64,000 nucleotides of DNA from Stentor roeselii (lineage: Eukaryota > Ciliophora > Heterotrichea > Heterotrichida > Stentoridae): the NCBI GenBank assembly GCA_006503475.1, contig RSEH01000002.1:62001-126000 (forward strand), read 5' to 3'. The position numbers were made by a program, and so were the translations under genes. Below, in pieces: positions 1-64,000 of this stretch (position 1 is the first letter of the stretch; the number at the start of each line of letters is the position of its first letter). The notes beneath the pieces are model-generated. The model was given only the letters and a program-made list of their open reading frames with translations, ran no database searches and was not told the DNA's origin.

Positions 1-1
1 C

Positions 2-787
2 TTGTTAGACCTGATTCAAAAGATCTGCAGAAACAACAGAGAATGTGGAGAAAGGATCATCACTGCCATGCATAAAGATCAGATAGATAGAGTCGAAATC
101 AGCATTTTAAAGATATGCGGGTGCATGGCCCGCATGGGAAAGACCTCAGATTATATCTTTGAAATTTTAAACGCGGAAAGAAGAGGCCCAGGTCTTGAAT
201 ATCACGAGTTTATTGATGGGGTCAGGTACACCCTGAACATCTGGGTCACGCAAGAAGAAGCTGAAGACCTTTGCAGGTTTATTGACCAGGACGATACCGG
301 TTACATCACTTTTGACAGCTGGTATCAAAAGGTCAATTTTGTTGAATTCGCTGAAAAAATGTACAGCAAAGTCGCAATGGTCTCAAAATCTGACTTTTTA
401 AATGCACTGGTTGACGAGTATGAAAGAGAGATTGTTGATGACTATAGAATTTTAAAAGGACTTATTAAGTTACCGGTTTTGAATCAAAATAACTTCGCTG
501 GATTCTTGGCACAGCTTGATCCGAGCTTGGATGAAGAGGATATCATGAAGCTTTATGATGAGGCAAGGGAACAAGATGCTCAGGGCATGGCTGGAGTCAG
601 TCCTCATTCGGTTTGTGTTGTTGTCTTGAAACATAATATTGGAGGATATGGACTTGGCATTTTTGATGTTTATGACTTGGACTTGGATCAGCCTAAAACT
701 AGCACTGAAGGCGTCAGGAATGAACTGGTTGTGGAAAGGAATATGTCTGGAAGACTTGAAATTGATATAAGAAGGAGGAATAAGTAG
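2..787 (+). CDS. EF-hand protein, 3' part only
   Basis: The frame is already open at the left edge (first codon TTG, not a convincing start), so this is the C-terminal 261 residues of a longer protein. One good EF-hand loop is visible around residues 92-104 (DQDDTGYITFDSW), preceded by helical EF-like sequence around residues 56-75, which suggests a calcium-binding pair or array. The rest is acidic and soluble, with no membrane segment. It ends at TAG. Family assignment beyond EF-hand is not possible from this part; it could be the tail of a calcium-regulated enzyme or a ciliary EF-hand protein. Confidence 0.7.
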   Translation: MLDLIQKICRNNRECGERIITAMHKDQIDRVEISILKICGCMARMGKTSDYIFEILNAERRGPGLEYHEFIDGVRYTLNIWVTQEEAEDLCRFIDQDDTGYITFDSWYQKVNFVEFAEKMYSKVAMVSKSDFLNALVDEYEREIVDDYRILKGLIKLPVLNQNNFAGFLAQLDPSLDEEDIMKLYDEAREQDAQGMAGVSPHSVCVVVLKHNIGGYGLGIFDVYDLDLDQPKTSTEGVRNELVVERNMSGRLEIDIRRRNK

Positions 788-820
788 ATAGTATAAATGT
801 TAATTGGATTTTTAGTATTG

Positions 821-1101
821 GATTATGAGAGTAGGTTTTAGATGATGATAGGTTAAATTATTTGATATTAAGGATTGTTTATGAACGATGCAATTGTCTT
901 GTCATTCATTGAAATATTTAGTATTTGATCATCAGAGTAGTTTTAGATGATGATAGATCAAATTATTTAATATTAAAGGAATTGTTTATGAGATCCCATT
1001 GTCTTGTCATCAGAGTAGTTTTAGATGATATTAGATTAAATTATTTAATATTAAAGAAATTGTTTATGAAAAGCCATTGTCTTGTCATTCATTGAAATAT
1101 A
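821..1101. repeat. three imperfect tandem copies, about 80-105 bp each
   Basis: The gap between the EF-hand gene and uL23m is filled by three head-to-tail copies beginning near 821, 927 and 1011. Each contains AGAGTAG.TTTTAGATGAT, then AAATTATTT.ATATTAA, ATTGTTTATGA and CATTGTCTTGTCAT. Copies 1 and 3 share an extra TCATTGAAATAT tail. The last copy ends a few bases before the uL23m start codon, so the repeat probably overlaps its promoter or leader. No ORF or RNA signature is seen. Confidence 0.8.
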
Positions 1102-1108
1102 ATCTTTT

Positions 1109-1456
1109 ATGATAAGAAAGGTTTTGAACCTCAGACCAATCACTGAAAGGAAGATTGGATTTGAAAAAACTGTTCATAAGTTCTACAACAAGCCAGTCTT
1201 TTTGTGTAGATCAGGAAAAGAAAGACCTGAAAACACTCTGTGTTTCTCATCGTCATTGGAACTTACAAAGCCTGAACTTCGTCAGATCTTTACTAAGCTG
1301 TATGGACTTGATGTTAAAAGAATAAACACCTGGAACAAACAAGGCAAGATTCATAGGAACACTACGAATGGGAACTATTACCGCAAGAAAGATATAAAAA
1401 GGATTATTTTACAGCTGAACACTGTGGTTCCAACTGAATTACAAAGTTACGCTTAG
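1109..1456 (+). CDS. mitochondrial large-subunit ribosomal protein uL23m
   Basis: A 115-residue basic protein. The C-terminal half (about residues 51-85) reads TKPELRQIFTKLYGLDVKRINTWNKQGKIHR, which fits the uL23 core where the 'T..EI...l...Y.v.V..VNT....GK..r' pattern is typical; the short length fits a mitochondrial L23 and not cytosolic RPL23A. uL23 binds 23S-type rRNA near the exit tunnel, so this should act in the mitochondrial ribosome. A cleavable targeting peptide is not obvious, although the N-terminus (MIRKVLNLRPITERK) is basic. ATG at 1109 is the first in frame. It could in principle be a divergent homologue from another L23 lineage. Confidence 0.75.
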   Translation: MIRKVLNLRPITERKIGFEKTVHKFYNKPVFLCRSGKERPENTLCFSSSLELTKPELRQIFTKLYGLDVKRINTWNKQGKIHRNTTNGNYYRKKDIKRIILQLNTVVPTELQSYA

Positions 1457-1884
1457 ATAGTAATTCTTTTTTACTTGGGTTATTTGAAGTGAATTTGAAA
1501 ATTTGTCTAAGGTTTATGTTGGAAGGTGATAATTGATTGATAGTATTTGCTCTGATTAGGGAGTTTATGAATTTATTATTATTATATAATTAGATTTGGA
1601 TCAAACAGGAGTTCTTTTAAGGATTTACATAAATTATCGAAAAGTGCATGTTTTAGGTTTTTCAATATGATTAAGATCAAATAATCATTGTCGAGAATTT
1701 TAGTTGATTGAGATCTCCAAGAAATTATCCAAAACTAATTATCTATTTCTAAAAGATATTAGGTTTACGAAAATTTATATAATATTTTTTTTTATGAGAA
1801 ACTAGGAACATAAAAGGAACAAAGAAGACTCATTCAGATTTCCTTTATATTTATCATAATCATTATAATAATACTCAATAATGT
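1457..1884. other. intergenic, nothing recognised
   Basis: AT-rich spacer between uL23m and the first small-RNA element. I see no ORF, tRNA, or repeat shared with the rest of the window. Confidence 0.5.
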
Positions 1885-2052
1885 AAAAAGCAAGCGCTTA
1901 AGGTGATATTTTAACCATTTAAGGTGTTAATAACCATTTAAGGTGTTAATAACCATTTAAGGTGTTAATATCCCTTTAATTTTTTTGTTTTTTTTTTTTC
2001 GGGAATGATAAGAATTCATTCAAATCGAAGTAACCTTTAAGCTGGAGCTTAC
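1885..2052 (-). ncRNA. structured small RNA gene, copy A (about 168 nt)
   Basis: Read on the minus strand, it begins GTAAGCTCCAGCTTAAAGG at 2052, continues TTACTTCG, and ends GCGCTTGCTTTTT at 1885, an oligo-T end typical of RNA polymerase III. The ends pair: GTAAGC with GCTTGC (one G-U), then GCTTAAAGGT with ACCTTAAGC (one bulged A), leaving TCCA bulged in the 5' strand. The middle holds three copies of a unit of about 17-18 nt built on CACCTTAAATGGTTA, plus TCCC/GGGA flanking a long A-run. Seven sister copies lie within 8 kb. It is divergent to the derlin-like gene at 2224. RNA function is unknown; expression is inferred from promoter, structure and terminator only. Confidence 0.72.
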
Positions 2053-2110
2053 CTTTCTTCAACCATTTTATTTAAATAGTTATCTAATTTTTTTGTTTTT
2101 AATATGGGAT
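2053..2110 (-). promoter_or_regulatory. external Pol III-type promoter of RNA copy A
   Basis: ATCCCATATT (complement of 2101-2110) lies 48 nt before the RNA 5' end. TATTTAAATA starts at -26. Box, spacing and TATA placement are shared with the other copies, while the rest of the spacer is not conserved. Confidence 0.68.
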
Positions 2111-2223
2111 GATAATCATTCATATTAAATTCTAATTACCCAAAAAATTCCTACTCTAATACTTCAACTAAATACTTTAATAAATCTCTCAATCCTTTTC
2201 CGATCTAACAAACAAATAAAAAA

Positions 2224-3048
2224 ATGAATCAAGAAAACGAGTTGATAACAAATCGTCTAAGTGCATGGTGGAAATCCATACCAATATTCAACCTGATCCT
2301 AATTACTCTAACATCAATATCAAGCATTCTCACCCTGCCCTTCATATTCGAAACCCCTATAACCCAGAATTTCACTTACAGTCCATACACCATGCTCAAG
2401 ACCCAATCTTACTACACAATTCTGACATACCCCTTTATTTGTTTCGGTATTCCACAAGCAATAATCCTGATCTACTCTTACCAGTCCTTTTCAGTTCCAA
2501 AAGAGAAATCAATCGGAACATTTCGTTTTATTCTTTATTTCTTCATCCAAAACACAATCATTGCGATTTTCTTCATCCCCATTTCTATCTTCGCAGGTGA
2601 AAACCTTATTGAATCCACTTTCATCAATCTCTACATGGCTGGCCTTTGGCCAGCCCTAATGGCTGAAGTAATTATTGACTCTTACAAGGATTCCAACAAA
2701 GAAGTCAATTTTTTGTGTTTTACTTGCAAAATTAAAAATAAGTACTACCCTTTGATACTTTTTGTCCTTTTTTCATTCATCGCTGCTGCGATCTTTATGC
2801 TGATTGCTGGAGTTATTACTGGATTTATTTGTAAGAGGTATTTAGATGCTTTTGGATGGATGGACTGGAGTCATATCAGTGATTCTTGTGCTGAGAAGGT
2901 TGAAAGAAAAGCTTGTTGCTGCCTTTTTAAGATGAAGAGATTTGTTTCGATTGCTGAGTCTGAATTTGAAATGCAGCCTGCTGCTTTGCCTCAGTCTCGA
3001 GAACCTTCTCCACCTTTTGCTGGGACTGGGTATCGACTTGGAGGGTAG
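2224..3048 (+). CDS. derlin/rhomboid-like ER membrane protein with SHP box
   Basis: A polytopic membrane protein of the derlin (rhomboid pseudoprotease) type: it starts with a WWKSIP motif near residues 16-21, has about five to six hydrophobic segments, and a rhomboid-like KEKSIGTFRF loop. The tail ends PFAGTGYRLGG, a good match to the SHP box with which derlins bind the p97/Cdc48 ATPase, so a role in ER-associated degradation is likely. A 15-nt intron, 2831-2845 (GTAAGAGGTATTTAG), is hidden in frame: removing it gives 269 residues and aligns GFIYAFGWMDW with the spliced paralogue at 6233 (GYLHLFEIMKW), with the same phase-1 position. It begins with ATG after an A-rich leader. UBAC2-like rather than classical derlin cannot be excluded. 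Confidence 0.78.
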   Translation: MNQENELITNRLSAWWKSIPIFNLILITLTSISSILTLPFIFETPITQNFTYSPYTMLKTQSYYTILTYPFICFGIPQAIILIYSYQSFSVPKEKSIGTFRFILYFFIQNTIIAIFFIPISIFAGENLIESTFINLYMAGLWPALMAEVIIDSYKDSNKEVNFLCFTCKIKNKYYPLILFVLFSFIAAAIFMLIAGVITGFICKRYLDAFGWMDWSHISDSCAEKVERKACCCLFKMKRFVSIAESEFEMQPAALPQSREPSPPFAGTGYRLGG

Positions 3049-3316
3049 TAGGTATTAATTTAAGCTATGTTCTTAAATTAAGTGGTGAAATTTTTAGTCA
3101 AATGTTTAGATTTTTAGGTATTTTGGGTATATGATTATTTTAGAGGATGTTTTGAAAAGTTTGGTTTAAGGATTTCAGAGTTTATTATTATGAAGGTTTA
3201 TTAGGATAAATTATTCGAAAAATTTTGATGTTGATAGATTTTAAAGATTTACTTTTGAGGAATCTAGGAAATTTAAATGGAGGTTAGCTGTAGTAGTCTT
3301 TTAGGTTGTAAATAAT
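3049..3316. other. intergenic, part of a tandem duplication
   Basis: AT-rich DNA after the derlin-like gene. The part next to the stop resembles 4690-4949 after the pseudogene. Nothing else recognised. Confidence 0.4.
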
Positions 3317-3400
3317 AAAAGCAAGCGCTTAAGGCGATAAGTTAACCAAATTTTTTTGGTATATAAGAAGAACACGAAGTAGCCTTTAAGCTTGAGCTAC
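3317..3400 (-). ncRNA. structured small RNA gene, copy B (about 84 nt)
   Basis: The shortest copy. The minus strand runs from GTAGCTCAAGCTTAAAGG at 3400 through CTACTTCG to GCGCTTGCTTTT at 3317. The middle is a single hairpin, ACCAAA-loop-TTTGGT, replacing the repeated units of copy A. The 5' CTAC change (others TTAC) and the GTAGCTC start show natural variation. It is most like copy D, in keeping with the tandem duplication around the derlin gene. Confidence 0.7.
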
Positions 3401-3458
3401 AATTTCATAAAACTTTTCATTTTATTTTTGCTTTGATTTTGCTATTTTAATATGGGAT
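3401..3458 (-). promoter_or_regulatory. external Pol III-type promoter of RNA copy B
   Basis: ATCCCATATT (complement of 3449-3458), exactly 48 nt before the RNA start. The stretch around -28 to -19 is AAAATAAAAT, a weak TATA-like element. Confidence 0.65.
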
Positions 3459-3660
3459 TCATAACCCTCAAAATCAACCTTATGTATAACTCAAATAATT
3501 TTATAAGAAATTCAATTCTAGTTTATCCATTAACTTCATTCGAAAATAAATATGATTTATCTGATCCATAATTAATCAAAATCTATTATCATGAATTAAA
3601 TGAATATTTTAATAAGCAAGCTTACTGATTAGCTTCTTCTATGTTCTTTGTTTTTTTTTT

Positions 3661-3787
3661 AAAAAAGCAAGCGCTTAAGGTGGTAGATTTAACCATTTAA
3701 GGTGATGATATCCCTTTATTTTTTTTTTTTTTTTTTTGGGAAGATGAAATTTTCTCAAAACGAAGTAACCTTTAAGCTGGAGCTTAC
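3661..3787 (-). ncRNA. structured small RNA gene, copy C (about 127 nt)
   Basis: The minus strand runs from GTAAGCTCCAGCTTAAAGG at 3787, then TTACTTCG, to GCGCTTGCTTTTTT at 3661. The middle has one CACCTTAAATGG unit (copy A has three) and TCCC/GGGA around a homopolymer A-tract. It is the duplicate of copy A, and lies in the same place relative to the derlin pseudogene as A does to the intact gene. Confidence 0.7.
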
Positions 3788-3845
3788 CTTTCTTTAACTA
3801 TTTTATTTATATAGTTATATAATTATTTTGTATTTAATATGGGAT
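3788..3845 (-). promoter_or_regulatory. external Pol III-type promoter of RNA copy C
   Basis: ATCCCATATT (complement of 3836-3845), 48 nt before the RNA start, with a clear TATATAAATAAAA beginning at -26. Confidence 0.68.
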
Positions 3846-3967
3846 AATAAACATTCAATTAAATTCTAAAAGGAATTTCGTTTTTATTCTAACTTTACAA
3901 CCGAATACTTAAATAAATTAAATTCATATACTTCTTCCCCATCTTGACTAATAAAAAATTTATATAA

Positions 3968-4692
3968 ATGAACTAATCACAAATCATCCTACTAAATAAT
4001 GAAAATTATTATCAAAATTCAGCCTCATTCAAATTAATCGAATATCGATATCCAAATCTCAACTATCATTCATATTCGAACTAATTCATCGTACATCTTT
4101 CTATATTTCATATACCTGAGACTCAATCTTACTGCAAAATTCTTTCCTGCTCTTTATTTTATTATGGCTAAACACAAGCAATAGTCCTGATATACTGTTA
4201 GCAGTGCTTTTCAATCGGAACTATTCGTTTTATTGTTTATTTCTTCATCAAAACACGATTATTGAGATTTATTCATCCCTTTTCTCTCTTCGATAAATAA
4301 TTCCTGTACATCAAAATCTATCTGATTGAAGTGATTTTTTAATCTTGCAAGGGTCTCAAAAAGTAGTCAATTTCTGTATTTTACTTGAAAAATGAAAAAC
4401 AAGTATTACCCTCTCATACTTTTATTTCTTTTCATTCATTCCTGAGAGATCTCTATAATGATTGCTATATTTCTCATAAGACTCATATTTAAGAGATATT
4501 TAGATGCTTTGGATGATAGACTAGACTCAAATTAGTGATTTGTGATGAGAAGGTAGAAGGAAATATTTGTTGCTTTTTTAAGTATGAGAGATTTATTTAT
4601 ATTGGTCAGTCTGAATTCTAATGGAAATTGATTCTTTTCTTTAGGTTCTACAGCTTGATGTACCTTTTCAGGAAAGAGATCAAGTAGGAGGG
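3968..4692 (+). pseudogene. decayed copy of the derlin-like gene at 2224
   Basis: Nucleotide similarity to 2224-3048 is evident along the length, for example around CAATCTTACT.CA, TCGTTTTATT.TTTATTTCTTCAT, AACAAGTA.TACCCT and AGATATTTAGATGCTTT, but there are many in-frame stops and small deletions and no long frame remains. It keeps a degenerate trace of the 15-nt intron (TTAAGAGATATTTAG near 4489), so it came from genomic duplication, not retrocopying. The flanking RNA genes were copied with it. It is a host gene remnant. Confidence 0.85.
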
Positions 4693-4949
4693 ATTAATTT
4701 AAGTTTTGATTATAGAAATAATTGATGAATTACTTAAATGGGTTTGAATTATTAATTTTTTGTTATTATGATTGATAATTATTAGGAAGTGTTGCAAGAA
4801 TCGGATAATTTTTTTGCTAAACTCAGAATTTTTTTTGTATTAGTGAACCTAGTACAAATAGATATATATTCAAAGTTGATGTTGATTAATAATAATAGCT
4901 GATCAGTCAGCTGAAATTTTCTTGAGTCTTCCTAAATTCCTTTAAAAAC

Positions 4950-5038
4950 AAAAAGCAAGCGCTCAAGGTGATAGAGTTAACCAAATTTCTTTGGTAGTGC
5001 ATGGCGAACTGATGAAGTAACCTTTAAGCTAGAGCTAC
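4950..5038 (-). ncRNA. structured small RNA gene, copy D (about 89 nt)
   Basis: The minus strand runs from GTAGCTCTAGCTTAAAGG at 5038, then TTACTTCATC, to GAGCGCTTGCTTTTT at 4950. Its single apical hairpin is ACCAAA/TTTGGT, as in copy B, but the loop-side sequence differs. The 3' stem strand has CTTGAGC where copy A has CTTAAGC. Confidence 0.7.
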
Positions 5039-5096
5039 AATTACTTAAAACATTTTCTATTATATTTTAGTTTATTTTTTAATTTTAATATGGGAT
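5039..5096 (-). promoter_or_regulatory. external Pol III-type promoter of RNA copy D
   Basis: ATCCCATATT (complement of 5087-5096), 48 nt before the RNA start; TATAATA begins at -26. Confidence 0.66.
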
Positions 5097-5363
5097 GCAA
5101 CAGGCTTAGAGAATGGTCTGATATCTTAGTAAAATAATTTATTAAATATCAATTTATTCATCATTAGTAATCGTTTTTTACAATTTAACTAATTTTTGAC
5201 TTTCACTAATCTTACCTAATTCAAGTCCTATCAATACCTAATCCAAGAGAGATATGATTAAATGTCTTTGCTCATATTCAATCAAATCAATTATCATAAT
5301 TAAATAAATGATTTTTTTTTGCAACTAATTGACTTTCTGTTTGCTTTCAGTTTCTTTATAAAT

Positions 5364-5466
5364 AAAAGCCAAGCGCTCAAGGTGGTAAGGTTGACCAATT
5401 AAGGTGGGTAATCCCTTGGGGAAGGGAAACAATCGTTAAAGAAGTAACCTTTGAGCTGATGCTTAC
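5364..5466 (-). ncRNA. structured small RNA gene, copy E (about 103 nt)
   Basis: The minus strand runs from GTAAGCATCAGCTCAAAGG at 5466, then TTACTTC, to GAGCGCTTGGCTTTT at 5364. Here both strands of the closing stem are changed together relative to copy A (GCTCAAAGG with CCTTGAGC), a compensatory pair. The middle has one CACCTTAATTGGT unit and a perfect six-pair hairpin, TCCCTT-CCCC-AAGGGA in the RNA. Confidence 0.7.
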
Positions 5467-5525
5467 ATTTATAGAAAACGAATTCATTTAATATTGCTTT
5501 AATTTTTTCGAATTAAATATGGGAT
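5467..5525 (-). promoter_or_regulatory. external Pol III-type promoter of RNA copy E
   Basis: ATCCCATATT (complement of 5516-5525), here 49 nt before the RNA start instead of 48. TATTAAAT begins at about -27. Confidence 0.62.
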
Positions 5526-6232
5526 TAATTAGGTCAACTAATCTAGTACTAAAAAACCTCTCGTTCTACTTAGAAACTAAGGATTATAAGTAAATGAATA
5601 AATATATCATGCATTATGATTTAAATTCATTTATTGATTTGAGCCTTATTGGTCATATTTAATTTTAAGAGTTCCTTTGGTGTTATTTGACCATTAATAA
5701 ATCCAAGTAATATATGGATATTTAAAACTTGCTTCTTCTTTTCTTCGATTTGTTAATTAGCTCTTTAACATCCTAACTATAATATTACCTTATGTCTTAA
5801 GATAGATTCAACTAAGTAGAAATCATATAATTTTCTTATAAAATTTTAAATAAGTGATTTTAATATTATTTCCTAATGAATATTTTGTTTAAGTAATAAT
5901 TTAAGCTTCTAATAAACTGGAAAAGTACTCTATTTAATGAATCATTGAATTTATCATATCTAAAAGAATAGCTTAAGTAATACTATTCAAAATTCTAAGA
6001 AAAATGCAGTATGATAGATAAGTGGCCATGATTTTATTCATTTAAATGACTAGAAATATTTGTTTGATGTTATAACTGAATTAAGCAGTATAAATTTACA
6101 TGTTGCAGGAAGAAAAAATCACTAATTAATATTTTGAAGTAGCCTCTGGTTTTATAACAATTAGTCATCTTCCTTTGAATTATTCCTGATTCCTAACTTA
6201 AAAGGCTTTTCCTATATTGATTTATTTAATAA
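5526..6232. other. intergenic, nothing recognised
   Basis: About 700 bp of AT-rich DNA between RNA copy E and the second derlin-like gene. No ORF, tRNA, conserved RNA box or clear repeat found by eye. Confidence 0.45.
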
Positions 6233-7087
6233 ATGTTTAGGTTTAGCTCTAGTAGTTCACCAGAAACCTTTAAGGCTTGGTGGAAGTCTATTCCTTTATT
6301 TACTTTTTTTGTGTTTTGTGTTTCTTTGGTTACTGGGATTCTTGGACTGATGATGCTTTGGCTGGATTTTTGGCAGAATTTTTTCATGCATTTGGTTTTC
6401 AACCCTATAGTTCTGTTAGTTTTGCAAAACTATTACTCGGTCTTTACATTCCCTTATATATCCCTCGAGCCTCTAAATGCTATTTTATCAATCTTCAGCT
6501 ACCAAGTTTACTCTATTAAAAAAGAAAAAGAATTAGGAACCCTTCGATTTTTCTTTTATTTCCTTATAAACAACCTGGTTGTAAGTTTCATCTACCTTCT
6601 CGTGGCAAGTCTTTGTTTCAGACTAGGAGTTTCTCCCCTTTCCTACTTTTTCAAGCTCTTCTTATTCGGTCTGTGGCCTATGATTATGATGGAAATGGTT
6701 AAAGAATGCAACCAAGACCCAGAACAGCCTTCATATTTTATGTGCTTTCCAATCAAAATAAAAAAAAAATACTATCCTTGGGTATTTGCTATTTTCTTTT
6801 CGGTGATTTACGGATTGATAATCGAAGTTTTTGTGGGGATCTTCGTTGGCTACCTTCGTAAACTCTAAACAGACCTATTTGAAATAATGAAATGGACAGA
6901 ATTATCAGAAGAAAAAGGTAAAAAACTAGAAGAAACCCTATCAAAACCTCTTTTTTACTTTTTAAGATATGTAAAAGCAGAAGGATCTTCAGATCTGAAC
7001 CCAGTGATTCTCCCAGGTCCCAGTTTTGAAGTCAACTTTCCAGGTATCGGTGTGAGACTTGGAACTGGGCCAGCAGAAAGTAAGTAG
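6233..7087 (+). CDS. derlin/rhomboid-like membrane protein, paralogue with one 15-nt intron
   Basis: This paralogue of the 2224 gene opens with KAWWKSIPLF and has the same rhomboid-like KEKELGTLRF loop and about six hydrophobic segments. The frame stops after residue 211 unless GTAAACTCTAAACAG (6858-6872) is spliced out. Splicing gives 279 residues in which GYLHLFEIMKWTEL aligns with the paralogue, and brings in a tail with FPGIGVRLGTG, an SHP box for p97 binding. Intron length, phase 1 and position match the hidden intron of the 2224 gene. Likely ER-associated degradation. The start ATG follows AATAA. Confidence 0.82.
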
Positions 7088-7143
7088 ATTAAGTCTTTAT
7101 TCTATTTTGTATTTAAACTAAATTATCATCGTTGATGGTATGA

Positions 7144-7227
7144 GCATACATGGCCGAGCGGTCTAAGGCGATAGACTCAAGATCTACTGGAAGTAATTCC
7201 GCGTGAGTTCAAATCTCACTGTATGCA
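7144..7227 (+). tRNA. tRNA-Leu(CAA)
   Basis: An 84-nt cloverleaf with a long variable arm. The acceptor GCATACA pairs with TGTATGC, the D-arm contains TGGCCGAGCGGTCTAAGGC (class II Leu type), the anticodon loop is CTCAAGA, and the T-arm is GAGTTCAAATCTC. The discriminator is A. The outermost anticodon-stem pair appears to be A-C. No intron. Followed by CTTTTTATTTTTTTT, a Pol III terminator. Confidence 0.93.
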
Positions 7228-7513
7228 CTTTTTATTTTTTTTGAGGATTCTGATGATGACTGATGGTTTCTGTGAGTGAGGAAGATGGAAGAGTTAGTGA
7301 CTTTAGAAAGAGTTATTTTTTAGAGAAAGGGTTTTTGATTGGATTTTTTAGTGTTTTTTTAATTTAGGATTTTTTTGGGTGGAATAAAGAATTTTAGAAA
7401 TTTTTATTTGAGAGGTGAGTTGATGGAAGATAATATTTAGAGTTCTTTTAAAGTTAATTATCTTTTAAGATTAGATGGATTTAGATGGTTCTGATGAGAA
7501 TTTTTGATAATTT
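7228..7513. other. intergenic after tRNA-Leu
   Basis: The tRNA terminator T-tracts lie at the left edge. The rest is T-rich spacer up to the promoter of RNA copy F, with no gene seen. Confidence 0.45.
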
Positions 7514-7571
7514 GTCCCATATTAGAAATTTAAAAAGATATAGTTAATAAAAAGAAATTTTAGATTTATTT
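7514..7571 (+). promoter_or_regulatory. external Pol III-type promoter of RNA copy F
   Basis: GTCCCATATT at 7514-7523 (first base differs from the family), exactly 48 nt before the RNA start at 7572; TTAATAAAAA lies at -28 to -19. Confidence 0.66.
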
Positions 7572-7678
7572 ATAAGCTCTAGCTTAAAGGTTACTTCGAT
7601 TTGATGAATTGGAAGCACTATGGATTCCAGCCGGCTAAAGTTTCCATGGTTAATTATCACCTCGAGCGCTTGCTTTTT
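7572..7678 (+). ncRNA. structured small RNA gene, copy F (about 107 nt)
   Basis: It runs ATAAGCTCTAGCTTAAAGG, TTACTTCG, then a variable domain, then ATCACCTCGAGCGCTTGCTTTTT. The apical hairpin pairs ACTATGGA with TCCATGGT (7 of 8 pairs), and its loop contains the palindrome AGCCGGCT. The terminal pairs ATAAGC/GCTTGC are kept. It is on the plus strand, opposite to copies A-E. Confidence 0.72.
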
Positions 7679-7973
7679 GCAGAGATTTCAATATAGATTG
7701 AAAGTTTTAGAACTTGCTAAATTATTATATTAAAGGTTTATAAAAAGGCTGTGATTAATAGAGTTTAAAACTTTTGATATATGAAGAGCTACTGAGATCA
7801 TAAATATTATTTAATAGTAAATTATCTAATTTTAGTCTATTTTTAATGTCTATAAGTGTATATATTTTTTCTAATGTTTGTGAGCCCTTGTCGAAATTAG
7901 CATCTAATTAGAAAGAGCACTGAAATATTCGAATTTAAAATTAAGGTCTATAATTTAAAATATTTCAAAAAAT
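7679..7973. other. intergenic between RNA copies F and G
   Basis: AT-rich spacer of about 295 bp. Parts resemble the spacer after copy G (8140-8441): both carry 'ATTGAAAGT', a 'AAAAGGCT.TGATTA.AATAG' stretch and 'AAAATTTGATAT'-like words, suggesting F and G arose by tandem duplication. Confidence 0.45.
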
Positions 7974-8031
7974 ATCCCATATTAAAAACATAAAATATTT
8001 TATAGTATATATATAATTATTGTAGAGAATT
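7974..8031 (+). promoter_or_regulatory. external Pol III-type promoter of RNA copy G
   Basis: ATCCCATATT at 7974-7983, 48 nt before the RNA start, with the best TATA box of the family (TATATATATAA beginning at -26). Confidence 0.7.
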
Positions 8032-8139
8032 GTAAGCTCTAGCTTAAAGGCTACTTCAGCTGTCTAAAGTGTTATACCATTGGTTTCTAGCCGGCTTCTG
8101 ATTCTAATGGTTACTTATAACCTTGAGCGCTTGCTTTTT
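8032..8139 (+). ncRNA. structured small RNA gene, copy G (about 108 nt)
   Basis: It runs GTAAGCTCTAGCTTAAAGG, CTACTTCAGC, then ACCATT-loop-AATGGT, then TAACCTTGAGCGCTTGCTTTTT. The loop again holds AGCCGGCT, although the hairpin stem differs from copy F. That pattern (stem changed, pairing kept, loop palindrome kept) is evidence for a selected RNA fold. Confidence 0.74.
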
Positions 8140-8441
8140 GTCAATGATACTCATAGGTATTGAAAGTAATAAAATTTTGATATGATCATGAAATGGTTTT
8201 GATGAAAAGGCTCTGATTAGAATAGCTTCAAAAAATTTGATATTTTTGAAACTTCTATAGTATGAAGATTGTATATTTTGGTTGATTTTTTCAAAATTAG
8301 GTATTATTTGAAATAGTTGTGAGTTTATTTACTTTTTGATAATTGGAGGTTCTTCTAAAGAATATTTCTCATAAATCAGGGGAAGTACTAAAATCTAGAA
8401 CTTTAAATATAGGCTTGATTATTATAAAATATTTTTAAAGT

Positions 8442-8545
8442 ATTCCTATAATATTTTTATATGGTTTATATATATTATTATTGTAGAAAGCTGTAGTCTC
8501 TAGCTTAAAAAATCCTCACATCTTTTATCACCTTAAGTCCTAGCT
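8442..8545 (+). pseudogene. decayed small RNA gene, copy H
   Basis: Recognisable remnants in order: ATTCCTATAA (degraded promoter box, 8442-8451), a TATATATATTATTATT stretch, GTAGTCTCTAGCTTAAAAAAT (5' domain, near 8493), and TTATCACCTTAAGTCCTAGCTCT (3' strand, ending near 8545). The TTACTTC block and the oligo-T end are lost, and the middle is deleted. I read it as a dead copy of the F/G type. Confidence 0.6.
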
Positions 8546-8987
8546 CTAAGTATATTTTTTAAGTATTGAAATTATTGAAATTTTCTTAGAACGTAATTTA
8601 AAATCTGAATTTTAATAGAGATTCCTGCATTTTTTATATAGAGCCTATTTATATTGAAAAGAATCATTTCAAGCATAACCTAGAGACTAATTAATTTTTT
8701 TCTCTAATAATGAGAGTATAAAGGTTTATTCATATTGACCAAACATTCCTTTAAAATAACTTAAAGACATTAGGCACTGGCAAATATATAAAAAAATAGT
8801 GTGATATAAATGGATAAAAAAATGTTTAATATTTAACTCAAATTCCTTCAATTCTTAGGAAACTTTAATATCAATAATGAGAGGGAACTGAATATTTTAA
8901 GTTTCTTAATTACTATTCTTTATCTACATAGCTTGTACAATTGGAAGTATTTTGTTTAACAAACATCTATCAATAGACTTAATAAAT
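8546..8987. other. intergenic, nothing recognised
   Basis: AT-rich spacer between decayed copy H and copy I, with no ORF or shared element. Confidence 0.4.
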
Positions 8988-9194
8988 AAAAAAGCAAGCG
9001 CTCAAGGTGTTGTTGACCATTTAAGGTGTAGAGTAACCATTTAAGGTGATATTAACCATTTAAGGTGATATGTAACCATTTAAGGTGCTAAGGTTAACCG
9101 TTTAAGGTGATAGTTACCATTTAAGGTGATAGTTTCCCCGTAAGGGATGAATTCTTTGATAATTTTTTGAAGTAACCTTTAAGCAGGAGCTTAC
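8988..9194 (-). ncRNA. structured small RNA gene, copy I (about 207 nt, expanded repeats)
   Basis: The minus strand runs from GTAAGCTCCTGCTTAAAGG at 9194, then TTACTTC, to GAGCGCTTGCTTTTTT at 8988. Between the closing strands there are six CACCTTAAA(T/C)GGT units spaced about 19-22 nt apart, the largest expansion in the family, plus a TCCC/GGGA hairpin. Each unit repeats the ATCACCTTAA word of the closing stem's own 3' strand, so alternative registers of pairing with the 5' strand are possible. Confidence 0.72.
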
Positions 9195-9252
9195 ACATCA
9201 AAGCAAAAAATTTTAAAATACTCTCCATTTTTTTATTATTTAAATATGGGAT
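9195..9252 (-). promoter_or_regulatory. external Pol III-type promoter of RNA copy I
   Basis: ATCCCATATT (complement of 9243-9252), 48 nt before the RNA start; TATTTTAAAA begins at -26. Confidence 0.68.
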
Positions 9253-9591
9253 TCAGCGAAAAAAGGTAGAATTTTAAGTAAATAAGTTCTTTCAAGGATC
9301 TAATAAGGAAATTCAAATCTTATATTGACTTATAAGTATAAAGTATAATCTTCATCTCGTACAAAAATTTTAATATTCTTATGGCTACTAATTCCAGATC
9401 AGTAAATTTTTTCTCAAAATAACTCATAACTTAAAACTAATGATTAAATTCCAAATATTCCTCAAACCTTATAATTATCAAAATAATTCCTAATCCATCC
9501 TAATCACCTAAACTTTCCAAAGAAAAATAATCTTCCAATAAAACCCTTACAAACCAAAAATCCTAAAAAATTCGAATAATAAATTCCTTCC
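9253..9591. other. intergenic, nothing recognised
   Basis: AT-rich spacer between the promoter of RNA copy I and the stop codon of the UBA-protein gene. No feature seen. Confidence 0.4.
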
Positions 9592-10182
9592 TTAACTATC
9601 AAATAAATCATTAAGCGCTTGCTCAACATTAAAATTGGCTTTAATCAAGGCATTCCTGCATTTATTAGGATCAGTGAATCCATAATCCTTTAAAACTTTC
9701 ATCCCTTCAGCCAATCTCGGGTCATCACTTCCAGTTTTTCCAGTCTTTCCAGTTTTTCCTCTAGTAACCCTTGAATTACTCCTAACCAAAGCCTCCTTCT
9801 GTTCATTATTTCTTCGAGGTGGATCAGGCTCTTTATTAAGTCCTAAAAGATCCACAGAAGCCGGAGGCTTCTGCTGAAAATCAAAAACTTCTTGTTTTTG
9901 TTGTCCAAAGACAGCAGAAGGGTCATAAGGAGCAGCTTCAAGTATTTTTTTCATGACTTCATCAACTGAAAAAATCCAGACTAGTTCAGCATCACTTTCA
10001 ACAGCAGCTTGATAATTAGCGTCATTTTGCTCTAAAGCGCTTTGTTGGTCCTTCAACAAAATAGCCATTTCAGGTACCTTGAAAGTTTTACTTAGGTGAA
10101 AAAGAACTTCACCCAGGGTGTTAGGCGCTTTGAGCCATTTGATTCGTCCGATGGGTGTTAAAATGAGGATTTCTTTAGACAT
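9592..10182 (-). CDS. UBA-domain protein
   Basis: 196 residues. The last 40 or so (about 155-196, RLAEGMKVLKDYGFTDPNKCRNALIKANFNVEQALNDLFD) form a UBA domain, a three-helix ubiquitin-binding module; the 'GF.d...c..AL...n.nve.Alndl' pattern is clear. The N-terminal 100 residues could be ubiquitin-like (MSKEILILTPIGRIKWLKAPNTLGEVLFHLSKTF), which would make it a UBL-UBA shuttle-type or autophagy-related adaptor, but that fold is a guess. The linker is charged and carries a GKTGKTGKTG repeat. The start codon at 10182 is the one followed by the full frame; several copies of this 5' end lie upstream. Confidence 0.72.
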   Translation of the reverse strand: MSKEILILTPIGRIKWLKAPNTLGEVLFHLSKTFKVPEMAILLKDQQSALEQNDANYQAAVESDAELVWIFSVDEVMKKILEAAPYDPSAVFGQQKQEVFDFQQKPPASVDLLGLNKEPDPPRRNNEQKEALVRSNSRVTRGKTGKTGKTGSDDPRLAEGMKVLKDYGFTDPNKCRNALIKANFNVEQALNDLFDS

Positions 10183-10401
10183 TTCTATTGGGTGTTAAAA
10201 TGAGGATTTCTTTAGATATTCTATTGGGTGTTAAAATAAGGATTTCTTTAGATATTCTATTGGGTGTTAAAATGAGGGTGTTAGGGTGTTAAAATAAGGA
10301 TTTCTTTAGATATTCTATTGGGTGTTAAAATGAGGATTTCTTTAGACATTTCTATTGGGTGTTAAAATGAGGATTTCTTTAGACATTTCTATTGGGTGTT
10401 A
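10183..10401 (-). repeat. tandem copies of the UBA gene's own first codons
   Basis: About six units of roughly 36-37 bp, each containing TAAAGAAATCCTCATTTTAA and CACCCAATAGAA, repeat the first ten codons of the downstream gene (MSKEILILTP). The unit is not a multiple of three where it reads ATG, so the extra ATGs (10386, 10349) open only 14-codon frames ending in TAA. Other units have ATA in place of ATG. One unit is shortened (near 10270-10290). These could act as upstream ORFs if transcribed. Confidence 0.85.
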
Positions 10402-10413
10402 ATAAGTAAAGAT

Positions 10414-12843
10414 TTATATTAATTTATTCAGTTCTTTAACGATTTCTCCGAAGTTAGGGCGAAGTTCCGGGTTTTCATTCCAACATCGAATCATAAGAGT
10501 TTTTAAACCTGCAGGACAAGTGGAAGCTATCAAGTTGACATCAGGTCTTTTCCTTAAGTTAACCACCTGATAAGTGATACTTTTCGGGTCTAGTCCTTTG
10601 TAAGGCGTTTCTCGTGACAGCAGCTCGTACATGACGATGCCGAATGAAAAGACATCTGAAGGCAGGCCGTAGCTTTCGCCTCTTATCACTTCAGGAGCCA
10701 TCCAGTGGCAGGTCCCGATGCTTCCAGTCATGACTCCATCGTTCACCACTCTCGATACGCCAAAATCGGAGATTTTGGCCACTGGTTCATTGTTACCGTT
10801 TAAAGCGTCACTCAGTAGGATATTTAGTGACTTCAGGTCACGATGCAAAAGGTTGTATGAATGTAAATATTGCATACCTTTCGCTATGTCTGATGCGAAT
10901 TTAGTTCTTTGTTTCCAAGAGATTTTTAAAGTCCTTTGCTCGTGTAATAAGGCGAATAGAGTGCCACCAGCACAGAACTCGGTGACTATGCAGTGCTGTT
11001 CACCTACACAGGCTCCTACGAATGTGACCAGGTTGGGATGTGAGAGTTTGCTTAAGGTCTGGATTTCTCTGTTAAATTCAGTTAAGAAGTCGTTTTGGTG
11101 AAGTGAAGTTTTCATTTGTTTGATGGCAACCTGCATATTTCTATATCTACCCCTGAACACCTTCGCTGACCCTCCCTCCCCAATCATCTCTTCAAATTCC
11201 AGTCCTTCAAACAAAGAAGAAGACCTTGATCTAGAAGTCGGTTCAGATTCAGAACTAACAGAAAGTTCAGCAGGACTCGTACAAATACTCGAAATATTCG
11301 AAAGTGACCCTTGAAGACTTCCTCCATGACTTAAAATCTGCGACAAGCTATGTCCAAGATAATCTTTTCCAACAGTAACTTCCAGAAACGGGTACTTAAG
11401 ATAAACTTTCTGCACAAGAGTCGAGTTCTTTCCTCTAATCTCCAGAAAGTCCTGAACCGCTTCATTCCTCATTCGATCTGCAGTATTAATAAGCACCTGA
11501 GTGATTTTCATGATTTCTTTCAACAGCAAGTTAAGAATTTCCAGATAAATCTCAACATGTTCATTCATATTAAACACAATATTCGCGAATTTAGAAATCG
11601 CTTTAAAGTACTCAAAAACATCATCAAAGTACCTCAAGTCCAGTTCACATTCACTCCAATCACAGTTAATAAGCAGCTCAGAGTGGACCCTGAGTTTATT
11701 CTTTAAAATTTGAACATATTCCAAAACGATCTGTTTCGTACTTCCCGTGAAATATTTCTGCCGAGTCTTCGAGTCAGTCCAAACAGCGAAGATTTGGTCG
11801 AGTATCTGAAAAGCAGCTTGACTTAAATCTTTAGTCCTTCCAGCATACCAGTAAACATGTAAAACAAGTAAAGCTTTTAAAGCAACTCTAGGTTTGTAAA
11901 AGGGTCTAGAAGCTAAATGATTGTAAAACTTCGGAATTTTCTCTGGTTTTTCTGAAGCCTTTTTCAATAACTTCGCTAAAACAAGTTTTTTCGGAGGAGA
12001 GTCTTTGTCCTTAGTCACACTTTTCAGCCATGATCGAGTTGACCGACTGATGATCTGTGAAAAGGCAGAAAGTCTTTTTTCACTTTCAGGTAAGTCAGAT
12101 GAAATAACAGCCTTTGCCGAGTCAATCGTCGCTCTCAGCTCCGGGTCGACGATGAAGAGTTTCTTGAGAAGAGTCCTCGATTTTACATTTGAAAACTCAA
12201 CAAAAGAATTCCGAATCGCGTCTTCTAAACCTTCGAATTTATTTCCTCGAAACAAGTAAAAAAACAGGCAGCCAAGACTCCACAAGTCAAGAGAAGCACT
12301 TACCGGGTACCCAGAATCAGAGAGTTCTGGAGCCTTCCAATCGTTTTCTTGAGCCAGGATTAAAACTTGCCCGTTTTTCCATTGTTCAGTCAGTTCTTCT
12401 AATGTTGTGCAGGTCTCGAATCCCATGATTTTTACTTCCAGGTCTCCATTGATGAAGAAGTTGTGAGAATGAAGACCTGTGTGGATCAAGTTCGTCTTGT
12501 GGATCTTTTCAACGGCTTTTAAAATGTTTAAAGACAATCGCAACTCATCTGAAGGGTTTATTGATGTCGAGGGCAAATGAGAGAATTTTCCCAGGTCGTA
12601 AATGATGAAAGCGAAGGTCTTTGTTTGTTGATGGTCTTTTATTGGAAGGACTTCTGGAATGTGAGATAAGGACTCGATTGTTTGTAGTTCTCGTTGATAG
12701 AAAATTTCGAATTCGTAGAACTTGTAAAGTTTTAGAAGGTAGAGAGAAGAATCTAGACGGCAGATGTAGTTTTCTATGTTGAAGAAGTCGGTTAAACGGC
12801 TTTGGACTTTTAAGGTGCCGAGTTTTGATTGAAAAGTAGTCAT
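10414..12843 (-). CDS. pseudokinase-ANTH-TKL protein kinase fusion
   Basis: 809 residues in three parts. Residues about 20-265 are kinase-like but look inactive: HTGLHSHNFF replaces HRDLKxxN at 121 and MGFE replaces DFG at 140, although an APE motif (about 171) and DLWSLG are kept; the fold recalls NAK-type kinases. Residues about 266-480 resemble an ANTH/AP180 phosphoinositide- and clathrin-adaptor domain (RSTRSWLKSVTKDKDSPPKK, then VALKALLVLHVYW). Residues about 550-809 are a complete TKL-type kinase: GEGGSAKVFRG, AIK at 573, HRDLK at 667, DFG at 693, GTCHWMAPEV. The order suggests a signalling kinase recruited to endocytic membranes. The ANTH call is by pattern memory and needs a profile search. 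Confidence 0.8.
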   Translation of the reverse strand: MTTFQSKLGTLKVQSRLTDFFNIENYICRLDSSLYLLKLYKFYEFEIFYQRELQTIESLSHIPEVLPIKDHQQTKTFAFIIYDLGKFSHLPSTSINPSDELRLSLNILKAVEKIHKTNLIHTGLHSHNFFINGDLEVKIMGFETCTTLEELTEQWKNGQVLILAQENDWKAPELSDSGYPVSASLDLWSLGCLFFYLFRGNKFEGLEDAIRNSFVEFSNVKSRTLLKKLFIVDPELRATIDSAKAVISSDLPESEKRLSAFSQIISRSTRSWLKSVTKDKDSPPKKLVLAKLLKKASEKPEKIPKFYNHLASRPFYKPRVALKALLVLHVYWYAGRTKDLSQAAFQILDQIFAVWTDSKTRQKYFTGSTKQIVLEYVQILKNKLRVHSELLINCDWSECELDLRYFDDVFEYFKAISKFANIVFNMNEHVEIYLEILNLLLKEIMKITQVLINTADRMRNEAVQDFLEIRGKNSTLVQKVYLKYPFLEVTVGKDYLGHSLSQILSHGGSLQGSLSNISSICTSPAELSVSSESEPTSRSRSSSLFEGLEFEEMIGEGGSAKVFRGRYRNMQVAIKQMKTSLHQNDFLTEFNREIQTLSKLSHPNLVTFVGACVGEQHCIVTEFCAGGTLFALLHEQRTLKISWKQRTKFASDIAKGMQYLHSYNLLHRDLKSLNILLSDALNGNNEPVAKISDFGVSRVVNDGVMTGSIGTCHWMAPEVIRGESYGLPSDVFSFGIVMYELLSRETPYKGLDPKSITYQVVNLRKRPDVNLIASTCPAGLKTLMIRCWNENPELRPNFGEIVKELNKLI

Positions 12844-13054
12844 TTAGGTTAGATTATTATAGGATTTGTTGGAGTTGATTTTTTTGTTTTTTTAAGGTTG
12901 ATGTTTTGATGATTATAGAAAAAGGATGAGTTTCATAATTATTCTATTGTTTTCATTGAACCTGATAAGAATAACTTGTTAGAGCCGATATTCAAATAAA
13001 GAAAATTCTCAAATTAAATATCTTTTCTATCTCATTATAATAAAAATTTATAAC
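12844..13054. other. short divergent intergenic region
   Basis: About 210 bp between the kinase fusion (minus) and the gene at 13055 (plus). It must hold both promoters; no motif stands out. Confidence 0.4.
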
Positions 13055-13702
13055 ATGTCAAGTAAATACCTCTCAGGGTCAAGTAGTCCAAAACACCCGA
13101 AACCTTCTCCAACTGACAAATTTCTTCCCTATTCAGCAACCAACAAAAGACTCACAATCCTTCTCTCAGAATGCAAAAGTCTTCAAAACAACCTGGCAGA
13201 CGCCTGGAAATTCATAAACAAAAACACTTCCCATAACAAAAAGCACTTCAAAGTACTTAAAAAACAACTTGATCAAGAACCAGTCAATTTCAAGTTCAAA
13301 GAAGCCTACAAAAAACGGAAAATTAAACAAGAAAAGGAAAAATCCAGTCAAATTTCAGACATTCAGAAGAAAATAAGCAATTTATTGAAACCTACTAAAA
13401 ATGAAGAAAAGTTTCCTTTGGAACGAAAAAAATGTGAAAGTATTGAAAAAGATATCTTTGATGAATTTATTGATTTCAATGAAATGCGTAGTCCTGAAGC
13501 TGTGGAACTTTTGAAAAGTAATAAGAGGAAGTTTGGAGAACAGTTCAAGTCGGAAAATAGTCAAAGGGTTCTTAGTAGTTTCAAAGTCGGACACTCGGGT
13601 AATAAGAAGCCTTTGCTGCCACTTGTCACTAAGACGAGTCTTAAGACCAAACAGAAAGAATTCCTATCTGAGTATCTTAGTTCATCTAAAAGTCGATTTT
13701 AA
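13055..13702 (+). CDS. hypothetical basic, helix-rich protein
   Basis: 215 residues, rich in Lys and Ser. The N-terminus is disordered (SSSPKHPKPSPTD), the centre is helical and charged (about residues 40-115, including YKKRKIKQEKEKSSQISDIQKKI), and the tail is basic. No membrane segment or known motif. Convergent with the gene ending at 13716, leaving 13 bp between stops. Cytoskeletal or ciliary roles are common for such ciliate proteins, but nothing here proves one. Confidence 0.6.
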   Translation: MSSKYLSGSSSPKHPKPSPTDKFLPYSATNKRLTILLSECKSLQNNLADAWKFINKNTSHNKKHFKVLKKQLDQEPVNFKFKEAYKKRKIKQEKEKSSQISDIQKKISNLLKPTKNEEKFPLERKKCESIEKDIFDEFIDFNEMRSPEAVELLKSNKRKFGEQFKSENSQRVLSSFKVGHSGNKKPLLPLVTKTSLKTKQKEFLSEYLSSSKSRF

Positions 13703-13715
13703 TAATAACTTAAGG

Positions 13716-14783
13716 TTATTCGAAATCTTTTACGTAGTTTTCGGTCGCTGATCGAGATAAATTATCATGCATCCAGTTCTTGGGAAGTGGAACTTCCATA
13801 CTTTTGACCCTGCTTCTTCTCGTAGTCTGGGGTCGTATTTCACTAAAAACCTGGCTAAAAACCCTTTTATCCGTAAAAAGATTCTGCAATTTATTCAAAT
13901 AAATCTCATACCTCAAGTCCTCCTCAGCCGAAAAGTACTCAACCGCCTTCTGATACAAAGCAATTAAACTTGTAACTTTTTCATGATCCACAAGAGTTTC
14001 CAACAACCTTTCATTCCTTTCAATCTTCCTCAAAATATCGAAAATCTTGAACTTATCACAAGACTCTTCCAAATCAACAAGAAAAGTTTGTTGAACAACA
14101 CTTCCAAGTTTCGCAAGATTACTTGAAAGAAGTTGACAAAACCTTCTAACTTGCTTACTTCTAAATATTTGAAGATTATTCCCAAGAGCAGTATTCCAAT
14201 TAATAACAATTTCTTGATCATCAAAGCGACTTATCTGAACAGAAGAAATCGAATGAAGACTCGCCCAAAACAAAACAACTCCAGCTTCACATGACCTGCA
14301 AGGTTCTAAAAGTAAAAAATAAGAATGAGTCAAAACAATGACTCGTGGTTTTCTAGTCGATGAGTTCAAAGCATCGATTTCACTGCAAAAAAACCAAAGC
14401 ATTGAAGATTTGTTGGACCATGTCGAGAAAGGAATTAAAGAAAGTAGTTGAAATTCGCCGATGTCTTCAGTTATTTTGTATTTGGAGAAAAAGTCAGGAA
14501 TTGCTTTTATGATTGAGTCTAATTTCGTATTTTTGCTCCATGGAAGGATGTAACGTAAAAGGTCACGTCCATCAGCACAGACTGGAAAAGTTGAAACTGT
14601 CGTGCATAACACCCTGGGAGGCGTGTGAGGGTAAGAAGGGGTCAAATGGATTTCGAATTCATGCTCACAAGATGAAAATTCTAAGATATTTAACAATCCA
14701 CAGGTTTTTATCACTGATTTTATCTGCAGGTTTTCAAAGTCTTGAGTTAATTCCACAAGTCTTTTCCTCTCATTTTCTTCCAT
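13716..14783 (-). CDS. inactive E2 (UEV)-like plus PH-like protein
   Basis: 355 residues. The N-terminal 110 resemble a ubiquitin-conjugating fold: EIHLTPSYPHTPPRVLC is the E2 'YP..PP' strand, followed by FPVCADGRDLL in the place of HPN...DG.IC. The active-site Cys position is not kept, so it would be a UEV/RWD-type, catalytically dead. Residues about 125-235 (MLWFFCSEIDALNSS..., VIVLTHSYFLLLEPC, VQISRFDDQEIVINW) look like a PH-type domain. The C-terminal third is helical. This points to an adaptor in ubiquitin or membrane trafficking, without an exact family. Confidence 0.55.
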   Translation of the reverse strand: MEENERKRLVELTQDFENLQIKSVIKTCGLLNILEFSSCEHEFEIHLTPSYPHTPPRVLCTTVSTFPVCADGRDLLRYILPWSKNTKLDSIIKAIPDFFSKYKITEDIGEFQLLSLIPFSTWSNKSSMLWFFCSEIDALNSSTRKPRVIVLTHSYFLLLEPCRSCEAGVVLFWASLHSISSVQISRFDDQEIVINWNTALGNNLQIFRSKQVRRFCQLLSSNLAKLGSVVQQTFLVDLEESCDKFKIFDILRKIERNERLLETLVDHEKVTSLIALYQKAVEYFSAEEDLRYEIYLNKLQNLFTDKRVFSQVFSEIRPQTTRRSRVKSMEVPLPKNWMHDNLSRSATENYVKDFE

Positions 14784-14872
14784 GATTAAATATCTGGAAA
14801 TTCTTCAGTTTCTGTTTAAATTCATTTAAAGTTTCAAAGAGTTAATAAAGTCTTTAACTATTATTCTGACTA

Positions 14873-16018
14873 ATGGAAAACTCTGAAACTTTCCTTAAAC
14901 AAAAAATTGAATTTCTTCATGCGGAACTAGAACAGTTCAAAAAGAAAGAACTTGACTACTCAAAACTCAACAACTCTCTCATGCAACTTTTAGGAAAAAA
15001 CGATGAAAACTTGTTAAGTGTACAAATCATGTAGACCCAAACTATGAACGAGCTTCAAAAAACGATTGAAATGCAGAGAAAAGACATTCAAGACTTAAAA
15101 CTTCGACATAAAGACGAGATCCTGTCATTAGAAAAAGAAAGAAACCTGCTTTTGATGGAAACAAAAGAACTTGAATTCAAACAAAAACAACAGCGGCTAA
15201 TGCAAGATGCGGAAAAACTTGAAATGATGAACAAAATCATCAAACTAGAAGCTGACCGTCTTTCCGCTGAAAAAGAACTGAAAAGTCGCTCGACTGACTT
15301 GGCGCAAATGAAAAGTCTTCAACAGATCCAAAGCGAGGCGAAAATTCAGGAACTTCATCGAAAAATCGACCTTCTAAAAGAAGAACATGCAAATGAAGTC
15401 AAACTGGTAAGACAAGAAGGTGATAAGTCCTTAATCGAGTTAAAAGTACTTTACGAGCAAGAAATCGATAGTTTAAAAAATCAACTTTCTTCACTTTCAT
15501 CGAAATTTCGAGAAAAAACAGCAGAAATTGACTCTTTAAGAGAAAAAGATTCAGCTTTGAAGGCTCAGATCTCTGTGATGGAAGAAGCTTTGAGTCATTA
15601 TAAAACACTTCACAAGTCTAAACCTGATAAAGAAGAATTCCGTTCTTTTAACTCTGATTTTTTCATGTCAAAAGACTCACTTTCCTCAAGACCCTTTCGA
15701 AATATGTGTGAAGACGATATAAACCTTCCCTTTAACCCTAAAATTCCAGTCGAATTTCAGAAATTTGTAAATGAAATCGAAAGACTTCGAAGTTTAAACG
15801 AGAAAATTTTAAAGGAAAAGGAAGAAAATGAGAAGAAGTTAAAAAATGAAATCAAATATTTGATTGGAAAGTTGTTGAAGGCGAAAAGTAAAATTTCAGC
15901 TGAAGGGGAACTAACAGGAAGTTTAAGACGTGAAAGCATGTTGAACACTTTAAGGTCTACCGGCTTTAATCGAACTAGTTTACCTTTAAGAAGCTCTAGA
16001 AGGACTGAAAAGGATTAA
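14873..16018 (+). CDS. coiled-coil protein with one 15-nt intron
   Basis: Exon 1 starts at ATG 14873 (MENSETFLKQKIEFLHAELEQF) and runs to 15019; GTACAAATCATGTAG (15020-15034) is a phase-0 intron with an in-frame stop. Exon 2 continues TQTMNELQK to 16018. The spliced protein has 376 residues, nearly all coiled coil (heptads from residue 5 to about 190 and again about 285-325) with a Ser/Arg-rich end. No catalytic motif. Likely a structural or centrosomal/ciliary scaffold. Without the intron, only the C-terminal 324 residues would be called. Confidence 0.8.
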
Positions 16019-16028
16019 TGTTAATTTA

Positions 16029-16337
16029 TTAGAAGGAGTCTTCGTCGTAAGGGTTTGAAAGGCGTGGCTGGAAGTAGCTGAAGAAAAAGTAACAACTGAA
16101 ACAGCAGGGAAGTAGCAGAAGAACTGTGAAAATCCAGTAAGGAATCACTTCTGAAAAGTCTTCTGCTGTTATTAGAGTTGATATCCCCATACCTCCTGTG
16201 AAGAGAAGGGATAAGGTCAGGATAGTCATTGCTAGAAGTCGCTTTAAAGGAAATCGACGAGTTTCAGAGATTTCTTCGATTTCTAATTGTTCCATGTCAG
16301 GAGGAACTAAGATCTCAGGGATCGGATTTTTTTTCAT
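16029..16337 (-). CDS. TMEM230-like two-pass membrane protein
   Basis: 102 residues with two hydrophobic helices (about 33-55 and 65-88), a charged N-terminal tail, and an aromatic-acidic end (FSYFQPRLSNPYDEDSF). Arrangement, size and the RFPLKRLLAM...LLLPCCFSCYFFFSYF pattern fit the TMEM230/TMEM134 family, small trans-Golgi and vesicle proteins. Convergent with the coiled-coil gene (10 bp between stops) and divergent from the gene at 16363 (25 bp). Confidence 0.68.
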   Translation of the reverse strand: MKKNPIPEILVPPDMEQLEIEEISETRRFPLKRLLAMTILTLSLLFTGGMGISTLITAEDFSEVIPYWIFTVLLLLPCCFSCYFFFSYFQPRLSNPYDEDSF

Positions 16338-16362
16338 TATTATTTTAAAACACTTTATAAAG

Positions 16363-16848
16363 ATGAATTGTTTCCAACCTTCAGGTATTCCAGACGATGC
16401 AACTATGAACTTATCAAAGCTAATCCTTCTATTCCGTCGAGGTATCTACATACTTCTTCTTCTTTCACTACTAGAGCTCTTCATTTCCTTCCTATCAACT
16501 TTAGGTCTCTTACTTCTCTGCCTTCTGTTATTTCTCTGTAAGCACTTTAAAAACTATCTATTTTGTGGAATCACTTCATCAATCTTTCTATTCCAAATGA
16601 CGATTCTAACAATCACAAGTGGTGACGTGTTAGCAAAACTAGAAAGTCCTTCCTCAAGTGAGATGTTTATAATATTCTTCACAACAATGCGTATTCCACT
16701 TTACCTCGGCATAACTTTCTACTCTTTTTTGATGTACAAGGAACTCAAGTCGATCAGCTTGAAAGAGACCAGCGGAGACTTCCTTATGAATGACTTGCAT
16801 TCAAATAACTATGTTCCCTTCTCAGGAGTAGGCCATATGGCAGGGTAA
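16363..16848 (+). CDS. small multi-pass membrane protein, unknown
   Basis: 161 residues from ATG 16363 (the frame is open further upstream but overlaps the TMEM230-like gene, so this start, 25 bp from that gene's ATG, is preferred). Four hydrophobic stretches (about residues 25-45, 47-70, 74-95, 112-133), then a hydrophilic tail ending NNYVPFSGVGHMAG. The FSGVG end recalls an SHP box but lacks its Leu, so I do not call it one. Family not recognised. Confidence 0.6.
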   Translation: MNCFQPSGIPDDATMNLSKLILLFRRGIYILLLLSLLELFISFLSTLGLLLLCLLLFLCKHFKNYLFCGITSSIFLFQMTILTITSGDVLAKLESPSSSEMFIIFFTTMRIPLYLGITFYSFLMYKELKSISLKETSGDFLMNDLHSNNYVPFSGVGHMAG

Positions 16849-16869
16849 TAGATAAGATAGTTACTATAA

Positions 16870-17604
16870 ATGTCACTCGTCGTGCAAGACCATCATCGCG
16901 CATGGCAACAAAGAGTCTCGAAAGAAATCTTTCAAGCCTCGAAAGCTATTCAAGAAGATGAAAACTATGAAAATTTTCAAGTTTTTACGAAAAGTTTTGA
17001 TAAACGGCTTGAGATTCAAATGAAGAATCAGAGAAATGAAAATGAAAGAAATGAAAGAAGTTTTCAGGATTTTAGGAAAAATTTGATTGGAGATTTGAAA
17101 GTTTATAAGGAAGTTAGGGGGAAGTATTCAAGACCTCCTCCTTTGCTTAATGCTCCTGTTAAGGGGAATGATGAATCTCAGAGATGTAAAAGTGCTCAAG
17201 GGGGAAATAGAAGGAGATATGGATTTGACCCTTTTTTAACTTATCTTGAAAAAAAGTATAATGATAGGAAGGATTTTACGGAAAATTTCGAGATGGTTAA
17301 AGGGGTTGATGAAAGAGCTTCTGATGGAAAAATGGCTGATTTGAATGGAAAAGATGACAGGAATTATAAAAATAAATCAGGAAAAGAAGAAAGATTTGAG
17401 GAAAAACCCCATCACCTGCGACCAAAGTCCAAAAAAAGCAACCCAGCTCCATCCCAATCCTCAACCAGCAAAAAATCTCCAATCTTATCATCATCTCTCC
17501 AAAAGTACATCAAAGATCTAAAAAAAAATCTCTTACACGAGAAGCACCTTTCTCAAAACTTAAAAAACCAGATAAAATCCCAGAATAATACCAATAAACC
17601 CTAA
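16870..17604 (+). CDS. hypothetical basic charged protein
   Basis: 244 residues, highly charged. The N-terminal half is helical (residues 8-85: EIFQASKAIQEDENYENFQ, KNQRNENERNERSFQDFRKNL), the rest low-complexity and basic with a helical end (LQKYIKDLKKNLLHEKHLSQNLKNQIKS). The start context is TATAAATG. No known domain; the C-terminal segment could be a short coiled coil. Confidence 0.6.
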   Translation: MSLVVQDHHRAWQQRVSKEIFQASKAIQEDENYENFQVFTKSFDKRLEIQMKNQRNENERNERSFQDFRKNLIGDLKVYKEVRGKYSRPPPLLNAPVKGNDESQRCKSAQGGNRRRYGFDPFLTYLEKKYNDRKDFTENFEMVKGVDERASDGKMADLNGKDDRNYKNKSGKEERFEEKPHHLRPKSKKSNPAPSQSSTSKKSPILSSSLQKYIKDLKKNLLHEKHLSQNLKNQIKSQNNTNKP

Positions 17605-17617
17605 AAAATTTCTATAA

Positions 17618-18106
17618 ATGGGTTGCGAAGAGTCCTCTTTCCACAAGCCAGTTCAAGACTTCAAGTTTTGCGACCATCACGAGTTCGACATGTACGCAGC
17701 AATAGTTTCAGGAAACAAGTCAAAAGTTTTAAAATTGATTGAAAATGGTTTTGATGTTAACCATCGAATGAGAAGGTTCATGTTGAGGACTGGTCTTCAC
17801 ATTGCAGCAGATTCAGGGCAATACGAAATTTTTTACCTGATGTTTTCATTAGGAGCGAATTTGAATCAACGAGATGAGTCTGGAGTGGTTCCGATTTTTC
17901 TTGCTTGTAGTAAGTCAAGTTTAAAAATTGTTGAGTTTTGCATGGATAATGGGGCAAAAATCAATATGAGTACAGCTAGGGGATTGACTTTGGCGAGTTA
18001 TATTCCGAGAGGACAGGAGATGGTTTTTGATAGGTTGTTTCGGAAGTACTGTTCTTACTCTGTGTTGAAAAATAGGAAGGTTTTAAATTATTGTGAGACG
18101 GTTTAG
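17618..18106 (+). CDS. acylated ankyrin-repeat protein
   Basis: 162 residues. MGCEESSF at the N-terminus is a classic myristoylation plus palmitoylation signal, so membrane anchoring is likely. From about residue 24 there are three to four ankyrin repeats: DMYAAIVSGNKSKVLKLIENGFDVNHR, TGLHIAADSGQYEIFYLMFSLGANLNQR, SGVVPIFLACSKSSLKIVEFCMDNGAKINMS. It follows the previous gene by only 13 bp and has the TATAAATG start context. Probably a membrane-tethered adaptor; partner unknown. Confidence 0.8.
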   Translation: MGCEESSFHKPVQDFKFCDHHEFDMYAAIVSGNKSKVLKLIENGFDVNHRMRRFMLRTGLHIAADSGQYEIFYLMFSLGANLNQRDESGVVPIFLACSKSSLKIVEFCMDNGAKINMSTARGLTLASYIPRGQEMVFDRLFRKYCSYSVLKNRKVLNYCETV

Positions 18107-18522
18107 ATTTTTTTTCGAGGGAAGGTAAATGGTTTTTTGATCAATGTGGATAAAAGAAAGATTTTTGGTAGTGACTGATGGTTTGTGATTGTTTTAATTT
18201 AAAGATGATTTGTTAACTTTAGTTAATCTGTATAATTAAAATTAAGGTTTTAACTACTGCGGCACGGTTATTGAATTTTTTCAATTTTAAAGCCATGTTA
18301 ATACAACTGAAAGTTTAGTCTTACTTAAAAACATTCCATATTCTTTATAAATACAACTGAAAATTTAACCTTATGAAAAACTCTCTTTACTCAATTTCAA
18401 TAAACTAAAGTATAAACTTACTTAAAAACATTCCTTACACAATTAAAATAAAAAATTCCTCTCCATTTAAATAAAACTAAAATTTGATCTTACTGCGAAA
18501 CAGCCTTTTATACCATTTTAAG
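18107..18522. repeat. intergenic with diverged tandem repeats
   Basis: From about 18290 to 18520 a unit of roughly 50-60 bp recurs about four times: A.TACAACTGAAA.TTTA..CTTACTTAAAAACATTCC. Copies are diverged. There is no ORF. The repeat ends at the stop of the gene at 18523, so it may contribute to 3' ends on the minus strand. Confidence 0.6.
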
Positions 18523-19215
18523 CTACTTTAAATAACTTTTCGCATATCCCGATTTTTCAAGGTCCACTGTGGCAAGTCTCAATCGAGGCACATGAAGAGT
18601 TTTCCCATCATAACTTGTCTCCGGTTGAATATCAGTACTTTTTTTCATATAAACCTGATTCGACAAATAATTAAATTTCGCCTTCCGAAGCTGTTGTTTT
18701 TTTTCTTCATTCAAACGATTATTCCTATCAATTTCCTCTTCATCATCATTAAATTTCTTTAAAATTCTGAATTCTTCAGCATTTTTTACCTGAAAAAGTT
18801 GATGTTTAAGTCTTTCTCCTTCTTTTTTCACTTCATTCAGTTCATTTTTCAATTCAAAATTTGCCCTAAGTTCACTTTTAACTTCTTCTTCAAGTCCCAA
18901 GGCTTCTTTTTGCCTTTCTTCAAGTAAATCCTTGAGTTTCACATAAGTATCTTCCAAGGCCTGCAGATGTTCTTCTTCATTAGAGCCTTGGATGGAGTCG
19001 AGAAGGTTTGTCGTGTCGTTTATTTCTTTTTCTAATTTTATTAGAGATAACTGCGTTTCTTTCACTTCAGAAATTTTAGGATATGCAGTTTTTTGCTCGT
19101 TGAAGAGCTTCAGCTGGTTGATGCGGTATTGAAGAAGACTGCGACTTGCAACTAGTTCACTCATTTCTTGAACCATGTTACGAAGTTGAGAGTCGATTGG
19201 AACTTCAGATGACAT
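18523..19215 (-). CDS. coiled-coil protein, unknown family
   Basis: 230 residues from ATG 19215 (the frame is open to 19221 but through a TTG). Almost entirely coiled coil from about residue 8 to 185 (MVQEMSELVASRSLLQYRINQLK, LEKEINDTTNLLDSIQ, LKDLLEERQKEALGLEEEVKSELRANFELKNELNEVKKEGERLKHQL), then a short non-helical tail with HVPRLRLATVDLEKSGYAKSYL. The tail looks like a conserved docking motif but I cannot name it. Confidence 0.65.
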   Translation of the reverse strand: MSSEVPIDSQLRNMVQEMSELVASRSLLQYRINQLKLFNEQKTAYPKISEVKETQLSLIKLEKEINDTTNLLDSIQGSNEEEHLQALEDTYVKLKDLLEERQKEALGLEEEVKSELRANFELKNELNEVKKEGERLKHQLFQVKNAEEFRILKKFNDDEEEIDRNNRLNEEKKQQLRKAKFNYLSNQVYMKKSTDIQPETSYDGKTLHVPRLRLATVDLEKSGYAKSYLK

Positions 19216-19278
19216 TTTCAATTACCACGATTAGAATTAGGTTATGATGGGAGTGAATTTTAGAGAGATGTAATTAAT

Positions 19279-20199
19279 ATGATTGATAACTCTTATTTCG
19301 CTGTTCTTAGCTTGGTATGGGTTTTTTACTCTTCGTGGTGGATTTTCAGTACCTGGTATCTCAACGTCAGACATGCGCAGCCTCTTCATCGGATCATCAC
19401 CTTTTTCTTGGTATTCAAATCGTTGAACTGCATGTTTACTCTTATCAGTTTCTCATTTTGTTTACAAACACAAGCCTGTTATTGGGACTTGGCAGTTAAC
19501 TCAACATACACTATTTACAACACTTTTATGTATACTCAATTCTTGTTGATCAGCAAGGGATTCAATATTCTTAGAGAATTTCTTAGTAGGAATGAGTTAA
19601 CTTTCGTGGCGATGGGCATGGGATGCATTTATCTTGGATTCAGCTGCTATTCGATCCAGAAGCCGAATTTTATCCTGATGTTGGCTGCGATAATATCAGC
19701 AGCTTTTTACACTTTCCTAAAATTTTCTCTAGAAAACCTAAAAAAACTTTCCATAAAACGACAAGAATTCATTTTCACATCAAACCAACAAATGGTCCAA
19801 ATAACCGAGCAAAAAATTTCATTATTTTCCCGATTTTTAAAGTTAATATCATTGATGTTAATAGGAAAAATCATGTACCTAGGTCTGAAATGGTTACAAG
19901 TAAAGCGAAGAATATCATCAAATCTCGATTCACTATCAATAGCAGACGACTTAATGGAAATAATAACAGCAAGCGCAATAACATATCAAGTAAGAGCAAA
20001 AGCCAGGGGTTACCTTTACGACCTTCACTCTGACCAGATGGCGCGCGAGCTTCGACCACTGACTCACTTTCTCCAAGCAAAAGCGCCAAAAGGCTTTGAA
20101 TCAGAAGTGCAACAACGATTCCCTTTTTTAGTCATAACTCCAAAAGGAAAATCAAGGCCATTGCCATCAAATCTTCTAATAGCGAATCCAATGACCTAA
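19279..20199 (+). CDS. seven-TM-type membrane protein (lung 7TM/GPR107-like?)
   Basis: 306 residues with about seven hydrophobic segments in the first 215, starting only a few residues from the N-terminus. WYLNVRHAQPLHRIITFFLVFKSLNC resembles the first cytoplasmic loop of lung-seven-TM/GPR107-type proteins (HPLq..i...l..k). If so, it lacks the usual lumenal N-terminal domain. The C-terminal 90 residues are basic and soluble (RARGYLYDLHSDQMARELRPLTHFLQAK). The family is a guess; the membrane topology is the firm part. Confidence 0.6.
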   Translation: MIDNSYFAVLSLVWVFYSSWWIFSTWYLNVRHAQPLHRIITFFLVFKSLNCMFTLISFSFCLQTQACYWDLAVNSTYTIYNTFMYTQFLLISKGFNILREFLSRNELTFVAMGMGCIYLGFSCYSIQKPNFILMLAAIISAAFYTFLKFSLENLKKLSIKRQEFIFTSNQQMVQITEQKISLFSRFLKLISLMLIGKIMYLGLKWLQVKRRISSNLDSLSIADDLMEIITASAITYQVRAKARGYLYDLHSDQMARELRPLTHFLQAKAPKGFESEVQQRFPFLVITPKGKSRPLPSNLLIANPMT

Positions 20200-20210
20200 A
20201 TAATGAAAAT

Positions 20211-21875
20211 TTATCCATAGTTAATCAAACAATTCAATTCTTCAAATATCTTCTTGATCTCTCTGGCCTCTTCGATTATCTCTGCAGGGATTCCATTTCC
20301 TTCAGCGATGTCGATGCCGTAACTTTCATTTGAGGCACCAGGAAGGATTTTGTGAGTCAGTTCAAAGCTTAAGTTTCTTAGAATGACTTCTGTTTGGACT
20401 ACTTTGAAATTTCGAAGGTCTTGAGATATCAGTTCGGAAAAATGGGTCGCGAATAGAGTGAAACAACCTAGTCTTGAGAGATATTCGCAAACTCCTTGAG
20501 CGATTCCTGCACCTTCTGAACTGGAAGTCCCTCTACCGATTTCGTCGATGATTAGAAGAGAGTCGTTGGTGGCAGCTTCGATCATATCAGCTAATTCAAC
20601 CATTTCACACATGAAAGTAGATTGTCCTTGAAGTTGATTATCTCCAGCTCCAATTCTGGCAATAACTTTATCCACCAAACAAACCGAAGCAAACTCAGCA
20701 GGTACAAATGACCCGATATGTGCAAGTACAACGGCAATAGCGACAGTTCTAAGAAAAGTGCTTTTCCCTCCCATATTAGGTCCAGTAATAAGTACAAAAG
20801 AACTCGAAGACTTTTCCATTTTGATCGAATTGGGTACGACTTCAATGATTTCATCACAAGAAGGATGTCTACAATTTTTCAATTCAATAAAATCCGACTT
20901 GTTGATATGAGGCCTTGTATAAGCCTTTGCAGATGTGAAGCAAACATGTGACAATGCAAGTACCGCATCCAATTCACTTAAATAAAGTCTACAGTCCTTT
21001 AAAGTCCTAGTATGATTTGAAACCAATTCAATAATCCTCTGTTCCAAGTCAATTTGACTCGTCAAGTACAAAGCAGTAGATGATTCTTTCCTTTTATTCA
21101 TCTCTCGAAGCTCCTGACAGCTGATTTTCACTGTCCTCTGCAAATGTGACACAATATTAAACGTCAATGGAATCGGGTTTCGCATACCGTCATAGATCTC
21201 TACTTTATTACCTTCGAATAAAATACCATGAGAAGCAAGATGAATAAGTTGCAAAGGCTTCGATAATCCAAGCATTTCTGTTGACATGTTTCGAAGATTA
21301 TTGATTTCATTGTCAACTTCTTGAATATCTTTATGTATCTCTCGAAGTCTTTCATCAAATTCAGAATTTACCCGATATTCCAAGTCAAGAGTCTTGGCAG
21401 ATTCTAAATCAATTCCTTTCGAGACAAGTTCAATCAAATCTTCTAAAAGTGACCTGAACTTTTCCAGGTCTTCTGAAAAAAACTTAGAACCTTGCAAGAT
21501 TTTCATGATTTCTAGAACTGACTTAGAAAATTTGTAGTAATCAACACAATCACTTAATCTTGGAGGTTTACTTTTTCCACTTTTTTCCCCGGGTGAAGAT
21601 ATTGAAAGACCTTCGAACCTTTTCAGAGCTTTTTCGATAGATGGAAGAGTTTTTAACTTGGAAAATAATTCAAGTCTTAAAGCGCTTTCATTTCCAAAGT
21701 ACTCTACCATGTCTAGCCTTTGGTTTATCTTGTGAGTGTCGTGTAGAGGACTTTTGATCCATTCAAGTAATTTGGAACTTCCTGGTTTTGTCCTGCAGCA
21801 GTTGAGGAACTTGTAAAGGGAAATCGCGGAGTCTGTCCATAGATCAAGTTCGTTTGAGCAAAGTGAAAGGTCCAT
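20211..21875 (-). CDS. MSH2-like MutS protein lacking mismatch-binding domains
   Basis: 554 residues that begin directly at the MutS lever region (AISLYKFLNCCRTKPGSSKLLEWIKSPLHD, residue 17) and go through the clamp to a complete ATPase: Walker A GPNMGGKST at 365-373, ARIGAGDNQLQGQSTFMCEM, Walker B DEIGRGTS around 444, FATHFSEL at 474. Closest by eye to MSH2 (LSELDAVLALSHV, ESYGIDIAE). Normal MSH2 is over 900 residues; domains I and II are absent, and only 20 bp separate this ATG from the next gene's ATG, so there is no room for them. It keeps the parts needed for dimerising and ATP use but not for touching a mismatch. Confidence 0.88.
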   Translation of the reverse strand: MDLSLCSNELDLWTDSAISLYKFLNCCRTKPGSSKLLEWIKSPLHDTHKINQRLDMVEYFGNESALRLELFSKLKTLPSIEKALKRFEGLSISSPGEKSGKSKPPRLSDCVDYYKFSKSVLEIMKILQGSKFFSEDLEKFRSLLEDLIELVSKGIDLESAKTLDLEYRVNSEFDERLREIHKDIQEVDNEINNLRNMSTEMLGLSKPLQLIHLASHGILFEGNKVEIYDGMRNPIPLTFNIVSHLQRTVKISCQELREMNKRKESSTALYLTSQIDLEQRIIELVSNHTRTLKDCRLYLSELDAVLALSHVCFTSAKAYTRPHINKSDFIELKNCRHPSCDEIIEVVPNSIKMEKSSSSFVLITGPNMGGKSTFLRTVAIAVVLAHIGSFVPAEFASVCLVDKVIARIGAGDNQLQGQSTFMCEMVELADMIEAATNDSLLIIDEIGRGTSSSEGAGIAQGVCEYLSRLGCFTLFATHFSELISQDLRNFKVVQTEVILRNLSFELTHKILPGASNESYGIDIAEGNGIPAEIIEEAREIKKIFEELNCLINYG

Positions 21876-21895
21876 TGTTTTTTAAGGGATTTATA

Positions 21896-22261
21896 ATGAT
21901 GGAACTTGATGTGAATGTAAAGGAACCTTTGGAATATCTTCGATTTACTGATGTCCAGATTCAGGATATTTTTAGAAGAATTCAAAATGCTTTTGAAGGG
22001 TTTTGTTGGAATTTTCAGAGGATTAAAGAAGTGAAGGAAGAGATTGAGTTGGTTGATGAGGATATTTTTTGGGTGATTCAGGATTCTAGTGTTTATGGTT
22101 TGGTTTTGGAGAATAGGAAAAAGGTTGAAGAGGTTAGGGCTAAGATTGAGAGTGTTAAGGAAGCTATTTGGAGGAATAGGAAAGATTGGGGTAGGAGGAA
22201 GGGGAAAGTTTGTAGTTTTGTTAGGTATCCTAGTGAGAAGAGAGGTAAATTGATAAATTAG
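21896..22261 (+). CDS. small coiled-coil hypothetical protein
   Basis: 121 residues starting MMELDVNVKEPLEYLRFTD, in context TTATAATG. Predicted mostly helical (residues 18-100), charged, with a basic end (WRNRKDWGRRKGKVCSFVRYPSEKRGK). It opens 20 bp from the MutS gene on the other strand, so the two share one promoter region. An upstream in-frame non-ATG extension overlaps the MutS gene and is not used here. No family recognised. Confidence 0.6.
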   Translation: MMELDVNVKEPLEYLRFTDVQIQDIFRRIQNAFEGFCWNFQRIKEVKEEIELVDEDIFWVIQDSSVYGLVLENRKKVEEVRAKIESVKEAIWRNRKDWGRRKGKVCSFVRYPSEKRGKLIN

Positions 22262-23243
22262 TTTAATTGGTTATTAATTATGGGGAAATATGAAGAGAAT
22301 AAAGGTTTATTGCAGTGAGAGTTGTTGTCAAATTAATCATTTTTTAATATGACTGATGGTTAATTTATACAAAAAAGACTTCATATGCTATCTGTTAAGT
22401 GATAAGAATTAATAACATACTATAAATAAATCTGAAAAGAAGAGTATAAGAGTAAATTCTTCATTAAGAAACAAATCACACATTAAATTAAAAATATCTT
22501 TTGATATAATATAACAGATATTCAAGACAAATCTTAAAAAGTATCATCTGCTACTATATGATCGATAATTGAAAAAATGATTTTGATTTGACTGAATCTT
22601 CTACTTAACTGAATGCAGGGTATTAGGCAAGATAACCCATCTGGTAACCCCAAGTGGCCATGTATTCTTAATTTAGATTAAAATTTTATCAATGAAAATT
22701 CTTAATTACCACATTATTAACCTTAAAGCAAGCCAGAAGAAGAGAATCTTTCATATCCTTTAGCGTTTTGATGAACTATTTTAAATGACCTCATTAAGGA
22801 TGCATAATAGTTGAGAGCATAAAATAGTCAATAAAAATATATTTAAAATTTCTTGTTATCTTATCATATCTTTGATTAATTTTTTTATATATTAACTCAT
22901 CTGAAAAATATTTTCATATCGTATGATTCAAATACTAAATAATATTTCATTCTATGATTTTATATATCTAATAATATAGCAATACTATCTAATCTTTATG
23001 ATTTATGGACTCTCTTCTTTTAAGGTGTTGAATATTAATCTTTACTCTTAAAATTAACTATAATTACTAATGAAGATATTATTCTAATACTTAGTATGAC
23101 AACATCAGATAGTGTCAAGCTTTTTACTTTCCACTAAGATAAAAAATAGTAAAAATTTGTATAATCAGATGTATGATATTTCTAGAGTATACATCTAAAT
23201 CAGGAATTATGTAGACATAAAAAATTACTTAAATTTATAAAAT
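22262..23243. other. intergenic, about 1 kb, nothing recognised
   Basis: Very AT-rich with no ORF over about 60 codons. No tRNA fold, no copy of the small-RNA boxes, no tandem repeat seen by eye. Confidence 0.45.
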
Positions 23244-25229
23244 ATGAATTTCACTAATGATCTTCTTCAAAGAATTTTTGAAAATTTTAGGACAATCAAA
23301 GTAATTTCTCGAAGATCAAAAATTTCCTTAATCCAACTTGAGAAAAATCTGCCTTATTCTCAGCTTCCTAAAAAAATACCAAAAGAAATCACAGATTTAT
23401 ATAATGACCCAATTATTTTGAAAGAGTTTGACGATAAAGCCTCATTCGAAAAAGAAATAGGAATTATGAAAGATTTACATCAAATTAAATGTGATCAATT
23501 TGAGGGTATGTATAATATTGTAAAACTTTATCATTCCGGCAACTTTAATGGGAGATTTAGAATTTTTTTGCAATACTGTGAAAAAGGGTCGATGAAAGAT
23601 GCTATTGATAATCAAATTTTAGATTCTTTTGAGGAAATGCTTGAAAAATTTTGTATTATTCTGAGTACTATCCATATAATGCATAGAGAGGGAATTTATC
23701 ATCGTGATTTGAAGCCAGATAATATTTTTATTACTAAAGATAATATTCCTTTTTTAGGTGATTTTGGGCTTACAATCAGAGGAAAATCTAATCGAGCAGT
23801 AGGCACTCCTAATTATATGTCTCCTCAACTTTTGGAAAGATATAAAAAACAATACAATTATTCAAAGGGCTTCATTTCTGAAATTGATTATGAAAAAGAA
23901 GACAAATTCTGTTTGGGAAAAACTTTTTATGAATATTCAATCTTAAGTATCTATGAAAATTTCGAATTTTATGACTATGAAGATATCAAAATTAAAGTCT
24001 TTGAATCCTTGAATATTCAAGTTAGACTCAAAAATATTGAGAAGCTAATGCAACCTACATTTTCGAAGAGAATTAAAAATTGGTTTATTAGACTTATCAT
24101 CGAGCTGATGCCGGATGAGAATGAGAAAGGGCTTGATCTTGGTATATTAGCACAAAAATTATTAGTTCTGAAAATATTCTACATAAGTATAATCAACGAG
24201 AAAGATCTGCCTCCAATGCTTCTTTTTGATGATGTTAAGTTATTCGACCCGAATCCAATAGAAAAAGAAAAATCAGAAAACTTTAGAAATAATAATTTGA
24301 AAGAATATAGCATTTCTAACAAATCAAGAATCTTTTTGACTGATCAAAACAAGTTAAAAATGGATAAAATGTATCGAAGCAATATAGATTTTAACTCAAA
24401 AAAAATTTTTAATGCATTTTCTGAAGAGTCTCTAAATGTTGATCCAAAAGAAACATCAATTTATAGAAAAAAATCTTTAACATTCAGAATAGAAGAATCT
24501 AAAGAAGTGAAAAAATTCAACGATACTCCAGGAATGTTTATAAAAAAATTCGAAACCTTGAAATCACAAGATATTCATGAAAAATCAATAATCTTTGATA
24601 AATTATTTGAAAGTAAAAAATGTGAGCAACCCAATGAAAAAATCTGCGAATCTTACTCAAAACCACAACAGGAAAAGCCAGCAATTGAATTCGAAAAGAA
24701 CATACCCGAACTCTTTGAAAACCTTTCAAATTTAGAAAAACCAATAAAAGACAATTGCGAATTCTCAAAAAAATCACAAGCAGAGCTAACCAAAGCATTT
24801 GAGCAGCCTATAAAAAGTTACACCGAATCTCTATCTTTAAAAAAACAAGAAAAACCAACTGAAATCGTTGAAAAACCTTCAAATGAAGTCAGAGAATATA
24901 AATTTATCAAAAAACAAGAAAAAGTTGATAAAATCTATCAAAAGCCTGATTATAATACCAAAAAAATTAAGACAAAGAAAAATGAAAAATTTCCTGAGAT
25001 TATTCTTCCTATTCAAAAAAAACTTAATAAGATTGAGACTTGCTTTTGGTGTGGAAATAGTATGCCAGATATCATTTTAAAATGCAATCATAAATATCAC
25101 TTAAGTTGTTTGGGGAAATCATTCTCGGTCCTTAGTACTTCAGAGAGTTTTGAGCCATACTGCAATAAATGTTTCAAGTCACTTGAAGAAAATGAAAAGC
25201 GAAGTGTGTTCAAATTTATGAATAAATGA
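23244..25229 (+). CDS. protein kinase with C-terminal RING-type finger
   Basis: 661 residues. The kinase domain is about 20-310: HRDLKPDN at 153-160, DFG at 173, GTPNYMSPQL as activation/APE region (Ser-Pro-Gln for Ala-Pro-Glu). The ATP-site Lys is not obvious in the N-lobe, so activity is plausible but not certain. A long charged, probably disordered stretch follows (about 330-600, with repeated EKP-type words), then a RING-like finger: CFWCGNSMPDIILKCNHKYHLSCL...CNKC (about 606-650). A kinase joined to a ubiquitin-ligase-type finger would couple phosphorylation and ubiquitylation. The 26419 gene is a degenerate relative. Ends in TGA. Confidence 0.8.
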   Translation: MNFTNDLLQRIFENFRTIKVISRRSKISLIQLEKNLPYSQLPKKIPKEITDLYNDPIILKEFDDKASFEKEIGIMKDLHQIKCDQFEGMYNIVKLYHSGNFNGRFRIFLQYCEKGSMKDAIDNQILDSFEEMLEKFCIILSTIHIMHREGIYHRDLKPDNIFITKDNIPFLGDFGLTIRGKSNRAVGTPNYMSPQLLERYKKQYNYSKGFISEIDYEKEDKFCLGKTFYEYSILSIYENFEFYDYEDIKIKVFESLNIQVRLKNIEKLMQPTFSKRIKNWFIRLIIELMPDENEKGLDLGILAQKLLVLKIFYISIINEKDLPPMLLFDDVKLFDPNPIEKEKSENFRNNNLKEYSISNKSRIFLTDQNKLKMDKMYRSNIDFNSKKIFNAFSEESLNVDPKETSIYRKKSLTFRIEESKEVKKFNDTPGMFIKKFETLKSQDIHEKSIIFDKLFESKKCEQPNEKICESYSKPQQEKPAIEFEKNIPELFENLSNLEKPIKDNCEFSKKSQAELTKAFEQPIKSYTESLSLKKQEKPTEIVEKPSNEVREYKFIKKQEKVDKIYQKPDYNTKKIKTKKNEKFPEIILPIQKKLNKIETCFWCGNSMPDIILKCNHKYHLSCLGKSFSVLSTSESFEPYCNKCFKSLEENEKRSVFKFMNK

Positions 25230-25795
25230 AGTCCGTAGAACTAGGTTTAATAATTGATGATTGAACAAATTAGATAAGCCATTCTAATTCTCAATCTAAA
25301 CAATAAATCTTTAAGCTTACAAATACTGTAAAAACTAAAAAACTGTTAAAATAATAAGTATTTCATATATTTCCTGTCATTTAGCTACAAGAGAGAATTT
25401 CACAACATTGATATTAAAAAATAAACATTTTATGAAATATTTATATTCTCAACCCTCTGAAAATTTAAGCATCTCAAATTAAAGTTTCAATAGCAAATAT
25501 TTATATTCTGTTAACTCTTCAAATTTCTTTAAGGATTAAAATATGCCAAGATCTTAAAATTTTTTTCCAAAAAATTTAAATGCAAGGCCTTTTAAACTCA
25601 AAATATAAAGTTCAGTCAATATTCAAATCCTTTCAAAGCAGGCAGTGAAGTTTAGAGTTCAGTTTATTTTATTCTTTTATCAGTTTCTACAATCTTAAAA
25701 AAATTCTAATCCACTTGATAAAAAATCAATTTCTTTTGTTCTGGATAAGAATAAAGAGTTAAAAAATTTAAATAATCAAAAGAGAAGTCATTAGG
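25230..25795. other. intergenic, nothing recognised
   Basis: AT-rich spacer. Two stretches share 'AAATATTTATATTCT' (near 25435 and 25495), a minor local repeat. No gene seen. Confidence 0.4.
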
Positions 25796-25880
25796 AAAAA
25801 GCAAGCCTCAATAGCTGAGGTGGTGTTGGAACAGAGAGATAGGCATCATAGCAACCGTCTTGGTGTCACATCTGATTTAT
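25796..25880 (-). ncRNA. possible small RNA with the same GCTTGCTTTTT end
   Basis: On the minus strand, a GC-richer block of about 85 nt ends CCTCAGCTATTGAGGCTTGCTTTTT: a perfect five-pair hairpin (CCTCA/TGAGG) next to the same GCTTGC plus oligo-T end used by the 2-9 kb family. The 5' domain AGCTYNAGCTTAAAGG and the ATCCCATATT box are missing, so it is not a plain family member. The 5' end is uncertain. It could be a different Pol III RNA, or chance. Confidence 0.35.
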
Positions 25881-26418
25881 TAGGATTGAAGAATCTAAAT
25901 GTGAATAAATATGCTCAATTGTGAAATTCAATGTATTCGTAAATCCTAATGCCCAATCAATAATCAATTAATTCGATCTAATATAAAAGTAGTTTTCTTT
26001 TATTTGTTTTTGACAAAATTTTTGTAATATCATATATGCTTCTTTATTTTCTATGATGTTATCATAAATATCACTCAAGTTGCTTAGCCAAATCATGCCT
26101 TTTGTAAGCATATCTGAGAGTTATGAATCTAACTTAAAGAAATCTTCTAAGTCGCTTAAACAAAATAAATAAATATAGTCATTGCCATTCAGAGATCTCC
26201 TTAGAAGAAAATCAATCATTAAGTAGTAATAAATTAGAAAAGGTTTCAACATATTTAATATATATCCAAATCGTTTCAAAAAATTGTATCCTTTCACCAG
26301 GATTCTAAAAAATATAGAACAAAATTATTTAAGAAGAATTCAATCAACCTTAAACCCTTACAACTACTAAAAGCTCAATTTAACTAAAAATCTCATCAAA
26401 AATTCTTTCATAATAATA
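25881..26418. other. intergenic, nothing recognised
   Basis: AT-rich spacer to the next gene with no ORF or known element. Confidence 0.4.
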
Positions 26419-27987
26419 ATGGATTCATTCAGAGAAAACACACTAACAGTGAACAACAACAAATTTGAAGTGATAAAGCAAATTATAACTCAAACCTACA
26501 CAATCAAATACCTTGAACTCTCTTATACTTCTGAAAATAATCTTCCGAGTAATCTGATTTTCCTTGGCTTCTCCAACCAGACCCTACTCGAAGAATATCG
26601 ATCATTCTTAAAGAAAGTCCCTCAAAGAGTAATGGCAAAAGAATTATTAAGTCTTTCAAATCAACGATCATTGTATTTTGATTTTAACATCGAAAAAACA
26701 TTATCCTTAGTTTTCCCAAGACAACTCGAAGAAGAAAAACTAGTAATCCTTGCACATGACTTATTAAAAAAAATCCTAAAGCTTAACAACGCAGGAATAT
26801 ATCTAAAAAATTTAGAGCTTGATGAAATTTCAATAAACTCATCAAATTTCCTAAATAAAAAAAGCAGAATAATCGATAGGCCAAGTTTAAGGTTCATGAT
26901 AAAGCCTTTCCAATTCTCAATCTTCGAGACTTTGAACAATATTTCATCTCTTCAACTACTGAAAAAAATAAAACAAGAACAAAAACAAAAAGAAATTTTT
27001 TCACATCTTTTCTATCAAATAGCGACAGGAAATCAACTTGACAACTCTTTAAATAACGAAGGCCTTTTAATCAAATCTCAAATAGAACTAACTTCAGCTG
27101 GGTACAACTCTGAATTTACTCGTCTTATCCTTGAAATTATCCAATCCGAAAACCCAATTCTTGAAAATCTAGAAGATATTAAAACTCTTCTCAAATCTTT
27201 CGAAAATTCTAAAAATTCACTGTTAATTGACTCAGTTAAACTTCACCAAATATCGAAAGTCAAGGAAAATAAAAAACTTGCAATAAAAGTTCCTTGTAAA
27301 ATTTTTAGAATTTCTTCAAATTTAATGAGTTTTAAAATTTATTTTCCTGAAAAGGTAGATTTTTTAAAGGCTATAAACTTGAAGAGATTAAATAAAAGTA
27401 TTGACCCCAAGTATTCCAAGGATGAAAATCCCAAGTCTTTATATGACACAGTAAAAACTGATAGAAACTCATTAGCGCCAAAAGAAAGTCCTTTATTGAC
27501 TGAGAATAGCGTATCTTATATGAATTTGCCAATGAAAAATTTAGAATCTTTAGCCTCATCCAATATATTCATGAACTCTGGTGTTTTTCTGCAAAGAGAA
27601 AAATACGCTGAGAAGAGTTTTAAATCAAACATCGAGGATTCAACTACTCATATTAATTCTTCTCGGTTTATTTCAAATAACACGCAGAGATCAAATCATT
27701 TTTCTCGAAGTGCTGAAAAGAGCCAGCTGTCAATTAAGGACCGAAGTATGAGATCTCAGAAAAAAGAAGAAGAAAAAGTTGCAGAAAAAAGAAAAAGTTT
27801 AGAAAAAGTGAAAAATTCTGAAAAGAATCTTGAACAGGTTTGTGGAATTTGTGGGAAAGGGAAAGAGTTGTTTAAGTTGCAATGTTTACATTATTATCAC
27901 AAAAAATGCTTTAAAGACAATCCTGCATCTTCAGATGAGAACCTTTGCCCTTTATGCTTTGCTCCAGTAAACCTTGAGTCAGAATAA
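26419..27987 (+). CDS. degenerate pseudokinase with C-terminal RING finger
   Basis: 522 residues. Residues about 10-255 follow a kinase outline (paired lobes, a helix before KLNNAGIYLKNLELDEISINS), but the catalytic HRDLKxxN reads YLKNLELDEI, no DFG is seen, and the Gly loop is absent, so it should not phosphorylate. A disordered Ser/Lys-rich linker follows, then CGICGKGKELFKLQCLHYYHKKCF...CPLC (about 475-515), a RING or RING-like finger. Same layout as the gene at 23244, which keeps its catalytic motifs: likely a tandem pair in which one copy lost activity and kept a scaffold/E3 role. Confidence 0.7.
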   Translation: MDSFRENTLTVNNNKFEVIKQIITQTYTIKYLELSYTSENNLPSNLIFLGFSNQTLLEEYRSFLKKVPQRVMAKELLSLSNQRSLYFDFNIEKTLSLVFPRQLEEEKLVILAHDLLKKILKLNNAGIYLKNLELDEISINSSNFLNKKSRIIDRPSLRFMIKPFQFSIFETLNNISSLQLLKKIKQEQKQKEIFSHLFYQIATGNQLDNSLNNEGLLIKSQIELTSAGYNSEFTRLILEIIQSENPILENLEDIKTLLKSFENSKNSLLIDSVKLHQISKVKENKKLAIKVPCKIFRISSNLMSFKIYFPEKVDFLKAINLKRLNKSIDPKYSKDENPKSLYDTVKTDRNSLAPKESPLLTENSVSYMNLPMKNLESLASSNIFMNSGVFLQREKYAEKSFKSNIEDSTTHINSSRFISNNTQRSNHFSRSAEKSQLSIKDRSMRSQKKEEEKVAEKRKSLEKVKNSEKNLEQVCGICGKGKELFKLQCLHYYHKKCFKDNPASSDENLCPLCFAPVNLESE

Positions 27988-28170
27988 GTTTAGATAATCA
28001 ATTTAAAGATGATTATTCAAAATAGACCTAAAAATTATATAGAGATGAATTAAGTTCACAAAAAAACTCTTTATTTTCTTAATCATTAAATACGCTAAAA
28101 CACTTAACAGTTTATTATCAATCATATTAAACTAACTTCTACACTAATTCCAATAACCTAAATATTCACA

Positions 28171-30165
28171 TTAAAAACATTCACAGCTTTGAACAGAACA
28201 CAGTCGAGAACATCCAACTCTTTCCTTCTGAACAATCAATTTTTCAGGAATATCAATAGTTTTCGTGAAACCTTCTAAATTTTCCCTCACTTCTTTTTCA
28301 TTACTTTTAAAATCCTCATTCACCTCCACTAGATCCCTTCCAAAAGCAACAACAAACTTAATAACCTTTCCTTGAAATTCATTAAAAATCGCAATTCCAG
28401 GTCTATCCACCTCAAAAAACTCAAAAACGACTTTAAACCTTTCTTCTGTTATAACCTCTTCATATTTCTTAACAACAGGTAACTTTTCATCAATTTCCTG
28501 AAAATCTCCTTCAAAAGAACTTGCAAGGCTAGAAAATCCAGAAACTTTCAAAGGCGAGTGAATATTTGAATAAAACCTTTCAACCAAAGAACTGACACTC
28601 AAGTCCAAACCATTTACTTCTTCATCACTTTCCACCAAATTTATCATTTTCAAAAGAACTTCACAGAGAGGGTTCGAAAAAAAGACTGCACTAAAAGAAT
28701 CAAAGTCAAATTTTTGTTCATTATCAGAAAAAATTAGTTTCAAGTTGCTTCGAACGACGAAAGAGCGAAAGTCAAGCATTTCTTCAAGACCTGTTAACAA
28801 CTCACATGCGGAATCTTGGTAAAGTTCATTTGTTTTAAATAATTTAAAGCCGAGTCTTAGTTTTTCTTCTGCAGAGCTGGAAGACATCAAAGAAAATGCT
28901 AAAAAAAGAGACTGGAAATCAAGAATGTCTTCTCCTTTCTGGTCAAAAGTATTAAAAAAATGAAGAATCATTGAATTTGTCCAGTTCTCTTCTTTTGATA
29001 TCAGAGAAGTGAAAAGACTTCTAGAGATCTTCGAGTTCACTGATAAAGTTGAAAGACTTGGAAGCAGAAGAAGGACTTTCTCGTAGTTCAGGTTTGCAGG
29101 TGATAATGTTTTTTTGCATTGTCTCAGTCTTTCAATGCGAAAAATGTTGTTTTTTTCGTATTCTTTACTTTCAACTTGAAAATTTTCACTTTTAATTGCA
29201 ACGTATGATGACTTGTTCATGCTTTTCTTAAGAATTTTTTCAATTGGGAGCTTTGTTATTTTCCTAAACAACTTCATCCTTGCCAAGTTTCCAGCAGTGA
29301 TAAGTGCTTCTAAAGTGGTTCCCAAAGCTAAAATTTTCGTTTCTTTTTTAACCGTTTCTCTGATGAAACTTTCATGATGACTGAGAAGACAAAGTGAGAA
29401 CTTCACTAAGAACTCGAATTTAAAAACAAAAAAACAGTCCCAGACACGGTAACAGTCTTCAATTAAAAGGTTCTGCACGAATAAAGAACTGAACCAGCCT
29501 TCAAAAGTTCTTTGAACAAACAAATAAAAAGGAGAAAAATCGTTTTCTTTCTTTTTTTGTCCTGTGAGAGTGAACTCGGCTTTTAAACAGTTGACGAGCT
29601 TCGGTCGTAAGACTCGCGCCATTTGACCACAGGTTCTTAATTCGCTGAACTTGTCGCTGCTCCTGTTTTCCTTTGAAAAGTAACTTAAAGGAAAAAGCTT
29701 CTCGATGATAAAACTAAATAAAACGAATGCTTCTCGTTCGTCTTCGAATAGGTTCACAAGAAGACCGACTATTAAAGTCATTCCGCTTTCGTAACCGATT
29801 TCAGGACGTTTATTCACGAAAACCGCTAAAATATTCACTATTTTCACCACTTTTTCATCTGAGTTTAAATCGTTTAGATGAAGAGAAAATGTGTTTCTTG
29901 CATCGGATCGAATCAAGTTTATCACTTTTAGACTTATTTTTAGGTGATTTTTTAGTTTTAGTTCGTCGTATAATGACTCATTTTCAAATCTGAATCCTGG
30001 GTCGACTAAAGTAGGCCATAATCTGAGTATTTTTTACTTCTTTCTGTTTTCTGTGTCTATTTTATAGACTAGGCCTGAGTCTTTTAAAATCTTTAAATTT
30101 TCTGGATAATTTGGATTGGAAACCCAGAAATCTTTCCAGTTCTTTAGATTAGGACTTTTGGCCAT
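28171..30165 (-). CDS. TBC-domain Rab-GAP with EF-hand-like C-terminus, one 15-nt intron
   Basis: Starts at ATG 30165 (MAKSPNLKNWKDFWVSNPNY). GTAAAAAATACTCAG (30037 down to 30023) is a phase-2 intron with an in-frame stop; splicing yields RKKLWPTLVDPGFRF, the usual 'R..lWp.l' opening of a TBC domain. The product is 659 residues. LIRSDARNTF gives the IxxDxxR arginine finger; the glutamine-finger YxQG position reads YESGM, so Gln is lost. The second half has an EF-hand-like FNTFDQKGEDILDFQSL, as in TBC1D8/TBC1D9. It should regulate a Rab GTPase in membrane traffic, but with altered catalysis. Ten bp separate it from RTTN on the other strand. Confidence 0.85.
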
Positions 30166-30175
30166 TTAATAATTT

Positions 30176-33100
30176 ATGGAAGACCTGGTCAAAAAAGTCG
30201 GACATCGCATCGGAGAAGTATCAGACCGAGCAGTAAGAAGTCTATACTCAAAGCTAACAACCGGCCTCTGCAACATCGACGAGATTCTAGAAATAGAAGG
30301 TGGATCAATTGCCGCCCTTTTACTCCACTGGATAAACGAGCGTCAATCCCAAGCAGAAGTCCAAGCAATAAACTCATCCTTAAAGCTTCTCCTAGAAATC
30401 AGCATGACAAGTAAAGGAAACAGTTTACTTCAAAGTTTACAAGCCGTAGAGTTCCTAAACGCTTATTACAAATACGTCCCAAGCACACTTCAAATGACAG
30501 TCACGAGCATTTTAAACCTTCTTATTTCCCCACAGTTCCCATCTGAGCCTTCCAAGTCCGAAGAGTACATTCCCAGTACTTTTAACTTGGAATACATCGA
30601 AAAAAATAAAGTCATTATTCGAGTTGAGGAAAACTCTGAGAAACCTTGCGAATTTCCACCTGTTTTACTTTGTGAAAGTGATGAAAAATTACTATTTGAA
30701 GCGACAGTCACTTTGAAATTCGGAGCCGCTGAAGAAATATTAACAACTTGTTCTGAGATTAAAACAAGACTTTTAAAGGATTTTCCAGTTGATGTTTTTT
30801 TACAACATGGTGACTTGATTAGAAGTCTTGTTTCTTTAGTAAGAGCCTCTTCAGAGAAAAAAGTCTCAGAAGTAGGAGTTTCAGTTCTTTCAGTCCTTTC
30901 CTCCTTTATTCGAAAGTTAGGTTATCACTTTAAAGAGCTTCAAAAACCTGAGTACCGAGTAGCGACTGCCCTTTCTAAAAAGCTAGTCTCTCGAAGTGAG
31001 TACTTAGAACTTTCAAGTCCTAGTTTAAAAGTCGAGCAATACGAAATCGGAACTCCAGGTCCTACTTTTTCAACGTTTTTTGCTGTCGAGTTTATCATGT
31101 CCGAACTTCCTCTTGAGTACTTCGAGTTAACTGCAAGTGTTCTCGATGTTTGGAAAGAAGCTGAATGGATTTATGAACAATTTGCAAAATACCCAGTTGT
31201 CCTTACTCGTCTTCTTAAGATTTTATCTGAAGGGATTTCAAAACTTTCTTTGGATTTTCCTTTGTTTACTGAAAGACTTGTGCAAATTGCTGAGAATTTT
31301 TTAGCTTCTTTGACGATAGAGTCTTGTGTTGATACTCTGAGGGCTGCGCCTTGGATTTTAGAACAACTTGCAGAGTTTTCTTTGTTTCGACATGGAAGGA
31401 CTTGTAATTTGATTCAGGTTTTTGGGAAGGTATGTCCTGAGGTTTTGAATGAGTTTCGATATGCGCAGGAATCAGTTCAGGCGGTCGAGGGTGTTAAGTC
31501 TATGTCGCAGATTTTGTTGAATCAAGAAGTGCTTCCGATTCAGTCTTTAAGTGCTTTTAGTAAGGCTGTTGAGTTCTTTAGAAGTGCTTTTCCGGCACTT
31601 GAGTATGGATGGCATTCGGGGATTATTAGGGCTGTTATTGATTTGAATTGTTACTCGGTTTTTATACAGAATAACTCGACTGGCTCTTCGAGGAGGGAAG
31701 AGTGTTTAGGCTTTTTGATGAGCTTGCTTGCTAGTCCTATTAGCTCAATTTCCAGTGTAACTGTTTGCAAAATGACTGAAATGATGTCAAGTGAAGTATT
31801 TCTCTCCGGAATCGCAAAAGATGCAAAACGTAAAGAACTGTTAAAAACATTAATATTGACAACCCCCGTTCTTTCAGTTATAATCATTAAACATCAAGAG
31901 ACAGACCTATTAATTAAATTGATGAAAGACCCCGAAGACTACGAAAAACTTGTTCCTTTCTTCACAGTCCTCCAAAGTTACAACCAGGACAATCTTGAAG
32001 GCATTCTTCATCTTGTCAGTCTTTGCAACCCAGCTTTGTCGCCGCTGAGGTTTTTCAGAGACTTGTTCTCTTCATCGGCCAACAGAAGAGCTGTCGCTGT
32101 GACTGTGCTTAAAGGGAGCAGTTCACCAGAAGCGATGCAGGAAAAATGGAAAGGATTAGTGGAAAACATGTGGAATTCTCATGAAATTCAAGACCCTGTA
32201 AGTAACTTGGCTACTGTTCCTGAACTTGATACTATCACACCTGTAAAAGGAATTCTAGAAATCGATGAACTCTGCAACCTCCTAAACATATTCCGTTCAA
32301 AAACCTTAGAACCCAACCTAAAAGTATCAGCATCAGAGCAAATCCTTCTCCAATTATATTCCGGCGTCCCAAACGATCCCATTCTCGAAGAAATCCTTCT
32401 CTCAACAATCGAAAACCTTCTTCCCGACACAGAAGACCGTTACCAAAAGCGTTTAATAAGCAAAAGTCTTCAAATTCTAGTAATCCTTTCCTTAAAATAC
32501 GAGTCAAGATGTAAAAAGCTTTACAACTCCTCTTTAAAATTCATGTGCAGTTTAATCCCCTACATTTTCAGCAGTTACGACCAGATCAGGCACTACTCTC
32601 TTTACCTTCTCTACATCCTCAGCTTCTCAAACCTAACGACTCGCAACCGTTTCATTCCAGGTGATTTATTCTCACTAGTCCCAGAGTCTCCATCACCTAT
32701 TTCCCCAACAGTTCCAGTTGTATCAGTTTTATTCCCAGGTTTCCTTCAAGCTTTTCCAACTTCAAAGCTTATTCCTGACTTTCACTCTGAAGACCTTTTC
32801 ATGCAAGTCTGGAAAAATGTGCCAAGTTCAGCCCGGGTTCGTTCTTTTGTGCAAAAAGAAAAAAAACTTGAAGTTGACGTTGATTCACTTTTAGATAATT
32901 GGAAAAAAAGACTGGATCAGGCTGAAACTCATAAAAATATTTTAATCGTTTGTAGTGAATGGATCAATTCTTTGAAAGTCGCTGTTTCTCTTCCTGGGAA
33001 TCTTGATTGGAAACTACTGAAGCCGAATAATGATTTGGTTTCTTGTGTTTTAAGTATTTTAAAAGCACCTCCTGTGAACTCTGCTGAAGATTCTTTGCAT

Positions 33101-35707
33101 ATTTCTTTACATCAGGTGTTGAAAAGTGCGATTTCTTTGGTATCTGAAAAGTGTAAAGTTCATTTGGAGTTTGTGGCAGCTGTCGCTGTTGTAGTCAGTA
33201 AAAATTCGATTCCTTTTATCTCAGAACTTTCGGAAATAGTGACAAGGAGGCCTTTGATATTATCGATATTGTCGCTGTTTCAGGAACTTGTACCGTTTCA
33301 TGGATCGATGTTAGAAGGTGAAAGAACTTTATATGTTTTGACATCGCCTCAGTTGAGTCCTGGAGAAAATTCTTTTATTTCGCTTTTATCGAAAATTGCT
33401 GAGTCTACTGATGATATCTCTTTGCTGGAGTCAGTCTTTGAGACACTTACGCAGCTTTCAGATCATCCACAACTTGAAGTCTCTTCAGATTTGTTCACGT
33501 CTCCTTCTAGTCAAAAGTCTGTGCTTTGTATTGTTCGTGCAGGTACTAGTAAAGTGCCGCCTTTTATTAATCCTTCTACTTTTCTTTATAAGTCTGCAGG
33601 GAAGAGCTTCTTGCAATTATTGATACGAGTTAATCGGTTTATAGAGTTTGATAGTCTCATGTGGTGTATACGGTTTGCTGAAGATAGAGATGTTGGACTT
33701 AGGGCGCTGGCCTGGGGCTTGCTAAGTCATCAAAGCATGGAGTGTTACTCACTCCATTCAAGTTCACTCGACATAGCTCTAGAAGTCGTTTTCGGCCTAG
33801 CAGAGTCTTTCATCGTAAAGACTCACGCTTGCAGGTTCTTATGCGGACTTACCCACGTTTTGATGAATTCCGAAGAAAGTGTTCACCGTGCAGGAATAAT
33901 GAAGAGTTTTTACCAATACTCAGTAATTTCTCATATCAAGTCTCTTTTATATGAAAACTCAGGACCTCCTCCTGTTTATTTCGCAGTTCTTGTGAGTTTT
34001 TTATCAAATCTCGCAGTTTTAGACATATCCAAAGTCCTTCCTGTTTGCACCCAAATAGAGATCTGGGAAGGACTTTTAAGGGTCTTAAGACCTGGGTCAT
34101 TAGAAGAAAGAGCGAAAAACGAGAGAAGAAAACCTTTCAAAGAACTAGAATTTCAAGATTTTGAACAAGAACTTCTAGCAATAACTTCAATTTCAGCGTT
34201 TTTCACGAATGTGATTAGAAATGACATTCAAGTTCTAGACTATTTACTTGAAACCAGTCATTTCATCGGGTATTTTTCAGCTTGGATCGATGTGGTGATC
34301 GAGAAATTCGATCACAAACGAGAAATTCTTTACTCAAGAGCACTTCTAGGTTTAATCAACGTGATACACTTAAGTCTCTTCAAGTCCATCAAATCCAAGC
34401 GACACCTTCAAGACTTTTCCTATGAAAAACTCGGGAAAATTCTAGAAATGACTCAATCTAAAGAAGTGAAACTTGCTTCAGCCCGTTTTTTAACAAGTCT
34501 TCTTCCAACTCTTCCAAGTTCCAACTGTGAAAAAATCTTATTACACCTGATTTCTCTGTTCAAATCAACTGACGTCCTCTCAGAGCACAAAGAAGTATTA
34601 AAGGCTATCAGCAGTCTTCTTTTTCACGATGAATCCAGCAAGATAGTCGCGATTAACACAGGATTTTCTGAAACTTTACAGGAACTCGCTTTAAAACTTA
34701 TTTCTCAGATTCAAGCTCTTGACTTGCAAAAGACGAAAAAACGAGAAGAAGAACAACAAGCTTTAAAACAACTCATCGATTATTTTGTATTGTTTAAACT
34801 CTGGGCTAGCAACTCTTATTCTGCGAAAGTCGCATTGTCTATTAAAGATGCAAAACTCGCCACTTTGCCAAAACTTTTGTTTCATGCTTGGAACTTGGGA
34901 CTTAGGAAGGATGAACTTTTGAAGAACTTGTTGGAAACTTTGTGTACTTTGATTTCTGCTTGTGAAGAAGGAAAGAAAGCTTGCTCGATTGTCCAGGAAT
35001 CGAGATCGTCACTTTTGAGTTTGATTTTGGAATATATTAGTAGACCTAATTCTGCTAGTGAGACTTGCTTTCAGATCTCGCTTAAGATTTTAGGGTCTTT
35101 GTGCTCTTGTAAGGAAAGTAGACAGTTGCTTATTAAGAGCAAGTTTCCTCAGGGTCTTGCCCTAAGACTTGTAAAAGAATGGAACGAGTTAAAAACAGCC
35201 GACGACTTCCCAAAGCGTTCTCCATTCATCATCGATTTTTTAAGTAACTTCGCTTTTTTCCCCGAAGGCCAAAAAGTGATCGCATCCATAACCGGCCTAA
35301 TCGACGTACTCGTAGAAGTCCTTGACAGATTCTCTAAAAAAACCTTCAACAGCGAAGCTGTTGAACAAACTTTGCTACTCCTAAGAAACTTAAGCTTTTC
35401 AAGCAGCAACAAGCCAAGTCTAGTTGCGAATCAACAAGCTTTGCCAATAATTCTCAGTTTCATCAGTTCTCCAAGTCAAAAGCCAAGAATGAGAAAACTT
35501 GCCTCATCAGCACTTTGGGCCCTTTTATTCAACTATCAGAAGTTCAAAGGAATATTAAGCAAGGAACATGTTTTGAGTGAACTTGAAAATGTTTATAAAG
35601 AAGTTACAAGAGATTCTGAACTTGCTAAAGATAAGCAAAATGCTGAGGACTTGAAGGCAGTAAGTGAAAATTTGAATTGTGTGTTGAAAATTTGTATTGG
35701 TAATTAA
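30176..35707 (+). CDS. RTTN: rotatin-like centriole protein
   Basis: 1843 residues, almost all helical armadillo/HEAT-like repeats. The start, LVKKVGHRIGEVSDRAVRSLYSKLTTGL, followed by LLLHWINE and a helical block ending AVEFLNAYYKYVPSTLQ, fits the conserved rotatin N-terminal domain (human RTTN opens with a similar IRKLGHQLAEIRERALKSI). Rotatin (Ana3) is needed to build full-length centrioles/basal bodies, so it fits a cell with thousands of cilia. No intron found and no stop across 5.5 kb. ATG 30176 lies 10 bp from the TBC gene's ATG. The symbol rests on the N-terminal pattern and size. Confidence 0.82.
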   Translation: MEDLVKKVGHRIGEVSDRAVRSLYSKLTTGLCNIDEILEIEGGSIAALLLHWINERQSQAEVQAINSSLKLLLEISMTSKGNSLLQSLQAVEFLNAYYKYVPSTLQMTVTSILNLLISPQFPSEPSKSEEYIPSTFNLEYIEKNKVIIRVEENSEKPCEFPPVLLCESDEKLLFEATVTLKFGAAEEILTTCSEIKTRLLKDFPVDVFLQHGDLIRSLVSLVRASSEKKVSEVGVSVLSVLSSFIRKLGYHFKELQKPEYRVATALSKKLVSRSEYLELSSPSLKVEQYEIGTPGPTFSTFFAVEFIMSELPLEYFELTASVLDVWKEAEWIYEQFAKYPVVLTRLLKILSEGISKLSLDFPLFTERLVQIAENFLASLTIESCVDTLRAAPWILEQLAEFSLFRHGRTCNLIQVFGKVCPEVLNEFRYAQESVQAVEGVKSMSQILLNQEVLPIQSLSAFSKAVEFFRSAFPALEYGWHSGIIRAVIDLNCYSVFIQNNSTGSSRREECLGFLMSLLASPISSISSVTVCKMTEMMSSEVFLSGIAKDAKRKELLKTLILTTPVLSVIIIKHQETDLLIKLMKDPEDYEKLVPFFTVLQSYNQDNLEGILHLVSLCNPALSPLRFFRDLFSSSANRRAVAVTVLKGSSSPEAMQEKWKGLVENMWNSHEIQDPVSNLATVPELDTITPVKGILEIDELCNLLNIFRSKTLEPNLKVSASEQILLQLYSGVPNDPILEEILLSTIENLLPDTEDRYQKRLISKSLQILVILSLKYESRCKKLYNSSLKFMCSLIPYIFSSYDQIRHYSLYLLYILSFSNLTTRNRFIPGDLFSLVPESPSPISPTVPVVSVLFPGFLQAFPTSKLIPDFHSEDLFMQVWKNVPSSARVRSFVQKEKKLEVDVDSLLDNWKKRLDQAETHKNILIVCSEWINSLKVAVSLPGNLDWKLLKPNNDLVSCVLSILKAPPVNSAEDSLHISLHQVLKSAISLVSEKCKVHLEFVAAVAVVVSKNSIPFISELSEIVTRRPLILSILSLFQELVPFHGSMLEGERTLYVLTSPQLSPGENSFISLLSKIAESTDDISLLESVFETLTQLSDHPQLEVSSDLFTSPSSQKSVLCIVRAGTSKVPPFINPSTFLYKSAGKSFLQLLIRVNRFIEFDSLMWCIRFAEDRDVGLRALAWGLLSHQSMECYSLHSSSLDIALEVVFGLAESFIVKTHACRFLCGLTHVLMNSEESVHRAGIMKSFYQYSVISHIKSLLYENSGPPPVYFAVLVSFLSNLAVLDISKVLPVCTQIEIWEGLLRVLRPGSLEERAKNERRKPFKELEFQDFEQELLAITSISAFFTNVIRNDIQVLDYLLETSHFIGYFSAWIDVVIEKFDHKREILYSRALLGLINVIHLSLFKSIKSKRHLQDFSYEKLGKILEMTQSKEVKLASARFLTSLLPTLPSSNCEKILLHLISLFKSTDVLSEHKEVLKAISSLLFHDESSKIVAINTGFSETLQELALKLISQIQALDLQKTKKREEEQQALKQLIDYFVLFKLWASNSYSAKVALSIKDAKLATLPKLLFHAWNLGLRKDELLKNLLETLCTLISACEEGKKACSIVQESRSSLLSLILEYISRPNSASETCFQISLKILGSLCSCKESRQLLIKSKFPQGLALRLVKEWNELKTADDFPKRSPFIIDFLSNFAFFPEGQKVIASITGLIDVLVEVLDRFSKKTFNSEAVEQTLLLLRNLSFSSSNKPSLVANQQALPIILSFISSPSQKPRMRKLASSALWALLFNYQKFKGILSKEHVLSELENVYKEVTRDSELAKDKQNAEDLKAVSENLNCVLKICIGN

Positions 35708-36175
35708 TAGGATTTCAGTTTTGGGTTATTAAGGAAATGTGGGGATAAGGGTGATTTGGTTAAGAGAAATTAGAGAGGTGATTAAATCATTGATTGTTTT
35801 AGATAAGTTTATGAGCTTCGAATGCTAGTTTTTTCAATTTATTGTGAAAAATAAGGTAAAATCTTGAGATATTTTCTCAAATCATCACTTTTTTATTCAG
35901 AATCCATTAGCGGGTTATTCAAGCTATGGTTCAAGTATAAAAACATTAACTTTACATCTAATTCTATTCCATGGAAAACTCCAAAAATTCTTTTTTCACT
36001 CCTAAATCCCTTACTAAAAATAAGTAACTTAAAAACCTAAACCTCCGAATTTCCTCCGACCCCTAAAAAACCCTTTAAAATCCAATTTTCCAAAAAATGG
36101 AAACCACCTCGAATTTTAATAAAAGACTAAGATTTCTAATCAAAATGATTCAAACTTAAATGAGTGGATAAAAAA
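35708..36175. other. intergenic, nothing recognised
   Basis: AT-rich spacer with some C-rich words near 36050-36070. No gene or RNA signature seen. Confidence 0.4.
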
Positions 36176-37078
36176 ATGAACCCAAATCCCGGATTTTTCT
36201 TCGTATTCCCATCATACCCCATGCTTTCCCCTCAACTCTTCCAGTCCTGGCCTGCAGAGTCCCTTCCCCAAGTTCCTAAAGTTCCCCAAATAGTTCCAGT
36301 GACCCAAATTCCTCAACCCTCAGAAGCCGTAAGTCCCTCCCCAGCGAAAAAATACAAAAGAACCTGGAAAAAAGACGAAGTCGAAGAAGTCTTCACAGCA
36401 GCTTCAAGATACTGTCAACAAAACAACAAACAAATCGAAGATATGACCTTAGAAGACTTTTCAACATTCTCTTCTTTCAAACAAACCCCTGAGCAGATGA
36501 TGAAAAAAGTAAACGAAATAAATAAAAGCCAGACCTTAAGACCTGGAATTTGGTCAAGTCCTGAAGACGACCTGTTGATCTCTATTCTTCGAAGAGGACT
36601 TCAAAAATGGGGACAAGTCGCAAATTTGTTGAACAGGGAAATTCATAAAGGACTTAAAATAAGGACTGGAAAAATGTGTAAAGAAAGGTGGAATAATTAT
36701 TTGAATCCTAGCATTTTAAGAGGACCCTGGACTGAGAGAGAAGACATTGTTGCCTTGGAAAAGTATAAAATCTTTGGAAATAAATGGAGCTCGATCAGTA
36801 AGTTTATTGAAAATCGTACTGAAAGCTCTGTGAAAAATAGAATTAAGTCACTTTTGAATAGAATCAGACAAGATTTAAGTGTGCATGACGACCTGCATAC
36901 TGGAATCAATCGGGTTATTAAATTGAAACTTGAAAGCTCTGCGAGGAACTCGGTTAGTGAACAAGATAGTGTTAGTCCTAGAAGTGGAGATGTTGTTTCT
37001 GTTATTTCTTCGTTTTCAGCGATTTCTTCGTTTGTTGAAGCGAAATTTTCTAGAGAAAATGGAAAAATTAATAAATAA
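36176..37078 (+). CDS. Myb-type DNA-binding protein
   Basis: 300 residues from ATG 36176 (frame open upstream only through a non-ATG start). A Pro-rich N-terminus, a first helical region (residues 62-118), then two Myb/SANT repeats: about 124-180, GIWSSPEDDLLISILRRGLQKWGQVANLL...CKERWNNYLNP, and about 183-232, RGPWTEREDIVALEKYKIFGNKWSSISKFIENRTESSVKNRIKSLLN. These keep the spaced Trp residues and the NNY/KNR recognition helices of R2R3-type Myb proteins. A nuclear transcription regulator. The C-terminal tail is Ser-rich. Confidence 0.9.
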   Translation: MNPNPGFFFVFPSYPMLSPQLFQSWPAESLPQVPKVPQIVPVTQIPQPSEAVSPSPAKKYKRTWKKDEVEEVFTAASRYCQQNNKQIEDMTLEDFSTFSSFKQTPEQMMKKVNEINKSQTLRPGIWSSPEDDLLISILRRGLQKWGQVANLLNREIHKGLKIRTGKMCKERWNNYLNPSILRGPWTEREDIVALEKYKIFGNKWSSISKFIENRTESSVKNRIKSLLNRIRQDLSVHDDLHTGINRVIKLKLESSARNSVSEQDSVSPRSGDVVSVISSFSAISSFVEAKFSRENGKINK

Positions 37079-38142
37079 AGATAGCTTTTCAGAAGAGGTT
37101 TGTTTGTTGTTATTTCAACTATTGATTTTTTTCTTTTTAGTTAAATAATTATCTTTGATTTAAGAAGTTTGCGAAGGCTTATGTTAAGGTTTTTTAGTAA
37201 ATATTTAAGGTGATATATAAATATTGAATAAGTTTGGCTTAACTTAAGAGTTTTTACACTAGAATAAAAAGTTCTAATGATTTTTTTCTCTTTTGAATAG
37301 AATACACTATTAAAAGTATTCAAATCATGAAAATCTTTTTGAAACACTCATGATTCAGATTTTCAGAGAAATTTGAATTTTAATGATTTCAATCATAGAA
37401 TTTCTAGAAACACTTGAAAGGATTAACGAGATTATTTTTAATTTTCACATCATTTCTTTAATTTCACTGAGCTTTTTTCCAATATTGTTTCATGAAATTT
37501 TAATGAACTAGACCTTTGTAGTAATCCGAAATTATTTTTAAAAGCAAAATTTCAAAGGTGTTGAAGAGAAGGTGAGTTGAATTCAGAAGTAAAGAGTTTT
37601 TGAGATTAAAAGACTTACTCAGATGACATATTTTATTTATTCGCTTATTGATATATATGCTATTAGTCCTGGCATTTGAGGTTTCGAAGTTGTGATGATA
37701 AAATCCCTTTCTTAATTTTATAAAAATCTGAGGTACATATGTGTTAAATTTAAAAATTTACTCTTTTGATCGAGAAAATCGAAATCTAATCAAGACAATA
37801 ATTGAGCATAACCAACATATACCTTCAAATAATAAACTCTTCCATTTTCTACCTCATCTATCCCGAAAATTGAAAGTCAAAGTTAATTAACTTGCAGAAA
37901 AGCTAAGCTCTCAAGAAAATAAAAACCATTTAAATTCAATCATTCAACCAACTAGTATATAAAAGCCATTCTTAACAAAATAACCTCAAACATGATCTTA
38001 AAAACCAAAACTAATTAAAATCATATTTTTCTTTCTTTATCCATTAAAATCCTAGTTCTAGAAATCCTCAATAACTCTAAACTTCGACCTATTCAAATCC
38101 TTCAATAACCTTAAATAAAGCTCAATCATTTCAATATATATA
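37079..38142. other. intergenic, about 1 kb, nothing recognised
   Basis: AT-rich with no supported ORF. No RNA-family box or tRNA. The last 100 bp are C/A-rich leader-like sequence before the channel gene (TATATATAATG). Confidence 0.45.
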
Positions 38143-40425
38143 ATGAAAGTCCCTTCGAATCAAAAAAATCGAAAAAGGTCTTCAGTGATGCCTCTAGACA
38201 CAAAAGAAAACCTAAACGACAAGGTCCTGCTTCACCTTCGATCAATAAGAGACGAGGCGTATCGTTCAAAAAACGTTATAGATCACGTTGTGGACGATTC
38301 CTGCATCTCAAAAATGATCCTTCATCCAGATTCAATGCCCCGTATCACCTGGGACATAATAGTGATGATTTTTATCCTTTACCAGTCACTTGAAGTCCCA
38401 TTTCGTCTTTGTTTTGAGGTGCCTTTGACAGGAGGTTGGATTATTTTAGACTTCATCATCACCCTTGTCTTTATTTTCGACATAATCATTTGTTTCAACA
38501 CAGGATTTTATAGTCACGGCAATATTGTCTTAACTCGATGCCAGATCTGCAAAAGATATCTGCTTGGATGGTTCTGGATTGATGCGATTTCGACTATTCC
38601 GTTCAATTGGTTCATCTCTGGAGTCTTTGTTGATGAAGAAATCAGCTCGAATAGTAGTGATGACTTTTATAAAGGGACGAAACTTATAAGGGCTGTTAGA
38701 ATTTTCAGGTTTTTAAGGATTTTGAAATTACTTAGATTGACGAAACTTCAGAGGATTTTGATTAAGGTGGAGGATTATATTGCTAGTACGACTTTAGCGA
38801 CTGTTTTTGTTTTTATAAGGTTGTTGTCACTGGTCTTCTTTGTTGCCCACTGGACAGCATGTTGGTGGTACTTTATCGGTAATCAAGACATGGTAAATCA
38901 TCCAGTAACCTGGGTAGTCTACACAAAAGTTTGCGATAAGACAACTTTTGACAAGTACGTGGCAGCTCTCTACTGGGCGTTCACCACAATGACAACTGTC
39001 GGGTACGGCGACATCTACCCCTTCACAGTAAACGAAAAGGTCTTTGCAATGTTTACCATGATCCTAGCCTGCGGTATATTCGCTTACACTGTGGGAAGCA
39101 TAGGTTCTCTCGTCAGCAAGCAAAACTCAGGTGAAAACGCTTACAGAGAACAAGTAGTCGCAGTAAACCGATACATGAGAAAAAAAAAACTGCCTTACGA
39201 TCTTCAATTCCGCGTAAGAAGATACTTGGAATACGTCTGGGAAAACCGTAAAAAGAACAACATCGACGAAAAACAAATAATCAGCTTATTATCAGAGCCT
39301 CTAAGAGACGAGATCTACGCTCATATTCACGGAGTAGTCATCAACAACTGTAGCATTTTCACGATCTTTGAAAAACATTTCATTTCTCAATTGACGAAAA
39401 CTCTTGAATCTGAGACTTACGCTCCAGGTGACATTGTGATTGAAGAAGGCGAGATGAGCACGAAAATGTATTTCATTCAAAATGGAAAAATCGACATTTA
39501 CCATCATTCAACTCGCAGCACTATAAACGAGTTAGACAAAAACAAGTACTTCGGAGAAATCGCTTTTTTCCTTCAAACTCCTCGATGTGCATCAGCGAAA
39601 TGCATCGATTTCGTTGACTTGTTAAGTCTTTCTCGTCTCAACCTTAACACCCTGCTTGACAAGTTCCCAGAAGCGAAGATCGAAAACGAGAAACTTTTAG
39701 AAAGATGTTCAGATAATGACTTGTCAGCATTAAACGTCGTTTGTTACGTCTGCCAAAAGACAGGTCATGTAGCAATCAAGTGCAAAATGATTCTTCTCAA
39801 CCAAGACCACGACAATGCTAAAGAAAAATGGCTGGAAAATAGAAAAGAAGCTTATTCACATGAAATCGATACAACTCGCTTAGACCCAAGTAATTACAAC
39901 CGAGTTCCGAAAAATTTACTTAAAGCAAAACCTGTCGCTCGAAGTGTTGTCGGAATTCAGAAGTCTTCTGATATGAATTTTCCTGAAAACTCGAAAATTG
40001 CGCCGGTTGTTAAGGATTATTTGGATGAAGTCTCGGGGAATAAAAATAAGGATGAGACTAAACTTGATATTAGTTTAGGAGAGGAACTTCCTGTTGAAGA
40101 GGTGAAGGATGATAAAGAACTCAATCAGAAATATAGTCTTATTTATAGGAACTCGGATAGTGAAGGATCGGAATCACAGTCGAAAAGTGAGGATGAGGAA
40201 AGTGATGAAGAAGTTGTTGTTAAGGGAAGTGGTAGACAGTTTAGGAACTCTTTGTTGCTTACTCCGATATCACCTCCGGTTAGGAATGAAAGGAATAGCT
40301 TTACTGGGTTTAGTGCTCTTAAGCAGGCACCTATGATGCCTCAGTATAATATTAATGAGAATATCGTTGCTGGTACTCCTTATAATACTATTGAAGATGA
40401 TGGATATGAAGCTGAATGCGAATAA
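38143..40425 (+). CDS. cyclic-nucleotide-binding K+ channel with a zinc knuckle
   Basis: 760 residues. Six TM segments from about 70 to 325, with an Arg-rich S4 (RAVRIFRFLRILKLLRLTKLQRI, 183-205) and the selectivity filter TTVGYGD (284-290), so K+-selective. A C-linker follows, then a cNMP-binding domain (about 408-515) with FGEIAFFLQTPRCASA, keeping the Arg of the phosphate-binding cassette. Unusually, a CCHC zinc knuckle (CYVCQKTGHVAIKC, 534-547) sits just after it; the tail is acidic and disordered. HCN/CNG/EAG-type channels set ciliate membrane potential and swimming, so a behavioural role in the cell or ciliary membrane is likely. Confidence 0.9.
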   Translation: MKVPSNQKNRKRSSVMPLDTKENLNDKVLLHLRSIRDEAYRSKNVIDHVVDDSCISKMILHPDSMPRITWDIIVMIFILYQSLEVPFRLCFEVPLTGGWIILDFIITLVFIFDIIICFNTGFYSHGNIVLTRCQICKRYLLGWFWIDAISTIPFNWFISGVFVDEEISSNSSDDFYKGTKLIRAVRIFRFLRILKLLRLTKLQRILIKVEDYIASTTLATVFVFIRLLSLVFFVAHWTACWWYFIGNQDMVNHPVTWVVYTKVCDKTTFDKYVAALYWAFTTMTTVGYGDIYPFTVNEKVFAMFTMILACGIFAYTVGSIGSLVSKQNSGENAYREQVVAVNRYMRKKKLPYDLQFRVRRYLEYVWENRKKNNIDEKQIISLLSEPLRDEIYAHIHGVVINNCSIFTIFEKHFISQLTKTLESETYAPGDIVIEEGEMSTKMYFIQNGKIDIYHHSTRSTINELDKNKYFGEIAFFLQTPRCASAKCIDFVDLLSLSRLNLNTLLDKFPEAKIENEKLLERCSDNDLSALNVVCYVCQKTGHVAIKCKMILLNQDHDNAKEKWLENRKEAYSHEIDTTRLDPSNYNRVPKNLLKAKPVARSVVGIQKSSDMNFPENSKIAPVVKDYLDEVSGNKNKDETKLDISLGEELPVEEVKDDKELNQKYSLIYRNSDSEGSESQSKSEDEESDEEVVVKGSGRQFRNSLLLTPISPPVRNERNSFTGFSALKQAPMMPQYNINENIVAGTPYNTIEDDGYEAECE

Positions 40426-40457
40426 TGTAAATATATTAATTATCATTAAAACAGAAT

Positions 40458-41879
40458 CTAATCCTCTTTGGCATGTCCTAAAATCAACTCTTTAAATTCA
40501 TCATAAGAAATTTTTCCACCATGACGATTAACAGCTTCCACAATAGATTCAATTTTTTCATCAGTAGCTGATCCTCCAAGTGCTTCAATCGCTTGTCGGA
40601 TTGACTCTTCAGTTAATTCTCCTTGATTTTCAACATCAAGTTGCTTAAAAGTTAAAAGCATAGCCTCGTCTTGCGTGTCTCTTCTTCTTGCAAATAAAGC
40701 AGCTGAAATAAAGTCAGAGTAATAAATAGCTCCAGTCTTCTGATAATCCAAGCAAGAAGTAATTCCATTTACTAAGTCTTCGCTGAAGTTTCCAGATTTT
40801 CTAAGAGCGAGCTCTAAGTCTTTGACTTGAACGAACCCAGAACCCGTAACATCAAGACTATAAAAGAGTTGCTTGACATTTTCAATAGTTTCTTGAGGAA
40901 GATGCTTAACCATGATTCTCAGAGCCTCTCTTTGAAACATACTCTGACTTCTATAAGCATTAAACGACTCAATAATACTATAAGTCATCTTCGAAGATTT
41001 CGTCCTCAACGATTCAAACCATTCATGAGAAAGCGCTTCAGTAGCTGAAAATCTTTCACCCGTATCAACAACCAAAAGCCTGCGAATCAAGTCCTTCGCA
41101 GTACTAGAAACTCCATCCCAGACACTTTTCGCGAAAGTAAAACTTGCACTATTGAGTTTTTTATACACAAGAGGCAAAGATTCATCATAAAACGGAAGAT
41201 CTCCTGACAACATTGTGAACATAAGGACTCCAAGGCTCCACATATCGCATTTACTGTCATAACTTCCTTTAAGCACCTCTGGAGCAACATAATAAATAGT
41301 TCCGACTTGCGAGTGAAGGTTTTCAAGGTTTTTACCGAATTTGTTGGAAAGTCCAAAGTCCACAAGTTTCAACTCTTTTGTTGCAGAATTCGAATCAAAG
41401 AGAAAATTTTCAGTTTTTAAGTCACGATGAACGATTTTTAAGCTGTGTAGATGACTTACGGCCATCAACATTTTTTCCATGTAGACTCTAGCTTCACTTT
41501 CGTTAAGACAGCCGTTGTTGGTGATTTTTGTAAAAAGTTCACCACCTGAGCAGTACTCCATGACGATGAAGATATGTGAGCTATCTTCGTAAGTATCGTA
41601 GAACTTGATAATATTAGGATGGTCAACTTCTCGAAGCACATCGATTTCGCGTCTAAGCAGTTCAAGTTCATTTGTGCCGACTTCTGTTTTGTTAATTTTT
41701 TTTATTGCAAACTTAAACTTCGGGTAGTCTTTTCGATGTGAAAGCCACACAGAGCCAAAAGCTCCTCCTCCGATTTTCGTCTTTAGTTTGTAGACCTTGT
41801 CAATCGGAAGACCTTTTGCATGTTGGATGGTTTTTCGAGATGGAACACATTCTTGGTCTTGTGAAAAGCAGGAGCCCAT
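40458..41879 (-). CDS. calcium-dependent protein kinase (CDPK), acylated
   Basis: 473 residues. MGSCFSQDQ is a myristoylation/palmitoylation start. The Ser/Thr kinase (about 31-290) has GGGAFGSV, AIKK at 58-61, HRDLKTEN at 151, DFG at 174 and GTIYYVAPEVL. A junction helix and four EF-hand positions follow: DVTGSGFVQVKD and DYQKTGAIYYSD look able to bind calcium, DVENQGELTEES lacks the last acidic ligand, and the fourth (NRHGGKISYDEF) lacks the first Asp. So calcium sensing may rest on the N-terminal EF pair. CDPKs translate calcium spikes into contraction, secretion or ciliary responses in ciliates and apicomplexans. Confidence 0.93.
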   Translation of the reverse strand: MGSCFSQDQECVPSRKTIQHAKGLPIDKVYKLKTKIGGGAFGSVWLSHRKDYPKFKFAIKKINKTEVGTNELELLRREIDVLREVDHPNIIKFYDTYEDSSHIFIVMEYCSGGELFTKITNNGCLNESEARVYMEKMLMAVSHLHSLKIVHRDLKTENFLFDSNSATKELKLVDFGLSNKFGKNLENLHSQVGTIYYVAPEVLKGSYDSKCDMWSLGVLMFTMLSGDLPFYDESLPLVYKKLNSASFTFAKSVWDGVSSTAKDLIRRLLVVDTGERFSATEALSHEWFESLRTKSSKMTYSIIESFNAYRSQSMFQREALRIMVKHLPQETIENVKQLFYSLDVTGSGFVQVKDLELALRKSGNFSEDLVNGITSCLDYQKTGAIYYSDFISAALFARRRDTQDEAMLLTFKQLDVENQGELTEESIRQAIEALGGSATDEKIESIVEAVNRHGGKISYDEFKELILGHAKED

Positions 41880-42171
41880 TAATATTAATGACTGGCTTTC
41901 CTACTGGAATTACTAAATGATAGGTGCTTTAGTAGTTTTAATGAAAAACTATTTAATCTTTTAAGTGATTTTAAAAGAAACTTAAAAATTTATAGTCATC
42001 GGCCATAGTTTAAACATGGAATTTCTTATGCGGTAATCGATTCATCTTTCATTCAAATATTTTGTCTTCATTTTTCCCACTTTTTTCAAATTCGAGAAAG
42101 AATCTTTATCTCTCAGTTCAACAATTGTAATCCAATAAATATTCCATAGTCTTATTATAAATCTCACGTCA

Positions 42172-43512
42172 ATGAACTCAAGAACCTTGGATTGCTCACA
42201 TTTTGAAAGATGTAAATGGGAAAAAAAATATCGACAGAAGGACGAGGAGCTGAAGAAAACTAAAGAACAGCTCAAGGAATGTGAAAGAATATATTTTGAA
42301 GAACACGCAAATTACTACAAAAAGTTTCAATCGCATGATAACATTGTAAAACAACTGGAAAATGCGAAAAACAAGAGAAAAACAAAAATTGCGCTACTCA
42401 AAGAAATTATCATTAAGAAGAACGACGAGATCAGGGAACTTAATGACCAAATTGAGTTCAATAAACGCAAAATCAACAGACTTGTGAATTTTAGACATCA
42501 GTCTATCGACCAGATAAATAGACTTGAAGACGAAAATGAAAAGACAAGAAAACTTTTACTGACTCCGGTCACTACTAGGATTAAAAAGGAAAGAAAAAGC
42601 ATGCAGAGTGTTCGTGAGCTCAGCATAAAAATTATTCCCTTTGGCATAGCCGAAACTCCTGAAAGCAAAAATACCGAACAAGAAGATCTAATCAAGAGCC
42701 AGTCATTAATAATCCAAAAAGAACTAACCCGCAACAAAGACCTTCAAAACCGTTTAGAAATTCTCCAAAAAGAGCATCAGTCACTTCAAAAAATCTGCGA
42801 ACACAACGAAAACACAAACGCGAAAGCAAAGTTAAGACTAGAAGCGGAAAAAGATTTTCAAATAAAAGAACTGATCTCAAAGCTAGAGCAAATCCGCAAC
42901 GAAAACTTAGAACTAAAGTCGAAAATAAAAGAACTCGTCCTCGATCAAAGCAGCCAAAACACTTCAGAGATCTTCATCGAAAACCTTAAAGACGAGATGT
43001 TAAAAGCTGATACAAGCCACTTGTCCTTTGAAAATTGCAGAACTCATCTTCCTACAAGTTTCGAACAAGAAGAGAAACAAAAGTTAATAACGATGCTTGA
43101 AATCAACATGAACAGTGTTAGAGCGGAAAATGAAAAATTGAAAGAAAAACTTAGAATTAAGGAAAAACACTCAAAAGAACTGAATAAAATTCTCAGGGAC
43201 AATCATGAAGCCTTTGAAAGGTTTCGGGAACAGTACTCAACTGAAGATGCTCTGAGAAGGGTTAAAGCTTTGAATGAAGAAAAGATGAGGATCGTCAGAG
43301 AAATTGAAATCAAGAGAATCGAGCTTAATGAACTTCATAAGAAAAATATCGAGAAAAGAGTTGAGCTTGAAAGGATTTCTGAACTTTCTCTTGAGGAAAG
43401 TATTCGGAATAGCATGGCGAATTTAATCAGCAGACAAAGGATTTTCCCTGAGGATTACAAAAGAAGGAGGAATATCGGGTCTTGGGGATATGGACTGTTA
43501 AACTCTTTGTAG
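42172..43512 (+). CDS. long coiled-coil protein
   Basis: 446 residues, coiled coil nearly throughout (about 14-140, 170-270, 300-400), with short breaks around a Ser/Arg-rich linker (SMQSVRELSIKIIPFGIAETPE). No enzyme motif or membrane segment. The C-terminus (RQRIFPEDYKRRRNIGSWGYGLLNSL) is not coiled. Its stop is only 2 bp from the convergent gene at 43515. Probably cytoskeletal or ciliary. Confidence 0.7.
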   Translation: MNSRTLDCSHFERCKWEKKYRQKDEELKKTKEQLKECERIYFEEHANYYKKFQSHDNIVKQLENAKNKRKTKIALLKEIIIKKNDEIRELNDQIEFNKRKINRLVNFRHQSIDQINRLEDENEKTRKLLLTPVTTRIKKERKSMQSVRELSIKIIPFGIAETPESKNTEQEDLIKSQSLIIQKELTRNKDLQNRLEILQKEHQSLQKICEHNENTNAKAKLRLEAEKDFQIKELISKLEQIRNENLELKSKIKELVLDQSSQNTSEIFIENLKDEMLKADTSHLSFENCRTHLPTSFEQEEKQKLITMLEINMNSVRAENEKLKEKLRIKEKHSKELNKILRDNHEAFERFREQYSTEDALRRVKALNEEKMRIVREIEIKRIELNELHKKNIEKRVELERISELSLEESIRNSMANLISRQRIFPEDYKRRRNIGSWGYGLLNSL

Positions 43513-43514
43513 AT

Positions 43515-44135
43515 TTATTTTAACAATTCTCTAATTTTTTCTTCTAATTTTGACTTTTTTTCAATGCTTTTTAACAGAAAATCTTTGATTTTAATTTTTT
43601 CCATTTTAACTATTGCGGTTTGATTCTCAAGAATAAAGATCTTTTCAGCCATTTTTAATCTAAAATCTTTGAACAAAAAATTGCCATTAGCGATATGTTG
43701 AATTTGGATTCTGTCTTTAGCGAAAATACCGTTGCAGATACCTTTCAAGGTTTTAAGGTATTGGAAATGAATCGTGCTTTGAATAAAGACGGGGTTGTTT
43801 TTAAGGGATTTAAGCATTGAAAGAAATTTTTGAAAATATTTTGATATCAATTCAAGGATTTCAGATAAAAAACAAGTGTTGGAGGAAGTGATCAACTTGT
43901 GACATTCCTCTGTTTTGCGTAAAAGGTCTAATTGGTTAAAAAAATCGAGCAGGGATACAAAGTAAATTTTTAGAATCTTGTATATCCTTATGGGCATTTC
44001 CATATTATGAAAGACTTTAGAGAGACTTCGAGAAACCCCTTTTGGAAAAGATATTATTTTAAGAAGAGACTGCCCTGGAGACTTGCTAGGTTTTCTGTAC
44101 TTGTTTCGATCAGTACTTTTGCTTATTATTGGCAT
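43515..44135 (-). CDS. hypothetical helical protein
   Basis: 206 residues, basic N-terminus, then mixed helical sequence with hydrophobic stretches (IYKILKIYFVSLLDFFNQL; EILELISKYFQKFLSMLK) too amphipathic for clear TM segments, and a charged helical end (KIKIKDFLLKSIEKKSKLEEKIRELLK). The frame is fully open and convergent with a coiled-coil gene. No family recognised. Codon use is AT-rich like its neighbours. Confidence 0.5.
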   Translation of the reverse strand: MPIISKSTDRNKYRKPSKSPGQSLLKIISFPKGVSRSLSKVFHNMEMPIRIYKILKIYFVSLLDFFNQLDLLRKTEECHKLITSSNTCFLSEILELISKYFQKFLSMLKSLKNNPVFIQSTIHFQYLKTLKGICNGIFAKDRIQIQHIANGNFLFKDFRLKMAEKIFILENQTAIVKMEKIKIKDFLLKSIEKKSKLEEKIRELLK

Positions 44136-44252
44136 AGGAGTGAACTTTAATAGATAAGTTTAGGTTTCGGATGTGATCATTACTATAAAGTGGTACTTGA
44201 ATAAGGAGATTCAAATAGCTATTAACTCTTGACTTGAAAGCAGAACATATAA

Positions 44253-46235
44253 ATGTCAGGAATAAATGAGTACTTGTCCAAAGCACTCAATTGTTCAACT
44301 TCCTCCGAATCCGCTTCTAACCTTGCCCAAGCAGAGAACCTTCTCGAAGCCTCTTCAGTCCAAATCCCATCAATTCTTCCAGTTCTCCAAAAAATCCTGA
44401 AAACTCATGAAATTCGTTCATATTTCCCTTTACTCAAATTTTACAATAAACTTCTGGACTACTTCTCCAAGTTCAACGTAGCAGATAAAATCCAGATGTT
44501 AAAAGAAGTAATTTTTTTGACTGACAAGCTAAAAGACTGCAAAATGACAGTTCAGGTGATTGAAAAGTGTGAAAAAATCATAGAAAAGTCCGACTTGGAC
44601 TTATCAAAAAATCCAGAAATTTCAGGAATTTTTAGCTTTCCAGCTTCAATCGACTTAAAATTGCAGGAAATTGTTGAAAACTTGAAAAATGGAGGAATTC
44701 TTTCATTAACTCAAATGTTTGACATGATGAGCGGCTTGCCTTCAACTTATCATCAATGCAAGTTTATTGAAACCCGGTTTGAAGGCTTTTTATTAGCTGT
44801 TGAAAAGCATTTAAAGCGTGAAGACATCTTGCCAATCATCAAATTCATCGAAAACTTCATATTTAAAAAGCAAACCTTGTTAAAAATCAATGAAAAATCC
44901 CAAGAGTTCTTCAATTTTCATTCAAAATTCAACCAAAAGTTAAGTAAAGTCGCTTTTAAAGTGCTTGACCTGCTGATTTCCTTTGACGTGAAAGTAACAC
45001 AAAACATTTTAACTGTTTTAAGTGTTCTTTGGGAAGACGACGACATTGAAAAAGAATCAATTTACGACATAACCAAACTCCTCTTATCAGACATCGCTTC
45101 CAATGGAGACCCTGAGTTCCTAAATGCAGCTTCAGCTCTTTTACACCGAATTTCGACCTCAAAAGCAAAAAGCAGCTTCAAATACTCCCTCGAGCACGAC
45201 AAGTCCTTAAGACCTTTATTCGAAAGCGATCATTTCCAGCCCTTGCCCGCACTTCCCTCCTCCCCCGAGTCGGAAATCGAGAAAATCGCATCATCTGTTA
45301 AAATCGAAGTCCCTGCCGGTCAGAACTTTTCCTATCTCGCTCCAGTGGACAAGGCAGGAACTTTATTAGTCTGGGGTTTCATCTGCGTTCATCACGACAT
45401 CGCTTTTAAAGTCACGAACCTCGAAACCGGAGCAGTCCTGGTCGAAACTCGAGTAAAATGCGAAGAAATCCCTTTCACAGGGCAGGTCTTTGTAGAAGTC
45501 CCAGGCCTTTTCGAGCTAACCTGGGTGAATTCGTATTCCTGGCTTAATTCAAAACAAATAAAACTGCGAATCCAGCAGTTTGAGGCACTTCCAAAGACCC
45601 TTCCAAGAAAAAAAAGCATCATCGAGGTCCTTAACTCTTCAAATAATCCCTCACTTATTCAAATCGGAGTCTGGAAAAAGACTTCTTCAAAAGAAAACCA
45701 GTTTCAAGTCTTAAGTCAAGGAAGTACTTTTTTCATAGATTCTTTAGTCGATTTATATGAAACCCTGCAGATGTTTCCAGAAGGTTCAAAGTTTTCAGTG
45801 GGTGTTGTCGGGGCTTCGCCTTTGTATGTTCCTAAGTTGCAGGTTGATGTGCTTTGCACCTGTCAAGACTCTGAAGCCTTGGCTTTGATGGGCTTTGGAG
45901 TCTTTGGGATGAATACTGTTGTCGCTGTTGTTGTTGATGAAAGTGTTCGAGTTGCTGTTGGATGTTTGAAGACTTTAGTTCATTCAGGTCTTGCTCGCTA
46001 TGGTCTTGCGGAGGAGATTGGAAGAATTTTAGATGTTTTTGGACCTGCTTTTGTACTTGTCGCTGGTGAAGATATGGACTTAAGGGCACTTGAGAAAGAA
46101 GTTGAGAATTTTGTTTGTGTTGAAGTCACTCAACAGAGCCTTTTTAGGAATAGTAATGATTTACTCATCCAGGCAGCTAGCAGGTTGTTTTCGTTTGTAG
46201 GAATGATTGAAGGAAGGAGGATGAGTGATGGGTAA
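44253..46235 (+). CDS. helical-repeat protein with GOLD-like domain
   Basis: 660 residues. The N-terminal 320 are helical, resembling ARM/HEAT or VHS-like repeats. Residues about 350-450 contain a GOLD-like beta fold: DKAGTLLVWGFICVHHDIAFKV, then GQVFVEVPGLFELTWVNSYSWLNSKQIKLRI, which matches the 'L.W.f....di.f.v...g.y.l.w.N.ys...sK.v.y.i' pattern of Golgi-dynamics domains (as in SEC14-like proteins). The C-terminal 200 residues are alpha/beta with no named motif. Likely vesicle or Golgi trafficking; the combination is unfamiliar to me. Start context ATATAAATG. Confidence 0.6.
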   Translation: MSGINEYLSKALNCSTSSESASNLAQAENLLEASSVQIPSILPVLQKILKTHEIRSYFPLLKFYNKLLDYFSKFNVADKIQMLKEVIFLTDKLKDCKMTVQVIEKCEKIIEKSDLDLSKNPEISGIFSFPASIDLKLQEIVENLKNGGILSLTQMFDMMSGLPSTYHQCKFIETRFEGFLLAVEKHLKREDILPIIKFIENFIFKKQTLLKINEKSQEFFNFHSKFNQKLSKVAFKVLDLLISFDVKVTQNILTVLSVLWEDDDIEKESIYDITKLLLSDIASNGDPEFLNAASALLHRISTSKAKSSFKYSLEHDKSLRPLFESDHFQPLPALPSSPESEIEKIASSVKIEVPAGQNFSYLAPVDKAGTLLVWGFICVHHDIAFKVTNLETGAVLVETRVKCEEIPFTGQVFVEVPGLFELTWVNSYSWLNSKQIKLRIQQFEALPKTLPRKKSIIEVLNSSNNPSLIQIGVWKKTSSKENQFQVLSQGSTFFIDSLVDLYETLQMFPEGSKFSVGVVGASPLYVPKLQVDVLCTCQDSEALALMGFGVFGMNTVVAVVVDESVRVAVGCLKTLVHSGLARYGLAEEIGRILDVFGPAFVLVAGEDMDLRALEKEVENFVCVEVTQQSLFRNSNDLLIQAASRLFSFVGMIEGRRMSDG

Positions 46236-46470
46236 GTAGATTAAGTGAGTTGTGGATTAATTGCACTGGAATTTTGGTTTTTCTTTTAGATGAATTGGCT
46301 CAAAACAATAGATAAACCTTTTTGAAATATTTAAAATCTTGGTAAAAGAAAGTTTTAAAAAGGAAAGATTTTAATGATAATGTTTTTGGAATGGTGTTGA
46401 AACCTGGCATTTAAGAGATGAAAATGAAATGACGAGCTTTAAAACTGGGAACAAGACGTTGAGTTCAAGT
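46236..46470. other. short intergenic before tRNA-Trp
   Basis: AT-rich spacer; nothing recognised. Confidence 0.35.
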
Positions 46471-46542
46471 GGGTTCGTGGCGCAATGGTAGCGCATCTGA
46501 CTCCAAATCAGGGGGTTGAGGGTTCAAATCCCTTCGAGCTCA
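46471..46542 (+). tRNA. tRNA-Trp(CCA)
   Basis: A 72-nt cloverleaf. The acceptor GGGTTCG pairs with CGAGCTC (two G-U pairs), D-arm GGCGCAATGGTAGCGC, anticodon loop CTCCAAA (CCA), T-arm GAGGGTTCAAATCCCTT, discriminator A. Internal box A and box B are standard. A terminator, CTTTTT, follows immediately. The presence of only a CCA tRNA agrees with TGA being a stop in this genome. Confidence 0.95.
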
Positions 46543-46686
46543 CTTTTTAAATTTTTCATAAAAAATTTTCCATCACTTTCACCATGCAACAATTTTCAAA
46601 TCTCATGAAAATCTGGAATTTTTTTCAATAAATTCTTGAAAATTTCCTTAAATATTAAAATCTTGCTCAAAGTTCTGAGTATAAAA

Positions 46687-48258
46687 ATGAATCTTTCTCA
46701 TCTAGAAAAAGTGGTCCAAGACTTGCGAGAGCGGCCTTCAACATCTTCTTACCTAAAGAAAGCTCTTGAAGTGGCTTATAAAGAACTTGGCCACAGCCAC
46801 CCGACAACTACAGAACTTCTAAAACTTTACATGAATCTCTCTGCAGAAGACTCAGAACACTCAAGACCAAGCACAAGTCACCCCCTCTCAAAGCCAAAGT
46901 CCCAAAAGCACTCAAAACACTCAAAAAGATACATTTTCGAGCACTATTCATCAAACATCGACAACTTTTTTCACATAAACCTAGAAAATTCAAGCCTTCC
47001 TGAAAAAATTCAGAAACTCGACTTAAATCCAAAATCAACTTTATTCAAATCCGAAGAAAAACAAAAAAGCCAGAAAATTTCTCCAGTGAAGCCTGACAAG
47101 CGCCTTGTTGACGGAATTTACTTTGAAGGGATTGACTCAAGGCCAAGAATAGACCGGCCTTGTCGCCATAAACATGAAGAGCCTCCTTCAACTAAATCAA
47201 CGCGAGATAGTTCGAAGAAGGACCTGGCTTTAAATTTAACTGGCAGGTTCACTCCTGAAGTGCGCAACGCCTCGGCCAGGTCAAGAGGCAACGACTCAGG
47301 CCTCCCGAAGATCCGAGCGTCTTCCTCGAGGCCTGCGGCCTCGAGCTTTGATAGTGGAAATAAGAGAATTAGTGCTGAGTTCTACTCTGATATTAAACCC
47401 TCACCGCCAAAAGAACTGCCTCGGCCCAAACCGCCAACAAGTGCCAGAAGCGTCAGAAGTGTACAGTGCAGAAAGCCCAGCAGTTCCAGTCAGAATGATT
47501 TGAACTTGGCTAGTTCTAATGATAAAGAAATACCTTTGGATGTGAAAATGACTGTGAGAAGAAATGGACATCCTTCTTCTTCTCAAGTCAGCCGCCCGCT
47601 TACTCAGAATAAGATCAGGAAGGAAGTGAAAAAGGAAATTTTTTACCCTTTGGAAAAAATCATTTTGATTCAAAAAATGTGGAGAGGGTTTTTATCTAGG
47701 AAAAAGTTTAAAGCTGAGAAAAGGAAAGCTCTGAGTATTAAAGGAAAAAATGCTATTGCTGAACTTGAAGAACTTAAAAAATTGGCGAGTTTGGAGCAGT
47801 TTGACATGGATGTAAACATTGGAAAAGTTTCCCGGCCTCAGAGAACTTTTAAGCCGAGTGTTCTAGAAGAGGATTATGAAAAAATCCAAGATAAGATGAA
47901 AGAAAATCGAAAAAATGAAAATCAAGAAAAAGATGATCAAGAAAGAAAAAAATCTGAAAATTCATCAAAAAGGAGATCTGATTTAAAATCAGCTAAGAAT
48001 AACAGAAAAAGCTTAAACAGTAATCTTCCTGTCATTGTCGAAGCTAAAGCTGAGTACTCCGACGGGCCAGTCATTCTCATCCAAAAGAACGTGAAAATGT
48101 TTCTGCAACGAAAAAAGTACAAAAATCTGAAAACCGCAGCAGTAAAAGTGCAAAGTTTCATCAGAATGTCGAACGTGAGAGAACTTTACCTGAACATTCG
48201 AAATGCGATTGTTTTCATTCAGCGTGCCTGGAGATCCTTCCTTAAACGAAAGTTGTAA
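46687..48258 (+). CDS. IQ-motif protein, probably calmodulin-binding
   Basis: 523 residues from ATG 46687 (17 codons downstream of the earliest in-frame ATG; the context TATAAAAATG and the A/T-rich leader favour it). The first 50 residues form a short helical unit (LEKVVQDLRERPSTSSYLKKALEVAYKELG). A long Ser/Pro/Lys-rich disordered region follows, then at least three IQ-type motifs: IILIQKMWRGFLSRKKF (about 338), VILIQKNVKMFLQRKKY (about 458) and the final AIVFIQRAWRSFLKRKL (about 506). Calmodulin or centrin binding and a link to basal bodies or cortex is likely. Confidence 0.75.
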   Translation: MNLSHLEKVVQDLRERPSTSSYLKKALEVAYKELGHSHPTTTELLKLYMNLSAEDSEHSRPSTSHPLSKPKSQKHSKHSKRYIFEHYSSNIDNFFHINLENSSLPEKIQKLDLNPKSTLFKSEEKQKSQKISPVKPDKRLVDGIYFEGIDSRPRIDRPCRHKHEEPPSTKSTRDSSKKDLALNLTGRFTPEVRNASARSRGNDSGLPKIRASSSRPAASSFDSGNKRISAEFYSDIKPSPPKELPRPKPPTSARSVRSVQCRKPSSSSQNDLNLASSNDKEIPLDVKMTVRRNGHPSSSQVSRPLTQNKIRKEVKKEIFYPLEKIILIQKMWRGFLSRKKFKAEKRKALSIKGKNAIAELEELKKLASLEQFDMDVNIGKVSRPQRTFKPSVLEEDYEKIQDKMKENRKNENQEKDDQERKKSENSSKRRSDLKSAKNNRKSLNSNLPVIVEAKAEYSDGPVILIQKNVKMFLQRKKYKNLKTAAVKVQSFIRMSNVRELYLNIRNAIVFIQRAWRSFLKRKL

Positions 48259-48298
48259 ACTAAGGTATTTATATCCATCTTAAACATCCAACTTACTA

Positions 48299-49030
48299 TC
48301 AAGCTAAACTTTCTGAGTGGGTCTTTGTCATCGTGTGGTATTTGAGTTGTCCTCTTGTTCGAAAGCGTTTTAAACAAGTCAATACAGAGCATTGAAATGG
48401 TTTTTCATCGTCATGAATACGTTTATGAACCTTTAGATTTCCACTTTCATTAAAACCTCTTCCGCAGACTTCACATTTAAAGGGTTTTAAATTGCTGTGA
48501 ACGAAAAGATGCTTCTTTAGTGTTGAACCTCTTCTGAACATTTTGTTGCATATTTCACATATAAAGGGCCTTTCCCCGGTGTGTACTCTGTAATGATCAG
48601 TTAGATGACCGTTTGTAGTGAAAAATTTTCCGCATTCAGAGCAAGAAAAAGGCTTTTCTCCTGTATGAACCCTCTTATGTGTTTTAAGGTTTCCTTTAGA
48701 AGTAAAAGTCTTTAAGCATATATCACATATATGCAAATTTCCACTTTCATGCATTTTTTCATGTTGTTCAAGTTTTTTAGAAGAATTGAAAATTGTATCG
48801 CATTTTGCACATACAAGGATATGCTTGTTTGTAACTAGTTCTGGAACTTCGAACGACTCGCAGGGAACAGGAGAAATTATTGATGAGCCAAAATAGTTTA
48901 AAATTGACTGGCAGTGGTATGATGGAAGCTGAGAACAAAAACTGGAGAAGGTTGATATTTCTTCTTCGGTTAGGAATGAGTCTTTTTTTTGAGGTTCTTG
49001 AGAAGGGTCTGGCTCGGAACGAATCGACAT
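48299..49030 (-). CDS. C2H2 zinc-finger protein, six fingers
   Basis: 243 residues. After an acidic N-terminus, six tandem C2H2 fingers fill about residues 70-238: CAKCDTIFNSSKKLEQHEKMH, CDICLKTFTSKGNLKTHKRVH, CSECGKFFTTNGHLTDHYRVH, CEICNKMFRRGSTLKKHLFVH, CEVCGRGFNESGNLKVHKRIH, and a last one with CX4C spacing (CSVLTCLKRF). TGEKPF/TGERPF linkers join fingers 2-4. A DNA-binding transcription factor of the Krueppel/TFIIIA class. Convergent with the IQ protein (40 bp). Confidence 0.92.
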   Translation of the reverse strand: MSIRSEPDPSQEPQKKDSFLTEEEISTFSSFCSQLPSYHCQSILNYFGSSIISPVPCESFEVPELVTNKHILVCAKCDTIFNSSKKLEQHEKMHESGNLHICDICLKTFTSKGNLKTHKRVHTGEKPFSCSECGKFFTTNGHLTDHYRVHTGERPFICEICNKMFRRGSTLKKHLFVHSNLKPFKCEVCGRGFNESGNLKVHKRIHDDEKPFQCSVLTCLKRFRTRGQLKYHTMTKTHSESLA

Positions 49031-49127
49031 TTTCGAAATTTATTACTTTCATCTGATCATTAATTCAATATCACATAAGTGATAGAATCATGGTAAAAAC
49101 CATTATTTATATAAACCTCTAAACACA

Positions 49128-50846
49128 CTAAGACTTACTCTTTAAAGCTGACAACGAGCTCTCTTCCTTACTCCACTCAATAACCATTCTCCTTCCATAA
49201 AAGTGACTATTTTGCAAAGCCTCCATCGCAATTTTCGCTTCTTCATGACTAACAAATTCCACAAACCCAAATCCGCGATGTCCTCCACTAGCCTTGGAAG
49301 GTATCCTAACATTCTTAACATCCCCAAAGTTTTTAAAAATATTTCTCAATTCCTCAGCAGTAGCTTCAAAAGCCAAGTTCTTAACAGTGATTTTAGTCCT
49401 ATCATCTTGTTCTTTATCTTCTTCCACCTCTTCATTTCTCTGCCTCTTTTTCGCGACCTGCACCGAAGTTTTAGATTCAGAGAGTTTTAAAGAATGTCCA
49501 TCTAAAACCGAGTTATTCAAATTTCTCAATGCTTTACTCGCAGATTTTTCACTTTCGAACTCAACAAAGCCATACCCACAGGGCATTCCTTGATTTTTAA
49601 TGATTTTCGCACTTTTGACCTGCCCTGACTGTTTAAAATGTTCTTCAAGAGCTTCTTGGGTAGTAGCAAAATTCAAGTTTTTTACAAATAAAGTCGTCGA
49701 GTTTGCTTTAGTGATTGTTTCGAATTCACCAGCAGGACTATCAAAAGTATTCAACGGTGCCCATTCGAGATATAATGGCAGAAGTCGATAAGTGAAATAA
49801 GCCAATTTTTCAAAAGCGACTTGGGCTTGACTCGGGTCTTGAAACTCGATAAGGGCGATGGTTTTACTTGGAGGCATCAAACATCTGACCACATTTCCAA
49901 ACCTTGCGAAAATTTCCTTCACTTCATTTAAAATTGTTCCTTTTGCTAAGTTTTTAACGATGATGACGACGTCGCTTCGCTTTGTTGAGTTCCTCTCGCC
50001 TTGAAAAGCTTCGAAGTTGATGTCGTTGAGAGTCATCCAGTCTTTGATCTCGTTTATTATTTTTGTTTCTGCAAGACTTACTCGCACTGGCAGGTCGTCG
50101 AGGTCTTTGTCTAGAAACTCGCCTTTTGATATGTGCATTTTTTCAGACATTACAGCGTTGACTGTGTCTTGGTTTATGAAGAGGGTGTTCCATGTTGTTG
50201 AGTTTTTTGCTCGCTTTTGAAGCTCTTTTGCTAATTCTAACTTGTAACTGGATTTTTCTTTTAGTTTTAGTTCGACTTCTGGCTTCTTCTGGGATGGGAT
50301 TATGTGAAGAAGACGGCCTTGGAATACTGAACGGTCTAGCTTTTCGAAGGCTTGTACTGCGGATTCTGTTGTTTTGAATTTGACGTAAGCGAAACCTTTA
50401 CCTCGATGCTCGGAATGGTCGAATGGGACAGTCACTTCTTCTAACTCCCCAAAAGGACTGAACAATAACTCAATATCTTCCTTACTAACAGTATAAGTCA
50501 AATTCCGAAGATACAAACGAGTCGAGTCCAAATCTTCTGGAAGGCTTTTTTCCGGGTACGATGCCTTCGAAGTGGTCTTCGACCATCGTTTCAAAGTCTT
50601 ATCAAGTGTTGACTTTGCAGCTTCGACAGTGATTCTGCTAGTTCCCATATAGTTATTGTTGAAAAACTTCACCAGAGACTCCTCGTTTCCAACTTCTCGA
50701 AATCCAATAAAAGCGACTTTTTTGAAAGCACCGTCTTGGTCTTTAAGTTGTTTTATGTCAGTCACTTCACCTTTTATTGAGAAAAAGTCTCGGATCTGCG
50801 CTTCAGTCGTGTTCTTTGGCAAGTTCTTAACAATAACTCGGGACAT
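49128..50846 (-). CDS. MRD1: rRNA-processing RRM protein Mrd1/RBM19
   Basis: 572 residues with five RRM domains (about 2-78, 110-187, 293-362, 388-460, 486-560). Each has RNP2/RNP1 pairs, e.g. LYLRNLTY...KGFAYVKF, VKNLAFEA...RGFGFVEF. The first, MSRVIVKNLPKNTTEAQIRDFF...GFREVGNEESLVKFFNNNYMGTSRITVEAAKS, is characteristic of Mrd1/RBM19. These proteins bind the 35S/45S pre-rRNA and U3 snoRNA region in the nucleolus and are essential for 18S rRNA formation. It is shorter than yeast Mrd1 (887) because the linkers are short. Confidence 0.88.
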   Translation of the reverse strand: MSRVIVKNLPKNTTEAQIRDFFSIKGEVTDIKQLKDQDGAFKKVAFIGFREVGNEESLVKFFNNNYMGTSRITVEAAKSTLDKTLKRWSKTTSKASYPEKSLPEDLDSTRLYLRNLTYTVSKEDIELLFSPFGELEEVTVPFDHSEHRGKGFAYVKFKTTESAVQAFEKLDRSVFQGRLLHIIPSQKKPEVELKLKEKSSYKLELAKELQKRAKNSTTWNTLFINQDTVNAVMSEKMHISKGEFLDKDLDDLPVRVSLAETKIINEIKDWMTLNDINFEAFQGERNSTKRSDVVIIVKNLAKGTILNEVKEIFARFGNVVRCLMPPSKTIALIEFQDPSQAQVAFEKLAYFTYRLLPLYLEWAPLNTFDSPAGEFETITKANSTTLFVKNLNFATTQEALEEHFKQSGQVKSAKIIKNQGMPCGYGFVEFESEKSASKALRNLNNSVLDGHSLKLSESKTSVQVAKKRQRNEEVEEDKEQDDRTKITVKNLAFEATAEELRNIFKNFGDVKNVRIPSKASGGHRGFGFVEFVSHEEAKIAMEALQNSHFYGRRMVIEWSKEESSLSALKSKS

Positions 50847-50941
50847 TTATTGAGGACTTGAGATGGAGATTTGATTTAGAAAGTAAATTTTGAATTAAGA
50901 GGCTTTGGGAAGAAGGTTCTTAGAATTTAAGATTATTATAA

Positions 50942-52876
50942 ATGTCTAGTGTCATTTTAAATGAAGAAATTGATGAGGATTATGAACCCAAAGAAGATGA
51001 ACTACTTGAATATGCGAAGTTTCTTGGAATGGTTTTTCCGGAGGATGAAGAATTTTTGTATATTGCTCGTGAGGGGTTGAAAGCTCCTCTGCCTGAACCT
51101 TGGAAGCCATGTCAAACGAAATCCGGAGACATTTACTTTTTCAACTTCGACTCAGGTGAAAGTGTCTGGGAGCATCCATGCGACACATACTACAAAGACC
51201 TCTTCCAAGAAGCCAAAAACAAAAAAAAGGTCCAGTCGAAAAAGCCTCCTCTTCAAGAGCCTAAAGACCGATCAAAAAAGCCGGTTTTAGGCCTTCCAAA
51301 AAGCGTGAGTCCTCTGGGCTTCGACAAAAAGCGCGACGTGCTCACAGAGTTCATCCAACTAGAAAAAGAAATAAAAGAAAACAAGGCACAACTTAAAGAA
51401 AAACTCGAAAACGACCTTCATTCTTTTATCAGAGATTTGAATATTCAAAGAGACAAAGACTTAAAACTTTTCATGGAAAATCTTGAAAAAGAAAGCAAAA
51501 TCAAAGCTGAAAATCAGGCAAGGGACCTGGAAGAACTTGAAAGTAAAGAAAAAAAACTTTTTGAATTGAAACTTGAGGAAAAAATCGAGGAGTTGAAAAA
51601 AGAACAGATTAGAATCCTTGAAGATGAAAAGAAAAAAGTTAGAGATCGGGTTGATCGAGAATTGATTTTATTTGAAAAAGACCTGGCATTGAAAAATGAG
51701 AAAAATCTTGAAGTTGACCAAAAAAACTTCGAAATCGAGAAAAATAATCTTTTAAGACAAATTGAAGAAACTAAGGAAAATTATGAAAAACAGAAAAAAG
51801 CTAACTCGAGACTTGAAGAGGAATTAAAAGAAGAACTGAAAAAAGAAGAAGAAAAACTAAAAAAAGAAAATAATAAAAAAATCGAAGAGTTTCAACGTGA
51901 GAAAGAATATGAAATCCAAAAGGCAATGCTCAGTGCAAGAAACCGCAAATCTCAAACAACTCTTCAAGAAAAACTAAGAGAACTCAAAGAAGAGTACAAA
52001 ATCAAAGAAGAAGCTGAAAAACGCAACTTAAAACGTGAATTCGAAGAAGAACTCCTGGAACTTCAAAAGAAATTCGAAGAATTTCCTGAAAATTTCGACC
52101 AAAAAGACTGGGAAATGGAAAAAATTTATCAAATGGACGAGTTGAGCAACAAGTTTAAAATAAAAAAACAAGAAGAATTTCTGAATATTGACAAAGAATT
52201 TGATAGAAAGTTTGACTTTGAAAAAGAACTTCTGGAAAAACAAATGAAAGAAAAAGTTGCGGCTTTGAAAGACTCTTCAGAAAAAATAAACTTTTCAAGT
52301 TTAGAGCAAAAAATCGCTGATTTGACGAAAGAACTTTCGTTTTCAAAGGAAAAACTCAGGAATATAGAAGATTCCATTCAAAAAGTAAGACTTACTAACT
52401 TGGACTTGCAGAAAAAACAAGAAAATATAAAAAGAAGAACTGAAAGTCAGCAAGAAAATCTTCCAGAAAGTGCGAAAATTATGGAATTAAGGTCGAAACT
52501 TCAGGAAAAAGATCAGATTATTGAAAGACTTCGCCTTTCTGCACCGGAAAAATTGGTAAGACTTGAAAATGAAATTAAAGAAATAAGGAATCTACTTCAA
52601 ATAGGTAACGAAAAACCGTATTTTACTACTGAAGAAGTTGTTAAAAAGAAACAGGTGGAAAGAAGAAGTGAGTCTCGAAATCGTGAAGAAGTTAAGGATA
52701 GGTTTGATGATGATGAACTTTTGATGGACTGGAGAAGAGGAGATGAGAATAGTTGGAACTTATCTCGCGATATCAGCCCTGTTGAAGGCAGAAATTTTAA
52801 TTATAAAAGACCTCAGATTCCATCCAGAGCCTGGGTAAAGCCAAAGGAGGATTCTGGAAGGTTTTCAGCTTTTTAA
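50942..52876 (+). CDS. CEP164: CEP164-like WW-domain transition-fibre protein
   Basis: 644 residues. The first 85 match the CEP164 head: DEDYEPKEDELLEYAKFLGM, AREGLKAPLPEPWKPC, then a WW-type domain GDIYFFNFDSGESVWEHPCDTYY. The remainder is one long charged coiled coil (about 120-580) with a short Arg-rich end. CEP164 forms the distal appendages/transition fibres that dock basal bodies at the membrane and recruits TTBK2, so this is a ciliogenesis gene. Start context ATTATAAATG; divergent from MRD1 with 95 bp between ATGs. Confidence 0.9.
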   Translation: MSSVILNEEIDEDYEPKEDELLEYAKFLGMVFPEDEEFLYIAREGLKAPLPEPWKPCQTKSGDIYFFNFDSGESVWEHPCDTYYKDLFQEAKNKKKVQSKKPPLQEPKDRSKKPVLGLPKSVSPLGFDKKRDVLTEFIQLEKEIKENKAQLKEKLENDLHSFIRDLNIQRDKDLKLFMENLEKESKIKAENQARDLEELESKEKKLFELKLEEKIEELKKEQIRILEDEKKKVRDRVDRELILFEKDLALKNEKNLEVDQKNFEIEKNNLLRQIEETKENYEKQKKANSRLEEELKEELKKEEEKLKKENNKKIEEFQREKEYEIQKAMLSARNRKSQTTLQEKLRELKEEYKIKEEAEKRNLKREFEEELLELQKKFEEFPENFDQKDWEMEKIYQMDELSNKFKIKKQEEFLNIDKEFDRKFDFEKELLEKQMKEKVAALKDSSEKINFSSLEQKIADLTKELSFSKEKLRNIEDSIQKVRLTNLDLQKKQENIKRRTESQQENLPESAKIMELRSKLQEKDQIIERLRLSAPEKLVRLENEIKEIRNLLQIGNEKPYFTTEEVVKKKQVERRSESRNREEVKDRFDDDELLMDWRRGDENSWNLSRDISPVEGRNFNYKRPQIPSRAWVKPKEDSGRFSAF

Positions 52877-53093
52877 TAGAATTGTAAAAGAATAGTTTTT
52901 TTACTTTTTTGGATTTTTTTAGAAATTTTCTGTCAGTTGGTTAAATGCGGGAAACTATGAAAAAACTCGTTTTTTGACGATCGTTTCGAAGAATGATCAG
53001 AATTCAAAATTTAAAAAAGAAAACAGTAGAGTATTTTGAGTGAATGCTCTTGAAGGATTTTTCGACATTTTGACTTCCATCGATAATTCTAGA

Positions 53094-53570
53094 ATGGCAG
53101 AGACGGACAATGCCTTGCAAGAAAATATCAAAAAGAAAGGGGAAAATTCGTATTATTATGCGCATGCCCCAAGACCTCAAGATGATCGAGAAGAAGTTAA
53201 AGTTCTTGAAGGAGATGGGCTAGTCACAGGAGGCCCTCCAGTGCTAATCAAGCGTCACGACTCAACAACCGATATTGCTCTAGCATCAAACATCAGGAAC
53301 TATTCCTACTCAGACAGCGACGACAAAATAACAATATACGTCCCTTGTGAGGAGGAGGTGGAACAAAATCAAGTCAACTGTGACTTTGAAACAAAAAGAC
53401 TAACAATGACTTACACGAAATCTGAAAGTGACGTTCGAAGATTAGTTCTTCGCAAGTTATACAAAGAAATCGACCCAGAAGCTTCAACTTTTCGAGTCCG
53501 AAACCAGAAAATCGTGATTTCTTTGAAGAAGAAGGTTTCAGGAAGTTGGTACAAATTAGTTGATAATTGA
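53094..53570 (+). CDS. CS-domain (p23/CacyBP/SGT1-type) protein
   Basis: 158 residues from ATG 53094. Residues about 70-155 form a CS domain: IRNYSYSDSDDKITIYVPC, VNCDFETKRLTMTY, LRKLYKEIDPEASTFRVRNQKIVISLKKKVSGSWYKL. This is closest by eye to calcyclin-binding protein and SGT1, HSP90 co-chaperones and ubiquitin-ligase adaptors. In-frame sequence continues upstream to a TGA at 53037-53039 (NALEGFFDILTSIDNSR) with only a GTG start; a possible 15-nt intron there is discussed separately and not adopted. Ends in TGA. Confidence 0.72.
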   Translation: MAETDNALQENIKKKGENSYYYAHAPRPQDDREEVKVLEGDGLVTGGPPVLIKRHDSTTDIALASNIRNYSYSDSDDKITIYVPCEEEVEQNQVNCDFETKRLTMTYTKSESDVRRLVLRKLYKEIDPEASTFRVRNQKIVISLKKKVSGSWYKLVDN

Positions 53571-53664
53571 GTGGAGTTAATTTTTATTATTTTTAAGGAA
53601 AAGGGTTTTTTATTCGGTTTTTCTCTTTTTAGACCTCCCCGGGAATTTTGAATAAGGACTAAAA

Positions 53665-54228
53665 ATGTCTGATTTTTTTCAATGTGGCTGGATTTATAAA
53701 ATGTCACTCACATCAGCTTTTGCAATGCTTTTAAAAGAGAAACTTCAGCCTAGCTCGAGCAGATCATTGAGATTAGAAATGTTTTTGCTTGAGAAACCCT
53801 TTCCGATGAGGCTTGAGTTTTATATTGAGCATGTTTTGGATCAATTGCAGATGAATGAAATAAGCTTGGGTTACTGTTACTCACTCCTTGAACCGTTCTT
53901 TAACGAAATTACTGCAGAAAATATTCAAAAGTTAGTTTTCACTGCTTTGGTTCTGATTTACAAAGCTTTTACTGATAATCCTGCAAGCAATCAATCGTTA
54001 GAAAAAGTTGGTCTGCTGAAGATTAAGGAACTTGGTCGACTGGAATCACTTTTACTTGATTATATTGACTGGAATCTTCATTATGAAATGAATGAAAGTG
54101 CCTGCAGGATTATTGAGGGTTTCGTTAAAGAAGAAAAGATTGAATTAGTGGTTGAAGAAATTGATACAAATTTTTCGGAGTACGAAAATGAAAATTTCTC
54201 AGAAATTGATGAATTTTTCAGGTTTTAA
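53665..54228 (+). CDS. PHO80/U-type cyclin
   Basis: 187 residues. The cyclin fold spans about 45-150: RLEFYIEHVLDQLQ, then IQKLVFTALVLIYKAFTDNPASNQSLEKVGLLKIKELGRLESLLLDYIDWNLHY, matching the PHO80-like pattern (the 'K..D......ya.vgg....el..lE...L..l.w.l' motif). The C-terminus is acidic. Such cyclins pair with PHO85/CDK-type kinases in nutrient or cell-growth control. Confidence 0.82.
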   Translation: MSDFFQCGWIYKMSLTSAFAMLLKEKLQPSSSRSLRLEMFLLEKPFPMRLEFYIEHVLDQLQMNEISLGYCYSLLEPFFNEITAENIQKLVFTALVLIYKAFTDNPASNQSLEKVGLLKIKELGRLESLLLDYIDWNLHYEMNESACRIIEGFVKEEKIELVVEEIDTNFSEYENENFSEIDEFFRF

Positions 54229-54762
54229 ACATCAAGGGAGCCTGCAACAAATAGAATTGTTTTCGGATTAATTTATTTCTAGAATAAAAGTTTACTTTGA
54301 TATTAATTTTTTTTAAAGATGAAGATTGAAAAAGACATTCTTTGATTCAAATTAACTTTAAATTAATGCTGACTATATTCGAAGCACATCGTAAAGCTTT
54401 TACTTTGGTTTCAATTAAAAAAAAAATTATTATAAGGATCAGTAAATGAACCATTTGATGAAAAATTAATTGAGGTATGAAAGAAGAAATAAATTATACA
54501 AGATCTTAAAGTTTATCACACTACTTAATATCTATTTTCAATATTAAGAAATAATTCCAAAGCCTTATTATTCATCATCAGAATTCCTTATGAATCCAAA
54601 ATACATAAAGTGCTCAAATTTAATAAAAAACCAGCTCCTCCAATGACTCCAAAACCCCGATAAATCCAAATCCCCAACAATCTTAAAATCCCTCAATTTC
54701 AGGATTCGAACCCATAAAGCCCTAAAATCTTCCTTCTTAAAAATCCAAACATTTTAAAAAGA
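54229..54762. other. intergenic, nothing recognised
   Basis: AT-rich; the right half turns C/A-rich before tRNA-Ile. On the minus strand, the tRNA terminator TTTTT lies near 54756. No other element seen. Confidence 0.4.
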
Positions 54763-54836
54763 TGCTCCAAGTGGGGATCGAACCCACGACCTTTGGCTCA
54801 TAAGACCAATGCTCTAACCAGCTGAGCTACTGGAGC
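54763..54836 (-). tRNA. tRNA-Ile(UAU)
   Basis: 74 nt on the minus strand. Acceptor GCTCCAG pairs with TTGGAGC (one pair is G-U), D-arm TAGCTCAGCTGGTTAGAGC, anticodon loop CTTATGA (TAT), T-arm CGTGGGTTCGATCCCCAC, discriminator A, then an oligo-T terminator. It reads ATA, a common codon in this AT-rich genome. No intron, unlike many eukaryotic tRNA-Ile(UAU) genes. Confidence 0.95.
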
Positions 54837-54898
54837 GCTGAATCTTTCATAGTCATTTAATAGATAAATCCATCAAAGCCACAAAAGTCATTAATTAA

Positions 54899-55360
54899 CT
54901 ACAAAAAGCTTAAATCTTCGCTGTACTGAAGACTGTCAATGCTCAGCAGCAGCTCATCGCGATCTGTGGTGTTTCTCAAGGAGTCCAAAGGGTTTTTCCT
55001 AGAAGAAAGTCCTTCAGCGATGAAAGTTTCGTTTAAAGACCCTAACGCAATGTTAAGTCCTATTTTTTTCCCTGGATTTTTTGGATTCATTGGGGAATTT
55101 GAGTAGTTCTTTAAAGGAAAAACATTTTCTTTATCATCTGAAAATAATTTCTTTGGACTTGGAGGAATATTCCTAGTTTTTCCTTTAAATGAAGGAAGAT
55201 GTAAAGAGTCAAAAGCTTGGACAAGTTTTGTTTCTTGTAATTTTCTGATCTTTTCCTCGTATTTTACCCGATTTTTCAAGATTTCGTCGAAGATTTCTCG
55301 ACAAATTTTCTCTTCTCGTTCGATTTCTTTTAAAATTTCTTCCTTTCGTTTCTTTTCCAT
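54899..55360 (-). CDS. small hypothetical protein with helical N-terminus
   Basis: 153 residues. The first 50 are a charged helix (KEEILKEIEREEKICREIFDEILKNRVKYEEKIRKLQET), the rest probably disordered with a Pro-rich part (FKGKTRNIPPSPKKLF) and an acidic end. Divergent from the gene at 55393 with 32 bp between ATGs. No known family. Confidence 0.55.
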   Translation of the reverse strand: MEKKRKEEILKEIEREEKICREIFDEILKNRVKYEEKIRKLQETKLVQAFDSLHLPSFKGKTRNIPPSPKKLFSDDKENVFPLKNYSNSPMNPKNPGKKIGLNIALGSLNETFIAEGLSSRKNPLDSLRNTTDRDELLLSIDSLQYSEDLSFL

Positions 55361-55392
55361 TTGAATTTAAATATGAAACCTGTTGAATGTAA

Positions 55393-56226
55393 ATGAATAG
55401 TAAAATTTGGCTTTCTGCTGCAGTTGGAGTCTCTGCTCTTACTTTCTGGATACTTCGGCCAGTCCCTGCAGAGAAAAAAGAACTGACAAAAGACCTGGTT
55501 TTCAAGATTTTGCAGGAATTAGTAAAAAAAATCAAGACTTGTTCAGTTAAAATCGCTTCTTTTGCTGATACTGTCAAGATGAACTCAAAGCAAATCACTC
55601 GGAATAAGTTAAAAGAGATACTTTTCAATGATTTTTCAGTAGAAAAACTGATTTCTAAGGAAAAACAGGAAGTTTATCAAATTTGGGAAACCACTGAAGA
55701 AGAAGTTAATGATTTTATCAATAATTTCTGTATTGATGACCCTCTGGTTATGAAGAACTTCTTGTTAGTTACTCAGATTTTAGAAAATGCTTTCGAAGGA
55801 TACGTTTTAAGTGAAAATTCTAGTCTTCCTTTAAATCTTTCTTCTCAGGGATTGTCTGAAGTTCTTCCTGAAGTGTTTCATTGTGAACTGCATCTTATCA
55901 AGACCAGGATTCTGATGAATGAAAATAATTTAGAAGAACTTGAAGAATGGGAAATTGATGCTGCTATTTCTGAATTGGGATGTGAGTGTAAAAGGAAAAT
56001 TTTTGAAAAGTTTGGGTTTCAAGTTACGCAGGATGATGCTCAGAGGGTCATTCGACAGGGAATAGAAAACTTTTCGATTCTTGATCAGAAGTTTAAAAAT
56101 TTTGTTAAAGGACTTGAAGATGTTTATCATGAACATTTGGAATTGATCATGACTCGTCGTGAAGATCCAGCATTTGAAGAGTATCTAAAGAAGAAGTTTA
56201 ATAATTACATGAGATATAGTAATTAA
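55393..56226 (+). CDS. single-pass membrane-anchored hypothetical protein
   Basis: 277 residues with one N-terminal hydrophobic segment (residues 4-22, IWLSAAVGVSALTFWILRP) directly after the start, likely a signal anchor. The remainder is soluble, helical and acidic, with no catalytic motif that I recognise. A Tom20-like or peroxin-like N-anchored topology is possible, but only by position of the anchor. Start is preceded by GTAA. Confidence 0.55.
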   Translation: MNSKIWLSAAVGVSALTFWILRPVPAEKKELTKDLVFKILQELVKKIKTCSVKIASFADTVKMNSKQITRNKLKEILFNDFSVEKLISKEKQEVYQIWETTEEEVNDFINNFCIDDPLVMKNFLLVTQILENAFEGYVLSENSSLPLNLSSQGLSEVLPEVFHCELHLIKTRILMNENNLEELEEWEIDAAISELGCECKRKIFEKFGFQVTQDDAQRVIRQGIENFSILDQKFKNFVKGLEDVYHEHLELIMTRREDPAFEEYLKKKFNNYMRYSN

Positions 56227-57093
56227 ATTTATCTTGAATAGTGGATATGAGGTAATTTATATTATGATTAACTAATTCTCATTGATAAAAATCGGAATTC
56301 TGAGTAAAAAGAGAGATATGAAAGTCTTTTTTAGATAATTTGAATAATAGAGAAGGCTTTAAATTTAGTACTTTCATCTTTATATAGAAAAATACATCAA
56401 TAAACCTTTCAACTCTAATTTAAGAGCTTATAATAAGTTTCTTTCTTGAAACTATGAAAATAAGAAAATTTTTCTAAAACGTAAATACTAAATAGATGCT
56501 TTCTCTTATAATCTTTATTTTAATATAATTTTCCAAGGTTTAACGATGTTCATTTATTAAGATTTGAAGTTCTTAATGTGTTAAGATCTTCGGATGTTCT
56601 AGGAATTTTCTGAAGTTTGACCAATGCTACTTGCTTGATTATAAAAAATTTAAAGTTTTATAGAGATAAATTATACATAAATTGCATGAATATTTAGTAT
56701 TGGGAACTTAAGAATATTGATAAAAAATCAGATATTTTAAGGAAGACTTGTAGGAAAGTATAGGAAATAAATTCATCAAATTCTTAACTTCTAGATATAA
56801 AGTTCCTGAATTTTATAACTGAAATCGCTTATATAAAAATAGTTTGATATTGAGATCTTTGAAAAAAACTAAAAGTATTCCAGATCCATAAAAAAAATCT
56901 TAAAATATCCAAACTCGAAACCATTCTCATAAGAACATATAAATTACAAATAATTCAATTAAACAATAACAAAAAAAATATCGAAAAAACAACTTATTTA
57001 CCTTAAAAATCAAAATCCTTAACATTCAATGCATCGCCTTAAATCCCTCAATATTTTACAATGAAATTCAATATCAAATCTGAATTCCGATAA
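56227..57093. other. intergenic, nothing recognised
   Basis: About 870 bp of AT-rich spacer. No ORF, RNA-family box or repeat seen. Confidence 0.45.
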
Positions 57094-58374
57094 ATGAAAT
57101 TAACTCAATGTCTAGTCGAAAGACGTTCTTATCGAGTTCCAACTTTTAACCTAAGACAGGCATCGAAAGAACTGGAAAGTATCGAGAGTAGCATTGAAGG
57201 TCCTGTTGATTTATACAAGTTCATGATTGAAGCAAAGAATTCAATCATGATCAACATTCCTCCGACTCTTATCCGACTTTCAAGGGGTGAGCCAATTTTC
57301 CTTAAAACGCAAAAAAATACGGTCAAGATAGTGCATAAAAAGTATTTTTTATTCAGCGCTGTTTATGAATTTTTCTGCTGTCCTCAAAATCCTATAGGTG
57401 TACCACTTTATGTTTACTCGGATAAGACTTCGATTAAGGTTTGCTTTAATGAAAAATCAGGAATCAAGGCTTGGGAAAGTGCTCCAAATGAAAGTCAAAG
57501 AATTCAAAAGTTTTTGTATAATTTGCTTAAAACACCTTCAAAACTAAGAGTATACTGGAAGTTCAGTGAAGGTCCAAGGTACTTCCTAATAAAAAACAGT
57601 CAACCATTTCCAAAAGTGATTTCAAAAGACCAGACCCTAAACGAAATCCTAACAAGCAAGTACAAGCACAGCCTTCTCGACTACCCTTACGCGGGTCAAA
57701 TCTTCAAATCTTCCTTCAACATGTTCATGCCTAAAAAAAGCGAATTAATGAGCAAAAAGCGTCTGATAAAAAAGAAATTTTCCGAAAGTATCAAGCAAGA
57801 CATGTTCAAATGCAAAGCAACTCAAGAAAACGTTTTCACAGTGATTCCTGAGAACATCGACGCCGAAATCACAGAAATGATGGACAATATCATTTCTCTA
57901 ATCAATAACGTTATTGGAAGAACTGATAAAAAGGTTGTTACCGACTTGCTGGTCGATTTTATGCAAGATGAAGGAGGAAAATGGTGGTTTTTAAGGATAA
58001 AAGCTCATAAATTCGATTATCTTCCAACAAAAGTTCCTAGTTTTCTTGGTCTTAAAGTGAAAAAAAGCATCTTAAACCTGGAGTTTTCAAGAGGCTTCTA
58101 TGATAGTCTCACTTGTCTTAAAGGGAAAAAAGTCCAAGAGGATAGGAATTCTTTATCGATGGAGAATTTTCATCGTCGTCTTGAGAGCATTGAAAAGAAA
58201 ATCAAAGACCTGAGGCAAAAAAACTCAAAAGTTCCTCAAAATTCACTGAAAAAGTCAAACCTTCTTAAAAATCTACTTGAAAAACAAGCTCCTCAGACAG
58301 AAGTCTTGATTTCTACTAGTCAAACCCATTCAAAAGCCTTTTCAATGAACAACTTCCTAACTTTAAATAGTTAA
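57094..58374 (+). CDS. conserved-type protist hypothetical protein
   Basis: 426 residues. A mixed alpha/beta N-terminal half (PVDLYKFMIEAKNSIMIN, then beta-rich IKVCFNEKSGIKAW...YWKFSEGPRYFLI), and a middle segment VTDLLVDFMQDEGGKWWFLRIKAHKF (about 288-312). That 'DF..D..G.WwfL..KA' signature recurs in long ciliary and protist proteins of unknown function, as far as I recall. The C-terminal 80 residues include a short coiled coil (FHRRLESIEKKIKDLRQKN) and a Ser-rich tail. Start context CGATAAATG. 16 bp before the next gene on the same strand. Confidence 0.55.
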   Translation: MKLTQCLVERRSYRVPTFNLRQASKELESIESSIEGPVDLYKFMIEAKNSIMINIPPTLIRLSRGEPIFLKTQKNTVKIVHKKYFLFSAVYEFFCCPQNPIGVPLYVYSDKTSIKVCFNEKSGIKAWESAPNESQRIQKFLYNLLKTPSKLRVYWKFSEGPRYFLIKNSQPFPKVISKDQTLNEILTSKYKHSLLDYPYAGQIFKSSFNMFMPKKSELMSKKRLIKKKFSESIKQDMFKCKATQENVFTVIPENIDAEITEMMDNIISLINNVIGRTDKKVVTDLLVDFMQDEGGKWWFLRIKAHKFDYLPTKVPSFLGLKVKKSILNLEFSRGFYDSLTCLKGKKVQEDRNSLSMENFHRRLESIEKKIKDLRQKNSKVPQNSLKKSNLLKNLLEKQAPQTEVLISTSQTHSKAFSMNNFLTLNS

Positions 58375-58390
58375 CAATAATTCGCAAGTA

Positions 58391-60211
58391 ATGAATCCCG
58401 ACACCTCCCCATCAAGAGTGAAAAACCTTCCTCAGACCTGCAAAGCTTTGAAAACTTCATCATTCAAATCCTCATCAAAGTTCAGTCCAAGCAAAAAGAT
58501 GTCCCCAGCAGCGACCCAGAAAAATTGTTACGAAAAATCTTGCTGTGGACATGTGAGCCGTTCTCATTACAACTCATTCCTAGTCGATCTCCATTCAGAA
58601 ATCAAGAAAATCGACGGTTCAATTCCTGTATCCTTCGATGAAAAAACTGTTTTAAGTTCAGTTTTGTCTTCAGTTAAACAAGCAGTGGATTATATTTTGC
58701 TCGTTCAAAGCAAATTTTCTCATACTGACTGGGCAGATCTGGAAAATTTCAAGTCAAACCTAAAGCTACAAGAAGCCAAATTAAAGAACGAGTCAGAAAA
58801 ACTGAAAATCACGGCTCGACACCTTGAACAGTACGACTCGATGCTCAAGTCTAAAGAAGAACAAATGAAAAATGAAGAAAAAAAATGTGTTGCGAAGATG
58901 GACTTGCTGAAACAAGAGGATTTGTTCAATGAAGAATTGAAACTGAAAAATATTCAACTTGAACAAGAAGTTCGTTTACTTAAAAAACAGAAGGTTTCCG
59001 CGAAGGATGTCTTAGAAGGTGCTTATATCACTGAAATCGAAAGTTTAAAAAAGGAAAACTTGAAGCTTAAAGAAATTCTTTACAATAAAAATAATTTGGA
59101 AGCTCTTGACAGTCAAAGGACCTTAGACCAGCTGATGTTAAATAAAGAAAAGTACAAATTAGAACATGTGAAACTAGAACTAGAACAAATGAAGCTCACC
59201 ATTGAAAACGAGAAAAAAAAGATAAACTTGGAAGGCAGGTACTCGACTGATACCAAAGAAAACCTTGAAAACAATGAAGTCTCTACTGCAAGGCTACACG
59301 TAAAGCCCATAAAGAACAGAAAAGAATCTTCTGACTGGAAAGACCTCGACTCAGAAGCCCAGTCGAACAACTCAGAAATAGAAAAAAGCTCTTTAATGAA
59401 ATCTCAAGAATTAGACTACCGCGAGTGTCTTCTCATTCAATCAGAAAAAGAACTCAGCAGGTCCGTCTTCCAGATCAAAGAACAAATCGAAGCCTACAAC
59501 CAAGAACTTGAAATCAAAGAAAAAAATCTTGAAGACCAGGCTGCCAGTCTTCTTGCAAGGGAAAAAAACTTGAATGATAAAATCATTGACTTGAAACTGG
59601 CTGAAGAAAGTCTTAATGTGTCAAAAGCTGAAATTGATGAAATAAGCTCTTCGGTCTTACCTAGCTTTGAAGCTTATTCACAGGCTGTCAGTCAACTACT
59701 TGCTGATCTTTACTTGAAAAAACAAGAACTTTCTGAAATGCTTGAAAAAGTTTATAAATTGCAGGAAAATATTGAAATTCAAGAAAGTGTTTTACAGGAA
59801 GAACAAAATCTTTTAAGTGAAAATTTTCAGAAGGAAATGGAAAAAGTTAAAGAAAGGGAAGAAAGGGTTTTGGAAAGAGAGGAAAAAATTCAGGTTGTTG
59901 AAGATCTGGTCAGGAATAAGGAAGAACAACTGGGAAATGAAATTAATGAAAATATTATGAAGGTTAGTCTGGAATTGCAGGATAAACTTAAAAGTGTTCA
60001 GGATAAGGAAATGGAAATTGAGAGGATTAAGGAAGCTCTTGATGTGGAAAGAGCTGGAAATGAAAAAATTGCGGTTAGGCTTAAGATGACTCATTTGGAA
60101 ATGGAAAATAACAGGATTAAACAGATGGAAAAGTTTAGGATCAAGAAAGAGAAGTTAAGGGAACTTAAGGAAAAATTGGAAGGAAAAAGTGGGAATAAAT
60201 TGGAAGAGTAG
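58391..60211 (+). CDS. long coiled-coil protein
   Basis: 606 residues. The N-terminal 60 are Ser/Lys-rich with a Cys-containing patch (NCYEKSCCGHVSRSHYNSF); then coiled coil at about 115-300 and about 330-600, broken by a Ser/Asp-rich hinge (NRKESSDWKDLDSEAQSNNS). Many Gln/Glu/Lys heptads and no enzyme motif. It follows the 57094 gene by 16 bp, same strand. Centrosomal or ciliary-rootlet roles are typical for such proteins but not shown here. Confidence 0.68.
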   Translation: MNPDTSPSRVKNLPQTCKALKTSSFKSSSKFSPSKKMSPAATQKNCYEKSCCGHVSRSHYNSFLVDLHSEIKKIDGSIPVSFDEKTVLSSVLSSVKQAVDYILLVQSKFSHTDWADLENFKSNLKLQEAKLKNESEKLKITARHLEQYDSMLKSKEEQMKNEEKKCVAKMDLLKQEDLFNEELKLKNIQLEQEVRLLKKQKVSAKDVLEGAYITEIESLKKENLKLKEILYNKNNLEALDSQRTLDQLMLNKEKYKLEHVKLELEQMKLTIENEKKKINLEGRYSTDTKENLENNEVSTARLHVKPIKNRKESSDWKDLDSEAQSNNSEIEKSSLMKSQELDYRECLLIQSEKELSRSVFQIKEQIEAYNQELEIKEKNLEDQAASLLAREKNLNDKIIDLKLAEESLNVSKAEIDEISSSVLPSFEAYSQAVSQLLADLYLKKQELSEMLEKVYKLQENIEIQESVLQEEQNLLSENFQKEMEKVKEREERVLEREEKIQVVEDLVRNKEEQLGNEINENIMKVSLELQDKLKSVQDKEMEIERIKEALDVERAGNEKIAVRLKMTHLEMENNRIKQMEKFRIKKEKLRELKEKLEGKSGNKLEE

Positions 60212-61281
60212 ATATTTTAATTATAATACTTAGAAAAATTATCTTTGGATTTATATTTTGATATTAGTTAATCATATTCTTGAAATAATAATAGTGATTA
60301 GCATACCTCTCAATAAATAATGAATTTAAGAGAGGAAAAAAATATTTAATCTAATAGATCTTCTAGTTGGTTACTCTAGAAAATTAAAAGAGCTGTCTTA
60401 GTTGTTATAAAAACTTAGGTTGCTTAAATAATATAAATGCTATTTATAATACATCATGAGATTTAGATTATTTATTAAAGGATTGTGGAATAGAAAACTA
60501 TATGAAATTGGTTAAGGTCTGAGAAGAATTAACTATATCAATTTATTGATATTTAACTACTGTAATTTAAATTAATTTCAAGTGCTATTATAAAAGATTT
60601 ATATTAAGTATTTATCACAAGTATTTTCTGCATATTTCTTTGTTATAATTGTTATAATAAAGTGTGATTCTCATCATTTCGATTAAATTTCTCTGAATCC
60701 ATATCTGAAACCTTAAACGGCCTTTTCTAATATTTCCTTATACAGGTAAACCAAAAATTAACCCTGAATCAAATACTAAAGTCTTTTTAGGAAATTTTAT
60801 TGCTTTGAAATATTCGAAATAATTGCTATTATATTACTATTCGTATGAAATCATTTGCATCATTATATCATTATCTATGCAAGTTAATATTGCAACTCAG
60901 AAATTTCATGCTGCAAGTGCTGAAGACATTTTTCCATACTCAGCTTAAACAAAATAATCATCTAAGCTCTTCAAAGTGTTTTTAAAACTTAATTTAAAGA
61001 ACTATTAATCATATTTTAAACACAATCAAATTAATCTATGATTCTCTTAAATATTTCTGAGAATGATTTATTATTAAATAGACTATAATTCTCCAAAGAC
61101 AGATTTATTCAAATCTAAAGTTATCTTTATTTTTGCCATATAATTCTTTTACATAAAATCTGATTAATAATTTTTTGAGTTCATTTTTAACAGCTTAACT
61201 TAAGTAACTGATGTTTGAGAGTCTCTAGGAAAATATAGAAAATATAATCAACTTTCATCAAGTAAAAAATTAGTTAGATAA
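60212..61281. other. intergenic, about 1.1 kb, nothing recognised
   Basis: Very AT-rich; no supported ORF or RNA gene found by eye. Confidence 0.45.
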
Positions 61282-62280
61282 ATGGTTACCAAATTAAATC
61301 CAATCAGAAGCGAAAATCTTGTAAATTGTAGTAGCACCAGTTTTTTGATAATCGAAGAAACCCTGATTATAAGCACGACAATAGGAACATTACTAGAATA
61401 TTCACTACCAACTAGTTCCCTAACATCGACCTACCAATCATCAATGAACGTGATAGAATGTTTAGAACACCTACGAGAAGACATGTTTTTAATAGGAGGA
61501 CAAAGAGTTGAATTGTGGAAACTTCCTCTACACCAACTTTCAACAATCGATCTTTTCACCAACACAGCATTCAATTCAATAGAAGATTCAGTTAAAGCAA
61601 TATCAGTTTGTCCATTTTCAATAATGATCGCAGCAGAAGAACAAGGAGTCTTCCGATTCGACTTGAATCTTGAAAACCCTCAGTTTTTATACAAACATAC
61701 AAATCCAATCTTGGCTTTTGACCATTTTAAAAGAACTGAAGATCCATCAAAGGTCTTACCTGATAATGATTTGATTTCAAGTGCTTGTACTAACAATGAA
61801 CTTGTTATATATAAAGATCATTATAAGAAAATAATCAAACTTAAAGATACTGTTTTTTGTTTAAAGTTTGATATCAGTGGAAATCATGTCATTTGTGGAG
61901 AAAAGGAAGGAAATATTTTTGTTTTTAGTATTTTGGCTTCTGAAATTGTGAGGAACGTGAATATTCATGAATCGAGAATTAAATGTTTAGCTATATCTAA
62001 TTTTGATAGCATCATTGTTACTGGAAGTTTTGATATGAATGGTAAAGTTTTATCTATAAATGAACAAGAAGTTATTTTCACTCTTGAGGGACATTTTGAC
62101 TGGATCAGCACAATAGCAGTGCATGAAAAACTTAAACTCATTGTGACTGGAAGTGATGACAGGACGATAAAATTTTGGAATTACTCTGATCTGAAAGTGA
62201 AGCGAAAGTCTTATGTTTGTGGGAATGCCTGGGATTATATGTGCTCGATGTTGAGTATCCTTACTAAAAATAAATCTTAG
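61282..62280 (+). CDS. WD40-repeat protein
   Basis: 332 residues. The C-terminal blades are clear: ISGNHVICGEKEGNIFVFS, ISNFDSIIVTGSFDMNGKVLSI, HFDWISTIAVHEKLKLIVTGSDDRTIKFWNYSD (the last with a good GH...D..IK.W pattern at about 270-302). N-terminal blades are divergent. Enough length for about seven repeats, i.e. one propeller. A protein-interaction scaffold; the partner cannot be told. Start context AGATAAATG. Confidence 0.8.
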   Translation: MVTKLNPIRSENLVNCSSTSFLIIEETLIISTTIGTLLEYSLPTSSLTSTYQSSMNVIECLEHLREDMFLIGGQRVELWKLPLHQLSTIDLFTNTAFNSIEDSVKAISVCPFSIMIAAEEQGVFRFDLNLENPQFLYKHTNPILAFDHFKRTEDPSKVLPDNDLISSACTNNELVIYKDHYKKIIKLKDTVFCLKFDISGNHVICGEKEGNIFVFSILASEIVRNVNIHESRIKCLAISNFDSIIVTGSFDMNGKVLSINEQEVIFTLEGHFDWISTIAVHEKLKLIVTGSDDRTIKFWNYSDLKVKRKSYVCGNAWDYMCSMLSILTKNKS

Positions 62281-62457
62281 CATTTCTCTAGTTAATAAAA
62301 TTTTGATAAAGATTAATCTAAAATTTGCAAGAAAACAAAAATTCTATAAAAATCTAAATTTTTCATTTAATTTCCATATTCTTCCTCAAAGACTATCGAT
62401 TTCTCCAAAACCTTCAAAAAATCCTAAAATTTTCCATCAAAAAATCCAAATTTTTAT

Positions 62458-62600
62458 TTTTCTTCAAATCTTTATCTTCCTTCAAATCTTTATCTTCCTT
62501 CAAATCTTTGTCTTCCTTCAAAATCATTATCTTCCTTCAAATCTTTATCTTTCTTCAAATCTTTATCTTCCTTCAAAATCTTTATCTTCATTCATATCTT
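62458..62600 (+). repeat. 18-bp tandem repeat in a kinase gene leader
   Basis: About seven to eight units of CTTCCTTCAAATCTTTAT with single-base changes run up to the start codon at 62607. Several units stay in frame with the gene (18 is a multiple of three), so a non-ATG upstream frame exists and would encode a hydrophobic FLQIFI repeat; the first true ATG lies after the array. Confidence 0.85.
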
Positions 62601-62606
62601 AATAAA

Positions 62607-63896
62607 ATGGAAAAAATCCAATTGAATCACCTCTTCAACTTCAATCAAATTTACTTCCGAAAAGGCGAAGTCGAGGTATCCAGCGCGATTCACTCATTAA
62701 CAGGAAAAAAATACTGTATAAAAAAGCTATTCACCCCAACAATCCAAGAAGCAAACGAAAAATACAACGAAATCCTAATGATGAGCGTTCTGAATCATCC
62801 AAACATAACCCGAATAAGAAGCTGCATCTTAAACGGAAGCACGAATCAAATCGATTCAGTTTTAATCATAATGGACTTCTACGAAGAAGGCGACTTAGAA
62901 AGTCTAATAAAATTTCGAATAAAGTCAAAATCAAGATGGTCAGAACACGAGCTTCTGCGTTATTCACGTGAATTAATCGAGGCCTTGGCTTACATGCAAG
63001 GTCTCAACGTATGTCACAGAGATTTGAAGCCACAAAACATCTTCATCAAAGACTCTTCACTGAAAATCGGAGACCTGGGGTCTTCCAGGTCATTATCATA
63101 TAAAGCGCTTCGAGATGACTTTTCAATAACAGGGACTCCGCTTTACTTAAGTCCTGCTCTTCGACTGGCATATGCCAGGAGTTTAAATGGTGGAAGTTCG
63201 AATGTTAATCATAATCCTTTCAAGTCAGACGTGTTTTCTCTTGGACTTGTCTTGCTTTATATGGCGAGTCTTGAGGAAGTTAATAGTCTTGCTGTTGTTG
63301 AAGGTCTTCAACGTGAAATAAATAGAAGACTTGAGATTATTAGAGAAAATTATCCTGTTGTTTTTGAATTGATTAGAAATATGTTGGTTATTGAGGAAGA
63401 TCAAAGAGTTGATTTTTTGGAATGTTTTAAAATTTTAGAGAAATTTTTTGTTTTTTGTGAATTTTGTAGAGAGAAAAAAGTTTTTAATGAATGTTTGAAG
63501 AAAGTTGATAGGTTTTATTGTAAGGAATGCTTGCAGGCGGTTAATTTATTTGAAGTTGATAAATTGTGAGGTTTAGTTAGAATTTGCAAGAAAAATTGTG
63601 GATGTCGAATTGATGCTAGCTTAGAATGTGAATGTGAAAGTAACAGATGTTATATTTGCAAGTTAAAAAGGCATCAAAATTCTTGCTTGGAAAACCTTAA
63701 AGTTTGTGCTTTGGATAAATTTGTAACCGCTTTTCAATGCAACTGCGAAAGATATATCTCGCAGAACCAGGGCGAAGGCTTCTATGTATGCAATCAAGAT
63801 AATATTAAATTCTGTATTGTGTGCTTGAAGGTATATCATTCTCAGCAAAATCACGAGAGATGTAATATCTGGCTTGAACTAGGTTATCAAATTTAA
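62607..63896 (+). CDS. protein kinase with Cys-rich RBR-like tail, one 15-nt intron
   Basis: Kinase domain about 10-290: CIKK (37-40), HRDLKPQN (137-144), GDLG in the DFG position (154-157), GTPLYLSPAL. Exon 1 would stop at 63569, but removing GTGAGGTTTAGTTAG (63566-63580) keeps the frame open for another 105 codons; the protein becomes 424 residues. The tail is dense in Cys pairs: CEFC, CKEC, CKKNCGC, CECESNRCYIC, CNC, CIVC...H...H..C, which looks like an RBR/IBR-type zinc array. With the genes at 23244 and 26419 this is a third kinase-zinc-finger protein in the window. The intron starts GTG instead of GTA. Confidence 0.78.
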
Positions 63897-64000
63897 TTAG
63901 GTAAAAATAAAAATTGAATGGAACACTTTTAATTAATAAATCTTTAAAGTTGTATGTTTATACAGATCGATATCACTTGAATAATAATCTTCATCTTCCA

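Follow-up and report, generated by a model that had tools for sequence, protein, structure and literature searches.

Vault RNAs belong to vaults, RNA–protein particles of very large size that are poorly understood. The literature searched, as far as its listings and excerpts go, reports vault RNAs from animals and trypanosomatids but none from ciliates; the function of vaults is given as still unknown (PMC13100048, in excerpt). The genes of vertebrate vault RNAs are described as carrying an internal B box (excerpts of PMC7058938 and PMC7904556). The proposal of TBsRNA-10 as the trypanosome vault RNA was based on short stretches of 5′ and 3′ similarity within a terminal helix with a bulge (excerpts of PMC9326685 and PMC12547018). 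The window, i.e., the whole stretch of 64,000 nucleotides of Stentor roeselii DNA analyzed here, contains eight intact copies and one decayed copy of a small-RNA gene. As judged by sequence, the eight genes of the cluster very probably encode vault RNAs in this heterotrich ciliate; polymerase III would make these RNAs, and a TEP1-type protein would bind them within vaults.

Copies, ends, and growth of the cluster

The intact copies A to H lie within one 7.4-kb stretch (Table 1). Common to all eight are a 5′ domain, a 3′ domain, and a closing stem with a bulge, and their positions and strands are those that the original prediction had assigned to them; the seven intact copies of its title are a miscount, as eight are listed in its text. 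Seven of the eight copies contain the 5′ motif AGCTYAAAGGYTACTTC unchanged, and H contains it with one mismatch; five contain an unchanged 3′ motif ACCTTRAGCGCTTGCTTTT, which has one mismatch each in B and F and two in E. The 3′ arm of each gene features a GCGCT block, and T-runs of 4–6 close the 3′ end of all eight copies. Each copy holds between zero and six internal repeat units of the ACCUUAAAUGG type, at total lengths of 84–207 nt; the ACCUUAA half of such a unit is a repeat of the 3′ strand of the terminal helix.

Table 1. Vault-RNA-like genes, decayed copy, and upstream promoter elements (PSE) in the window; offset 30 is counted from the start of the PSE
Feature	Positions	Strand	Length or distance	Internal units, offset 30, or remark	Rfam Vault match
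Gene A, vault-RNA-like	1885–2052	−	168 nt	3 internal ACCTTAAATGG-type units	none at E ≤ 10
Gene B, vault-RNA-like	3317–3400	−	84 nt, shortest		23.2 bits, E 0.17
Gene C, vault-RNA-like	3661–3787	−	127 nt	1 unit; mid-gene poly(A) stretch	24.2 bits, E 0.089
Gene D, vault-RNA-like	4950–5038	−	89 nt		25.2 bits, E 0.048
Gene E, vault-RNA-like	5364–5466	−	103 nt	1 unit	21.6 bits, E 0.5
Gene F, vault-RNA-like	7572–7678	+	107 nt		19.2 bits, E 2.3
Gene G, vault-RNA-like	8032–8139	+	108 nt		29.1 bits, E 0.0036 (best)
Gene H, vault-RNA-like	8988–9194	−	207 nt, longest	6 units	none at E ≤ 10
Decayed copy	8490–8560, approximate, by eye	+		next in F/G tandem duplication; degenerate RNA ends	
PSE of A, CCCATATT	2101–2108	−	56 bp upstream of 5′ helix	TATTTAAA at offset 30	
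PSE of B	3449–3456	−	56 bp upstream	AATAAAAT at offset 30	
PSE of C	3836–3843	−	56 bp upstream	TATATAAA at offset 30	
PSE of D	5087–5094	−	56 bp upstream	TATAATAG at offset 30	
PSE of E	5516–5523	−	57 bp upstream	TATTAAAT at offset 30	
PSE of F	7516–7523	+	56 bp upstream	AATAAAAA at offset 30	
PSE of G	7976–7983	+	56 bp upstream	TATATATA at offset 30	
PSE of H	9243–9250	−	56 bp upstream	TATTTTAA at offset 30	

Alignment of all eight copies in MAFFT misplaced the 3′ ends, and, hence, model R1 was built from six copies. Alignment A2 likewise consists of six copies, with A and H excluded because their repeats were misaligned in MAFFT. Gene A is recovered in full by R1 with 57.5 bits though it is absent from the training set, and gene H reaches 39.6 bits over 9067–9194 only, the 3′ half of R1 being placed on an inner unit.

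A search of the whole 44.39 Mb genome that allowed one mismatch places the 5′ motif at the eight copies only (9 matches for the backwards control); with two mismatches allowed, the 3′ motif is found at the eight copies and one other place (control: 4). Searches of this assembly found no further copies, and the eight other matches of R1 over 200 kb, all above E 0.5, are taken as chance. In collections of viral contigs and genome contigs, a pattern of PSE plus 5′ arm has no match, which carries little weight because both collections are non-ciliate. Genome-wide dispersal had been proposed as a check on the claim of a functional RNA; all copies found lie in the one cluster, which leaves that claim unrefuted. 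A SINE or another mobile element derived from a small RNA would likewise be multi-copy and feature an A-box-like block and a T-run, but has next to no probability here, given that the eight copies are confined to a single 7.4-kb stretch of the assembly and sit within longer tandemly duplicated segments, which also contain a protein gene. The cluster expanded by tandem duplication. The duplication 7499–8048/7959–8509 maps the start of G onto about 8492, where the decayed copy lies; this copy is visible by eye and is placed here as in Table 1, against 8442–8545 in the original prediction. The decayed copy is without an exact PSE CCCATATT, is missed by R1, and has a folding energy no better than that of shuffles. 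The ER-degradation genes once named as neighbors are not among the five window proteins scanned with Pfam: one is a protein kinase, one has a Myosin_TH1 match below cut-off, and three are without a family.

Likeness to the Rfam vault RNA family

The Rfam Vault model (RF00006) has a gathering cut-off of 34 bits. It matches six of the eight copies over model positions 1–99 with 19.2–29.1 bits (E 0.0036 to 2.3), so that none of the eight reaches the gathering score. The remaining 54,301 bases of the window hold no Vault match at E ≤ 10, and the genome-wide matches at this threshold are C, D, F, and G only (49 of 2842 first-look candidates scored). Of the 14 control genomes, seven (those named are all prokaryotes) also yield Vault matches at this threshold, and, therefore, weak matches of this kind alone mean little; in addition, with the copies being paralogues, their matches do not count as independent. 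When the Rfam Vault consensus for the 5′ end (23 letters) is compared with both strands of the window, its eight best places are exactly the eight copies, with 16–18 of 23 letters matched as against 15 at the next best place. Shuffled versions of the first 40 bases reach the match of the respective copy in 0 of 2000 cases for seven copies and in 1 of 2000 for B.

The block AGCTYAAAGG, which we take to be the A box, is exact in seven copies and has one mismatch in H. This A-box-like block is followed by TTACTTC in six copies and by CTACTTC in B and G. In both the copies and RF00006, an A-box block with TTACTTC is located near the 5′ end and GCGCT near the 3′ end, and both feature a terminal helix of 4 pairs, one unpaired A, and 4 pairs, a variable middle, and a T-run. 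The family had been described as new-looking; this description does not hold, since the Rfam Vault RNA has the same ends, bulged stem, and block of A box plus TTACTTC, and since vault proteins are encoded in the genome. The copies differ from RF00006 in the upstream PSE with a TATA-like stretch, in a middle enlarged by repeat units to up to 207 nt, and in having a 4-nt bulge at a place where both strands of the Rfam model are unpaired. A further difference concerns the B box of vertebrate vault RNAs, a box not known to be general among vault RNA genes, which the Stentor copies lack: GTTCRA is found in none of the eight, and GGTTCGANTCC, with two mismatches allowed, is about as frequent in the window as chance predicts, F being the only copy that contains it, on the other strand.

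A-box-like words are found in many polymerase III genes. The absent B box and the Rfam scores below the gathering cut-off would, together with this, also fit a family of polymerase III RNAs that is specific to ciliates and resembles vault RNA in its 5′ arm by a shared A box only. Such a family is an unlikely explanation, as the likeness reaches past the A box to TTACTTC, GCGCT, and the 4+1+4 helix, and as MVP and a TEP1-type protein are present in the genome.

The closing stem of 15 pairs and a 4-nt bulge is paired in 95.5% of cells in the six copies of A2 and is nearly invariant among them. Its covariation in A2 is not above that of shuffles: the number of pairs with two-sided changes is reached by 182 of 500 shuffles and the covariation score by 122 of 500. 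Among the 8 pairs of the inner F/G helix, two are changed on both sides and two on one side. Of the statement that pairing is kept while sequence changes, the part on the inner helix is borne out and the part on the closing stem is not; as proof of structure, the covariation is weak. Support from folding energy is mostly weak as well, because the z-scores against shuffles range from −0.47 to −3.05 (F −0.47, D −0.51, G −0.97, B −1.75, H −1.93, E −2.03, C −2.31, A −3.05).

Promoter element and polymerase

The PSE CCCATATT, an element of the snRNA type, is located 56–57 bp upstream in all eight copies; it occurs 9 times in the window against 1.24 expected, and eight of these occurrences belong to copies. 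Offset 30–37 consists of A and T only in seven of eight copies, against a background of 8.8%. The same upstream element is also found at the U6, RNase P, SRP, and U2 RNA genes of the genome, the U6 version being CCCATATC. The U6, RNase P, and SRP RNA genes resemble the copies in combining the PSE with a TATA-like stretch, also at offset 30, and U6 is the only one of these three yardstick genes that is A/T-only over offset 30–37. The distance from the PSE to the Rfam start is 59 for U6, 60 for RNase P, and 59 for SRP (with the Metazoa_SRP start; 76 with that of Protozoa_SRP), compared with 56–57 in the vault-RNA-like copies. In U2, CCCATATT is located 55 bp upstream, nearer to the 56–57 of the copies than the 59 of U6. 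U2 is usually a polymerase II gene. Because U2 shares CCCATATT at 55 bp, the PSE and its spacing do not settle the polymerase; the T-runs (8/8) and the TATA-like stretch speak for polymerase III. The shared ends, the fixed spacing of a promoter element common to U6, RNase P, SRP, and U2, and the T-run ends make the multi-copy functional RNA of the original prediction well supported from sequence.

In ciliates, telomerase RNAs are short, made by polymerase III, and driven by a PSE promoter, and the copies fit in size and promoter type. Nevertheless, it is extremely improbable that they are telomerase RNA genes: none of five telomere-template words occurs in any of the eight, no telomerase RNA family is among the Rfam matches listed for 1500–9700 at E ≤ 10, and eight diverged copies are found in one place. 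The shared upstream element could help locate other small RNA genes of heterotrichs; the paper on Stentor snRNAs (PMC9505925) makes no mention of promoter, upstream, or vault.

Vault proteins and comparison with described vaults

The genome contains three full-length major vault protein (MVP) genes of 844, 838, and 829 aa, each with the five MVP Pfam families above cut-off; one of the proteins, compared with a solved MVP, aligned over residues 2–842. It contains, in addition, one TROVE gene. In a tree that includes fish TEP1 and, for Ro60, bacterial proteins but no vertebrate ones, the TROVE protein groups with fish TEP1, and a 100/100 branch separates bacterial Ro60. TEP1 is the protein that binds vault RNA. 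The NACHT and WD40 parts of animal TEP1 were not seen in a Pfam scan of the TROVE ORF, which has a vWA_Ro60 match below cut-off (22.3 bits vs 27.7); with solved RO60, the protein gives a weak match at E 0.0003.

Y RNAs, the small polymerase III RNAs bound by Ro60, have a bulged closing helix and, in Ro60, a TROVE partner. This general plan resembles that of the copies, and the weak vWA_Ro60 match points the same way. However, the Rfam matches listed for 1500–9700 at E ≤ 10 include Vault and no Y RNA family, and the Stentor TROVE protein lies on the TEP1 side, apart from bacterial Ro60, its match to RO60 being weak; Y RNA genes are, hence, a highly improbable reading.

If the copies are vault RNA genes, each RNA would be made by RNA polymerase III, and base pairing between its two ends would form a terminal helix with a bulge, in a layout like that of the Rfam vault model (6 pairs, then the bulge, 4 pairs, an unpaired A, and 4 pairs). 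The TEP1-type TROVE protein would bind this helix, and the RNP would be enclosed in shells built from the MVPs. The paralogues would differ from one another in the fast-changing middle, with its zero to six ACCUUAAAUGG-type units. Such a cluster in a ciliate like Stentor suggests that vault RNA is older than animals; a ciliate vault RNA, if true, would root the RNA, beyond the shell protein alone, deep in eukaryotes. Further, and more tentatively, the complete vault RNP, RNA included, may date to early eukaryotes, with the ciliate keeping vault RNA sequence that is still recognizable (TTACTTC after the A box, GCGCT, and the bulged helix) alongside three MVPs and a TEP1-type TROVE protein that stands alone; its paralogues would be graded in length by zero to six units, and the long ones may switch pairing registers. 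RNAi works in the genus Stentor (PMC4019465, in excerpt), and this large single cell would, if the reading is true, lend itself to the one-at-a-time removal of vault RNA, stand-alone TROVE protein, and MVPs.

Several clustered paralogues are also a feature of human VTRNA1 (excerpts of PMC7904556). The trypanosome system, as far as excerpts of PMC9326685 and PMC12547018 describe it, is similar in several respects: the assignment here, as for TBsRNA-10, is based on short stretches of 5′ and 3′ similarity within a terminal helix with a bulge; TEP1 is the only TROVE protein found in trypanosomes, and the Stentor genome likewise has one TROVE gene; and three MVP paralogues are present in both. The association of TBsRNA-10 with TEP1 and MVP comes from pull-down, whereas that of the Stentor RNAs is inferred. 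The RNA of L. braziliensis, at ~190 nt the longest known according to excerpts of PMC9326685, compares with a predicted 207 nt for H.

The small RNA gene cluster

The original prediction of a small RNA gene family with shared ends at 1885–9252 stands: eight intact vault-RNA-like copies, A to H, carry those ends and range in length from 84 to 207 nt. In the genome searched (44.39 Mb in 522 contigs, with the window at C179:62001–126000), the 5′ motif with one mismatch recovers exactly these eight. A pattern joining the upstream promoter element (PSE) to the 5′ arm yields seven matches, all in the cluster, and misses H by one letter; the backwards control yields none. The stretch 1849–3930 (A, the membrane-protein gene, B, and C) aligns with 3571–5606 (C, the decayed copy of this gene, D, and E) at 65.7% identity. 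Likewise, 7499–8048 (F and the first part of G) aligns at 65.8% with 7959–8509 (G and the first part of the decayed RNA copy). As read from the sequence, growth of the cluster is by tandem duplication, which counts against a mobile element, and this candidate was rejected.

Features of the cluster and reference small RNA genes (Vault scores from the E-value search of 1500–9700; offset 30, 30 bp after the PSE start)
Feature	Position	Strand	Rfam Vault score (bits)	ACCTTAAATGG-type units	Remark
A	1885–2052	−		3	
B	3317–3400	−	23.2	0	
C	3661–3787	−	24.2	1	
D	4950–5038	−	25.2	0	
E	5364–5466	−	21.6	1	
F	7572–7678	+	19.2	0	
G	8032–8139	+	29.1	0	
H	8988–9194	−		6	
Decayed copy	~8490–8560	+			
Membrane-protein-like frame, intact	2224–3048	+			between RNA genes
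Membrane-protein-like frame, decayed	about 3960–4680	+			co-duplicated with RNA genes
Membrane-protein-like frame, paralogue	6233–6868	+			by eye
tRNA-Leu(CAA)	7144–7228	+			separates minus-strand from plus-strand RNA genes
U6 RNA gene	C196:23876 (start)				CCCATATC 59 bp upstream of Rfam start; TATAAATA at offset 30
RNase P RNA gene	C97:45608 (start)				CCCATATT at 60; TATAAACA at offset 30
SRP RNA gene	C288:168346 (start)				CCCATATT at 59 (Metazoa_SRP start) or 76 (Protozoa_SRP start); AATAAATG at offset 30
U2 RNA gene	C18:116887 (start)				CCCATATT 55 bp upstream

The three membrane-protein-like frames form a local family interspersed among the RNA genes. The intact frame has no Pfam match, neither it nor the paralogue has an NCBIfam match, and the decayed one holds no open frame of 120 aa. 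At 9614–9624 (+), opposite the end of the frame 9592–10182 (−), a AGCGCTTGCTC word resembles the family's 3′ arm; it has no T-run and is probably due to chance.

Shared structure and variable middles

The closing stem features 15 pairs and a 4-nt bulge and is paired in 95.5% of the cells in an alignment of six copies, from which A and H were left out because their repeats spoiled the first alignment. The covariance model built from these six matches the whole of A (57.5 bits) and a part of H, 9067–9194 (39.6 bits), with the 3′ half placed on an inner unit. The proposal that pairing is kept as the sequence changes holds for the inner helix of F and G, where two two-sided and two one-sided changes among 8 pairs leave pairing intact, and fails for the closing stem, where covariation in the six-copy alignment shows no excess over shuffled controls. 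The strongest folding z-score is that of A (−3.05). Those of B, H, E, and C are modest, lying between −1.75 and −2.31, and F (−0.47), D (−0.51), and G (−0.97) score weakly. Hence, it is the common layout, rather than covariation statistics, that carries the structural claim. The 3′ strand of the terminal helix recurs in the ACCTTAA half of the ACCTTAAATGG-type units in the variable middle; as a guess, these units could therefore pair alternatively with the 5′ arm.

Promoter elements and polymerase

CCCATATT lies 56 bp upstream of the 5′ helix in all copies (57 bp in E). On both strands of the window it occurs nine times against 1.24 expected, and eight of the nine are the elements of the copies. 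The U6, RNase P, SRP, and U2 genes of this genome, all standard small RNA genes, share CCCATATT/C as an upstream element, which could serve to find further ones. U2 is usually a polymerase II gene; since it has CCCATATT too, the element belongs to snRNA-type genes generally. An A/T-only stretch occupies offset 30–37 in seven of the eight copies—compared with 8.8% of cluster 8-mers—and, among the yardsticks U6, RNase P, and SRP, in U6 alone. A T-run of 4–6 is present in all eight copies. Polymerase III is favored by this TATA-like stretch together with the T-run, not by CCCATATT. The copies show no B box. In vertebrates, vault RNA genes use internal boxes together with upstream elements (PMC7058938). 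Here the upstream elements may have assumed the promoter role, in which case the A-box-plus-TTACTTC block would owe its strong conservation to constraint at the RNA level.

Candidate vault partner proteins and likeness to vault RNA

The genome contains three major vault protein (MVP) genes (contigs C117, C510, and C104), each with the Vault, Vault_2, Vault_3, Vault_4, and MVP_shoulder families above cut-off. The C117 protein aligns with solved MVP over residues 2–842, and the closest species-named relatives of one MVP, among at least 120 listed, are from Stentor coeruleus (79% identity) and then Blepharisma stoltei (68%). The source is taken to be a heterotrich ciliate near Stentor, though not S. 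coeruleus itself. A single TROVE gene, on contig C19, encodes a putative TEP1-type vault RNA binder with a TROVE family match and a sub-cut-off Ro60 vWA match. The frame directly downstream (C19:74438–71936) looks like EMC1 of the ER membrane complex. Several relatives of the TROVE protein among the matches listed are source-named telomerase protein component 1; solved RO60 matches it at E 0.0003. In a tree of 20 of at least 120 relatives that included no vertebrate Ro60, its 99%-identical representative P0121 groups with fish TEP1 and with further rows that are ciliate or unnamed, and a 100/100 branch parts this side from the group with both Ro60-named rows, taken as bacterial. P0121 scores 207 bits with fish TEP1 versus 136 with a Ro60 row. 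TEP1 was discovered via its likeness to Tetrahymena p80 (PMC7916137), and a title referenced in PMC12547018 states that the p80-like region is enough for vault RNA binding. The gene anatomy and the presence of partner genes are demonstrated. Most likely, the RNAs would be made by polymerase III, their bulged terminal helix would be held by the TROVE protein, and the resulting RNP would be enclosed in MVP shells. No report of a ciliate vault RNA was found in the literature searched (Kolev 2019, on trypanosome vault RNA, lay outside it), and the accessible parts of PMC6315972, PMC7916137, and PMC9326685 report none.

At Rfam gathering thresholds the window yields three tRNAs only and no Vault RNA (RF00006). 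The E-value search of 1500–9700 places Vault RNA at six of the eight copies and nowhere else in this stretch (E 0.0036 to 2.3), all below the cut-off of 34 bits, with A and H unmatched; in 9700–64000 there is no Vault match at E≤10. The genome-wide search, in which 49 of 2842 candidates were scored, gives just four Vault matches at E≤10, namely copies C, D, F, and G, without B or E. Seven of 14 control genomes also match at this limit in the same search, so weak Vault matches by themselves mean little. In a separate check, a 23-letter piece of the Rfam 5′ consensus was slid ungapped over both window strands: the top eight positions coincide with the eight copies, with 16–18 matches, and the next position has 15. 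Shuffles of the first 40 bases reach the score of the copy in none of 2000 cases for seven copies and in one of 2000 for B.

The family, originally described as new-looking, follows the Vault RNA layout in the alignments and is where the 5′ consensus fits best. With the Rfam cut-off unreached and no B box, the copies are classed, on sequence grounds, as divergent vault RNA variants rather than proven family members. In the outer part, the copies have the 4-nt bulge, whereas the Rfam model has five unpaired letters per strand. The alignments of the six matched copies agree with the model in having the A-box block and UUACUUC in the 5′ arm; two sets of 4 pairs separated by one unpaired A; GCGCU on the 3′ side; and a T-run at the end.
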